DNA of 41,931 nt from Saprospiraceae bacterium (GTDB lineage: Bacteria; Bacteroidota; Bacteroidia; Chitinophagales; Saprospiraceae): contig WFXH01000062.1 in NCBI GenBank assembly GCA_015490715.1, positions 1 to 41,931 on the forward strand. The letters are read 5' to 3'. The notes below the pieces were generated by a model, which did no database searches, was not told the origin of the DNA, and saw nothing but the letters and a program-made list of their open reading frames with translations. A program made the translations under genes and the position numbers. Positions 1-41,931 of the stretch are shown in pieces (within the stretch, counting starts at the first letter, position 1; each line of letters opens with the position of its first letter).

Positions 1-1
1 A

Positions 2-793
2 TCGTACAGGAAGGTGTTTGGCGACTGGGTAGAGCGCGGTCGCGCGGATCGAGCAGGTACGGAGGTGCGGTTGAAGGCGATCAAGGTCGGAAACGTGGAT
101 GACTATATGCGCCTGGATGGTAGCAGCGCACGCGGAGCATCGGAGGTTGTGTTGGAGATTGAGCGAGGAGAGCTTGGAGCGGGAGTAGGAGAGATCGTAG
201 TACGGGGCGTAGGAGTAGAGGACATGAGCGGCTTGCAGTTGACGCTGAAGTATGATCGTGAGGTGATGAAGTATGTGGGCATAGAGGGCGGCATGATGGA
301 GATAGGAGAGGAGTCGGTCAATGAGGTAGAGCCTGGTGTGCTGTTGATGAGTTATGCACGCGGCAAGGAGGAATTGAAGGACGGAGGCGTACTGTTCCGC
401 TTGAAGTTTGAGGTGAAGGAAGGGGTACGCGTGGATGAAGGCTTGCTGAGCCTTGGAAGTGGTTACTTGACGAACGAGAGCTATGACGAGAGCTTAGCGA
501 TCCGCGGAGTACGCATCCGATATGTAGAGGGCGGATATGCGCTGTATCAGAACGTACCGAACCCGTTTGAGAAGGAGACGGTGATCGAGTACCGCTTGCC
601 GGAGGCTATGCCGGTGACGTTGACGGTGTATGAGGTATCGGGCAAGGTAGTATTGTTGAAGGAGTTAGAGGGACAGGCAGGGCTGAACAAGGTGGTATTG
701 AAGCGCGAAGAGTTAGGCGAGAGCGGAGTGTTGTACTACCAGCTCGATGCGAAGGACTTCACCGCCACGAGGAAGATGGTGCTGATGAAGTAA
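2..793 (+). CDS. T9SS-sorted secreted protein, C-terminal part (5' end outside window)
   Basis: The reading frame is open to the left edge (Ser-Tyr-Arg-Lys before the first GTG), so this is the C-terminal part of a longer gene and the GTG at 14 need not be a start. About 30 residues in is the linker KVGNVDD, which also occurs as KVGDVVD and RLGDVDL in the next two proteins, where it follows a dockerin-like module. A cohesin-like beta-sandwich region follows (roughly nt 150-520), then a type A T9SS C-terminal sorting domain from nt 530 with the typical YQNVPNPF motif and a hydrophobic KMVLMK end. The product should be exported through the outer membrane and anchored or released at the surface. 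Codon use is odd: all 17 lysines I can read are AAG. The catalytic or binding role is unknown because the N-terminal part is missing. Confidence 0.85.
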   Translation, partial: SYRKVFGDWVERGRADRAGTEVRLKAIKVGNVDDYMRLDGSSARGASEVVLEIERGELGAGVGEIVVRGVGVEDMSGLQLTLKYDREVMKYVGIEGGMMEIGEESVNEVEPGVLLMSYARGKEELKDGGVLFRLKFEVKEGVRVDEGLLSLGSGYLTNESYDESLAIRGVRIRYVEGGYALYQNVPNPFEKETVIEYRLPEAMPVTLTVYEVSGKVVLLKELEGQAGLNKVVLKREELGESGVLYYQLDAKDFTATRKMVLMK

Positions 794-814
794 TCCACCA
801 GCGAAGTCAAAAGA

Positions 815-842
815 GAGGGCAATGTCGAGAGGCATTGCCCTC
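815..842 (+). terminator. Stem-loop after the first T9SS gene
   Basis: A perfect 10-bp inverted repeat (gagggcaatg / cattgccctc) with an 8-nt loop lies 22 nt past the stop codon. Only a weak T-rich stretch follows (ctattt), so it may be a weak terminator or an RNA 3'-end stabiliser. Confidence 0.6.
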
Positions 843-943
843 CACTATTTAAGAGAATCGGTTTTTGGGATGGCCTCTCTCCAAATTATTCAGGAGGGGG
901 GCTTTTTCATTATATGGTGATGCGGTGGAAAAATTTTTTGCAA

Positions 944-973
944 TTACATATTAAAAAAATTCCTAATATGTAA
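944..973. promoter_or_regulatory. Perfect 10-bp inverted repeat, candidate operator
   Basis: TTACATATTA at 944-953 and TAATATGTAA at 964-973 are exact reverse complements with a 10-nt spacer. The right arm ends 10 nt before the TAccTTTG -7 element at 984-991, so the dyad covers where the -33 region of this promoter should be. That position fits a repressor or activator site for the two large surface-protein genes downstream. No run of T follows it, which argues against a terminator. The binding protein is not identifiable from the sequence. Confidence 0.45.
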
Positions 974-983
974 ATAATTGCCG

Positions 984-991
984 TACCTTTG
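984..991 (+). promoter_or_regulatory. Bacteroidota -7 element (TAccTTTG) for the surface-protein pair
   Basis: This is an exact match to the TAnnTTTG -7 consensus, 32 nt upstream of the ATG at 1023. It implies a leader of about 25 nt. No clear TTG -33 box lies at the usual 17-23 nt; that region is taken up by the inverted repeat at 944-973, which suggests activator-dependent or regulated use. Confidence 0.55.
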
Positions 992-1022
992 CTTCGACAA
1001 CTATCGATAAACAAGTCTCAAG

Positions 1023-3824
1023 ATGAGAAACAGCGTTCTGCTACTACACAGCTTTTTAGTATTTCTCCTAAGTGTACAAATGGAGGGGCAATGCATACCA
1101 GAGATGGTCTGCAAACAGGACGTGTCCATTTCACTAAACAATAGTGGAATGGCAATTGTACCCGCCATTTTATTGGATAATGGAAGCCATGATACCTGTA
1201 GTGGTGTTGGACATCCCGTCAGTCCTCTGTGGTTTAAAGTTAAGCGGATGACACCGCCGGTGGATTATTCGTGTACTACCACAGATAATCCCGATTATAT
1301 GTTTGATGACGAGGTAAAACTATGCTGTCGGGACATTGGTGACACCATCATTGTGATATTGCGTGCTTATACAATGCAGCCTGATCCAGGACCTATACCC
1401 GACGATACCTTGATGGGATATTACAACGAGTGTATGATACGCATTTATGCTGTAGACAAAATCGCCCCTACGATAATCTGTCCGGCTGATGATACTATAG
1501 AGTGTAGAGACGTGGGCATTGATTACAAGAGCATTGGAACACCTATTGTTCAAGATAATTGTGACTCTGTAACAGTTGATTTGACTATTGATACCTTTTT
1601 AAACCAATGTGGTACGGGGTATATTTTGAAGAAATTTGTAGTTATAGATGAGAGTGGAAATTCAGATTCCTGTATACAGCGGATCGATGTAGTCAACAGT
1701 TTTCCTTTTAATGGATTGGATAGCAATCAACTCAAATGGCCTGCGGATACTACTATATATAGTTGTGCAGAATATTTCGATACTGCCTTGACAGGGGCGC
1801 CTATTGTCATGGATGATCACTGTTCCTTAGTGGGCACAAGTTATAAGACCAATCGGTTTTATTTTAGAAAAAATGGCGCATGCCAAAAAATCATTCGCAG
1901 CTGGAAAGTCATCGATTGGTGTCGGTATATTCCGTCGAGAGGATGTATTCCATCGAATGGTTGTTGGGAGCATGTGCAAATCATAAAAGTACTCGATACG
2001 ATTCCACCCATTATTTATGGTATAAAAGATACCCTTGTATTGAATTATTCGATGATATGCGGACCAGTTCGAGTGCGTTTAGATACACCGAAGGGATTGG
2101 ATTGTGATTCGGTCATTATTACACGATTTGAAGTTGAGGTAGATTATTTTAGTGATTCCGTCATCGATTTTATACAGAGAGGAAATGGAGTTGTAGATAC
2201 CCTGTTTCCAAATGGGGTGCACACCATTCATTACTACGCGGTAGATAAGTGTGGGTTAAAGGCTAAGAAAACGATTACTCTAACCGTTCGCGATGGGAAA
2301 AAGCCCTCACCAGTTCTTAAAAATGGAATGGTCACCGCTCTGATAGCGATGCAAGGAGGAGCAATGACTGTAATAAAGGCACATCAGTTGAATCAGAGCA
2401 GTTACGACAATTGTACGCCAGCTGAGCAATTGCGCTTTTCGTTTAGCAGTGATCCCACGGATACGATACGTGTCTATACTTGTGATAGCATACAGGGTAC
2501 GGGTATAAAGACTGTGGAAATTTGGGTCACCGATGCTTCGGGCAATCAAGATTATGCCGTTACTTACGTGATAGTACAAGACAACAATGGACTGTGTCCA
2601 GGAAATCTCCAGACGAGAGTATTTGGTGCGGTGGTAGATATGCACCATCGCATCATTGATCACACTGTAATACGAGCACTATTTGATCAACGGGTTGTGG
2701 AAGATCCATTAAAAGAAGGGGAATGGTATGAAATTAAAGTAGAAGATGCCCTTGGAAAGGATGTGACATTATTTCCAGTCAATGATTTTAATCAACTAAA
2801 AGGTGTGGATATACGCGATTTAATATCGATACAAAAACACGTATTAGGTATACAGCCGTTTCGACAGGCATATCAGTACTTGGCGGCCGATATTGATCAA
2901 AGTCATGGTGTGAGCAACAATGATGTGAGGATACTCATTGATCTGTTATTAAAGAGGAGAGATCACTTCCCTGATGGAGCCTCGTGGCGCTTTTATGTGC
3001 GTAAGGATCTACCCGATTTAAAAGCGAGGATCAACCCATTTACCATGCCATTATTGAGTAAATACGTGTATCATGGATTTCGGGCGGGGAAGAAAGTCGA
3101 TTTTGTCGGTATTAAGGTGGGCGATGTCGTAGATACAGGACCAAAGAAGCGTGGCCCTATACAGCGTGAAGGGGAAAAAGCATTGTACGTCAAGTGGCTA
3201 TCTTCGGAAAAGATAGGTTTGTATGCGTATAAAATGGTAGATTTGACAGGTATACATTTGCGCATTGTATTGCCTCGAGAGATTTCTACTGTCGATATTC
3301 GCTCGAATATTCCCGAAAGAGACCGAAATCTACAATTTCACTACCTTAGAGATAGTGGCGAGTTGCACATCTTATGGATGGATGTGGAGGGGTTGGTCTT
3401 TAGTCCAGGAGAGGAAATACTGTCTGCACTGCTGCAATGGGAGGATGGATTCGATCATAAGAGAAGGGGGGCATTGCAGGTCGAAGGAATTGCGATAGAC
3501 AACAGTGGTCGAGAATATCGGATCGAGTTACTTCAACCTTACAGAATACAGAAGATAGAGGAAAGTACTCAGAATCGAGGGGAAGGGTCGGAAATCGTTT
3601 CGGGTAGGGCCTGGAAGATGCGCTTGTATTCGCCAGAAGAAGGAAAAGTACAGATTGCGGTGTACAATCAACTCGGCAGGTTGATGTATTTGAAGGAGAT
3701 TGGGCTTATGCGAGGCGAAAATCGCATACGTGTCCCCATAGAGGGATGGAGTGCCGGCAACTACTATGTGCATATTACGGGTAGAGGTGATGTGCGGAGA
3801 TATAGATTCGTCGTCGTCCGTTGA
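1023..3824 (+). CDS. Secreted HYR-like / dockerin-like / T9SS surface protein (933 aa)
   Basis: This is a large extracellular protein of unknown partner. A signal peptide covers about residues 1-23 (hydrophobic LLLHSFLVFLLSV core, cleavage near EGQC). Cys-rich HYR-like modules follow, starting near residues 146, 237, 326 and 424; most open with a P-x-I-x-CPADDT-like strand and contain DNC and D-x-SGN motifs. From about residue 533 there is a degraded carboxypeptidase-regulatory-like module. A dockerin-like module spans about 594-655 (IRDLISIQKHVLG, then a calcium-loop-like AADIDQSHGVSNND). The linker KVGDVVD at about 698-704 leads into a cohesin-like region. The last 65 residues resemble a T9SS sorting domain but lack the PNPF motif. 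The next gene has the same module order and starts 35 bp later, so the two are probably co-transcribed paralogues. By eye the gene is more AT-rich than its neighbours. A role in adhesion or matrix assembly is inference. Confidence 0.85.
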   Translation: MRNSVLLLHSFLVFLLSVQMEGQCIPEMVCKQDVSISLNNSGMAIVPAILLDNGSHDTCSGVGHPVSPLWFKVKRMTPPVDYSCTTTDNPDYMFDDEVKLCCRDIGDTIIVILRAYTMQPDPGPIPDDTLMGYYNECMIRIYAVDKIAPTIICPADDTIECRDVGIDYKSIGTPIVQDNCDSVTVDLTIDTFLNQCGTGYILKKFVVIDESGNSDSCIQRIDVVNSFPFNGLDSNQLKWPADTTIYSCAEYFDTALTGAPIVMDDHCSLVGTSYKTNRFYFRKNGACQKIIRSWKVIDWCRYIPSRGCIPSNGCWEHVQIIKVLDTIPPIIYGIKDTLVLNYSMICGPVRVRLDTPKGLDCDSVIITRFEVEVDYFSDSVIDFIQRGNGVVDTLFPNGVHTIHYYAVDKCGLKAKKTITLTVRDGKKPSPVLKNGMVTALIAMQGGAMTVIKAHQLNQSSYDNCTPAEQLRFSFSSDPTDTIRVYTCDSIQGTGIKTVEIWVTDASGNQDYAVTYVIVQDNNGLCPGNLQTRVFGAVVDMHHRIIDHTVIRALFDQRVVEDPLKEGEWYEIKVEDALGKDVTLFPVNDFNQLKGVDIRDLISIQKHVLGIQPFRQAYQYLAADIDQSHGVSNNDVRILIDLLLKRRDHFPDGASWRFYVRKDLPDLKARINPFTMPLLSKYVYHGFRAGKKVDFVGIKVGDVVDTGPKKRGPIQREGEKALYVKWLSSEKIGLYAYKMVDLTGIHLRIVLPREISTVDIRSNIPERDRNLQFHYLRDSGELHILWMDVEGLVFSPGEEILSALLQWEDGFDHKRRGALQVEGIAIDNSGREYRIELLQPYRIQKIEESTQNRGEGSEIVSGRAWKMRLYSPEEGKVQIAVYNQLGRLMYLKEIGLMRGENRIRVPIEGWSAGNYYVHITGRGDVRRYRFVVVR

Positions 3825-3859
3825 GCAGGGTAACTATGTCCATTTAATCCCAAAGACCG

Positions 3860-6800
3860 ATGAAAGGAGCGCTACTTAGATTGTTGTGGAGTAGTGGTGT
3901 TGTATTCTTGTTTGGAGCAACAACCCTTTCGACCACACAAGGAAATCGTTCAGAAGGGCAATACCCTATTGAGGGATTGGCATGTTTGCAGCGTGTTCAG
4001 ATATCGCTGGATGAGGATGGCATGCATACAATTCACCCTTCAGAGCTATTGGCGGAAGAATATTCTTCGTATTCCATGTTTGAGGTGATGATCAAGCTTC
4101 CGGGGAGGGATAGTGTGTTGTTTTGCACGGATGTGGGAAAGACGCTGATGGTGATGGTGCGCGACACGACGACGGGCAATTCGTGTTGGACCATGGTTAA
4201 GGTCGAAGATAAGTTACCTCCGAAGCTGCTTTGTAGTAATGATACTTTACCGTGCACGATACATCCCGATTCGGTGGATTACGGAAAGTATGTGTCGTAC
4301 AGCGATAACTGCGATACGGCGGTACAGGTACAACATACGCGATTGTATCAATACCTGGGATGTACGCATCCCCTGTTTACTGGGTATACTGAAAATATCT
4401 GGATCGTCACGGATCAGTGGGGCAATGCCGATACATGTACGAGCACGGTGTACTTTAAGCGTCCGCCTCTGGTCGATATTCGCTTTCCGTCGGATACGAC
4501 AATGTACTGTCCTTCGGCCAATCCCGATGAGGCGGGAGTGCCGAGCTATATGGGTAGACCAGTTGGAGCTCTGTGTGATGTGCTGTATTATTACGTCGAT
4601 GATACGATCGTGTACTGTGCGGTATCGTATGAAATCTTTCGCCATTGGACCGTTTTGCAGCAGTGCAATCTCCAGCGGAGAGACAGTGTCCAGCGCATAG
4701 TGGTGTTGGATACGCTTGGGCCCATGATCCAGTGTCCCGATACGGTAGTCGTGGGCACCGATATTGACCTTTGCGGTGTGCGGTACATGGTGGGGAGCTT
4801 AGCGGTGAAAGATTCGTGTTCGCCGGTGGATTCGATACAGTGGAGTGTATGGATTGATGGGATGCCCTATAGCGTGGGTGCAGTTGTCGTATTGGATACG
4901 GGATTGCACGCTGTGCGGTATATTGCTGTAGATGATTGTGGCAACAGCGACACATGTGATTTTGTGTTAAAGGTGGTTGATGACGATGCGCCTATCTTGT
5001 TGTGTGCTACGAACGATACGATAGGTTTGGGCAACGACAGCATTGTCGTCGTGGACAAGAGTCATTTCGACAGCCTTGTACAGGTATACGACAACTGCAC
5101 GGATAGCTTTGTGGTGCGCATCCGTCGGATGGAGGATCGATGTGATCGGCCTGTGGATACGACTTTTTCGGGGGTCAATTTGGCGTTTTGTTGTAATGAT
5201 GTAGGCGTACCGGTAATGGTCGTAATAGAAGTGGAGGATAGCTCAGGCAATGTCAACAGCTGTATGATCAATGTCGTGGTGGTAGACACAGTGCCGCCGA
5301 TGATTACCATGTCGCCTCCCGATACTACGGTTTCATGCACGGTAGATTTTCTCGACACGGCTGTGACGGGGGGCATCAAGTATGTGGACAATTGCCCCAC
5401 GCAATTGGTGGTGACGGTCGTCGACTCCAACGGTGTCAATAGTTGTAAGACGGGCGTCATCAAGCGGACATTTGTCGTGTGTGATCCGCAGATGAATTGC
5501 GATACGGCGGTGCAATACATCACGGTCGTCAATCCCTACACCTTTGACACGACAGATGTAGTGTGGCCGAGGGATACGGTTATAGAGGATTGCCCTGCCG
5601 ACTCATTACCTTCGACGATTGGGAGCATGGTAGTAGTGCGTGGGGATAGCTGTCGGTCGATCGTTGTGATGTGGATGGATTCGGTGGTGGCCGATACGAC
5701 GGATGCGTGTTTGATCATCTATCGTACGTGGCAAGTATGGGATACATGCAGTGCGGTGCGGACGCATTTAGACAGCGTGCAGGTATTGACCTTTTTAAAC
5801 TATCGGCCACCGGTACTATCAGGGCCGAGGGATACTACGGTTTACGCTACCGATTGCGGTGCGTATGTAGCTTTGGACTCGGTGCGGGCGACGGATTGCA
5901 GCTCCAATGTGGTAATCACGAACGATTACAACGGAGGGGGTCCCGATGCATCGGATACATTTCCCATTGGTATGACGACGGTGCGCTTTGTGGCGGTAGA
6001 CAATTGTGGCAACACCTCGACGTATGCAGTCAAGATTACCGTCCTGGATACGAGTGCACCGCAGTTGATCTGTCCTGCCGACACGACGGTGTTGTGCGAT
6101 TTCGATTTCACTTTAGACAGCCTGTCGAATTTTGGCGATGTCACAGTGGTGGACAATTGTCTGGATTCGGTGTGGATACGCGTGGATACGATAGATCAAC
6201 GGCGCAAATGCAATGCGGGCACGGTCACACGCATCTGGTACTTGCGCGATAGCTTTGGCCATCGCGATACCTGCATGCAGACCATCACCTTTGTGGTCGA
6301 TACGGTGTCTCCGACCAATGTGGTATTTCCCAACGACACGGTGATTGAAGACTGTCCGCCGGATTCGCTGCCGTCGACGATCGGCAGTATGGTGGTGGTC
6401 TACAACAATCGCTGCGGGACGATCAAGGTGGAATATCAAGATACGGATGTGTCGGATCCCAACGATGTGTGTTTGGTCATCGATAGGCGATGGATTGTGA
6501 CGGATTCGTGCAGTGAGCGATCTCCCGTTACGGAGCGTGTACAGCGGATCACGATTTTAAACTATCGCCCTCCTCTATTGACGGTGCCTGACGATGTCAC
6601 GGTGTATGCTCCGGAGGACAGCTGTAGCAAGTTTGTACGGTTGCGCTCAGCGACGGTGACAGACTGTAGTGCGGGGGTGGTGATCACCAACGATTACAAT
6701 AGCGGCGGTGCAGATGCGTCGGACGTATATCCAGTGGGTACGACCTGTGTGGTCTTTACTGCGACGGACGGCTGTGGCCAGCAGTCGACCGATACGACAT

Positions 6801-9148
6801 GTATTACTGTGTTGGATACCATCCCTCCGATGATTCGGTGTCCGCAGGATACGACGGTATTGTGCAGCGCTGTGGATCTGCAAAATTTATCTGCCTTTGG
6901 GGACATTGTCGTGACGGAAAACTGCGATTCTGTTGTGGTGATGCGCGATTCGGTGGTCAATGTCGACAGTTGTGGAGCGGGCTACATACTGCGCAGATGG
7001 TACGTGCTGGATTCGCTGGGGCAGGCCGATAGCTGTGTACAGACCATTACCGTGGTGCCCGACACCTTGCGCCTTTCGAATATCCAATGTCCGCCCGACA
7101 CGTCGATGGTCGACATCTGCGATTCGGTTGGGTTGGATAGTTTGCTCAATATCATGCCGCAGGTGGATTCCTTTGGAGGTCTCTGTGGCCCGATTGGCAT
7201 TAGCTTTACTGATCAAGTGCAGACGCTATGTCAGCCGCCGGTGTGTAAGCGGATCACGCGGGTGTGGAGGATCGTCGATTCCTGTCAGTACAACGGAAGT
7301 GGACAGGGGGTGTTTGAGTGTACACATGTCGTAGAGGTGATCGACACGATGCCTCCGCAGTTTGGGGGCATTCCCTTTGACACGACATTGTTTGCGGCCC
7401 CGGATTCTTGTCGGAAGTACGTTCGGCTTCAGGCCACCTTAGAGGATTGCGCTGGGGTAGGATTTGTGATGCACGATGCGCCGTATGGTGCTCCGGATTC
7501 GCTGGATATATCGGGGGAGTATCCCATTGGGGTGACGCTGGTGACGTTTGTCTATGAGGATTCGTGCTGTAATCGCGATACGACGATTGTGTCTATCCGC
7601 ATTGTCGACTCGGTGCCACCGATGTTGACATGTAGTCCCTATACCGCAACATTGGAGCGTACCGAGAGGGGGCAGGTACAGGTGCAAGTATGTCCTCGGC
7701 ACTTCGGCGTCGTCAAATCGGACAACTGCGTGCCCGACAGCAATCTCGTCGTCACGATGAACAAAAACAATCTCGGCGACTCCTGTCGCACATACACCTG
7801 TGATTCATTGATGGGACAGCAGAGCAAGACCTTTGTCATCAAGCTCTACGTCATCGATACGATCAACAATACGATTGATTCGTGCACGACGGTACTGGTC
7901 CTAAATGATGCCAACGGCTTGTGCGGAGGACCTTTGCCCCCAGTCTTGGGTGGGAAGGTGCTCGATCCCTTTGGCCACGCGATAGTAGGAGCGACGGTAT
8001 TGGTCGATGAGGTGGACAGTGGTGTAGTGAAGACCGACGCAAACGGATATTATTCCTTCGATTTTATACCGAGACCGAATTTCACCTACACAGTACACGT
8101 GCGATATGGGCGTTTACATAGATACGATGGCCTGACGGTTCGGGATTTATGGAGACTGCAGATGCATCTCCTCGACCTACGTCCTTTCAAGAGAGCGGCG
8201 CAGCATTTTGCTGCGGATCTCAATGGCGATAGACGTCTTTCGTCGAAAGATATGGTCCAACTGCGCGACATCTTGCTCGGTAGGGCCAATCCCTTTACGC
8301 ATCGCAGCCAATGGTTCTTTTACGCTGCGGATTGTCGTCCTCGTGGTTTGCAATTGCCCTGTGGAGCCCTGGATGTGAGCTATCGGGATACCAACGAGAC
8401 CAAGGAGCTCAACATACGCGGAGTGCGCCTGGGAGATGTGGATTTGTCGGGCTCCTCAATGGTTCTATCTTCTGATGTACGAGCCTCTGTGGTAGAAGCT
8501 CTGTACCGCGTCTACCGCTCCGATGAGGGATATCAAATATTAGAGGTTCGGATACCTCAAATGCGCGATATACAGGGTATGCGTATCCAATGGTCTATCC
8601 CGACGAATTGGACCTATGACGGGCCGGTGGAGAGGACCGATAATCTTGCGCGCGATGCATGGGTGTGGCTTGCTCCCGTTGAGTGGAAGCAAACCCATCG
8701 TACGATGTCGTTTTTGTGGACGAGCACGGAGTCGGGGAGCGACGAAGGAGTGTTTGCCTTTGCCTTTGAAGAGACCTCTCCGCCTATTGAGGTACGGCCG
8801 TTTGTCTCAGGGGTATCGGAGGTAGTCACCGCCTCAGGGGAGTTGAAACAACTTCGTCTGCAGTATCAATCGCACGAGCCCGGTCGCTTTACGGTGTATC
8901 CATTTCAGCCTAACCCCATGCTCGACGAGGGCTACATCAGGCTCTACTTACCCGAGTCCGATGTCGTGCGTCTGGAGATCTTCAACATGACGGGCAAGCG
9001 CGTAATGACCTTAGAGCAGTCCTTTGGCCCAGGAGAGCAATTCCTTCGCTTGAAACGCCAGTACCTGGAGGCTTACGGATCGGTATTTTTCTACACCCTC
9101 AATACTCGGTTTGGTACGCATACCGATAAAATCATGCTCCTCGATTAA
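3860..9148 (+). CDS. Giant secreted HYR-like repeat / dockerin-like / T9SS surface protein (1762 aa)
   Basis: A signal peptide is present at the N-terminus (basic MKGALLRLL, hydrophobic VVFLFGATTL). About residues 40-1350 are many HYR-like modules rich in Asp, Thr, Val and Cys, with recurring LDT-x-PP, CP-x-DTTV and VDNC motifs. Inside this stretch a roughly 254-residue super-repeat recurs (anchor DTVIEDCP at nt 5579 and 6341 and a diverged copy at 7103; see findings). From about residue 1363 comes a carboxypeptidase-regulatory-like module (GGKVLDPFG ... TDANGYYSF). A dockerin-like module at about 1424-1480 has a canonical-looking calcium loop (DLNGDRRLSSKD). The linker RLGDVDLSG lies near 1520, followed by a cohesin-like region and a T9SS sorting domain from about 1678 (PFQPNPM, final KIMLLD). 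The many paired cysteines suggest disulfide stabilisation outside the cell. The protein is likely surface-displayed, and its ligand is unknown. Confidence 0.87.
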   Translation: MKGALLRLLWSSGVVFLFGATTLSTTQGNRSEGQYPIEGLACLQRVQISLDEDGMHTIHPSELLAEEYSSYSMFEVMIKLPGRDSVLFCTDVGKTLMVMVRDTTTGNSCWTMVKVEDKLPPKLLCSNDTLPCTIHPDSVDYGKYVSYSDNCDTAVQVQHTRLYQYLGCTHPLFTGYTENIWIVTDQWGNADTCTSTVYFKRPPLVDIRFPSDTTMYCPSANPDEAGVPSYMGRPVGALCDVLYYYVDDTIVYCAVSYEIFRHWTVLQQCNLQRRDSVQRIVVLDTLGPMIQCPDTVVVGTDIDLCGVRYMVGSLAVKDSCSPVDSIQWSVWIDGMPYSVGAVVVLDTGLHAVRYIAVDDCGNSDTCDFVLKVVDDDAPILLCATNDTIGLGNDSIVVVDKSHFDSLVQVYDNCTDSFVVRIRRMEDRCDRPVDTTFSGVNLAFCCNDVGVPVMVVIEVEDSSGNVNSCMINVVVVDTVPPMITMSPPDTTVSCTVDFLDTAVTGGIKYVDNCPTQLVVTVVDSNGVNSCKTGVIKRTFVVCDPQMNCDTAVQYITVVNPYTFDTTDVVWPRDTVIEDCPADSLPSTIGSMVVVRGDSCRSIVVMWMDSVVADTTDACLIIYRTWQVWDTCSAVRTHLDSVQVLTFLNYRPPVLSGPRDTTVYATDCGAYVALDSVRATDCSSNVVITNDYNGGGPDASDTFPIGMTTVRFVAVDNCGNTSTYAVKITVLDTSAPQLICPADTTVLCDFDFTLDSLSNFGDVTVVDNCLDSVWIRVDTIDQRRKCNAGTVTRIWYLRDSFGHRDTCMQTITFVVDTVSPTNVVFPNDTVIEDCPPDSLPSTIGSMVVVYNNRCGTIKVEYQDTDVSDPNDVCLVIDRRWIVTDSCSERSPVTERVQRITILNYRPPLLTVPDDVTVYAPEDSCSKFVRLRSATVTDCSAGVVITNDYNSGGADASDVYPVGTTCVVFTATDGCGQQSTDTTCITVLDTIPPMIRCPQDTTVLCSAVDLQNLSAFGDIVVTENCDSVVVMRDSVVNVDSCGAGYILRRWYVLDSLGQADSCVQTITVVPDTLRLSNIQCPPDTSMVDICDSVGLDSLLNIMPQVDSFGGLCGPIGISFTDQVQTLCQPPVCKRITRVWRIVDSCQYNGSGQGVFECTHVVEVIDTMPPQFGGIPFDTTLFAAPDSCRKYVRLQATLEDCAGVGFVMHDAPYGAPDSLDISGEYPIGVTLVTFVYEDSCCNRDTTIVSIRIVDSVPPMLTCSPYTATLERTERGQVQVQVCPRHFGVVKSDNCVPDSNLVVTMNKNNLGDSCRTYTCDSLMGQQSKTFVIKLYVIDTINNTIDSCTTVLVLNDANGLCGGPLPPVLGGKVLDPFGHAIVGATVLVDEVDSGVVKTDANGYYSFDFIPRPNFTYTVHVRYGRLHRYDGLTVRDLWRLQMHLLDLRPFKRAAQHFAADLNGDRRLSSKDMVQLRDILLGRANPFTHRSQWFFYAADCRPRGLQLPCGALDVSYRDTNETKELNIRGVRLGDVDLSGSSMVLSSDVRASVVEALYRVYRSDEGYQILEVRIPQMRDIQGMRIQWSIPTNWTYDGPVERTDNLARDAWVWLAPVEWKQTHRTMSFLWTSTESGSDEGVFAFAFEETSPPIEVRPFVSGVSEVVTASGELKQLRLQYQSHEPGRFTVYPFQPNPMLDEGYIRLYLPESDVVRLEIFNMTGKRVMTLEQSFGPGEQFLRLKRQYLEAYGSVFFYTLNTRFGTHTDKIMLLD

Positions 9149-9405
9149 ACAGAGGGTCGGATATAGTCCAGATGTACCTCTTTAGAGCCTCTTCGTCTTA
9201 TGTATAAAATCGTGAAACGGAGTGTGTGAATTATTTCATCGCCTCAGGCAAGTGGAGGAGAATACTTCAGGACTGCGATTTCATACCGATAAAAGAGACG
9301 GTGGATGATCGGGGAAAAGTATTGGCGAGATAGGTGTGGAGGGGAATAAAATCTAAGAGTGTGAAAATGAGTGTGCTAATCGCATGAATTTAGTAAAAAA
9401 AGCAT
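9149..9405. other. Gene-free leader region before rpsA
   Basis: No open frame with coding character and no strong terminator hairpin is visible between the surface-protein stop codon and the S1 promoter. Read-through from the upstream gene is possible. Confidence 0.5.
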
Positions 9406-9413
9406 TATCTTTG
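9406..9413 (+). promoter_or_regulatory. -7 element TAtcTTTG upstream of rpsA
   Basis: Exact match to TAnnTTTG, followed by GCGCGCC. It lies about 60 nt upstream of the preferred ATG at 9474, implying a leader of about 50 nt. No clean TTG -33 box is visible at standard spacing. Confidence 0.6.
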
Positions 9414-9473
9414 CGCGCCTAAAATGGTGTTAACCCTGCTCGTTTGAGCGAGCATACAAAACGTGTTGGATAC

Positions 9474-11723
9474 ATGATAGAAGATCAAAACATTCGTCCA
9501 GAGGAAAACCCCGATGCATCGTCGATGGCACCTCAGGGATCAGAGGATTCGTCTTCCGGCAAGGCAGAAACTCCTTCGGAGGTAGAGGTGGTAGAAGAGG
9601 ATTTTGACTGGAACATAGGCAACGACTATCAGCTTCCGTACAGTGAGGAGGAGAAGCAGGCCCTCCTGGAGAAGTACACCCAGACGATACGGACCTTTTC
9701 GGAGGGCGATGTCGTCAAGGGGAGGATCCTGGGCTTGACCAAGAGCCATGCCATTGTCGACATCAATTACAAGTCGAATGGGTTGGTTCCGCTATCGGAG
9801 TTTGACGACATGCCGGATTTAAAGCCGGGTGATGAGGTAGATGTGTACATTGAGCGTTTGGAGGATCCCAAGGGGCGGTTGATTTTGTCGAGGAGGAAAG
9901 CCCGTCTGATCAAGGCGTGGGAAATGATCAAGCGCGCCTATGAGACGGGTGAGATCATTCGCGGCAAGATCATCAGCAAGACGAAGGGTGGATTGATCGT
10001 CGATGTAGGGGGATTGGAGACCTTTTTGCCGGGGTCGCAGATCGACGTCAAGCCCATCATCGATTACGATTCGTATGTGGGCAAGACGATGGAGTTTAAG
10101 GTGGTGAAGATCAACGAGGCTATTTTCAACGCCGTAGTATCGCACAAGGCGATCATCGAGTCCGAGCTGGCGGAGCAGCGCGAGAAGATCATACGCGAGC
10201 TGGAGATTGGGCAGGTCTTGGAAGGTACGGTCAAAAATATCACGGATTTTGGCGCGTTTTTGGATCTCGGAGGTGTCGATGGCTTGTTGTATAAAACGGA
10301 CATCTCATGGGTGCGCATTTCGCATCCGTCGGAAGTGCTCGAGCTCAATCAGAAGCTCAATGTAGTCGTGCTCGACTACGACGAGGAAAAAAAGCGGATT
10401 TCCCTCGGGTTGAAGCAGTTGCAGCCGCATCCGTGGGATTTGCTGCCTGAAGACTATAAAGAGGGCAAGATCGTCAAGGGTAAGGTGGTGAAAATCGAAG
10501 ATTACGGGGCGTTTGTCGAGGTCCAACCCGGCGTGGAGGGACTGATTCACCTGTCGGAGGTATCGTGGAGCAACAAGCCCATCAATGCCCGAGAGTACTT
10601 CCAGAAAGGACAGGAAGTGGAGGCTAAGATCATTGCCATCAACAGGGAAGACCGCAGGATGTCGTTAAGTATAAAACAGTTGACTGAGGATCCGTGGAAT
10701 AAGGTCGATGAAAAATACCCCGTGGGAAGTGTCCACAAGGGCAAGGTCATCAACCTGACGCCGTACAACGTCATTGTAGAGCTGGAGGAGGGCATCATTG
10801 GCAGTGTACACGTCAATGACCTTTCGTGGATTAAGCGATTTCACCATCCCTCGGAGTATGTCAACGTCGGTGATGAGATGGATGTCATCGTGCTCGAGAT
10901 CGATAAGGAGCGGCGCAAGCTCATCCTCGGTCACAAGCAGCTGACGGAGAATCCCTGGGATACCTTTGAAGAAGTCTTTGCGGAGGGCACGAGTCATGAG
11001 GCGACTATTCTGCGCATGGAGCGCAATGGAGCTGTCGTCCAATTGCCCTATGGAGTGGAGGGATTTGTCCCGCAAAATCACCTTCGCAAAGAGGATAAAA
11101 GCTATCCCGAAGAGGGCGAAACCATCCCCGTAAAGGTCATTGAGTTCAATCGGGAAAATCGAAGGATCATCTTATCCCATCTGCGCTATTGGGAAGATAA
11201 GAAAAAGGAAGAGCTGGGAGAGGCTGCGGAGCAGGAGCGCAAGGAAGTAGAAAAGGTACTCAAACAACAGAAGAAAGAGACGACGATACTGGGTGAGCTC
11301 GGCGTCTTTGAAGACATTAAGAAAAAGCTCGTAGAAGAAGAGCCTGCCAGTACTGAATCCGAGCAGGTGGAAGCCAAAAAGGAAGAGAGCAAAGAAGTAA
11401 AGGAGGAGAAGGAGATGCCAGAGGATAGTGTCGAGGTGAAGGCTCCAGAGTCGAGTGACAGTGGGGAAGTAGATGATTTGAAGAAGATCGAGGGGATCGG
11501 ACCGAAGATATCCCAGATTCTTCAAGAAGCGGGGATACGCACGTATCGCGATTTAGCCAATACCGATCCCGAAAAGATACGAGAGATATTGCTTCAGGCG
11601 GGGTCGCGGTACAAGATGCACGATCCGACTACCTGGCCGGAGCAGGCTGCGCTGGCTGCCGAAGGCAAGTGGGAAGAGCTCAAAGCCCTTCAAGAGCAGC
11701 TCAAGGGTGGCCGGAAGAAGTGA
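9474..11723 (+). CDS. rpsA: 30S ribosomal protein S1 with C-terminal helix-hairpin-helix extension
   Basis: S1 binds mRNA on the 30S subunit and promotes initiation, which matters in Bacteroidota because Shine-Dalgarno signals are weak. Six S1 RNA-binding domains are visible (about residues 78-570), each ending in the LSxKQL or LGxKQL-type strand followed by PW. A charged Glu/Lys-rich linker spans about 575-660. The last 83 residues start with [13 protein letters not shown] and look like a helix-hairpin-helix domain similar to the extensions found on some Bacteroidota ribosomal proteins. This is not part of classical S1. An upstream in-frame TTG at 9444 would add ten residues; I prefer the ATG at 9474. 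The gene stands alone with its own promoter and terminator. Confidence 0.93.
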
Positions 11724-11751
11724 GAGCGATTTAACCAGGCATTCATAGAGT

Positions 11752-11779
11752 AAGGGAGCATCTGCATGCTCCCTTTTTT
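11752..11779 (+). terminator. Rho-independent terminator of rpsA
   Basis: A GC-rich stem gggagcat / atgctccc (11754-11761 / 11766-11773) with a 4-nt loop, extended by A-T pairs, is followed by six T. It lies about 30 nt after the rpsA stop codon. Confidence 0.88.
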
Positions 11780-11876
11780 GTTTTGGGCAAGGACGTATAC
11801 TGTTTTGGGCGTTGAAAGCATTGGCATGAAGGCGATGCACCGCACTTCTTGGAATGGGGGATGATGTGCTCACAGG

Positions 11877-12587
11877 TCATTGGATCAGTGACCTGCTCAG
11901 GCGGGCGAGGAGAGGTACGGTGATCAAGGCGGGCAGGAGGTTTTCAATGGGGAGCTCGACAGCGCGGAGCATTTCCAATCCTATGCCGGCGATGAGCAGT
12001 CCGCCTGTGGCCGATATCCATGGGAGTACGGAATCGTCGAGATATCGTCGCAGGAGAGATGCGCTATGGGTAATCGTCGACTGGAAGAGCAATAGCGGTA
12101 GGGCGGCGAAAAGTACACCCACGCCGTAACTGGCTGCTAAGGCGATAGATGTAAAACCGTCAAGGGTTGCTTTGGCGTAAATCAAGGAACGATTGCCCGT
12201 CAGGCCTTCTTCGAGGGAGCCCATCAGGGTCATGGCTCCCACACAAAAGATGACGAAGGCCGCTAAGAGTGCCTCACTAAAGCGCGGATCATGGCTGATG
12301 CCGAAATGCTTGAGGGCATCGGCCAATTGGAGAAAGTGCGCGCGCAAATCCACACCGTTGCCGATGAGCAGGCCTATAAGAAGCCCCATAATGAGGATTG
12401 TCCAACCTTTGGCGTCGGTATGGTGGAGCGTCATTTGGGCGCCCATGATGAGTACGGCCAATCCAACTGTAGAGAGGAGGCTCGTTTGATAGTCTTGGGG
12501 AATGGACTCGTGCAGGAGTAGACCGATGCTCGAACCGACCGTAACGGTGATGGCATTGACAAGTGCACCCTTAGGGATGAGCATCAT
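11877..12587 (-). CDS. DUF554 family membrane protein (YqgA-like)
   Basis: This 236-aa, strongly hydrophobic protein has about six membrane segments and glycine-rich turns (GLLIGLLIGNGVDL, FCVGAMTLMGSLEEGL). The GAMTLMGSLEEGLTGN-type stretch and overall length match the DUF554/YqgA family of inner-membrane proteins of unknown function. It starts 3 nt after the gpmI stop codon, so it is translated from the same message. Two adjacent ATG codons (12587 and 12584) are possible starts. Transport activity has been suggested for the family but nothing here proves it. Confidence 0.8.
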   Translation of the reverse strand: MMLIPKGALVNAITVTVGSSIGLLLHESIPQDYQTSLLSTVGLAVLIMGAQMTLHHTDAKGWTILIMGLLIGLLIGNGVDLRAHFLQLADALKHFGISHDPRFSEALLAAFVIFCVGAMTLMGSLEEGLTGNRSLIYAKATLDGFTSIALAASYGVGVLFAALPLLLFQSTITHSASLLRRYLDDSVLPWISATGGLLIAGIGLEMLRAVELPIENLLPALITVPLLARLSRSLIQ

Positions 12588-12590
12588 AGC

Positions 12591-14120
12591 TTATTGGATG
12601 AAAAGAGGCTTGCCCGTCATGATTTCAGGGATGGGCAGCTGGAGCAGCTGTAGCACGGTAGGAGCGATGTCGTAGAGGTAGCCGCTATCGGTGCGTGGCC
12701 TTTTGTATCTCGGATCGATGAGGATGCAGGGCACGGGATTTTTGGTGTGTGCAGTGTTGGGGCTACCGTCGTCGTTGATCATATAGTCGGCGTTGCCGTG
12801 ATCGGCGGTGATGAGTATGGAGTAGCCGTATAGTCGTGCCAGTGGAATGAGCAATCCAAGGGCGCCATCGACAGCCTGTACGGCTTTGACCACTGCTTTG
12901 AATACGCCGGTGTGGCCGACCATGTCGGGATTGGCGTAATTGAGGCATATAAAATGAGGTTGGGATTGTTCGATTTCTTCGATGAGTCGGTGGGTCACTT
13001 CGTTGGCGCTCATTTCGGGTTGGAGATCGTAGGTAGGTACTTTGGGGGAAGGGATGAGTATGCGCTTTTCGTTTTCGAAGGGCTCTTCTCTCCATCCGGA
13101 GAAGAAGTACGTGACGTGTGGGTACTTTTCGGTTTCGGCGATGCGCAATTGCTTTAAGTTGTGCTGGGCGATGATTTCGCCGAGGGTTTGCTGTACGATT
13201 TCACGCTTGAAGAGGGGATAGACGTCTTTAAAGTGAGGATCGTATTCGGTCATGGTGATGGTGTACAGCGGTAGCTTAGACATTTGGTGCTGAGGGAAGT
13301 CTTCTTGCGTGAGGGAACGGAGAAGCTGACGGAGGCGATCGGTGCGGAAGTTGAAAAATACGGCGGCGTCGCCAGGGCGGATGCGGGGGAGAGGGTTGCC
13401 CTCTGCGTCGGTCAGGATGATGGGCTTGATGAATTCGTCGGTAATGCCTTGCTCATATGAATTTTGGATGGCTTCGATGGGATCGTGGGCTAAGGAGCCT
13501 TTGCCGTGGACTAAGGCGTTGTAGGCTACAGCGGTGCGTTGCCAGCGGCGGTCGCGATCCATGGCGTAGTATCTGCCCACGATAGTAGCCAGATGGACAT
13601 CCGAGTAGGGTTGGATGTGGTTGAGGAGTCTCTGAATGTAGTCGACGGCACTGTGGGGGTCGGTATCTCGGCCGTCGGTAAAGGCGTGGATGTAGATGGG
13701 TTTCGCACCCTTTTTGTGGAGGATGTCGATGAGGGCGAAGAGGTGATCAATGTGGGAATGCACACCACCGTCGGAGACCAGTCCCAACAGGTGGATAGGA
13801 TGATGGTTGTGTCGGCTGTATTCGACGAGTTCGTCGAGGAGGGGATTTTGCTCGAGTTGTTCGCTGGCAATACTGCGGTTGATTTTTTCGAGATCTTGCC
13901 AAATCACTCTTCCTGCACCGATGGTGAGGTGTCCCACTTCGGAGTTGCCCATTTGCCCTTCTGGGAGACCCACGCTGTTGCCGTGGGTGAGGAGGGTACA
14001 GTTTGGAAAGGTGGCGAGGGCATTGTCCATTACTGGCGTCTTCGCACGAGCAATTGCCGATCGCTTCGGATCAGGCCCAATACCCCATCCGTCCAGGATG
14101 ATCAGCAAGACCTTTGACAT
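12591..14120 (-). CDS. gpmI: 2,3-bisphosphoglycerate-independent phosphoglycerate mutase
   Basis: The enzyme interconverts 3- and 2-phosphoglycerate in glycolysis and gluconeogenesis using two metal ions and a phosphoserine intermediate. The 509-aa length is standard. LDGWGIG at residues 9-15 provides the first metal-binding aspartate, and GNSEVGH at 58-64 carries the nucleophilic Ser60. SDGGVHSHIDH, FTDGRDTDP and a C-terminal ITADHGNAD supply the remaining substrate and metal ligands, so the active site looks complete. It is followed by the DUF554 gene after 3 nt. A variant -7 element TAACTTTA (complement of 14146-14153) lies about 26 nt upstream of the ATG and may drive the pair. Confidence 0.96.
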   Translation of the reverse strand: MSKVLLIILDGWGIGPDPKRSAIARAKTPVMDNALATFPNCTLLTHGNSVGLPEGQMGNSEVGHLTIGAGRVIWQDLEKINRSIASEQLEQNPLLDELVEYSRHNHHPIHLLGLVSDGGVHSHIDHLFALIDILHKKGAKPIYIHAFTDGRDTDPHSAVDYIQRLLNHIQPYSDVHLATIVGRYYAMDRDRRWQRTAVAYNALVHGKGSLAHDPIEAIQNSYEQGITDEFIKPIILTDAEGNPLPRIRPGDAAVFFNFRTDRLRQLLRSLTQEDFPQHQMSKLPLYTITMTEYDPHFKDVYPLFKREIVQQTLGEIIAQHNLKQLRIAETEKYPHVTYFFSGWREEPFENEKRILIPSPKVPTYDLQPEMSANEVTHRLIEEIEQSQPHFICLNYANPDMVGHTGVFKAVVKAVQAVDGALGLLIPLARLYGYSILITADHGNADYMINDDGSPNTAHTKNPVPCILIDPRYKRPRTDSGYLYDIAPTVLQLLQLPIPEIMTGKPLFIQ

Positions 14121-14145
14121 CGAACTTCCCCTGTTTTGCAGGGCG

Positions 14146-14153
14146 TAAAGTTA
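14146..14153 (-). promoter_or_regulatory. Possible -7 element (TAACTTTA) for gpmI
   Basis: One mismatch to TAnnTTTG (final A for G), about 26 nt upstream of the gpmI ATG. No -33 match was seen. A short CCCTG/CAGGG hairpin (14129-14143) lies in the presumed leader. Confidence 0.3.
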
Positions 14154-14187
14154 GAAACTATTCTTCACTTAAGATAAGCGCTGTGGA

Positions 14188-15516
14188 TTATTTAGAATGC
14201 TTTGGCAGCTTGCCGAGACTGATGTTGACGCCGGCCGTAAAGTTAAAATATCCGGTCGAGGGGCCGGAAAACTTATAAACTCGATTTAAAGAAAGGTAGG
14301 TCTTTATGAATGCGAGCTTTAAGGAGCTGTATAATCCCAATTGTTGGCTCCCCGATTGGACGTTAAAGCTGGCCCCCAATTGTAAAAACTTCCACGGATA
14401 GAAGGAAAGGTAAATCATGAGTTGGTGGTCGGAAAGGAGTTTGCCATGGGCAAAGCGGTAGACCATGCCGGTGCGAAAATGGCGGTTGAGTTGATAATCT
14501 GCTCCCAGTACGAGCGACCAGGGCAGGGAAGTACGAAACTTGTAGTCAATGGCGTAATCCAGATCTTCGAAGAAGCGCTTGGTGGTATCGATGAGGTTAG
14601 TGAACGTGGTATCGCTGAGGGTTAGGCTATCTAAGCGGATAAAATTTTGAAATCCCGTAAAGGTGGAAGTACCAGAAATGCTCAATTGCATGCTGCTCGA
14701 AGATCCCCAACGGATAAAGCCGATGTCGGTGACGGAGGCGTGCAGGTCGAGGATATCTCTCCAGCGATAGGTTGCGCCGAGGGAAATGCTGGCACCGATG
14801 TTGCGAAAATTGGGTACCAGTCCTCCTGTGAAGAGTTGGAGGGTGGTGTGGACGGCATCGGGTACGACATTGGAGCTCATGAGGCGGTAGTTGCTCTCGA
14901 CGGTCCACTGGTACCACTCGTCGTGGGTCGTAAAGTAGAGCTCACGTCGGGGGGTGTACAGGAGAAATTTACCCGTGAGCAGTGAAACTCGTGCGCCAAA
15001 TTTCCAATCATTCCACTGTCGAGCAATGCCGAATCCCAACTCTCGATAGTTCATGAAATGGCTGCCGAGGCCGATGTAGAGTTTTTCATTGAGGAGCTGG
15101 CCGTTGCCGCGGAGCAACAGGCGAAACACATCGCGCGGGATCATCACTTCGTTATAGGAGCGCAAGCGATAGGAAATGCTGAAAGACCACAGCGGATCAA
15201 ATCGTACGGCGGCAAAAAACACTGGAGCATCCACATTGAGCGCATAATAGTTTTCAAGCGCGGCGTGTTGAAGGCCGCGATTGGGGTTGATATACAGCGT
15301 GTCACGACTTGTACGAAATACATCGCTCCACGGTAGGCCTCGACGTTTGGTTTCAAACTGGATTCCCATGATGCCCACAGTGATTTTTTTATTGGGCATA
15401 TAGGCGGGTTGGAGCTGTTGGAGTTGCCCAATATCGCGAAGTGCGAAAAATTGGAGATCCTGGGCGGGCAGGAGGGTGATCGAACCCATGAAGAGCAATA
15501 GCATCCACCATTTCAT
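14188..15516 (-). CDS. Outer-membrane beta-barrel-like protein, probable DUF5723 family
   Basis: I chose the ATG at 15516 because it gives a clean signal peptide (MKWWMLLLFMGSITLLPAQ), whereas the longer frame starting at 15582 adds a non-secretory leader. The mature part begins DLQFFALRDIGQLQQLQPAY and continues with alternating aromatic strands typical of an outer-membrane barrel, ending in strand-like FNFTAGVNISLGKLPK. The opening QPAYMPNKK and overall layout resemble DUF5723 proteins of Bacteroidota, which have no known function. It lies 87 nt after the lipoprotein gene upstream and is likely in the same transcript. The family assignment is moderate; the envelope location is firmer. Confidence 0.65.
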   Translation of the reverse strand: MKWWMLLLFMGSITLLPAQDLQFFALRDIGQLQQLQPAYMPNKKITVGIMGIQFETKRRGLPWSDVFRTSRDTLYINPNRGLQHAALENYYALNVDAPVFFAAVRFDPLWSFSISYRLRSYNEVMIPRDVFRLLLRGNGQLLNEKLYIGLGSHFMNYRELGFGIARQWNDWKFGARVSLLTGKFLLYTPRRELYFTTHDEWYQWTVESNYRLMSSNVVPDAVHTTLQLFTGGLVPNFRNIGASISLGATYRWRDILDLHASVTDIGFIRWGSSSSMQLSISGTSTFTGFQNFIRLDSLTLSDTTFTNLIDTTKRFFEDLDYAIDYKFRTSLPWSLVLGADYQLNRHFRTGMVYRFAHGKLLSDHQLMIYLSFYPWKFLQLGASFNVQSGSQQLGLYSSLKLAFIKTYLSLNRVYKFSGPSTGYFNFTAGVNISLGKLPKHSK

Positions 15517-15603
15517 ACGGCAAAGGGATTGGAGGTGATTGGTGAGGTTTATGGCTTTCTCTATTGAGCTGGTGTGCAGCATGGTTCGAGGGATTTTAAA
15601 ATT

Positions 15604-17094
15604 TTATTGGACGATCAATTTTATACCTGCGGATATTTCTACGGATTGGTCTTTGGTGACGCGCACGGTGGTGTTGGGGGCGCGATCTGTGGAGATGCGC
15701 AGTACGGCCTTGGCCCTGTCGGCTTTGGGGAGCATGTCTGTCCAGCTGCGGCTGATGGGTATGAGCATTTCGCTCTTGCGGGGTGCGATGACACGACCCT
15801 GATCGTCGACCTGGGCGCTCTGTACGGAGATGGGATTGGAAGTGGGGAGGGAGTCGATGATGGTGTTGTTTTGGTAGAAATACACCTGGAGGTCGAGGGC
15901 TGTGGGCAAGCCGTTGTGGACGATGAGTTTGAGCAGGGCGCTATCGGTGGGCAGGTCGAGGGTAAAGCTGTCGAGGTCGGAGGTGCTGGTCATGACGAAT
16001 CGGTCGACCCATCCGTCGAGGGGCAATTCGACGGTCACTTGGATGCGCATAAAGCTGCTATCGGTGGCAAATCCTATGCTTCGATCGGAGGTATCGGGGT
16101 TGCCGACGCCGAGGAAGTCGTAGATCAGCTGGATGGGATTGGCATTGAAGATGTCGTCGATGTTGCTATTGGCCTTCGAAAAGTTGAAGTGGGTTTGCTT
16201 CACCTGTCCTATTTCGTCGAGGGAGGGATAATTGACTTGTACGCCGTGGCTGATGAGAGGGCTTTGGAGGGGTATTTTGTTGCCGTCTTTGTCGATGACG
16301 AAGAGTTGTTGGATTTCGGCGGCGGCGGGAAAGCCGAAGGAATTAAAGGCTGTGACACGTATGCGGGGGTCGTCGAAGTATATCTTCCCCTCTTTTTGTT
16401 GTTGGAAGACCAATATGTCGATGGTGTCGAGAGGCAGTTCGAAGGTGTTTTTGGCGAAATAGCCTTCGAGGTAGGAGAAGCGCAAGTCTGTGAAGCTCAG
16501 ATACGCCAGGCCCAGGGTGGGGTTGTTGTCGGGCGTGGTAGCGGTCATTTCGATTTCAAAGGAGTTGCCGTTGAGGAATTCGAAGGTGTAGCCAGCCATG
16601 GACTTTTTGATGACCACATCTTTCTGGGGCAGGCATGTGCCTTCCATGACGAATTCGTTGCCGTAGGCATCGTACATCGAAGGGATGCGGATGCGGTAAT
16701 GCACGGTATCTGTAGCATGCGCTACTAATTGGGCAATCATTGTATCTCCCTTGATGTGTCCACGCGTGATGATCTGGTCGTCGATAGGCAGGGGCAAGGT
16801 ATCGCGGCCAGGAGTAATGGGAATGGTTAGCACACCGATGGGCTTAAAGATTTCCTCGCTGTGCACTTTCAAGATGTCTCCCTGATAGATGAAGGCGATG
16901 AGGCCGTCGGGATAGATGTCGACGTATGGGGTAGTGCCATATTCCTCGAAAAGTGAGTCGAGGCTTGCGGAGATGTGAAACAGTGGGATGGCCCATTCGG
17001 TGTCGACGGCATCTTCGATTTCTACCGCATTGGGTGGCGTACATGAGCCCATTAATAGTGCGGTCCATAGGAGCAGAGCGAGGTGTTTTTTCAT
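15604..17094 (-). CDS. Putative envelope lipoprotein, unknown function (496 aa)
   Basis: The N-terminus is a lipoprotein signal: MKKHLALLLWTALLMGSC, with the lipobox ending at Cys18. The rest is soluble and beta-rich, with many Asp/Thr-rich strands, and I recognise no catalytic motif. It probably sits in the outer membrane or periplasm. It is upstream of and in the same orientation as the DUF5723-like barrel gene, so a lipoprotein/barrel pair is plausible. A 7-bp inverted repeat lies just upstream of its start (17108-17130). Confidence 0.7.
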   Translation of the reverse strand: MKKHLALLLWTALLMGSCTPPNAVEIEDAVDTEWAIPLFHISASLDSLFEEYGTTPYVDIYPDGLIAFIYQGDILKVHSEEIFKPIGVLTIPITPGRDTLPLPIDDQIITRGHIKGDTMIAQLVAHATDTVHYRIRIPSMYDAYGNEFVMEGTCLPQKDVVIKKSMAGYTFEFLNGNSFEIEMTATTPDNNPTLGLAYLSFTDLRFSYLEGYFAKNTFELPLDTIDILVFQQQKEGKIYFDDPRIRVTAFNSFGFPAAAEIQQLFVIDKDGNKIPLQSPLISHGVQVNYPSLDEIGQVKQTHFNFSKANSNIDDIFNANPIQLIYDFLGVGNPDTSDRSIGFATDSSFMRIQVTVELPLDGWVDRFVMTSTSDLDSFTLDLPTDSALLKLIVHNGLPTALDLQVYFYQNNTIIDSLPTSNPISVQSAQVDDQGRVIAPRKSEMLIPISRSWTDMLPKADRAKAVLRISTDRAPNTTVRVTKDQSVEISAGIKLIVQ

Positions 17095-17107
17095 GATAAA
17101 ATGATTT

Positions 17108-17130
17108 TACACATGCGTTCGTAATGTGTA
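17108..17130. promoter_or_regulatory. 7-bp inverted repeat upstream of the lipoprotein gene
   Basis: TACACAT (17108-17114) and ATGTGTA (17124-17130) form a perfect dyad with a 9-nt spacer. It is 14 nt upstream of the lipoprotein ATG and just past the stop codon of the preceding gene. It could be an operator or leader hairpin; no T run follows on the transcribed strand. Confidence 0.35.
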
Positions 17131-17144
17131 CAGGGGCAAAACGA

Positions 17145-18560
17145 TTATGGGATGTTGTAATATTGTCCTTTTAAGGGAATTTTAACATCTTCGAATCCGA
17201 AGGAGAGGAGTTTTTGGCGATAGGCGTGCATGGCCTCGGGTTCGCCGTGTACGAGAAAGAGTGTTTTGGTGGACTGTCGCAGGTGCTCTAAGAAGTGAAG
17301 CATGTCGAGGTAGTCGCCGTGGGCGGAGAAGGCTTCCATGACTTTGACGCGAGCGCGCACGGTTTTATACGTGTCGAAAATTTGGACGACTTGTTGGCCT
17401 TCCATGAGTTGGCGGCCGAGGGTGCCGGGGGCGCAATAGCCTACGATGAGCACTGTAGTAGTGGGATCTTCGATGTGGTGGTAGAGATGATGGCGAATGC
17501 GGCCGGCCTGGGCCATGCCCGCTGCGCTGATGATGACGCAGGGACCCTTGTAGCGATTGAGCTTTTTGGATTCCTCGGCGCGACGGATGTAGCGCAGGGT
17601 ATTAAATCCGAAGGGGTCGTCGTCGGTCAGCAGGTATTCAGAGAGCTCGCGGTCGTAGCACTCGGGGTGGTTGCCGTAGATGGCCGTGGCATTGATGGCC
17701 AGGGGGCTATCGACGTATACAGGGATACGGGGCAGGCGGTCTTCGTTGTAGAGCTGGTCGAGCAAGTAGACGATCTCCTGAGTGCGACCGATACTAAAGG
17801 CCGGTATGAGGAGTTTGCCCTTGTCTTGTACGCAGGTTTGGCGGATGATTTCGAGCAATTGGTGTTTTTGGTCCGTCTGAACGGGATGGCGACGGTTGCC
17901 ATAGGTGGATTCGGCGATGAGGTAATCCACTTTGGGCATGGGCTGGGGGTCGCGCAAGATGGGGCGATTGTACCTTCCGATGTCGCCGGTATATCCTATG
18001 CGGAGGGTTTTGCCGTTTTCCTGAATCTCGACTACGACGCTTGCACTGCCGAGAAGGTGGCCGGCATCTCGGAAGAGGAAGCGGATGTGCGGCTTGATGT
18101 TGCACCATTGGTCGTATCCTGTAGTAATAAACTGTTGCATAGTGGGGCCGACGTCGGCGGCAGTGTAGAGGGGCACGCGCTTGTTGCGCTTGCCTGAGCG
18201 GATGGCATCGGCATGGAGCTTGTTGAAATGGCGCACGTCGTCTTCCTGGATGTGTGCGCTGTCGAGGAGGAGGATATGGGTGAGGCTGCGCGTGGCGTGT
18301 GTGGCATAGATGTGGCCTTTAAAGCCGTCTTTGACGAGTTGGGGAAGCCTGCCGGTGTGATCTAAGTGGGCATGACTGAGGATGACGGCATCGATTTCGG
18401 AGGGGTCGAAGAGCCACTCGTTATTCCAGTCCCATATGTTGCGCCCCTTGCCTTGAAAGAGTCCACAGTCGAGCAGGATTTTAGTTCCGTCGTCGAGCTC
18501 AATCAGGTGGCAAGATCCCGTCACAAATTGAGCAGCACCGCAAAAGCGAATTTTCATCAT
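17145..18560 (-). CDS. Beta-CASP metallo-beta-lactamase protein, RNA-processing exonuclease-like
   Basis: The 471-aa protein has the metallo-beta-lactamase motif HAHLDH at residues 63-68, GDIGRYNRPIL, ESTYGNRRH, the beta-CASP segment AFSIGRTQEIVYLLD and the C-terminal SAHGDYLDML and FLVHGEPEAM motifs. This set matches the RNA-specificity (YSH1/CPSF-like) family of metal-dependent nucleases acting on RNA; zinc coordination looks complete. Two adjacent ATG codons (18560, 18557) are possible starts. The gene begins 21 nt after the stop codon of the DNA glycosylase gene, so both are probably one transcription unit. The physiological substrate is not known. Confidence 0.87.
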   Translation of the reverse strand: MMKIRFCGAAQFVTGSCHLIELDDGTKILLDCGLFQGKGRNIWDWNNEWLFDPSEIDAVILSHAHLDHTGRLPQLVKDGFKGHIYATHATRSLTHILLLDSAHIQEDDVRHFNKLHADAIRSGKRNKRVPLYTAADVGPTMQQFITTGYDQWCNIKPHIRFLFRDAGHLLGSASVVVEIQENGKTLRIGYTGDIGRYNRPILRDPQPMPKVDYLIAESTYGNRRHPVQTDQKHQLLEIIRQTCVQDKGKLLIPAFSIGRTQEIVYLLDQLYNEDRLPRIPVYVDSPLAINATAIYGNHPECYDRELSEYLLTDDDPFGFNTLRYIRRAEESKKLNRYKGPCVIISAAGMAQAGRIRHHLYHHIEDPTTTVLIVGYCAPGTLGRQLMEGQQVVQIFDTYKTVRARVKVMEAFSAHGDYLDMLHFLEHLRQSTKTLFLVHGEPEAMHAYRQKLLSFGFEDVKIPLKGQYYNIP

Positions 18561-18581
18561 GTGTGGTGTTTGATGCGTTGA

Positions 18582-19214
18582 TTATTTCGGCCCAATATAG
18601 GCGTTCTGTGCCAGTCGAAATCTCCAGGGCACTTTGGCCCATTCGCCGGCGTAATCGACGCCGATGCGTGGTCCGATGAGTAGCTCTTCTTTGGCTACTT
18701 TGTAACCGTCGTCGCGCAGTTGGATGGGCGCGTCGGGTGTGTACAATTTTATACCGTTGAGGGCAGTTGTGATGCCGAGAGCCTGCGTCCACTTGCCGGG
18801 GCCGTTGGTCAAATTGGGGTGTAAGGTGTGCATGTTGCGCCGCTGGAGCATGAGGGGAATATTGTCGAGGGGCTCAATGGCGCGGACTAGGACGGCGTGC
18901 GCCTTGTCTTTGGGACCTGTGACGACGTTGAAGAGATGGTGGATGCCGTAGCAGAGATAGATATATGCGACGCCACCCGCTTCAAACATGGTTGCGGTGC
19001 GATGGGTGCGGCGGTTGTTCCATGCGTGGCAGGCTTTGTCTTCGGGGGCGCGATAGGCCTCCGTCTCCACGATGCGACCCGAGCAATATTTGCCATCGAC
19101 GAGGCTCACAATCACCTTGCCGAGGAGTGCTTGGGCTATGTGGACGACGTCTTCGCTGGTATAAAACGATGGTGGGAGTAAATCACCGCGGAGTTTGAGC
19201 TTTTGTGCTTTCAT
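18582..19214 (-). CDS. DNA-3-methyladenine glycosylase (AAG/MPG family)
   Basis: This base-excision repair enzyme removes alkylated purines. The 210-aa length is typical of bacterial members. The motif RIVETEAY gives the presumed catalytic Glu52 with Tyr54. His63 (ACHAW) and Tyr89 (YLCYG) are at the spacing seen for active-site and base-flipping residues of human AAG (Glu125, Tyr127, His136, Tyr162). MFEAGG-x-AYIY and the GPGKWTQAL motif are also family hallmarks. It is the first gene of a pair with the beta-CASP nuclease gene and is divergent from the UPF0173 gene. Confidence 0.93.
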   Translation of the reverse strand: MKAQKLKLRGDLLPPSFYTSEDVVHIAQALLGKVIVSLVDGKYCSGRIVETEAYRAPEDKACHAWNNRRTHRTATMFEAGGVAYIYLCYGIHHLFNVVTGPKDKAHAVLVRAIEPLDNIPLMLQRRNMHTLHPNLTNGPGKWTQALGITTALNGIKLYTPDAPIQLRDDGYKVAKEELLIGPRIGVDYAGEWAKVPWRFRLAQNAYIGPK

Positions 19215-19292
19215 GCGACGATGTTGACATTTTATGTAAAATAAAATAGTGGATGGATTGTTTGTACCGTGGAGGAAGGCATCAAAAATCCC

Positions 19293-19300
19293 TAACTTTG
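19293..19300 (+). promoter_or_regulatory. -7 element TAacTTTG for the UPF0173-parA-parB-mscS unit
   Basis: Exact TAnnTTTG match 29 nt upstream of the ATG at 19329. A TTTG at 19261-19264 is the only -33-like element nearby, and at 28 nt it is too far for standard spacing. Confidence 0.55.
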
Positions 19301-19328
19301 CGTAAAGAACGTATTAAAATCGCTCGTC

Positions 19329-20006
19329 ATGAAAATCACCTATTTGGGACATGCATCGCTACTCATTGAGACGCAAGGCAAGTGCATCGTCGTCGATCCC
19401 TTTATCAAGTCCAACCCGGCGGCTTCGAGCATAGACATCAAGAGTTTGAAGCCGGATTTTATCCTCATCACCCATGCGCACATGGATCACGTGGCCGATG
19501 TACAGGAGGTGGCTGTGGAGGGGACGAAGCTCATCGCCGTGTTTGAAATAGCCACGTACTTCGGCAATAGGGGAATCGATGCGATGGGCATGAATACGGG
19601 AGGTAAGGCCAAATTTGATTTTGGCACTTTAAAACTCGTCACGGCCCATCACTCCAGTGTCTTTCACGATGGTGTGCAGGGGGGCAATCCTGTGGGCTTT
19701 GTCCTTTGGAATGAGGAGGGATGTATTTACATAGCGGGCGACACCGCCTTGACACTCGATATGAAGCTCATACCCCAGATGTGTCCGCCGCTCGACCTGG
19801 CCATTTTGCCGATCGGAGACTACTTTACGATGGGTTATGAGGATGCGGCGTTGGCTGCAGAATTTGTGCAGTGCAAGCGCGTATTGGGATACCACTACGA
19901 TACTTTTCCTCCCATTAAGATTGACCATGCAAAGGCGAAGGCCTATTTTGAAGAGCGAGGGTTGGAGCTTGTGCTGTTGCCCATAGGTCAGAGCATTGAA
20001 GTATAG
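19329..20006 (+). CDS. UPF0173 family metal-dependent hydrolase
   Basis: This is a 225-aa single-domain metallo-beta-lactamase-fold protein. MKITYLGHASLLIE opens the fold, THAHMDHVAD supplies the metal-binding histidines, and GDTALTLDMKL, LPIGDYFTMG and LGYHYDTFP carry the remaining ligands. The pattern matches the UPF0173/YtkL family, whose substrate is unknown. Only 3 nt separate its stop codon from the parA start, so the genes are translated from one message; a functional link to segregation is not shown. Confidence 0.9.
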   Translation: MKITYLGHASLLIETQGKCIVVDPFIKSNPAASSIDIKSLKPDFILITHAHMDHVADVQEVAVEGTKLIAVFEIATYFGNRGIDAMGMNTGGKAKFDFGTLKLVTAHHSSVFHDGVQGGNPVGFVLWNEEGCIYIAGDTALTLDMKLIPQMCPPLDLAILPIGDYFTMGYEDAALAAEFVQCKRVLGYHYDTFPPIKIDHAKAKAYFEERGLELVLLPIGQSIEV

Positions 20007-20009
20007 TGT

Positions 20010-20798
20010 ATGGGGCACATTACGGCCATAGCCAATCAAAAGGGCGGTGTGGGCAAGACGACGACCGCCATCAACTTGAGTGCGGCACTTGCCATATTGG
20101 AATACCGCGTTTTGCTCATCGACTTAGACCCTCAGGCCAATGCCACTTCGGGGCTCGGCATTACACCATCGAGCGAAGCCAACATCTATAGATGTATCAG
20201 CGGTCAAAAACAGCTCACCGACATCCTCTGTTCGACCAATACGCCCAATTTGGACCTCGCCCCCTCACACATTGATCTGGTAGGTGCGGAGATTGAGCTA
20301 CCCGATGTGGAGGAGCGCGAATATCGACTAGCGCGACTGCTGGAGGATGTCCGCGAACGGTACGACTATATCTTTATCGACTGTTCGCCTTCGTTGGGCA
20401 TTCTCACGGTCAATGCCTTGACGGCAGCGGATCGGGTGCTCATCCCCATTCAGTGTGAAATCTTTGCTCTGGAAGGGCTTTCCAAGCTCTTTCACACCAT
20501 AGAGATTATTCGCAATGCGTATAATCCGCATCTGGAGGTGGATGGTGTATTGCTGTCGATGTACGACAAGCGCTTGCGATTGGCGAAGATGATTTCGGAG
20601 AAGATACGAAGTGGAGTGAAGGAGTACGTGTATGAAACCGTGATATATCGCAACTCGAAGATCACGGAGGCGCCATCCCTGGGACAGCCCGTACTGATGT
20701 ACGACGCCGCTTGTCGCGGGAGCGATAATTTCTTACAACTGGCGGGAGAATTTCTTCGACGAAACCCCGTCAAGTCAGCCACTATGGTATCCCAATAA
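20010..20798 (+). CDS. parA: ParA/Soj chromosome-partitioning ATPase
   Basis: ParA is an ATP-dependent DNA-binding switch that moves ParB-parS complexes and helps segregate replicated origins. The deviant Walker A box KGGVGKTT is at residues 11-18, followed by LLIDLDPQANAT and the Walker B-like YIFIDCSPSLG. The length of 262 aa is normal for chromosomal ParA. It starts 3 nt after the UPF0173 stop codon and is followed by parB after 33 nt, the conserved gene order. Confidence 0.95.
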   Translation: MGHITAIANQKGGVGKTTTAINLSAALAILEYRVLLIDLDPQANATSGLGITPSSEANIYRCISGQKQLTDILCSTNTPNLDLAPSHIDLVGAEIELPDVEEREYRLARLLEDVRERYDYIFIDCSPSLGILTVNALTAADRVLIPIQCEIFALEGLSKLFHTIEIIRNAYNPHLEVDGVLLSMYDKRLRLAKMISEKIRSGVKEYVYETVIYRNSKITEAPSLGQPVLMYDAACRGSDNFLQLAGEFLRRNPVKSATMVSQ

Positions 20799-20831
20799 CA
20801 TATCAACAGTACAATTTCATACGGACGAAAT

Positions 20832-21737
20832 ATGGCATCTAAGAAGAAGCAACTCGGTAAGGGCCTTGAGGCCATTTTTGAAAAGCTCGGGCAGCAAGAG
20901 GGTCGTGAAGGTGAAGTCAAACGGTCTAACGAAGGAACAGGGATAGTGTTTGTCGCACTGAGCGCTATCCGCACCAATCCCGACCAGCCGAGGAGGCACT
21001 TTAGCGAGGAGGAACTCGCAGAGCTCGCTGCTTCGATCAAGACGTACGGCGTCATTCAACCGATCACGGTTAAGAAAATCGACGGTGCCAGGGGCTATCA
21101 ACTTATCGCAGGGGAGCGACGCGTGCGCGCGGCGCGACTTGCAGGGCTGGAGAAAATACCGGCCTTTGTCCTGGACAGGGAGGAGCAAATCGGTGACCTG
21201 GAGCTCGCCTTGATCGAAAACATCCAGCGCGAAGATCTCAATCCCATTGAAATAGCACTGGCGTATCGCCAACTGATCGACGAACACGGTTATACTCAAG
21301 ACCAACTCTCCGAGCGCATAGGTAAAAAGCGCAGTACCATCACCAATTACTTGCGTCTGCTCCAGTTGCCCCCCGAAATACAGTGGAGTGTGGCACAGGG
21401 CGAACTCTCCATGGGCCATGCCCGGGTACTGGCCGGCATCAAAGACCCACAGCACCGGTCGCGCTTGTACGAACGGTGTCTGCAAGATCGACTATCGGTA
21501 CGAGAGCTTGAGAAGCTGGCCTCAAAGCAAAAGAAAAAAGAGCATAAAAAGAAACCGCAAAACGAGGCTATTGGACAAGCATCGGTACACTGGCAAGCGG
21601 TGGAACAAGACCTGTCGGAGCGCTTGGGTACACATGTACAGTTTCAACTCAACGCAAAGGGAGGGGGAAAGATCCTCATCCCGTTTCGCGATGTGGAACA
21701 CCTCAACGACATTCTCGATCGGATGCAGGGAGAATAA
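20832..21737 (+). CDS. parB: ParB/Spo0J chromosome-partitioning protein
   Basis: ParB binds parS sites near the origin, spreads on DNA and works with ParA. The N-terminus has LGKGLEAIFEK, typical of the ParA-interacting tail. The nuclease-like CTP-binding domain carries the GERRVRAARLAG box near residue 95 and ENIQREDLNPIEIA. A helix-turn-helix covers about 155-180 (TQDQLSERIGKKRSTITNYL). A Lys-rich linker precedes a short C-terminal dimerisation domain. No parS-like palindrome is visible in this window. Confidence 0.95.
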   Translation: MASKKKQLGKGLEAIFEKLGQQEGREGEVKRSNEGTGIVFVALSAIRTNPDQPRRHFSEEELAELAASIKTYGVIQPITVKKIDGARGYQLIAGERRVRAARLAGLEKIPAFVLDREEQIGDLELALIENIQREDLNPIEIALAYRQLIDEHGYTQDQLSERIGKKRSTITNYLRLLQLPPEIQWSVAQGELSMGHARVLAGIKDPQHRSRLYERCLQDRLSVRELEKLASKQKKKEHKKKPQNEAIGQASVHWQAVEQDLSERLGTHVQFQLNAKGGGKILIPFRDVEHLNDILDRMQGE

Positions 21738-21748
21738 TGATCGGCTAA

Positions 21749-23404
21749 ATGTGGGAGGTGATGAGACAGTGTCGATGGCGAACACGGTGTGGTGTGCGAT
21801 GGGTAGGGATGCTCTTTGCGTTTTTCTGCACTGTGGAATGGTCAATGGCACAGCAGCCTGCGTTGACACCTCGGCAATGCGTCGACAATCATCTGCACTA
21901 TTTACAGCCTGAAAATTATCGACCGGATTGGGCAGCACTTTCTTTTTACGGTGTGGATAGCAGTCGAAAGGTAGAGCTAGCCGTCAAGCTCAAGCGCGTT
22001 TGGGATGGGATGGGCATGTATGTGCCCGTGCATCGCATACCCAACGACAGTGCCTATCGGGATACGTCGACGGGGCGTGCCATGTACGTGATTTTTCCAG
22101 TACGCATGCCACAAGTATATGTTGAAAAGATCGGTCGGTATTGGTATTACTCTCCCGAGAGCTATAGTTACATCGACGAGGCGTATAGTGAGCTGTATCC
22201 CTTTGGGGCGGATGTGTTGATGCGTCTGTTTTCGGGATTTGGAGACCAGCGCGTATTTGGCCTTGCGGTGTGGCAGTATCTGGGCATGTCGACGATGCTC
22301 CTCCTGTCGTGGGTGCTGTATTTTCTATTGAAGGCCATCTTTCGGCGCTTAGTGATCTACCTGGCACATAAGGGATTTCGGTCGGAGGTGGATTTCCCCC
22401 TTCGTTTTCGCAAGGTGGCACGAGTGCTCAGCTTGTTGACGCTCGTCTTGCTCAACCGCTACGGCATGGCCCTGCTGTTACTGCCCATTGGACTGAGCTC
22501 TGTGCTGATCACGACTCTTGAGCTGGCAAAGATTCTTCTCATTGCACTACTCCTCTATCGTCTTTTGGACATTGTGTTTGCGTACGTACAGAAGCTCGCT
22601 TCGCGTACGGAGAGCAAGATGGATGATCAGGCATTGCCGTTGATCCGCCAACTGAGTGTGTTGGTGATAGTTATTGGAGCGCTTATTCAGGTATTGGTGT
22701 TGTTTGATGTCAATTTGACGGCCATCATTGCGGGCATTTCGATAGGTGGTCTTGCACTGGCTCTTGCGGCACAAGACACGGTCAAAAATTTCATAGGCTC
22801 GTTGATGATCTTCGCAGATAGACCGTTTCAGATCGGTGATTGGATAGAGATTGACGACAAGGCAGGAGTAGTGGAAGAGGTGGGCTTTCGCTCTACGCGC
22901 ATCAAGCAAAAAGACACCAGTATTATATCGATACCGAATGCGCTGATTTCGCAGAAGGCTTTAGTCAATAAGGGAGTGCGGGTGTATCGGCTCTTTGAGA
23001 CGACGATCGGATTGACGTACGACACTCCGCGCCACTATCTGGATGCCTACCTTCAAGGATTGCGTGCGATGGTGCGTGCACACCCTAAGTTGGCGGAGCA
23101 CTATTACATATACTTGCATCAGCTCGGGTCGTACTCGATCGACATTTTTTTCCGCGTGTATTTGCGTGCAGCCGATTACGAGGAAGAGCTTCGCATTCGG
23201 GAAGAGGTTATTTTTTTGATGATGAAGCTGGCGGAGGAGGTCGGTGTACGCTTTGCCTTTCCTTCGCAGACGATCTATGTCGAACAATTTCCCGGCCAGG
23301 GGGATTTGCTTCCCACATATGGAGAAAATGCGGAGCAGCTGCGACAAAAAGTGCGGTGTTTTGTCGAGCAGATGCAGAACCAATCGGGAGGGAAGAGGGT
23401 TTAA
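21749..23404 (+). CDS. MscS-family mechanosensitive channel with N-terminal periplasmic domain
   Basis: The protein (551 aa) opens with a basic, hydrophobic leader ending in SMAQQ, consistent with a signal peptide. A soluble region of about 140 residues follows, then several membrane helices (from about residue 170). The MscS core includes GGLALALAAQDTVKNFIGS near residue 334 and FADRPFQIGDWIEIDD, which mark the pore-lining helix and beta domain. A C-terminal cytoplasmic domain completes it. Such channels release solutes during osmotic downshock. Two in-frame ATG codons (21749 and 21761) are possible starts; the second gives a shorter leader. It begins 11 nt after parB, so it may be co-transcribed. 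Confidence 0.88.
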   Translation: MWEVMRQCRWRTRCGVRWVGMLFAFFCTVEWSMAQQPALTPRQCVDNHLHYLQPENYRPDWAALSFYGVDSSRKVELAVKLKRVWDGMGMYVPVHRIPNDSAYRDTSTGRAMYVIFPVRMPQVYVEKIGRYWYYSPESYSYIDEAYSELYPFGADVLMRLFSGFGDQRVFGLAVWQYLGMSTMLLLSWVLYFLLKAIFRRLVIYLAHKGFRSEVDFPLRFRKVARVLSLLTLVLLNRYGMALLLLPIGLSSVLITTLELAKILLIALLLYRLLDIVFAYVQKLASRTESKMDDQALPLIRQLSVLVIVIGALIQVLVLFDVNLTAIIAGISIGGLALALAAQDTVKNFIGSLMIFADRPFQIGDWIEIDDKAGVVEEVGFRSTRIKQKDTSIISIPNALISQKALVNKGVRVYRLFETTIGLTYDTPRHYLDAYLQGLRAMVRAHPKLAEHYYIYLHQLGSYSIDIFFRVYLRAADYEEELRIREEVIFLMMKLAEEVGVRFAFPSQTIYVEQFPGQGDLLPTYGENAEQLRQKVRCFVEQMQNQSGGKRV

Positions 23405-23416
23405 TTAGTTGGAAAT

Positions 23417-23445
23417 ATCAATAAAAAAATAGTCATTGATTTTTT
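23417..23445 (+). terminator. Weak AT-rich terminator-like hairpin after the mscS gene
   Basis: ATCAAT / ATTGAT arms (23417-23422 / 23435-23440) are followed by a T run to 23445. The 6-bp stem is AT-rich, so termination strength is doubtful. It overlaps the upstream promoter region of the tRNA gene. Confidence 0.35.
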
Positions 23446-23463
23446 AGGTACATGAAAAATCAC

Positions 23464-23471
23464 TATCTTTG
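23464..23471 (+). promoter_or_regulatory. -7 element TAtcTTTG of the tRNA-Glu gene
   Basis: Exact TAnnTTTG match 15 nt before the tRNA 5' end, implying transcription starts very close to the mature end. A TTG at 23436-23438 is 25 nt upstream, slightly beyond usual -33 spacing. Confidence 0.65.
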
Positions 23472-23486
23472 CAATCGCTTTTCGAA

Positions 23487-23558
23487 GGCCCGTTCGTCTA
23501 TCGGTTAGGACACCGGGTTTTCATCCCGGAAAGAGGGGTTCGATTCCCCTACGGGCTG
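23487..23558 (+). tRNA. tRNA-Glu (anticodon TTC)
   Basis: A complete cloverleaf can be drawn. The acceptor stem GGCCCGT pairs with ACGGGCT (last pair G-U). The anticodon stem CCGGG/CCCGG holds the loop TTTTCAT with anticodon TTC at 23520-23522. The T arm is AGGGG-TTCGATT-CCCCT. The CCA end is not encoded (GCA follows), so it must be added after transcription. Confidence 0.96.
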
Positions 23559-23726
23559 CAAACCTTTCCGAGTGGCGTGCACAAGCACGAGAGGAAGAAC
23601 AAATTCGCGTAACAACACCACGCTGAAACATTGAGCCGAAAAGCGAGGATGTACCAAGACGGGAAGGGACTGCTGTGTCTTGTACTACGGTAGAGACGTC
23701 AATGGCGTTTAGTTCAATACCTGGTG
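23559..23726 (+). other. Structured trailer between tRNA-Glu and its terminator
   Basis: This 168-nt stretch has no convincing ORF but can fold. CGTGC-ACAA-GCACG (23576-23589) is a perfect 5-bp hairpin. GTAC-c-AAGAC (23651-23660) pairs with GTCTTGTAC (23677-23685), giving a 9-bp stem with one bulge and a 16-nt loop. It lies between the tRNA and a strong terminator, so it is likely a transcribed trailer and might be processed into a small RNA. Confidence 0.4.
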
Positions 23727-23758
23727 AGAGCCGGTATGTGCCGGCTCTTGCTTTTTTT
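23727..23758 (+). terminator. Rho-independent terminator of the tRNA-Glu transcript
   Basis: Stem agagccgg / ccggctct (23727-23734 / 23741-23748) with a 6-nt loop, followed by seven T at 23752-23758. It ends 29 nt before the next start codon. Confidence 0.88.
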
Positions 23759-23787
23759 GTGTAATTTTCTACAAAAGTCGAATCTGC

Positions 23788-24804
23788 ATGTCGGTGCAGC
23801 GTTGGATGCTCCCCCCCGAAGTGCCGAAATACCCAGTTACGATTTCATACAGGGACACGATCGTGTCGATTGGCTCGTGTTTTTCGGAGCACATCGCACA
23901 CCATATGTCGGCACACAAGTGGAAGGTGTGCATCAATCCGTTTGGAATCTTATACAACCCCCTATCGGTAGGACGTGCGCTGCAACGCGTAGCTAAGTGT
24001 CGGCTATACGATGTATCCGAACTGGTCAGCGATGGAGAGCTGTGGCACAGCTGGGATCATCACGGGAGATTTTCACATCCAGACCCAGACGTGGTGGTGC
24101 GGCGCATCAATGCCGAGGTTGAGCGAGCACATCGCTACCTCAAGGAAGCGCGTTGGCTCTTCGTCACGTTGGGGACGGCCTACGTCTTCCAGCTCGAGTC
24201 CAATGGCACGGTGGTAGCCAATTGCCATAAATTTCCCTCCCATTATTTCCGACGTCGAAGATTGCGCGTGTCGGAGTGCGTTGACGCATTGAGTGAAGCT
24301 CTGAGGGCGGTGCGACAGCTCAATCCTGCAGTACAGGTCTTGCTGACCGTTAGTCCTGTGCGCCACGTGCGCGACGGCCTGATCGCCAATACGCGTTCGA
24401 AGAGTGTGCTGCACCTGGCTGTAGAGGAAATCGTTGAGCGCAAGGAGGGTGTGTATTACTTTCCCGCCTATGAATTGCTCATCGATGTGTTGCGCGATTA
24501 TCGATTTTACGAAAGCGATCGTGTGCATCCCTCGCGTGAGGCGATCGAATACATCTGGCAACAAATGCACGACCACCTTTTGGATGAATCCACGCGGGAG
24601 GTGTATGCGGAAGTTCATAAAATACGGATGGCACTGGAGCATCGGCCTTTACACCCCGATACGGCGAGCTATCGTCGGTTTGTAGGTTCGCTGTTGCGTC
24701 AAATGGAGTTGGTTGAACAGAAGTGGGGTATTGACTTTTCGGAAGAAAAGGCTTTGTACAATGTCCATCAAGTCGATACAGAGGGTAAAGAGGGAGCTAA
24801 ATAA
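23788..24804 (+). CDS. GSCFA domain-containing protein
   Basis: The 338-aa protein has the family-defining IGSCFSEHIAHHM at residues 28-40 and the conserved INPFGILYNP shortly after. A C-terminal YESDRVHPS-type segment resembles the Asp-x-x-His block of SGNH hydrolases, to which GSCFA proteins are related. The Ser-containing GSC motif and this Asp/His pair suggest an esterase or acyl-hydrolase-type active site, but no substrate is known. It shows no signal peptide, so it is probably cytoplasmic. It lies between the tRNA terminator and metG; the first ATG after the terminator was taken as start. Confidence 0.88.
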   Translation: MSVQRWMLPPEVPKYPVTISYRDTIVSIGSCFSEHIAHHMSAHKWKVCINPFGILYNPLSVGRALQRVAKCRLYDVSELVSDGELWHSWDHHGRFSHPDPDVVVRRINAEVERAHRYLKEARWLFVTLGTAYVFQLESNGTVVANCHKFPSHYFRRRRLRVSECVDALSEALRAVRQLNPAVQVLLTVSPVRHVRDGLIANTRSKSVLHLAVEEIVERKEGVYYFPAYELLIDVLRDYRFYESDRVHPSREAIEYIWQQMHDHLLDESTREVYAEVHKIRMALEHRPLHPDTASYRRFVGSLLRQMELVEQKWGIDFSEEKALYNVHQVDTEGKEGAK

Positions 24805-24810
24805 AAGTAC

Positions 24811-24818
24811 TAAATTTG
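24811..24818 (+). promoter_or_regulatory. -7 element TAaaTTTG of metG
   Basis: Exact TAnnTTTG match directly after the GSCFA stop codon and 17 nt before the metG ATG, implying a very short leader. No -33 match was seen. Confidence 0.5.
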
Positions 24819-24835
24819 TGCTCTAATTTCTGGGG

Positions 24836-26989
24836 ATGGTCAATCCAAAGAGATATCTGGTGACGGCGGCGCTGCCCTATGCAAACGGGCCATTACATAT
24901 TGGCCACCTCGCCGGATGTTATCTTCCTGCGGACATCTACGTTCGCTTCAGACGCTTAGAGGGGGAAGAGGTATTGTTTATCTGCGGCTCCGACGAGCAC
25001 GGTGCGGCCATTACCTTGCGCGCAATGAAGGAAGGGATTTCCCCACGCACCTTGGTCGACCGCTATCATCGGCTGTTTCAAGAGACTTTTTCGGGCGTCG
25101 ACATTGGTTTTGATTACTATTTTCGAACTTCTCATGAGCTGCACCATCAAGTGGCGCGCGATTTTTTTTTGAAGTTGTATAAAAAGGGGGAGTTTGTCGA
25201 AAAGCACACCGAACAATTTTACGACGAAAAGGCCGGCATTTTCTTAGCCGATAGATATATCAAGGGCACCTGTCCTGAGTGCGGATATCCAGAGGCGTAT
25301 GGGGATCAGTGTGAGAAATGTGGGACCTCACTGAGCCCTACGGAATTGATTCATCCCGTATCGACGTTAACGGGTACGACACCCGTGTTGAAGACGACTA
25401 AACACTGGTTTTTCCCCTTGCAAAAGCACGAAAGCTGGCTGCGGAAGTGGATTGAAGATGGTGTTTTGGAGGGGCAGCAGCACCACTGGCCCGAGCAGTG
25501 GCGGACCCATGTAATCGGCCAATGCCGAAGCTGGTTGGACGGCGGTCTGCGCGAACGCGCGATGACGCGCGATCTCGATTGGGGCGTGGAGGTGCCCGAA
25601 GAGGTGCCGGGAAGCGCAGGTAAAAAGCTGTACGTATGGATGGATGCCCCCATTGGCTATATTTCCGCCACGCAGAAATGGGCAGAAGAGCGCGGCGCAG
25701 ATTGGAAAAAGTGGTGGCAAGATGAAGAGACGGCGCTGATACATTTTATCGGCAAGGACAATATCGTCTTTCACTGCATTATTTTTCCGGCCCTATTGCA
25801 TGCCCATGGAGATTATATTCTGCCGTACAATGTACCGGCCAATCAGTTTTTAAATTTCGAAGGCGATAAAATCTCCACTTCGCGGGGATGGGCGGTATGG
25901 GTGCATGAGTTTATACAAGAAATGCCCGACCGCATCGACGAGCTGCGATTTTATTTGAGTAAAATCATGCCCGAGCACAAAGACAGCGAATTTCAGTGGT
26001 CGGGCTTTATGGAGGCTGTCAACAGTGACTTAGTCAACAATCTTGGTAATTTTATCCATCGGGTCATCCATCTGACGCATCGGCTTTTTGAGGGCAAAGT
26101 GCCTCCGTATGATGAGGAGGTGGCCATTACGGCCTCGCGCAATCCCGACGAGCTGTCGTTTTGGGATAGCGAGGTGCTCGATCTGTTTGACCTTGCCGAT
26201 GAAGTGCGTCAGCAAATACACGCCTTCGAGTTTCGCAAGGCGCTCCAGGGTATTCTTGAAATCGCGGCGCGAGGCAATCAGTTGCTGCAGTTTAATGCCC
26301 CGTGGGAGTTGATTAAGAAAAATCGCGTGGCAGCCGAAACTGTTGTCCACCTCGGTTTGATTTACGTCGATGTGCTGGGGCTATTGGTGCATCCCTATAT
26401 GCCTCGGACAGCTGCCAAGATACGCGCGCTATTGAATAAAGAAGCCATACGCGAAGCAGGCGAATTAAAGGAAGCCTTTGAAATTCTGGCTTCGCTCGAG
26501 AGGAGCCTGTTGGTGCCTGGGTCAACTGTCCATCCTCCCGAGCGGCTTTTCCGCAAGGTAGAAGAAGCCGAAATCCAGTCCCAAAGAGAGAAGCTCCATC
26601 GCTTGCTATCGAAGGCCGATAAGCCGAAAGAGGCAAAATCATCTAAACCTGTAGAGACCATGCCCACAATCGAGTTTGAGGATTTCAGTCGTATGGATCT
26701 GCGGGTGGGCACCGTATTGCGTGCCGAGAGGATCAAAGGAGCAGACAAGCTCTTGCGTCTCGAGGTGGACTTGGGCAGCGAGCAACGCCAAATTGTGGCT
26801 GGTGTCGCCCAGCAGTATAGCCCCGAAGAGCTTGTTGGCAAAAAAGTGGTCGTGGTGGCCAATTTAAAGCCTAAGAAACTGCGCGGAGTCGAAAGTCAAG
26901 GCATGGTGCTCATGGCCGAAGATCGTGGCGGAAGGCTTCACCTCGTCGCTCCACCCGACGAATGTGAAGACGGCGCCAAAGTGCGTTAG
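24836..26989 (+). CDS. metG: Methionyl-tRNA synthetase with C-terminal tRNA-binding domain
   Basis: Charges tRNA-Met for initiation and elongation. The class I signature is HIGH at residues 21-24 (PYANGPLHIGHLAG), with KISTS near residue 344 as the second ATP-binding motif. A zinc-knuckle insertion with four cysteines (CPECG ... CEKCG) lies near residues 143-160. An anticodon-binding helical domain follows, then a Trbp111/EMAP-II-type OB fold from about residue 614 (FSRMDLRVGTVLRAE, GVESQGMVLMAED) that helps bind tRNA and dimerise. The length of 717 aa is normal for the long form. The stop codon overlaps that of the convergent asnS. Confidence 0.97.
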   Translation: MVNPKRYLVTAALPYANGPLHIGHLAGCYLPADIYVRFRRLEGEEVLFICGSDEHGAAITLRAMKEGISPRTLVDRYHRLFQETFSGVDIGFDYYFRTSHELHHQVARDFFLKLYKKGEFVEKHTEQFYDEKAGIFLADRYIKGTCPECGYPEAYGDQCEKCGTSLSPTELIHPVSTLTGTTPVLKTTKHWFFPLQKHESWLRKWIEDGVLEGQQHHWPEQWRTHVIGQCRSWLDGGLRERAMTRDLDWGVEVPEEVPGSAGKKLYVWMDAPIGYISATQKWAEERGADWKKWWQDEETALIHFIGKDNIVFHCIIFPALLHAHGDYILPYNVPANQFLNFEGDKISTSRGWAVWVHEFIQEMPDRIDELRFYLSKIMPEHKDSEFQWSGFMEAVNSDLVNNLGNFIHRVIHLTHRLFEGKVPPYDEEVAITASRNPDELSFWDSEVLDLFDLADEVRQQIHAFEFRKALQGILEIAARGNQLLQFNAPWELIKKNRVAAETVVHLGLIYVDVLGLLVHPYMPRTAAKIRALLNKEAIREAGELKEAFEILASLERSLLVPGSTVHPPERLFRKVEEAEIQSQREKLHRLLSKADKPKEAKSSKPVETMPTIEFEDFSRMDLRVGTVLRAERIKGADKLLRLEVDLGSEQRQIVAGVAQQYSPEELVGKKVVVVANLKPKKLRGVESQGMVLMAEDRGGRLHLVAPPDECEDGAKVR

Positions 26990-28428
26990 TAAGCGACGTA
27001 TCCCGGATATCGCGGAAAGGGAATAGCGTCACGGATGTTTTGCATGCCCGTGACAAATTGCACCAGCCGATCAAATCCGAGACCAAAGCCCGCATGGGGG
27101 CACCCACCCCAGCGCCGAATGTCGAGGTACCATTGCATTTCGTCAGGTGCAATGCCTATTTGAGTCATGCGCTTTTTGAGTACCTCGATGCGCGTTTCGC
27201 GCTCGGAGCCACCGATGATTTCACCAATGCCGGGGAAGAGCACATCCATGCCGCGCACAGTCTTGCCGTCGTCGTTGAGATACATGTAAAAGGCCTTGAT
27301 TTCGGCCGGATAGTTGTAGATGATGACGGGTTTTTTAAAGTGTTTTTCGACTAAATAGCGCTCGTGCTCGGTCTGAAAGTCGATTCCCCAATCGGTGAGT
27401 GGGTATTTAAACTTTTTCTTCCTGTTGGGTTTGGACGCTTTTAAGATGTCGAAGGCCTCGGTATAACTGATGCGCTGAAAGGGCTCCGAGAGGACGAACT
27501 GGAGCTTTTCGATCAGTGGCATGGGCGAACGCTTCTCTTTGGGCAGCTGTTTTTCTTCGTCTTCGAGTCGCTTTTGGAGGAAAGCCAGCTCGTCGGGGTA
27601 ATGCTGGAGGCTGTATTGGATGAGATGTTTGAGCAGCTCTTCGGCCAGGTCCATGATATCGTCGAGGCGTGCGAAGGCCACTTCGGGTTCGACCATCCAG
27701 AATTCGGCGAGGTGTCGGGTGGTATGGCTCTTTTCGGCGCGAAAGGTGGGTCCAAAGGTGTATACGCGCGTCAGTCCCATAGCGGCCAGCTCTGCTTCGA
27801 GCTGACCGGACACAGTCAAATGCGCTTCTCTGCCGAAAAAGTCCTTCGACCAATCGACGGAGCCGTCTTCTTTAAGGGGTGGATTTTTCGGGTCGAGCGT
27901 GGTCACGCGAAACATCTCGCCGGCGCCTTCGCAGTCGCTCGCCGTGATGATGGGGCTGTGCAAGTAGTAGAAGTCCTTTGAGTGAAAAAACTCGTGGATT
28001 GCAATAGCCAGGCCGTGACGGAGGCGAAAGACGGCGCCAAAGGTATTGGTCTTAAAACGCAGATGGGCAATGCTGCGCAGAAATTCGAGGGAGTGCTTTT
28101 TGGGTTGGAGGGGGTAGCTGTTGGGGTCGGCCGGGCCGTGTACGATGATGTGCTGGGCCTGCATTTCGACGCGCTGTCCCTTGCCGGGACTCTCGACGAT
28201 GGTGCCGTGGGCTTCAAGGGCAGCTCCTGGGGTGATATTTTTCAGCGTCTGATCATCGATGGCTGAGCTGTCGACGACGATTTGGAGGGGCTGTACGGTG
28301 GTGCCGTCGTTGAGCGCGATAAACTGGTTTTGGCGAAAGGTGCGCACCCAGCCCTTCACTACGGCTGGAAAGGGGATATCGGTGGCGTTGAGTATTTGTT
28401 TGACTGTAAAGTGCGGAGCGGAGCTCAT
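26986..28428 (-). CDS. asnS: Asparaginyl-tRNA synthetase
   Basis: A class IIb synthetase that charges tRNA-Asn. An N-terminal OB-fold anticodon-binding domain (VKGWVRTFRQNQFIALNDG) is followed by the catalytic core with motif 2-like FRAEKSHTTRHLAEFWMVEPE and motif 3-like GFGLGFDRLVQFVTG. FPGIGEIIGGSERE is a further family block. I prefer the ATG at 28428 (MSSAPHF) over the in-frame TTG at 28440, because a consensus -7 element ends 20 nt upstream. The direct enzyme suggests tRNA-Asn is charged without the transamidation route. Confidence 0.96.
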   Translation of the reverse strand: MSSAPHFTVKQILNATDIPFPAVVKGWVRTFRQNQFIALNDGTTVQPLQIVVDSSAIDDQTLKNITPGAALEAHGTIVESPGKGQRVEMQAQHIIVHGPADPNSYPLQPKKHSLEFLRSIAHLRFKTNTFGAVFRLRHGLAIAIHEFFHSKDFYYLHSPIITASDCEGAGEMFRVTTLDPKNPPLKEDGSVDWSKDFFGREAHLTVSGQLEAELAAMGLTRVYTFGPTFRAEKSHTTRHLAEFWMVEPEVAFARLDDIMDLAEELLKHLIQYSLQHYPDELAFLQKRLEDEEKQLPKEKRSPMPLIEKLQFVLSEPFQRISYTEAFDILKASKPNRKKKFKYPLTDWGIDFQTEHERYLVEKHFKKPVIIYNYPAEIKAFYMYLNDDGKTVRGMDVLFPGIGEIIGGSERETRIEVLKKRMTQIGIAPDEMQWYLDIRRWGGCPHAGFGLGFDRLVQFVTGMQNIRDAIPFPRYPGYVAY

Positions 28429-28447
28429 TGATCTGCGCAATTTGGTG

Positions 28448-28455
28448 CAAAGATA
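28448..28455 (-). promoter_or_regulatory. -7 element TATCTTTG of asnS
   Basis: The complement of 28448-28455 reads TATCTTTG, an exact TAnnTTTG match about 20 nt upstream of the preferred ATG. It supports the ATG start over the upstream TTG. Confidence 0.6.
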
Positions 28456-28704
28456 GAGGAAAAGCCGTGTTGGCTGTCGTGTGTGTTCGGGCGGAAATCG
28501 GGTATAAAATGGTTGGTGTAGGCGATTTGAGCGGCTGATGATAGGTAAAAGGCGTGAAAATGTGATTTTTTACAGATGAGCCTTATAGAACAATATTGAG
28601 CGATGTAGCTAATGATGTTTCATAAAGAATTGAAATACAGATTACATTAAGACCCAAACAACATATTATATTTTTTTTTAATGTAACAATGAGGCTTAAT
28701 TGTG
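28456..28704. other. AT-rich gene-free stretch upstream of the RNA locus
   Basis: No coding region is supported here. Features are AT-rich tracts, including a run of nine T (28671-28679), and a loose 7-bp inverted repeat TTACATT (28642-28648) / AATGTAA (28680-28686). A small ACAAT/ATTGT dyad sits just upstream of the -33 box at 28705. Confidence 0.4.
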
Positions 28705-28737
28705 TTTGTGTGCAATGGGATAGGGCCTGCATCTTTG
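28705..28737 (+). promoter_or_regulatory. Promoter of the putative small RNA
   Basis: TTTG at 28705-28708, a 21-nt spacer and CATCTTTG at 28730-28737 match the -33/-7 layout, with one mismatch in the -7 box (C for T). There is no plausible gene downstream on this strand before strong terminator hairpins, which points to a non-coding transcript. Confidence 0.5.
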
Positions 28738-28740
28738 TAG

Positions 28741-28902
28741 CGTGAATGGTGCAAAAGTGTAGCATTCACGAGGGGTTCAAGCCTCTACCTACAATTGCTT
28801 AGCTCCTTTGATGCTTTTGTTGCAAGTTTGATTAAGTTCATGGGATTATGGTTGATAATAGTGAGTTGTACCGCCCGGTACAACTCATTATTATCGCTTT
28901 TT
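28741..28902 (+). ncRNA. Candidate small structured RNA (about 160 nt)
   Basis: The unit has a promoter just upstream, a perfect 8-bp 5' hairpin CGTGAATG/CATTCACG (28741-28748 / 28763-28770) and a second small stem GAGG/CCTC at 28770-28785. It ends in a 19-bp stem with one G-U pair (28854-28872 / 28877-28895), loop GCCC and a run of five T at 28898-28902. The loop of the first hairpin can pair with CTTTTG at 28814-28819, making a possible pseudoknot. No ORF of normal length is present and I do not recognise an Rfam family. Existence of the RNA is inferred from promoter, structure and terminator only. Confidence 0.45.
28854..28902 (+). terminator. Very long terminator hairpin
   Basis: A 19-bp stem (one G-U pair) with the tetraloop GCCC, followed by GC and TTTTT. 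This is far longer than needed for termination and would be very stable. Confidence 0.75.
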
Positions 28903-28981
28903 GAAGGTGCTGTCAAAGTTCGTTTCCGTATAGGGTTGAAGACTGTAGTCATTTGTTGTTCATGGGATTAGTAGTGAAAAG

Positions 28982-29014
28982 TCGGTTGTCTCGATGTTGA
29001 GGCAGCCGATTTTT
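28982..29014. terminator. Second hairpin of the intergenic region
   Basis: An 11-bp stem (two G-U pairs), TCGGTTGTCTC / GAGGCAGCCGA, loop of 6, followed by five T on the plus strand. On the minus strand a TTTT also follows, so it may act in both directions. Confidence 0.6.
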
Positions 29015-29037
29015 CATTTTATGGAGGGGGTTAAGAA

Positions 29038-29068
29038 AAAAGGCACTCCCCCGACGGGAGTGCCTTTT
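29038..29068 (-). terminator. Terminator of groES-groEL
   Basis: A 13-bp perfect stem (AAAAGGCACTCCC / GGGAGTGCCTTTT) with a 5-nt loop lies about 30 nt past the groEL stop codon. The minus-strand transcript continues into a T run. The symmetric A/T flanks would also stop plus-strand transcripts. Confidence 0.9.
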
Positions 29069-29099
29069 GTGTTGTTGTACGGCGTTGGTTGCTGGTGGT

Positions 29100-30752
<1,653 letters not shown>

Positions 30753-30814
30753 TTAATGAGTTGATTTTAAAATGAGTTTTTGGTAAAAAGAGCGATACAG
30801 CGTTAACACTTCGC

Positions 30815-31087
30815 TTATTCGAGGATGACGAGTATCTCGTCTTCTCGCATGATGAGGTAATCTTTACCGTCGTAGTGGACTTCTTGACCGGCGTACTTGC
30901 CGTAGAGTACCACGTCGCCCTCTTTGACGGTCATTTTTTGGTCTTTTTTGCCGGGACCTACGGCTACCACTTTACCCTTTTGGGGTTTTTCCTTGGCGGT
31001 GTCGGGAATGATGATTCCCCCTTCTGTCTTTTCTTCGGGTTCGAATGGCTCGACGACAACTCTGTCCGCGATTGGTTTCATCTTCAT
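30815..31087 (-). CDS. groS: Co-chaperonin GroES (Hsp10)
   Basis: The 90-aa lid of the GroEL chamber. It contains [31 protein letters not shown]-type blocks that include the mobile loop (residues about 20-30), and VGPGKKD and [11 protein letters not shown] further on. It is the first gene of groES-groEL. No CIRCE element or clean TAnnTTTG promoter is visible upstream; a TTGGC/GCCAA dyad at 31150-31166 is the only candidate control site. Confidence 0.97.
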
Positions 31088-31149
31088 AGCCCGATGGTTT
31101 TTATGTTTGTTTTACAAACTCAGCCACCAATCATCAAATCACATGCCTG

Positions 31150-31166
31150 TTGGCGATTTGTGCCAA
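31150..31166. promoter_or_regulatory. Short dyad upstream of groES
   Basis: TTGGC-N7-GCCAA, centred about 70 nt upstream of the groES ATG. It is not the CIRCE sequence. Its position would suit a regulator of the chaperonin operon, but a 5-bp dyad can occur by chance. Confidence 0.25.
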
Positions 31167-31227
31167 TTTTTCACAGCTTCATGACATCTTTGGTAGAAGG
31201 AGGGTGACATTTTGTACCAGGTACTCA

Positions 31228-31262
31228 TAAAAAAAGCCCGTTACCAGCGGTGGCAACGGGCT
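31228..31262 (-). terminator. Terminator of the miaB-secG operon
   Basis: AGCCCGTT / AACGGGCT arms (31235-31242 / 31255-31262) with extra CCA/TGG pairing inside, followed on the minus strand by a run of seven T. It lies about 35 nt after the secG stop codon and separates this operon from groES. Confidence 0.88.
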
Positions 31263-31295
31263 CCGTTGTCCATGGGAAATGTTTGTCTTCGACGC

Positions 31296-31559
31296 CTACT
31301 CGCTCAGCAATGGAGTGGTACCTTCGGTCGACGGAGATACGAGCAAGGCAGTGATGATGCACAGTACCAACAGCGATAGAGCAAGGTACCACGTCAGCTT
31401 TTCGATAAAGTCTGTCGATCGAGCCACACCGAGCATCTGCGTTGCTCCCAGACCACCTATTGAACTATCGATGCCGCCCCCTTTGGGATTTTGGATGAGT
31501 ACCACTAAGATGAGCAAGATGCTGTTGATGGCGATGAGTATGGTCAGTAGATTGAGCAT
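31296..31559 (-). CDS. secG: Preprotein translocase subunit SecG
   Basis: A small (87 aa) Sec translocon subunit of the inner membrane. Two hydrophobic helices lie near residues 3-22 and 57-75, joined by the conserved cytoplasmic loop QNPKGGGIDSSIGGLGATQMLG. Its ATG overlaps the stop codon of the upstream gene by one base (TGATG), which suggests translational coupling. It is the last gene of the operon before the terminator at 31228-31262. Confidence 0.94.
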   Translation of the reverse strand: MLNLLTILIAINSILLILVVLIQNPKGGGIDSSIGGLGATQMLGVARSTDFIEKLTWYLALSLLVLCIITALLVSPSTEGTTPLLSE

Positions 31560-32095
31560 CAGCGTTGTTTTTTGAGTTGTTCGATTTGTAAGGCAAAGGT
31601 ATTGGATTTTTCTGGATGTAGCTGCATGAGTTTTTGATAAATTTCGATGGCTTTTTCATAATGCCCTTGCTGGATGAGCAGTCGTGCGTAGGTTTCTGAG
31701 ACGGGGGTAGGGGGTGTAGGGGGTGATGACGATGTTTCCACCTCGAGTTTTTGATTTATGTAATTGATCCATTCGGAGAAGCTCATTTCATCAGCAGAAG
31801 GGACATGGGTTGGGTCTTTCGTCGAGGGGGTCTCCTCTATTTGAACTTCTAGCATGGTCTTCCTGGGGGTTAGGTGTTGTTGTGCAGCCTCGCTGGATGC
31901 GACATCGGTGGCTTTTGTTGCATTTTTGAGAAGGTGGAAGAGGCGTTTGCGGTCGGGGGCCAGCAAGCTCAGCCGGTGGAGGAGATCTTCGGGTAGAGGT
32001 TTGCCGTTGCGAACGATCTGCAAGGCCTGATGCAGGAGTGTGGGGAAGTCGGCACTGGTATCGGTGGGCGTAGTCTGTCGTGAAAGTGCTGTCAT
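31559..32095 (-). CDS. TPR-like protein of unknown function (178 aa)
   Basis: The C-terminus has one clear TPR-type pair of helices (ETYARLLIQQGHYEKAIEIYQKL followed by HPEKS), a protein-protein interaction unit. The N-terminal part is charged and low in hydrophobic residues, with a Pro/Ser-rich linker. No signal peptide is seen. I chose ATG 32095, which lies 4 nt after the lptE stop codon; the longer frame starting at 32341 runs back through lptE and is Ser/Thr/Pro-rich shadow sequence. The gene sits between lptE and secG, so an envelope-related role is plausible but unproven. Confidence 0.75.
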   Translation of the reverse strand: MTALSRQTTPTDTSADFPTLLHQALQIVRNGKPLPEDLLHRLSLLAPDRKRLFHLLKNATKATDVASSEAAQQHLTPRKTMLEVQIEETPSTKDPTHVPSADEMSFSEWINYINQKLEVETSSSPPTPPTPVSETYARLLIQQGHYEKAIEIYQKLMQLHPEKSNTFALQIEQLKKQR

Positions 32096-32099
32096 AATT

Positions 32100-32594
32100 T
32101 CACCAGTTTGTGAAAGCGCTGTTAAAGATGTCTTCTGTGAGTTTATCGACTGCTCGTCGCAGGAGCTCATCGCGTATTTCGAAGAAGTCGGTGGTGGAGG
32201 GAATCTCTTCCTGGAAGTTGAAGTTTCGCTTCCACGATTTTTGGGGGTTGTGGGTATCTGTCCACTGGACTTGTAGGCTGAGGTTGAAGAGGTTGTAGGG
32301 GGTGGATTCGCCTTGGGCGATGTTGCCGGCAATGGTTTCATAGCGGGTGATGGTCATTTCGATGCGGATGTCGGGCTGGGATTCGTCGAGTTGGAGTGAG
32401 GTTTCGTTGCGGATGGTTTTGCTCAGCTTCGATGCGAGCATATCGGCCAGTTCGGCAGGGGCTCCGGTGGGCGATTTGTCGACGACGTTTTCGACGTAAT
32501 AGGTCTTCCATTGGGGGTCGACGGTGATGCCTCGGAAGCTATAGCATTGGCTCAATAGAGGCATGGCTAAACCGAGCAGTAGGATGTTTTTCAT
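32100..32594 (-). CDS. lptE: LptE family LPS-assembly lipoprotein
   Basis: LptE plugs the LptD barrel and helps place lipopolysaccharide in the outer membrane. The 164-aa protein has a lipoprotein signal MKNILLLGLAMPLLSQC with Cys17 as lipidation site, followed by YSFRGITVDPQWKTYYVENV, typical of Bacteroidota LptE. The AELADMLASKLSKTIRNET helix and beta-rich remainder fit the fold. Its start overlaps the end of the upstream regulator gene by 4 nt (ATGA). Confidence 0.9.
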   Translation of the reverse strand: MKNILLLGLAMPLLSQCYSFRGITVDPQWKTYYVENVVDKSPTGAPAELADMLASKLSKTIRNETSLQLDESQPDIRIEMTITRYETIAGNIAQGESTPYNLFNLSLQVQWTDTHNPQKSWKRNFNFQEEIPSTTDFFEIRDELLRRAVDKLTEDIFNSAFTNW

Positions 32595-33826
32595 TCGAGT
32601 TGGTATTGTTTGATTTTGCGGTAGAGGGTGCGTTCGGAGATACCGAGCTCTTTTGCAGCGGCTCTGCGCTTGCCGTGGTGTTTTTTGAGTGCTTTTTGGA
32701 TGAGTTGTTTTTCCATTTCATACAGATTGAGGGTGGTTTCTGCGGGCTGGACTTCGATGGTTTTGGGTTGGACTTCTACGACGGGTTTGGATGGTTCGCG
32801 ACTATAGGAGGGGGTGGGTTGGGGTTCGATGATGACGGGTGGGTCGGAGCTTGGGGCATTGAGCACGGGCATGTGCTGTTGTTCGAGCTGGAGGTTGTTT
32901 TCTTTGATGAGGCGATAGATGAGGTGTTTGAGGGCGTCGATGTCTTTTTTCATGTCGAAGAGGAGCCGGTAGAGGATTTCGCGCTCTTCGAGTTTGTCGC
33001 CGTTGGATTTTTGGTAGGGGGTGGGCATGAGTGGTCGGTCGATATCGGGGATGACGGTGCGGAGCTGGTCGGGTGTGATGATGCCGTTGTCGGAGAGGAT
33101 GCAGAGTTGTTCGGCGACGTTTTTGAGCTGTCGGATGTTGCCGGGCCAATAGTAGTTGATGAGCATTTGTTCGGCCTCTGGGGTGAGTTTGACGGGTATG
33201 GCGTTGTATTTTTCGGCGCAATCTCTGGTAAACTTGCGGAAGAGAATGGGTATGTCTTCCTTGCGTTCCCGCAGGGGAGGGATGTAGATGGGGACGATAT
33301 TGAGACGGTAGTAGAGGTCTTCGCGAAATTTGCCCTGGCGCACGCGTTCGAGTAGGTCGACGTTGGAGGCGGCGATGACGCGCACATCGGTCTTGCGTAC
33401 GGTGGAAGAGCCGACGCGGATGAATTCCCCCGTTTCGAGTACGCGCAGCAAATAGGCCTGCGTGTCGAGTGGTAGTTCGGATACCTCGTCGAGAAAGATG
33501 GTGCCTTTGTTGACCACTTCGAAATAGCCCTTTCTTTCGTTGGTAGCGCCGGTAAAGGCGCCTTTTTCGTGACCGAAGAGCTCTGAGTTGATGGTTCCGG
33601 GTGGGATGGCGCCGCAGTTGATGGCCAGGAAGGGGAAATGCCGTCGGGGGCTGAGCTGGTGGATGATTTTGGAAAAGACTTCCTTGCCCACTCCACTTTC
33701 GCCGGTGATGAGCACGGTCAGGTCGGTGGGGGCTACGCGTATGGCCTTTTGCAGCGCGTGGTCGAGTTTGGGCGATATGCCGATGATCCCGAAGCGTTGT
33801 TTGATCGTCTGAAGTTGAGAAATCAT
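32591..33826 (-). CDS. Sigma-54-interacting transcriptional activator without receiver domain
   Basis: An enhancer-binding protein of the AAA+ type (411 aa). Walker A is GESGVGKE at residues 42-49, the sigma-54-contacting GAFTGA loop is intact at 89-94, and Walker B GTIFLDEVSELP lies near 108-119. YYWPGNIRQLKN marks sensor 2. The C-terminal Fis-type helix-turn-helix (about 370-411, AAAKELGISERTLYRKIKQY) should bind DNA. The N-terminus begins almost directly with the AAA+ domain, so there is no receiver, GAF or PAS domain and control must come by another route. It lies 14 nt from miaB and overlaps lptE by 4 nt. Its target promoters are unknown. Confidence 0.93.
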   Translation of the reverse strand: MISQLQTIKQRFGIIGISPKLDHALQKAIRVAPTDLTVLITGESGVGKEVFSKIIHQLSPRRHFPFLAINCGAIPPGTINSELFGHEKGAFTGATNERKGYFEVVNKGTIFLDEVSELPLDTQAYLLRVLETGEFIRVGSSTVRKTDVRVIAASNVDLLERVRQGKFREDLYYRLNIVPIYIPPLRERKEDIPILFRKFTRDCAEKYNAIPVKLTPEAEQMLINYYWPGNIRQLKNVAEQLCILSDNGIITPDQLRTVIPDIDRPLMPTPYQKSNGDKLEEREILYRLLFDMKKDIDALKHLIYRLIKENNLQLEQQHMPVLNAPSSDPPVIIEPQPTPSYSREPSKPVVEVQPKTIEVQPAETTLNLYEMEKQLIQKALKKHHGKRRAAAKELGISERTLYRKIKQYQLE

Positions 33827-33840
33827 GGAGTGCTGTGATT

Positions 33841-35241
33841 CTAATGGTTAGTGACGATGTGTCCCAACAGGGTAGCAGAAGTGGCGTCATCGATGCGCAC
33901 GTAGACGTAGTCGCCGGGTTGGTAGCCGTTGACTTTTGGGAAAATGACCATTTTATTCTGTGAGTTGCGACCTTTGAAATGGCTGCTGGAGCGCTTCGAA
34001 TCCCCCTCGATGAGTACTTCGAAGGTCTTGCCGATATCGCGTCGGTTGTGGCGCAAAGACAGCTGTTTTTGCAGTTGTATGACTTCTTCGAGTCGGCGAA
34101 TTTTGACTTCTCGTGGTACGTCATCTTTCAGATTGCGGGCAGCCCAAGTGCGCGGCCTCTCCGAGTAGGCAAACATGTAGGACATGCAGAAATCGGCTTC
34201 CTCCATGGCTTGAAGCGTCATCTGGTGGTCTTCTTCTGTTTCGGTACAAAAGCCGGTGATGATGTCGGAAGAGACGGCGCAATCGGGTACGATACGCCGT
34301 ATGGCCTCGATGCGTTCGAGATACCACTCGCGCGTGTAGCCCCGACGCATGAGTTCGAGGATGCGATCGCTGCCCGATTGTATGGGCAGATGGATGTACT
34401 TGCAGATGTTGGGATATTGGGCGATGGTGTGCAACACCTCATCGGTCATATCTTTGGGGTGAGAGGTCGAAAAGCGTATGCGCAGCCGTGGGTCGATTTC
34501 GGCACACCACTGGAGGAGTTTGGCAAAGTGGACGACCTCTCCCGTCTGCGGATGTACCCATCGGTACGAATCGACGTTTTGGCCGAGGAGCGTCACTTCG
34601 CGATAGCCGCGATCAAACAGGTCAGCAGCTTCGGCGACAATGGTATAGGGATCGCGACTTCGCTCGCGCCCGCGTGTGAAGGGCACCACACAGAAGGAAC
34701 ACATATTGTCACACCCTCGCATAATGGAGATAAACGCGCTGACCCCATTGGATCCGAGCCGCACGGGCTGGATATCGGCGTAGGTCTCTTCACGCGATAG
34801 CAATACATTGACCGCACGTTGACCGCTTTCCACCTCTTCAATGAGCTGGGGCAAACTGCGGTAGGCATCCGGCCCTACGACCATGTCGACAATTTGCTCT
34901 TCTTCTAAGAGCTGCTTTTTCATGCGCTCGGCCATGCAGCCCAACACACCTACCTTAAAAGGACGGTCAATACTCTTGCTGACGGACTGGAAGTAACGCA
35001 AGCGCCTTCGGACGGTCTCCTCCGCTTTTTCGCGGATCGAACAGGTGTTGATGAATACCAGGTCCGCATTCTTTATATCCGTGGTGGCGCGATAGCCCAT
35101 TTGTTCGAGCAGCGAAGCGACAATTTCACTGTCGTTGAAATTCATCTGACACCCATACGTCTCGATATAGTAGTACCGCGTCGTGTCCCTCGTGGCACTT
35201 GCACATTTTGTCTCCTCTACTACTGCTCTGTCTCTCGCCAT
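33841..35241 (-). CDS. miaB: tRNA-2-methylthio-N6-dimethylallyladenosine synthase MiaB
   Basis: A radical-SAM methylthiotransferase that modifies A37 of tRNAs reading U-starting codons. With the ATG at 35241, three cysteines of the auxiliary cluster (about residues 31, 67, 102: YGCQMN, NTCSIR, LGCMAER) and the radical-SAM CxxxCxxC (177, 181, 184; [10 protein letters not shown]) are all present. The C-terminal TRAM domain ([14 protein letters not shown] ... [11 protein letters not shown]) binds tRNA. The upstream TTG at 35274 is rejected. This is the first gene of the miaB-regulator-lptE-TPR-secG unit; a consensus promoter lies at 35395-35427. Confidence 0.96.
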
Positions 35242-35394
35242 AGAAGCTCGCTTAGATTTATAAATGATCAGCAACCGTACAACTGTCTCGTTTTAATTTA
35301 ATGAAATAGTACAGCGGATTGTTTATACTGCACATCTCAAAAGCCCATTGTAATCGAAATATCTACCATGCGCGGATCCATGCACAATGGCCAA

Positions 35395-35427
35395 CAAAGT
35401 TAGTAATTTTTTGCGCAAGCTGTCAAA
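35395..35427 (-). promoter_or_regulatory. Consensus promoter of the miaB operon
   Basis: On the minus strand TTTG (complement of 35424-35427), a 21-nt spacer and TAACTTTG (complement of 35395-35402) match the Bacteroidota -33/-7 consensus fully. It implies a leader of about 145 nt before the miaB ATG. The -33 box lies only 10 nt from the aroE start codon, so the divergent signals are interleaved. Confidence 0.7.
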
Positions 35428-35436
35428 TTGTCAGAT

Positions 35437-36168
35437 ATGAAATTTGGACTCATCGGCAAAGTACTGGGACATTCGCTTTCGAAAGCGTATTTTGAGCGCA
35501 AGTTTCGCCAGCGCGAGGAGTGGGGTAGCTATCGATACGAGCTGTTAGAGCTTCCCAATCTCGACAATGTGCGTCAACAGGTGTCCCAGCGCGGATGGAG
35601 GGGGTTTAATGTGACGATCCCATACAAAGAAGCGATATTGGACTACCTCGATGCGTTGGATCCCCACGCCCGTGCCATAGGAGCTGTCAACACCGTAGTC
35701 GTCGGAAAAGAAGGGCGATGGTGCGGCTACAATACGGATTGGGTTGGGTTTTTACATACGCTCAGCGACTGGCAGGGCAGAACTGCGCTCATCCTCGGTA
35801 GCGGCGGGGCGGCAAAGGCAGTGCAATACGCATTAAAACACAAAGGTGTGTCGTATAAAATCGTATCGCGATCGCCTGAGAAAGGAGATTTGACCTATGC
35901 TACCCTACGGGCCCAACACATACAAGAGGTCGACTTGATCGTGCAGTGTACGCCAGTGGGTATGTACCCTCATGAAGAGGGACTGCCGGCCATACCTTAC
36001 GAGGCCTTAAGTCATCGGCAATACCTGTACGATTTGATCTATCGCCCGGCGGTGACGGGCTTTCTCAGAGAGGGCCTTCGTCGCGGATGTGCGGTGCGCA
36101 ACGGATACGGCATGTTGATCCTACAGGCAGAGGCATCTTGGAAAATCTGGCAAGAAAAATTTGCATGA
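35437..36168 (+). CDS. aroE: Shikimate dehydrogenase
   Basis: Reduces 3-dehydroshikimate to shikimate with NADPH in aromatic amino-acid synthesis. The N-terminal substrate domain has GLIGKVLGHSLSK (Ser13/Ser15 region) and NVTIPYKEAILD with the catalytic Lys. AIGAVNTVV and YNTDWVGF follow, and the nucleotide-binding loop is LGSGGAAKAVQYAL. The length of 243 aa is slightly short but complete. The ATG at 35437 is preferred over the in-frame TTG at 35428. No clean promoter of its own is visible; a TAATTTTTTG stretch at 35403-35412 is a poor match. Confidence 0.93.
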   Translation: MKFGLIGKVLGHSLSKAYFERKFRQREEWGSYRYELLELPNLDNVRQQVSQRGWRGFNVTIPYKEAILDYLDALDPHARAIGAVNTVVVGKEGRWCGYNTDWVGFLHTLSDWQGRTALILGSGGAAKAVQYALKHKGVSYKIVSRSPEKGDLTYATLRAQHIQEVDLIVQCTPVGMYPHEEGLPAIPYEALSHRQYLYDLIYRPAVTGFLREGLRRGCAVRNGYGMLILQAEASWKIWQEKFA

Positions 36169-36194
36169 AATGGTTGTAGTAATAAAAAATTTTG

Positions 36195-36202
36195 TATCTT
36201 GT
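36195..36202 (+). promoter_or_regulatory. Promoter of the small glycine-rich protein gene
   Basis: TATCTTGT (one or two mismatches to TAnnTTTG) with TTG at 36174-36176, an 18-nt spacer, 46 nt upstream of the ATG. Confidence 0.4.
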
Positions 36203-36247
36203 CGCCGTGATTCGAAAGGACGAACAAACCATTAAAACTTCAAAACT

Positions 36248-36538
36248 ATGAATGCTTGGTTACCTTGGATCATCTCCTTGTTGAGTGGTGCAGCAGGAGG
36301 CAACATTGCCGGAAGACTCCTCAAGAACCTCAGCCTCGGCAAAGTGGGGGATTCGATTGTGGGCATTTTGGGAGGAGGATTGGGAAGTTATATCCTCAGC
36401 ATGCTCGGCATTGACACCGGCACAGCGGGTCAGCTGGATGTGGGAAGTATTTTAGGCAGTATAGGCGGAGGAGCTGTCGGCGGTGGTGTGTTGCTCTCCG
36501 TCATTGGTGCGGTGAAAAACGCCCTGGGCAGCAAGTAA
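36248..36538 (+). CDS. Small glycine-rich membrane protein (96 aa), unknown function
   Basis: The protein is very hydrophobic and glycine-rich, with about three membrane-spanning stretches ([51 protein letters not shown]). The small Gly-rich helices recall GlsB/YeaQ-type or glycine-zipper membrane proteins, but I see no decisive motif. It has its own promoter-like element and a possible hairpin afterwards, so it is probably a separate transcript. Similar proteins occur in Bacteroidota without assigned function; the location is probably the inner membrane. Confidence 0.75.
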
Positions 36539-36539
36539 G

Positions 36540-36586
36540 CCCCTGGATCGTTTGACCATTTGTGGGTCGATCATCTCGCTAAGGGG
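36540..36586. terminator. Possible bidirectional stem-loop between convergent genes
   Basis: CCCCT and AGGGG arms enclose inner GATC/GATC and GACC/GGTC pairing. It fills the gap between the small membrane-protein gene and the convergent murA. There is no T run, so intrinsic termination is uncertain. Confidence 0.35.
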
Positions 36587-36595
36587 TCAAGGCTG

Positions 36596-37915
36596 CTAAT
36601 GGGCATCGATGCGCTCAATGCGCGCGCCGAGAGCATTGAGGCGTGCATCGATGTTTTCGTACCCTCGGTCGATTTGGTGGATATTGTGGATAAGGCTTGT
36701 GCCTTGCGCCGATAGGGCTGCGATGAGAAGTGCCACGCCGGCGCGTATGTCGGGAGAGCTCATTTCAATGCCGCGTAAGGGACTTTGGCGGTTGAGGCCT
36801 ATGACGATGGCGCGGTGCGGATCGCAGAGGATGATCTTTGCGCCCATGTCGATGAGGCGGTCGACGAAGAAAAGCCGACTCTCAAACATCTTTTGATGGA
36901 TCAACACACTGCCCTGCGCTTGCGTAGCCATGACTAAGGCGACGCTGATGAGGTCGGGGGAAAAGCCCGGCCAGGGGGCATCGTAGATGGTAAGGATACT
37001 GCCGTCGAGGAATGTTTGAATCTCGTAGTGGTCGTGGCGCTCGAGTACGATATCGTCGTCGTCGATGTGAAATTGTGCGCCGAGCTTCTTGAAAAACTTC
37101 AAGGTATTCCCCAGCTCGTCGACGCGGCAGTTTTTTATTCGGATGGGGGAGTTGGTCAGTACGCTCATGCCGATAAAGCTGCCGATTTCGATCATGTCGG
37201 GCAGGATGGTGTGGCTTGTGCCGTTGAGGGCATTGACGCCGTGGATGGTGAGCAGGTTAGAGCCGATGCCTTCGATGCGTGCCCCCATGGCATTGAGCAT
37301 GCGGCAGAGCTGTTGGACGTAGGGTTCACAGGCGGCGTTGTAGATTGTCGTTGTGCCTTCTGCCAGTACGGAGGCCATAATGATGTTGGCGGTACCTGTG
37401 ACGGAGATTTCATCCATGAGGATGTAGGTGCCGCGGAGTTTTTTTGCTTCGAGGTAGAACTTTTGGCGTTTTTCGTCGGTGCGCAACTGAGCGCCCAATT
37501 GACGGAAGCCTTCGAAATGGGTGTCCAGACGGCGGCGACCGATTTTATCACCCCCGGGCTTGGGGATAAAGGCTCTGCCAAACCTCGCCAACAGTGGGGC
37601 GAGCAACATGATGGAGCCGCGTATTTTACGGGCGTTGGCCTGGTATTCGTCGGAGCTCAGGTAGTCGAGGTCGATGTCTTTGGCCTGAAGGATGTACGAG
37701 TTTTTGGATGGTCGCTGTACCTCTACGCCCATGCCTTCTACTAAGGCGATGAGTCGGCGCACATCGAGAATGTCGGGTACATTTTTGAGGATAACGGGTT
37801 GGTCGGTCAGTAGTGCAGCGCAGATGACCTGAAGGGCTTCGTTTTTGGCTCCCTGCGGTGTGATGGAGCCCTCCAGTTGTGCCCCACCTTCGACGACAAA
37901 GGACTGTGGAATCAT
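36596..37915 (-). CDS. murA: UDP-N-acetylglucosamine 1-carboxyvinyltransferase (MurA), Cys-to-Asp active site
   Basis: Catalyses the first committed step of peptidoglycan synthesis, transfer of enolpyruvate from PEP to UDP-GlcNAc. The 439-aa protein has QGAKNEAL (Lys24), the EPT folds, and IHNIHQIDRGYENIDARL at the C-terminus. The loop that normally carries the fosfomycin-reactive cysteine reads PGGDKIGRRRLDTH, with Asp123 in place of Cys. This change is known from naturally fosfomycin-resistant MurA enzymes. It lies downstream of DUF4290 (26 nt), glmS and DUF4270, probably one operon. Confidence 0.96.
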   Translation of the reverse strand: MIPQSFVVEGGAQLEGSITPQGAKNEALQVICAALLTDQPVILKNVPDILDVRRLIALVEGMGVEVQRPSKNSYILQAKDIDLDYLSSDEYQANARKIRGSIMLLAPLLARFGRAFIPKPGGDKIGRRRLDTHFEGFRQLGAQLRTDEKRQKFYLEAKKLRGTYILMDEISVTGTANIIMASVLAEGTTTIYNAACEPYVQQLCRMLNAMGARIEGIGSNLLTIHGVNALNGTSHTILPDMIEIGSFIGMSVLTNSPIRIKNCRVDELGNTLKFFKKLGAQFHIDDDDIVLERHDHYEIQTFLDGSILTIYDAPWPGFSPDLISVALVMATQAQGSVLIHQKMFESRLFFVDRLIDMGAKIILCDPHRAIVIGLNRQSPLRGIEMSSPDIRAGVALLIAALSAQGTSLIHNIHQIDRGYENIDARLNALGARIERIDAH

Positions 37916-37941
37916 GCCGGGCTATTTAGGTCGGGCTGGGG

Positions 37942-38628
37942 TTAATGGGATCGCTTCTTTTTGCGCTTTTTCTTTTTCTTCTTTGTCTGTTTTTGTTTTT
38001 GCACTTCGAGGGCTTTGAGCACCTTGGTTTGTCGCTTCAGGGGCGCGTTGATGAGCATGTCGAGGTCGGCATCTTGGGGGATGATGAGCCTTCCTTCCGA
38101 CATTTTGATCAGATCGGCGCGTATGCTGTCGTTGCTTATTTCGCTCTCTTTATTCCAGTTGACGCGGGCCAGTTTCATATAGCTTCCGATCAGGACAGCA
38201 AAGTTTTTGCGCAGGTTTTCGTCTTCGATTTGTACGGCCTTGTCGATGAGTTTGAGCACAAAATGGCCGTACTGGCGGAAGCGGTAGCGCTGTTGGGGAT
38301 AGGGCAGGGGGTCGTGTGCTACGCGCAGGTCTTCTTTAATGATGGTGACGCCTTCGGGTATCTTGACGTCGAGTTCGTAATCGGCGATTTCCATCAGGTG
38401 ATTCCACAGGCGCTGTTTGAGGTCTTTGCTCTTGATGTTTTCGCCGTTTTTCTGGACCTCGATCATCAGTTCGATGATGTATTCGACGATTTGTTGGCGT
38501 CGGTCGGGATCCTGTATTTCCTTGGCGTACTGGATGAGATTTTGGATATTGCGCCCGTAGGTGGAGATTTTGAGCGGATCCAATTCGGTGTAGTAAGGGA
38601 TATTGCGTTTCAAAACTCTTTCAACCAT
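37942..38628 (-). CDS. DUF4290 domain-containing protein
   Basis: A 228-aa soluble protein, mostly helical, with a conserved N-terminal part (YYTELDPLKISTYGRNIQNLI). It matches DUF4290, a Bacteroidota family usually encoded beside murA. The extreme C-terminus is strongly basic (KKKKKKRKKKRSH), which could bind nucleic acid or acidic lipids. No signal peptide or catalytic motif is seen. It lies 10 nt after glmS and 26 nt before murA, so it is co-transcribed with cell-wall precursor genes; its role there is unknown. Confidence 0.87.
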   Translation of the reverse strand: MVERVLKRNIPYYTELDPLKISTYGRNIQNLIQYAKEIQDPDRRQQIVEYIIELMIEVQKNGENIKSKDLKQRLWNHLMEIADYELDVKIPEGVTIIKEDLRVAHDPLPYPQQRYRFRQYGHFVLKLIDKAVQIEDENLRKNFAVLIGSYMKLARVNWNKESEISNDSIRADLIKMSEGRLIIPQDADLDMLINAPLKRQTKVLKALEVQKQKQTKKKKKKRKKKRSH

Positions 38629-38638
38629 GGTTTACGTT

Positions 38639-40483
38639 TTATTCGACGGTTACGGATTTTGCCAGGTTACGGGGTTGGTCGACGTTACAGCCGCGCATTA
38701 CGGCTATGTAATACGCAAGCAATTGAAGGGGAATCACGGACAATAACGGCGAAAGGGGCTCGATTGTTTTGGGAATAGTGATGGAATAGTCGACCAGTGC
38801 TTGAATATCGCTCTGTTCTACGGTGGTGATGGCGATGACTTTGCCCTTGCGGGCCTTGATTTCTTCGATGTTGCTCTTTATTTTGTCGTGGGCACTGGTA
38901 TTTGTCGTGATGACGATGACGGGCATATTTTCATCGATGAGGGCGATGGGGCCGTGTTTCATCTCGGCGGCGGGATATCCTTCGGCGTGGATGTAGGAGA
39001 TTTCCTTGAGTTTGAGCGCTCCCTCGAGGGCTACGGGGAAATTGTAGCCCCGGCCGAGATACAGGGCGTTGTTGTTGTCTTTGATTTCGGAGGCGATGTA
39101 TTCGATGTGGGAGGTGTCGCGAAGGATGGTCTGTATCTTTTCGGGGATGGTCTCGAGTTCGGTCAGCAGTTGGTGGAAATAGGAGCGGGAGATCACGCCT
39201 TTGAGATGAGCCAAGTAGAGTGCCATGAGTGTGAGTACGGTCACTTGGCCGGTAAAGGCCTTGGTTGAAGCCACTCCTATTTCGGGCCCACAGTGGATGT
39301 AGGATCCAGCCTGGGTCATGCGCGCTATGCTCGAGCCGACGACGTTGACGATGCCGTAGGTAAAAGCGCCTTCGCGCTTTGCCAGCTCGAGGGCGGCCAT
39401 GGTGTCGAGGGTTTCGCCCGATTGGGAGATAGCGATGACGACTTCGTCGTTGCGTATGACGGGGTTGCGATAGCGAAATTCACTGGCGTATTCGACTTCG
39501 ACGGGGATGCGGGCGATGTCTTCGAGCAAATATTCGCCGATGAGGGCGGCGTGCCAGGAAGTGCCACATCCGAGGAGGGTAAATTTCGGGGCGCGCAGGA
39601 TGCGGTTGAGATGTTCGGTCATGCCCCCGAGGCGAATCCATCCCACCTTGCTGTCGATACGGCCGCGCATTGCATCGGCGACAGTGAGCGGTTGTTGGTG
39701 GATTTCTTTGAGCATGAAATGGGGGTAGCCGCCCTTCTCGATTTCTTCGAGTTTCATGTCGAGTTCCTGCACTTGGGGCGTGCAGATCTGGTTGTCGATA
39801 TTGGTAATTTGCACCTTTGAATTGCGTCGGATGAGGGCGATTTCGCCATCATTGAGGTAGATGACCTTATTGGTGTGGGGCACGATGGGCGTGGCATCGG
39901 AGGCGACGAAATACCCTTCGTCCGCTAAGCCGATGACCAGTGGGCTGGACATGCGGGCGGCGACGAGCTGGTCGGGCTGGCTGCAGTCCATTACGACGAT
40001 GGCATATGCCCCTACCACGCGTTTCAACGCAGATCGCACGGCCTCGGCAAGTGTGCATTGCTCTCGCTGTTGGTATTCCTCAATGAGGTGTACCAGTACT
40101 TCGGTGTCGGTATCGCTAATGAAATGGTGCCCCAATTCAGCAAGGGCTTGACGCAGCTCGTGATAATTTTCAATTATGCCGTTGTGGACGATAGCCAATC
40201 TCCGATTACCCGACAGGTGAGGGTGGGCATTGACGTGGTTGGGCTCGCCGTGGGTGGCCCAGCGGGTGTGAGCAATGCCGATGTGGGCGGGAGGCAAGGG
40301 CTGTTGCTGGACATTGCGCTCAAGATCGCTGACTTTTCCCTTGCACTTGCGTACGTGTATGGCTTCATGGGCAAGCACGGCAATGCCTGCTGAATCGTAT
40401 CCGCGGTATTCGAGGCGCTTCAGCCCTTCGATGAGGAGCGGGGTGACGTCAGTGGACCCGATATAACCGACGATACCACACAT
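38639..40483 (-). CDS. glmS: Glutamine-fructose-6-phosphate aminotransferase (isomerizing)
   Basis: Makes glucosamine-6-phosphate, the entry to UDP-GlcNAc. The N-terminal glutaminase domain starts MCGIVGYIG with the catalytic Cys exposed after Met removal, followed by HTRWATHGEP and GNRRLAIVHNG. Two SIS domains follow (LGCGTSWHAALIGEYLLED; AEGYPAAEMKHGPIALI), and the C-terminus NLAKSVTVE closes the active site. The length of 614 aa is standard. It starts 6 nt after the DUF4270 stop codon, leaving no room for a glmS ribozyme, and continues into DUF4290 and murA. Confidence 0.97.
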   Translation of the reverse strand: MCGIVGYIGSTDVTPLLIEGLKRLEYRGYDSAGIAVLAHEAIHVRKCKGKVSDLERNVQQQPLPPAHIGIAHTRWATHGEPNHVNAHPHLSGNRRLAIVHNGIIENYHELRQALAELGHHFISDTDTEVLVHLIEEYQQREQCTLAEAVRSALKRVVGAYAIVVMDCSQPDQLVAARMSSPLVIGLADEGYFVASDATPIVPHTNKVIYLNDGEIALIRRNSKVQITNIDNQICTPQVQELDMKLEEIEKGGYPHFMLKEIHQQPLTVADAMRGRIDSKVGWIRLGGMTEHLNRILRAPKFTLLGCGTSWHAALIGEYLLEDIARIPVEVEYASEFRYRNPVIRNDEVVIAISQSGETLDTMAALELAKREGAFTYGIVNVVGSSIARMTQAGSYIHCGPEIGVASTKAFTGQVTVLTLMALYLAHLKGVISRSYFHQLLTELETIPEKIQTILRDTSHIEYIASEIKDNNNALYLGRGYNFPVALEGALKLKEISYIHAEGYPAAEMKHGPIALIDENMPVIVITTNTSAHDKIKSNIEEIKARKGKVIAITTVEQSDIQALVDYSITIPKTIEPLSPLLSVIPLQLLAYYIAVMRGCNVDQPRNLAKSVTVE

Positions 40484-40489
40484 TGGGTA

Positions 40490-41911
40490 TTAAGGTTGGA
40501 TTTTGCTGTATAAGATTTCAACGTAGCTATCGCAATTGGCTGTGTGCGGCGGACAAAACACCAGGCGATGGGGATTGTCCTGGCTATTGATCAGGCTGAT
40601 GTAAAATTGTCCGTCGTTTTGGCCATAAAAGTAGTCTTGGACGAAGCTTGTGATATTGATCTCGTAATACGTACCCCTTTGATCGGCACTGAGAATCCCG
40701 CCATAGGTTACTCGTAGCCGGTGCAAATCGTCGTTTTGCAAGTAGTCGTTGACGGCGAGAGCAGCTTCTTTGGTGAGGGTATAGCTTCCATCGTCATGGC
40801 GGTAGGCTGTGACTACGATTTTAGGCGGCGGATACAGCAGTGTATCATCTCGGTCCAGCTGGACGGTGCGCAAGCGCAAGGTGGCGAGGTGTACGGCTAC
40901 GCGATTGCGGAGCGAGTCGGGGAGGGGATCCAGCTGTATGCGAGAACGCACGCCTCCCAAGCCCTGCAACAGGCCGTATTCATCGGCCTCAGGCGTACTT
41001 CGAAGGCTATCGACAAGGGTGCCTTTGTAATTGCGGCGGACTGTGATGCCCTTGACGGCTACTACATCGGCAATGGGGTAATCGTTGAAAAAGTATCGTC
41101 GGTGTATGATGGTGTCTGGATTGCTGTAATGTACTTGCAAAAAAGACTGAAAGGAGGACAGGACAAAGCCCACCAGGCGGTTTTGGTTTTCGGGATGCAC
41201 TTCTATTCGAAAGCCGTAGAAGTGGTTGGAGAGCGTAGAGGGGTTTTGGAAGACGGAGGAGTCGAAGAGGAGTTTTTGAAGGAGGGCATCGTCGGTGACG
41301 GGGATTTTAACCGCTCCAGGATAGAGAAAAGTGTCGACCGTGCTGGTCGCCTTAAAGGTAATGCGGACGGTATCTTGAGGAGTGGGGCGTACGGAGGTGG
41401 CTTTTCCTACGGGGGTTGGTAAATAAGGCACGCTATCGGAGGTGTAGTAGTCTCTTGCGGGGGAGAGATGTTCGGCCAGTTCGTAGAGGAGGATGTCCAT
41501 TTTGGCTTTGGGATCGCCGTAATCGACGGTGGTGTCGATTTGGAGGAGAATAAAAGCCGAGTCGACGCGAAACCCCCGCTCTGCGGACACATCGAGATCG
41601 GGATCGGATTCGGTTCGGATCTGAGTAAAGATGGTCGACTGCATCGAGCCAAAGATGGGATCACGGATTTCGCCGCAGAGGAAGCGCTCCAATTTGGAGG
41701 GATTGATGGTGTTGTCGACAAAGGCTTCCCAGGTACGCACGCTGTCGGCCGGGCCGACGAAGGTGGTAAATCCGATTTTACGCGTGGTATAGATCGAGTC
41801 GATCGTGTTGCCCGCTAAGTTGCTGCCAATGTTGTTGGGTTTGTTGCAATGGGACAGGGCGTAGATTGCAAGGACAAACAATACCACTCTAAGTGTGCTT
41901 TGACGTTTCAT
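40490..41911 (-). CDS. DUF4270 family lipoprotein
   Basis: The N-terminus is a lipoprotein signal (MKRQSTLRVVLFVLAIYALSHC, lipidation at Cys22). The 473-aa mature part is beta-rich, with GSNLAGNTIDS and SKLERFLCGEIRDPIFG near the start, which match DUF4270 proteins of Bacteroidota. The function is unknown; location in the outer membrane is likely. It is the first visible gene of the DUF4270-glmS-DUF4290-murA unit. The complement of 41920-41927 reads TAATTTTA, a poor -7 match only 8 nt before the ATG, and the true promoter may lie outside the window. Confidence 0.85.
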   Translation of the reverse strand: MKRQSTLRVVLFVLAIYALSHCNKPNNIGSNLAGNTIDSIYTTRKIGFTTFVGPADSVRTWEAFVDNTINPSKLERFLCGEIRDPIFGSMQSTIFTQIRTESDPDLDVSAERGFRVDSAFILLQIDTTVDYGDPKAKMDILLYELAEHLSPARDYYTSDSVPYLPTPVGKATSVRPTPQDTVRITFKATSTVDTFLYPGAVKIPVTDDALLQKLLFDSSVFQNPSTLSNHFYGFRIEVHPENQNRLVGFVLSSFQSFLQVHYSNPDTIIHRRYFFNDYPIADVVAVKGITVRRNYKGTLVDSLRSTPEADEYGLLQGLGGVRSRIQLDPLPDSLRNRVAVHLATLRLRTVQLDRDDTLLYPPPKIVVTAYRHDDGSYTLTKEAALAVNDYLQNDDLHRLRVTYGGILSADQRGTYYEINITSFVQDYFYGQNDGQFYISLINSQDNPHRLVFCPPHTANCDSYVEILYSKIQP

Positions 41912-41931
41912 ACGGACGATAAAATTACGGA

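Follow-up and report, generated by a model that had tools for sequence, protein, structure and literature searches.

Tandem-unit small RNAs of Saprospiraceae with a conserved core that is a candidate start-codon antisense seed

The window analysed here is a stretch of 41,931 nucleotides from a Saprospiraceae bacterium, and the RNA of interest lies on its plus strand between two minus-strand genes, asnS (26986–28440, NCBIfam TIGR00457) and groEL (29100–30731, NCBIfam TIGR02348). An earlier note, made from the sequence of the window, had named both neighbours correctly and had placed an RNA of about 160 nt between them. The promoter that it had read, TTTG-N21-CATCTTTG, occupies 28705–28737, with a −33-like TTTG at 28705–28708, 21 nt, and a −7-like CATCTTTG at 28730–28737. 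A 5′ hairpin follows at 28741–28770, and its perfect 8-bp stem (arms 28741–28748 and 28763–28770), closed by an A-rich apical loop, is confirmed in the sequence. Further downstream is the first copy (GTTCATGGGATTA, 28836–28848) of a 13-nt core, GUUCAUGGGAUUA, which occurs twice in the window, each time followed by a long hairpin. The first of these hairpins (28854–28895), taken by the note as the terminator, is a 20-nt inverted repeat (28854–28873 and 28876–28895, 95% complementary) with TTTTT behind it at 28898–28902. Absent from that description were the second core (GTTCATGGGATTA, 28958–28970), a direct repeat 122 nt downstream of the first, and the second hairpin (28973–29018), which in the minimum free energy fold has a 21-bp stem with an A-tract/U-tract base and a U-run at 29010–29014, and is the likely terminator.

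We compared this region with related genomes. A nucleotide search of 60 relatives matched the whole region in only one same-genus genome, the sister genome (G001, 97% identical), and among the 60 the 5′ hairpin was found there alone, with both arms unchanged. Fifteen further loci came from weak matches; 11 of these, spread over 11 genera, contain no more than the repeat with its downstream hairpin. The note had proposed an alignment of relatives as a check of its helices, and what relatives conserve is the repeated core with its hairpin. The exact 13-mer is present in 104 of 120 Saprospiraceae genomes and 99 of the 112 sampled genera, mostly in tandem hairpin arrays and often several times within a few hundred bases of one strand; a reversed-pattern control gave 5 matches over all 120 genomes. 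Several array locations per genome were often found in the same 120. A 14-nt version of the core was detected as single copies in 5 of 130 genomes from other families of the order (5 control matches) and in 9 of 290 genomes of the phylum outside the family (4 control matches; some genomes are shared with the set of 130), so its occurrence outside Saprospiraceae appears to be near chance level and we take the family to be one of Saprospiraceae. At least 80 named-genome records with the core are labelled Saprospiraceae or other Bacteroidota, with two exceptions among the matches listed, one labelled 'bacterium' and one Candidatus Peregrinibacteria. The latter record (L101) carries one core and is probably a case of binning contamination. 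Arrays are also present in the cultivated species Phaeodactylibacter luteus and Flavilitoribacter nigricans. The note had matched the RNA to no family that it recognised, and this agrees with Rfam release 15, in which, at the gathering score, the window gives only a tRNA, 10 array loci give nothing and 19 loci give two tRNAs only.

Before de-duplication, 162 clusters of one to six copies each, most often two, were counted. The de-duplicated set holds 143 non-identical arrays with 289 units; isolated 13-mer matches (L032, L033, L041) and exact-duplicate arrays were dropped, while at least one chance coding match (L036) stayed in and a few more chance matches may remain. The core AUAUGUUCAUGGGAUUAUAAU hardly varies, in part because it served as the search pattern, and UUCAUGGGAU is kept at 83–95% per base in 42 copies that were found by neighbourhood, not by exact match, some of which may be chance windows. 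A coding reading of the core (ATG TTC ATG GGA TTA TAA) was rejected: its ATG start and its TAA stop are missing from each copy in the window, and the 42 variant copies show no codon-like variation. One lone unit (L188, genome G071) has its core changed to GTTTATGGGATTATAATTTG, apparently a lineage-specific change of the putative seed. Hairpins just upstream of cores in relatives have an AAA-containing apical loop in 131 of 265 cases.

The hairpin after the core covaries. In an alignment of 28 units, for which 27 were selected from 51 candidates as being alignable and the unit 1 hairpin of the window was added, 10 of the 13 stem pairs change on both sides and 90% of cells pair; none of 500 shuffles was as good, and RNAalifold recovers the same stem. 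A common unit stem, ACGACTCACTAT (for example L007 and L020), matches 12 nt of the T7 promoter, presumably by coincidence. U-runs of at least 6 follow the hairpin in 79% of 99 last units and 65% of 37 lone units, as against 12% of 104 first units and 11% of 61 middle units (301 units scored, units near a locus end left out). Since long U-runs are found mainly at the last hairpin, an array appears to be one transcript in which usually only the last hairpin terminates, and for this reason the RNA in the window probably spans 28742 to about 29020, giving a predicted transcript of some 280 nt that holds two core-plus-hairpin units. Its proposed start falls at GTGA, which is conserved just after the promoter in relatives, and its fold scores z −7.7 against shuffles; the shorter RNA of the note also folds far better than shuffles (z −6.3). 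Both window hairpins carry five U, and partial stopping of transcription at 28902, behind the first, is possible. We regard a tandem-unit small RNA family of Saprospiraceae as near certain to be real.

Arrays share a promoter but no gene neighbourhood. In 90 of 101 arrays the first unit is preceded by a TATTTGTATTGTGA-like box with at most 4 mismatches. A 22-nt weight matrix was trained on 84 array instances, taken from relatives for having a box within 3 mismatches and excluding both the window and its sister genome. With this matrix the window site scored 24.3 bits, the top rank among 83,818 positions counted over both strands, and the model's own instances average 24.5 bits; the window promoter is far above chance. 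In the neighbour-gene comparison no single gene accompanies all arrays. The largest group comprises 27 arrays near a cytochrome-c-peroxidase-like gene, followed by 15 near a gene for an Ig-domain protein exported by the type-9 secretion system (T9SS) and 11 near an S8-protease-like gene, the peroxidase and protease names being judged from sequence. The peroxidase-like gene is the nearest upstream gene, on the same strand, in 25 of its 27 arrays (L034, L035, L037 and L039 among them), and some loci of this group also have an MbnP-like gene, again named from sequence. At L189 (G000, C75:13423 region), a structured leader-like stretch precedes an apparent methionine-synthase-like gene, and we take it to be possibly a SAM-type riboswitch.

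These comparisons bear on two other readings of the locus. In the first, that of the earlier note, the RNA is about 160 nt long, has a single unit and bears an H-type pseudoknot with a regulatory role. A promoter-driven small RNA on the plus strand is supported by the comparative evidence, the ten pairs, three of them wobble, between the loop (28751–28760) and a downstream segment (28811–28820) are present, and the U-run at 28898–28902 could stop some transcripts. The pairing is, however, at chance level: at least ten consecutive pairs between the loop and the 65 nt downstream arose in 118 of 2000 dinucleotide shuffles, and with the whole downstream RNA in 145 of 1000. In the predicted fold of the shorter RNA the same loop is used for an inner stem, and the arms that frame it are those seen only in the sister genome. 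The terminator hairpin and its T-run exist, but a second unit follows them, and first units of the family seldom have a long U-run. The RNA appears to be real but longer than described and differently built, with boundaries that were probably wrong, and we find the single-unit pseudoknot version hardly credible. A different proposal is that the arrays are dispersed terminator- or REP-like DNA repeats, spread by duplication and devoid of regulatory function. Near-identical tandem units in some arrays (L045, for instance) and the several locations per genome would suit such repeats, whereas the low copy number, the promoter common to arrays, the retention of the core in most sampled genera while stems change by compensatory pairs, and the concentration of long U-runs at the last hairpin would not, and we judge this very unlikely.

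What the core might do is suggested by its complement, AACAAATTATAATCCC-ATG-AAC-ATA-TCC-AAA, which reads as a start codon followed by the codons of M-N-I-S-K. A matching start region was met at the gene adjoining the arrays in one group of loci. The protein encoded there has about 830 residues, Ig domains and a type-9 secretion tail (Big_9 and TIGR04183 over cut-off, a cohesin match below it), and is matched in 106 of 120 family genomes, 12 of these matches being judged partial only. In many species the gene begins ATG-AAT-GTA-TCT or ATG-AAT-ATA-TCT. Duplexes of the consensus core with 69 ortholog starts, which were placed automatically (none was found for one ortholog, L290), have a mean energy of −15.7 kcal/mol, compared with −10.8 (sd 2.9) for 527 other starts. 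Against a null of 300 shuffled cores that keep UUCAU and shuffle the flanks, 24 of 68 orthologs (one with N in its start region left out) pass at p 0.05, versus 8 of 150 unrelated ATGAA genes. Among the most divergent orthologs, those less than 32% identical to the query, pairing is not in excess (1 of 17 pass). Because orthologs share descent and starts were automatic, these p-values overstate independence.

Codon usage at the third position gives a further indication. Of the 37 orthologs with Ile or Val at codon 3, 34 use ATA or GTA, as do 18 of the 20 such orthologs under 40% identity; the background for ATA/GTA is 24% when the bodies of these orthologous genes are counted and 34% when the early codons of unrelated positions, those of other genes, are. 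As the biased bases are those that face the core, the bias points to a constraint on the RNA rather than on the protein. Core and ortholog also tend to occur together: 14 of 16 core-less genomes lack a full-length T9SS ortholog, compared with 12 of 104 core-bearing genomes (Fisher p 1.4e-9), a hint only, as this p is uncorrected for phylogeny and the list of ortholog-absent genomes (14 with no match plus 12 with partial, mostly C-terminal matches) was set by hand after the core results had been seen. Counts of the whole-core complement were rejected as sufficient proof of targeting by themselves. ATAATCCCATGAAD gave 27 matches in 61 genomes (4 control matches); 10 of the 27 resemble array-type units whose first base has changed, and 3 of the other 17 were judged gene starts. 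TAATTCCATGAACA gave 7 (1 control), one possibly a gene start. TAATCTCATGAAM gave 84 (18 control), many of which belong to a second array class and are not targets, with loci obtained for 30 of these places.

Within the window's own genome (G000) the evidence for targets is only suggestive. Allowing up to 2 mismatches, the core complement has 44 matches, including the two array copies, against 22 for the reversed control. Among the 34 non-array matches that keep ATG in place, eight were judged gene starts, and seven of these eight encode proteins with a signal-peptide-like or lipoprotein start. The sequence TAATCTCATGAA(A/C), one wobble from perfect, occurs 4 times in this genome, always at gene starts, and the proteins encoded there look exported. 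In a permuted-seed test covering 1.38 Mb, or 56% of the genome, 3 starts have nine of ten pairs with at most one wobble (null mean 0.37), a number reached by 3 of 629 permutations, while two stricter counts gave 0 observed with null means of 0.06. One of the three starts (L424) is a second in-frame ATG behind an upstream frame open for 58 codons, and may not be the true start. By duplex energy the four TAATCTC starts rank 2nd, 12th, 120th and 197th. The T9SS ortholog of this genome does not start M-N-I/V-S; it pairs moderately with the consensus core (rank 0.17), and if paired with the two cores of the window it would come 72nd of 2066 candidate starts. Signal-peptide enrichment among predicted targets is weak, with no significance in the top 20 or top 40 and p 0.034 in the top 80.

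Two further sets of sequences resemble the array units. In six loci (L079, L080, L082, L086, L126 and L162), the 3′UTR of the T9SS gene carries UAUAUUCGUGGAAUUAUAAUCAUUGC, a hairpin of the same style and a U-run, and this unit can pair with the start region of its own gene. The number of shuffles as good, out of 500, was 0 for L080, L126 and L086, 4 for L082, 15 for L162 and 32 for L079, so that by this test the pairing is weak in L079 and L162. In L080 and L126 it uses the start codon itself, and both sides differ relative to other species. The 3′UTR unit may possibly mediate autoregulation of the T9SS mRNA. The other set is a second, paralogous RNA class with conserved TTAGGTCGTCTTATT..TTCATGAGATTATGATTTGTTATTAGC and a GC-rich terminator, in which the core is UUCAUGAGAUUAUGAUUUG and still contains the AUG complement. 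It is present once each at L455, L457, L460, L478 and L482, and in two copies each at L464, L466 and L481. Several of these loci have CATAATCCCA and a GGTTCC... hairpin upstream, and AUAAUCCCA of second-class loci is complementary to the array core; this element is a possible sponge or anti-seed.

The family, its promoter, the covariation of its hairpins and the complementarity of its core to gene starts are direct results of computation. On top of these we propose a mechanism in which the Bacteroidetes-type −33/−7 promoter would make one transcript of two repeat units, as arrays of relatives would make transcripts of one to six units, most often two. Each unit would display an unpaired core, GUUCAUGGGAUUA, followed by a stable hairpin, and the last hairpin would terminate transcription. 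The core would serve as an antisense seed, its UUCAU pairing with AUG-AA and its flanks with bases around the start codon, and would thereby cover the site of translation initiation on a small set of mRNAs, most of which encode exported proteins. The best family-wide candidate target is the T9SS-exported Ig-domain protein, with start AUG-AAY-RUA-UC. We consider it reasonably probable that the RNA is a trans-acting, base-pairing small RNA whose core is a start-codon antisense seed, found here only in Saprospiraceae. Antisense action of the core is likely on the sequence evidence, and the RNA probably lowers production of some exported proteins; that it is transcribed, that it represses and which messages it meets in the window organism are things we infer from the sequences.

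The most serious competitor to an antisense seed is a protein-sequestering sponge. CsrB/RsmZ-type sponge RNAs hold several copies of a short motif between hairpins in one RNA, and the arrays share that layout, with an identical core repeated between hairpins one to six times per array and often in several arrays per genome. Under such a reading, of the CsrB/RsmZ or CrcZ type, the core would titrate an RNA-binding protein and the complementarity to starts would be a side effect. The core contains GGA, and with about 13 nearly invariant bases it is very long, exceeding the length of most seeds, and may just as well be a site for protein binding. A CsrB-like sponge was rejected, as CsrA (PF02599) was found in 0 of 41 family genomes by a search in which E. 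coli, B. subtilis and T. maritima controls were positive, and the array core, unlike the CsrB motif, looks like the antisense of a coding start. A sponge would also leave unexplained the codon-3 bias of the T9SS gene, the pairing of the 3′UTR unit with its own start, and the second class, in which the core has changed and the AUG complement is retained. We therefore hold the sponge to be unlikely and continue with the antisense seed as the preferred reading.

To our knowledge, what is understood of regulatory RNA in Bacteroidota comes from few model species. If the antisense reading is true, the arrays would constitute a family-wide RNA with a common promoter, a seed that hardly varies and one specific target predicted for it; they would provide a testable link between the FopS RNAs of Bacteroides and environmental Bacteroidota, and would explain why the gene of an exported protein begins with unusual codons. 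Searches of open-licence PMC papers found the core sequence in one unrelated paper, and in the Saprospiraceae and Bacteroidetes small RNA literature of the same collection no such tandem-seed array is described in a title or the opening of an abstract among the matches listed. Multi-copy-seed RNAs that act on target translation starts exist in other phyla, as with LhrC and Qrr; these share with the arrays the several copies of one seed and differ in phylum and in the seeds themselves. Another comparison is with Rfp18 of Flavobacterium, a conserved structured small RNA of the same phylum that acts on secreted-protease mRNAs (PMC9723704). According to the available part of that paper its pairing region lies in the third stem-loop and tandem units are not mentioned, and it is by this description, not by sequence, that we set it apart.

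The closest likeness is to the FopS RNAs of Bacteroides, for which the available part of the source reports an unpaired seed and a hairpin terminator, binding of the RRM protein RbpB, pairing of the seed around the start codon of SusC-like transporter mRNAs, and one member derived from a 3′UTR (PMC11697453). As far as that part of the source goes, FopS/GibS (RF04319) RNAs occur in multiple copies, and in each a conserved seed is left unpaired ahead of the terminator hairpin, a description that the arrays also answer, and the 3′UTR-derived FopS has a counterpart in the T9SS 3′UTR unit of Saprospiraceae. The FopS consensus UUCAUGGUAUUA and UUCAUGGGAUUA of the arrays are identical at 11 of 12 positions; the shuffle p for likeness of core to FopS seed is 0.04–0.07 with the consensus core and window unit 1, and 4e-4 with window unit 2. 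The two differ in that the FopS consensus has one seed region, while arrays mostly have two or more tandem units. Membership of FopS itself was rejected: with the RF04319 covariance model the window scores 17.3 bits against a cut-off of 56, none of 41 Saprospiraceae genomes has a match over cut-off, and none of ten loci from the search has the array core. One sub-threshold match (G030:C67:42500–42571, 23.1 bits) is an array-like unit, and among the matches listed this is the only one of 73 FopS matches to coincide with such a unit (against 45 core positions). Another sub-threshold match (L205, G031, near position 1507; 25.4 bits) has TTTTTCATGCTATTATATT before a terminator hairpin; it is not the array core and could be another start-antisense seed. 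An RNP1-like pattern scan for an RRM protein over 1.38 Mb (56%) of the window's genome gave no candidate. Because the membership test fails, the array RNA would be one that works like FopS/GibS and yet is not FopS itself. As a speculative extension, which we think possible but doubt, the Saprospiraceae arrays, the T9SS 3′UTR unit, the second class with UUCAUGAGAUUAUGAUUUG and the Bacteroides FopS/GibS RNAs could all descend from a single old system of start-codon antisense seeds, spread across the phylum and deciding which exported proteins are made. In Saprospiraceae several seeds would then have been fused into one transcript, and the matching anti-seed element would perhaps act as a sponge. 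Set beside these known systems, the array RNA would be a further form among the start-codon antisense RNAs, one not in Rfam.
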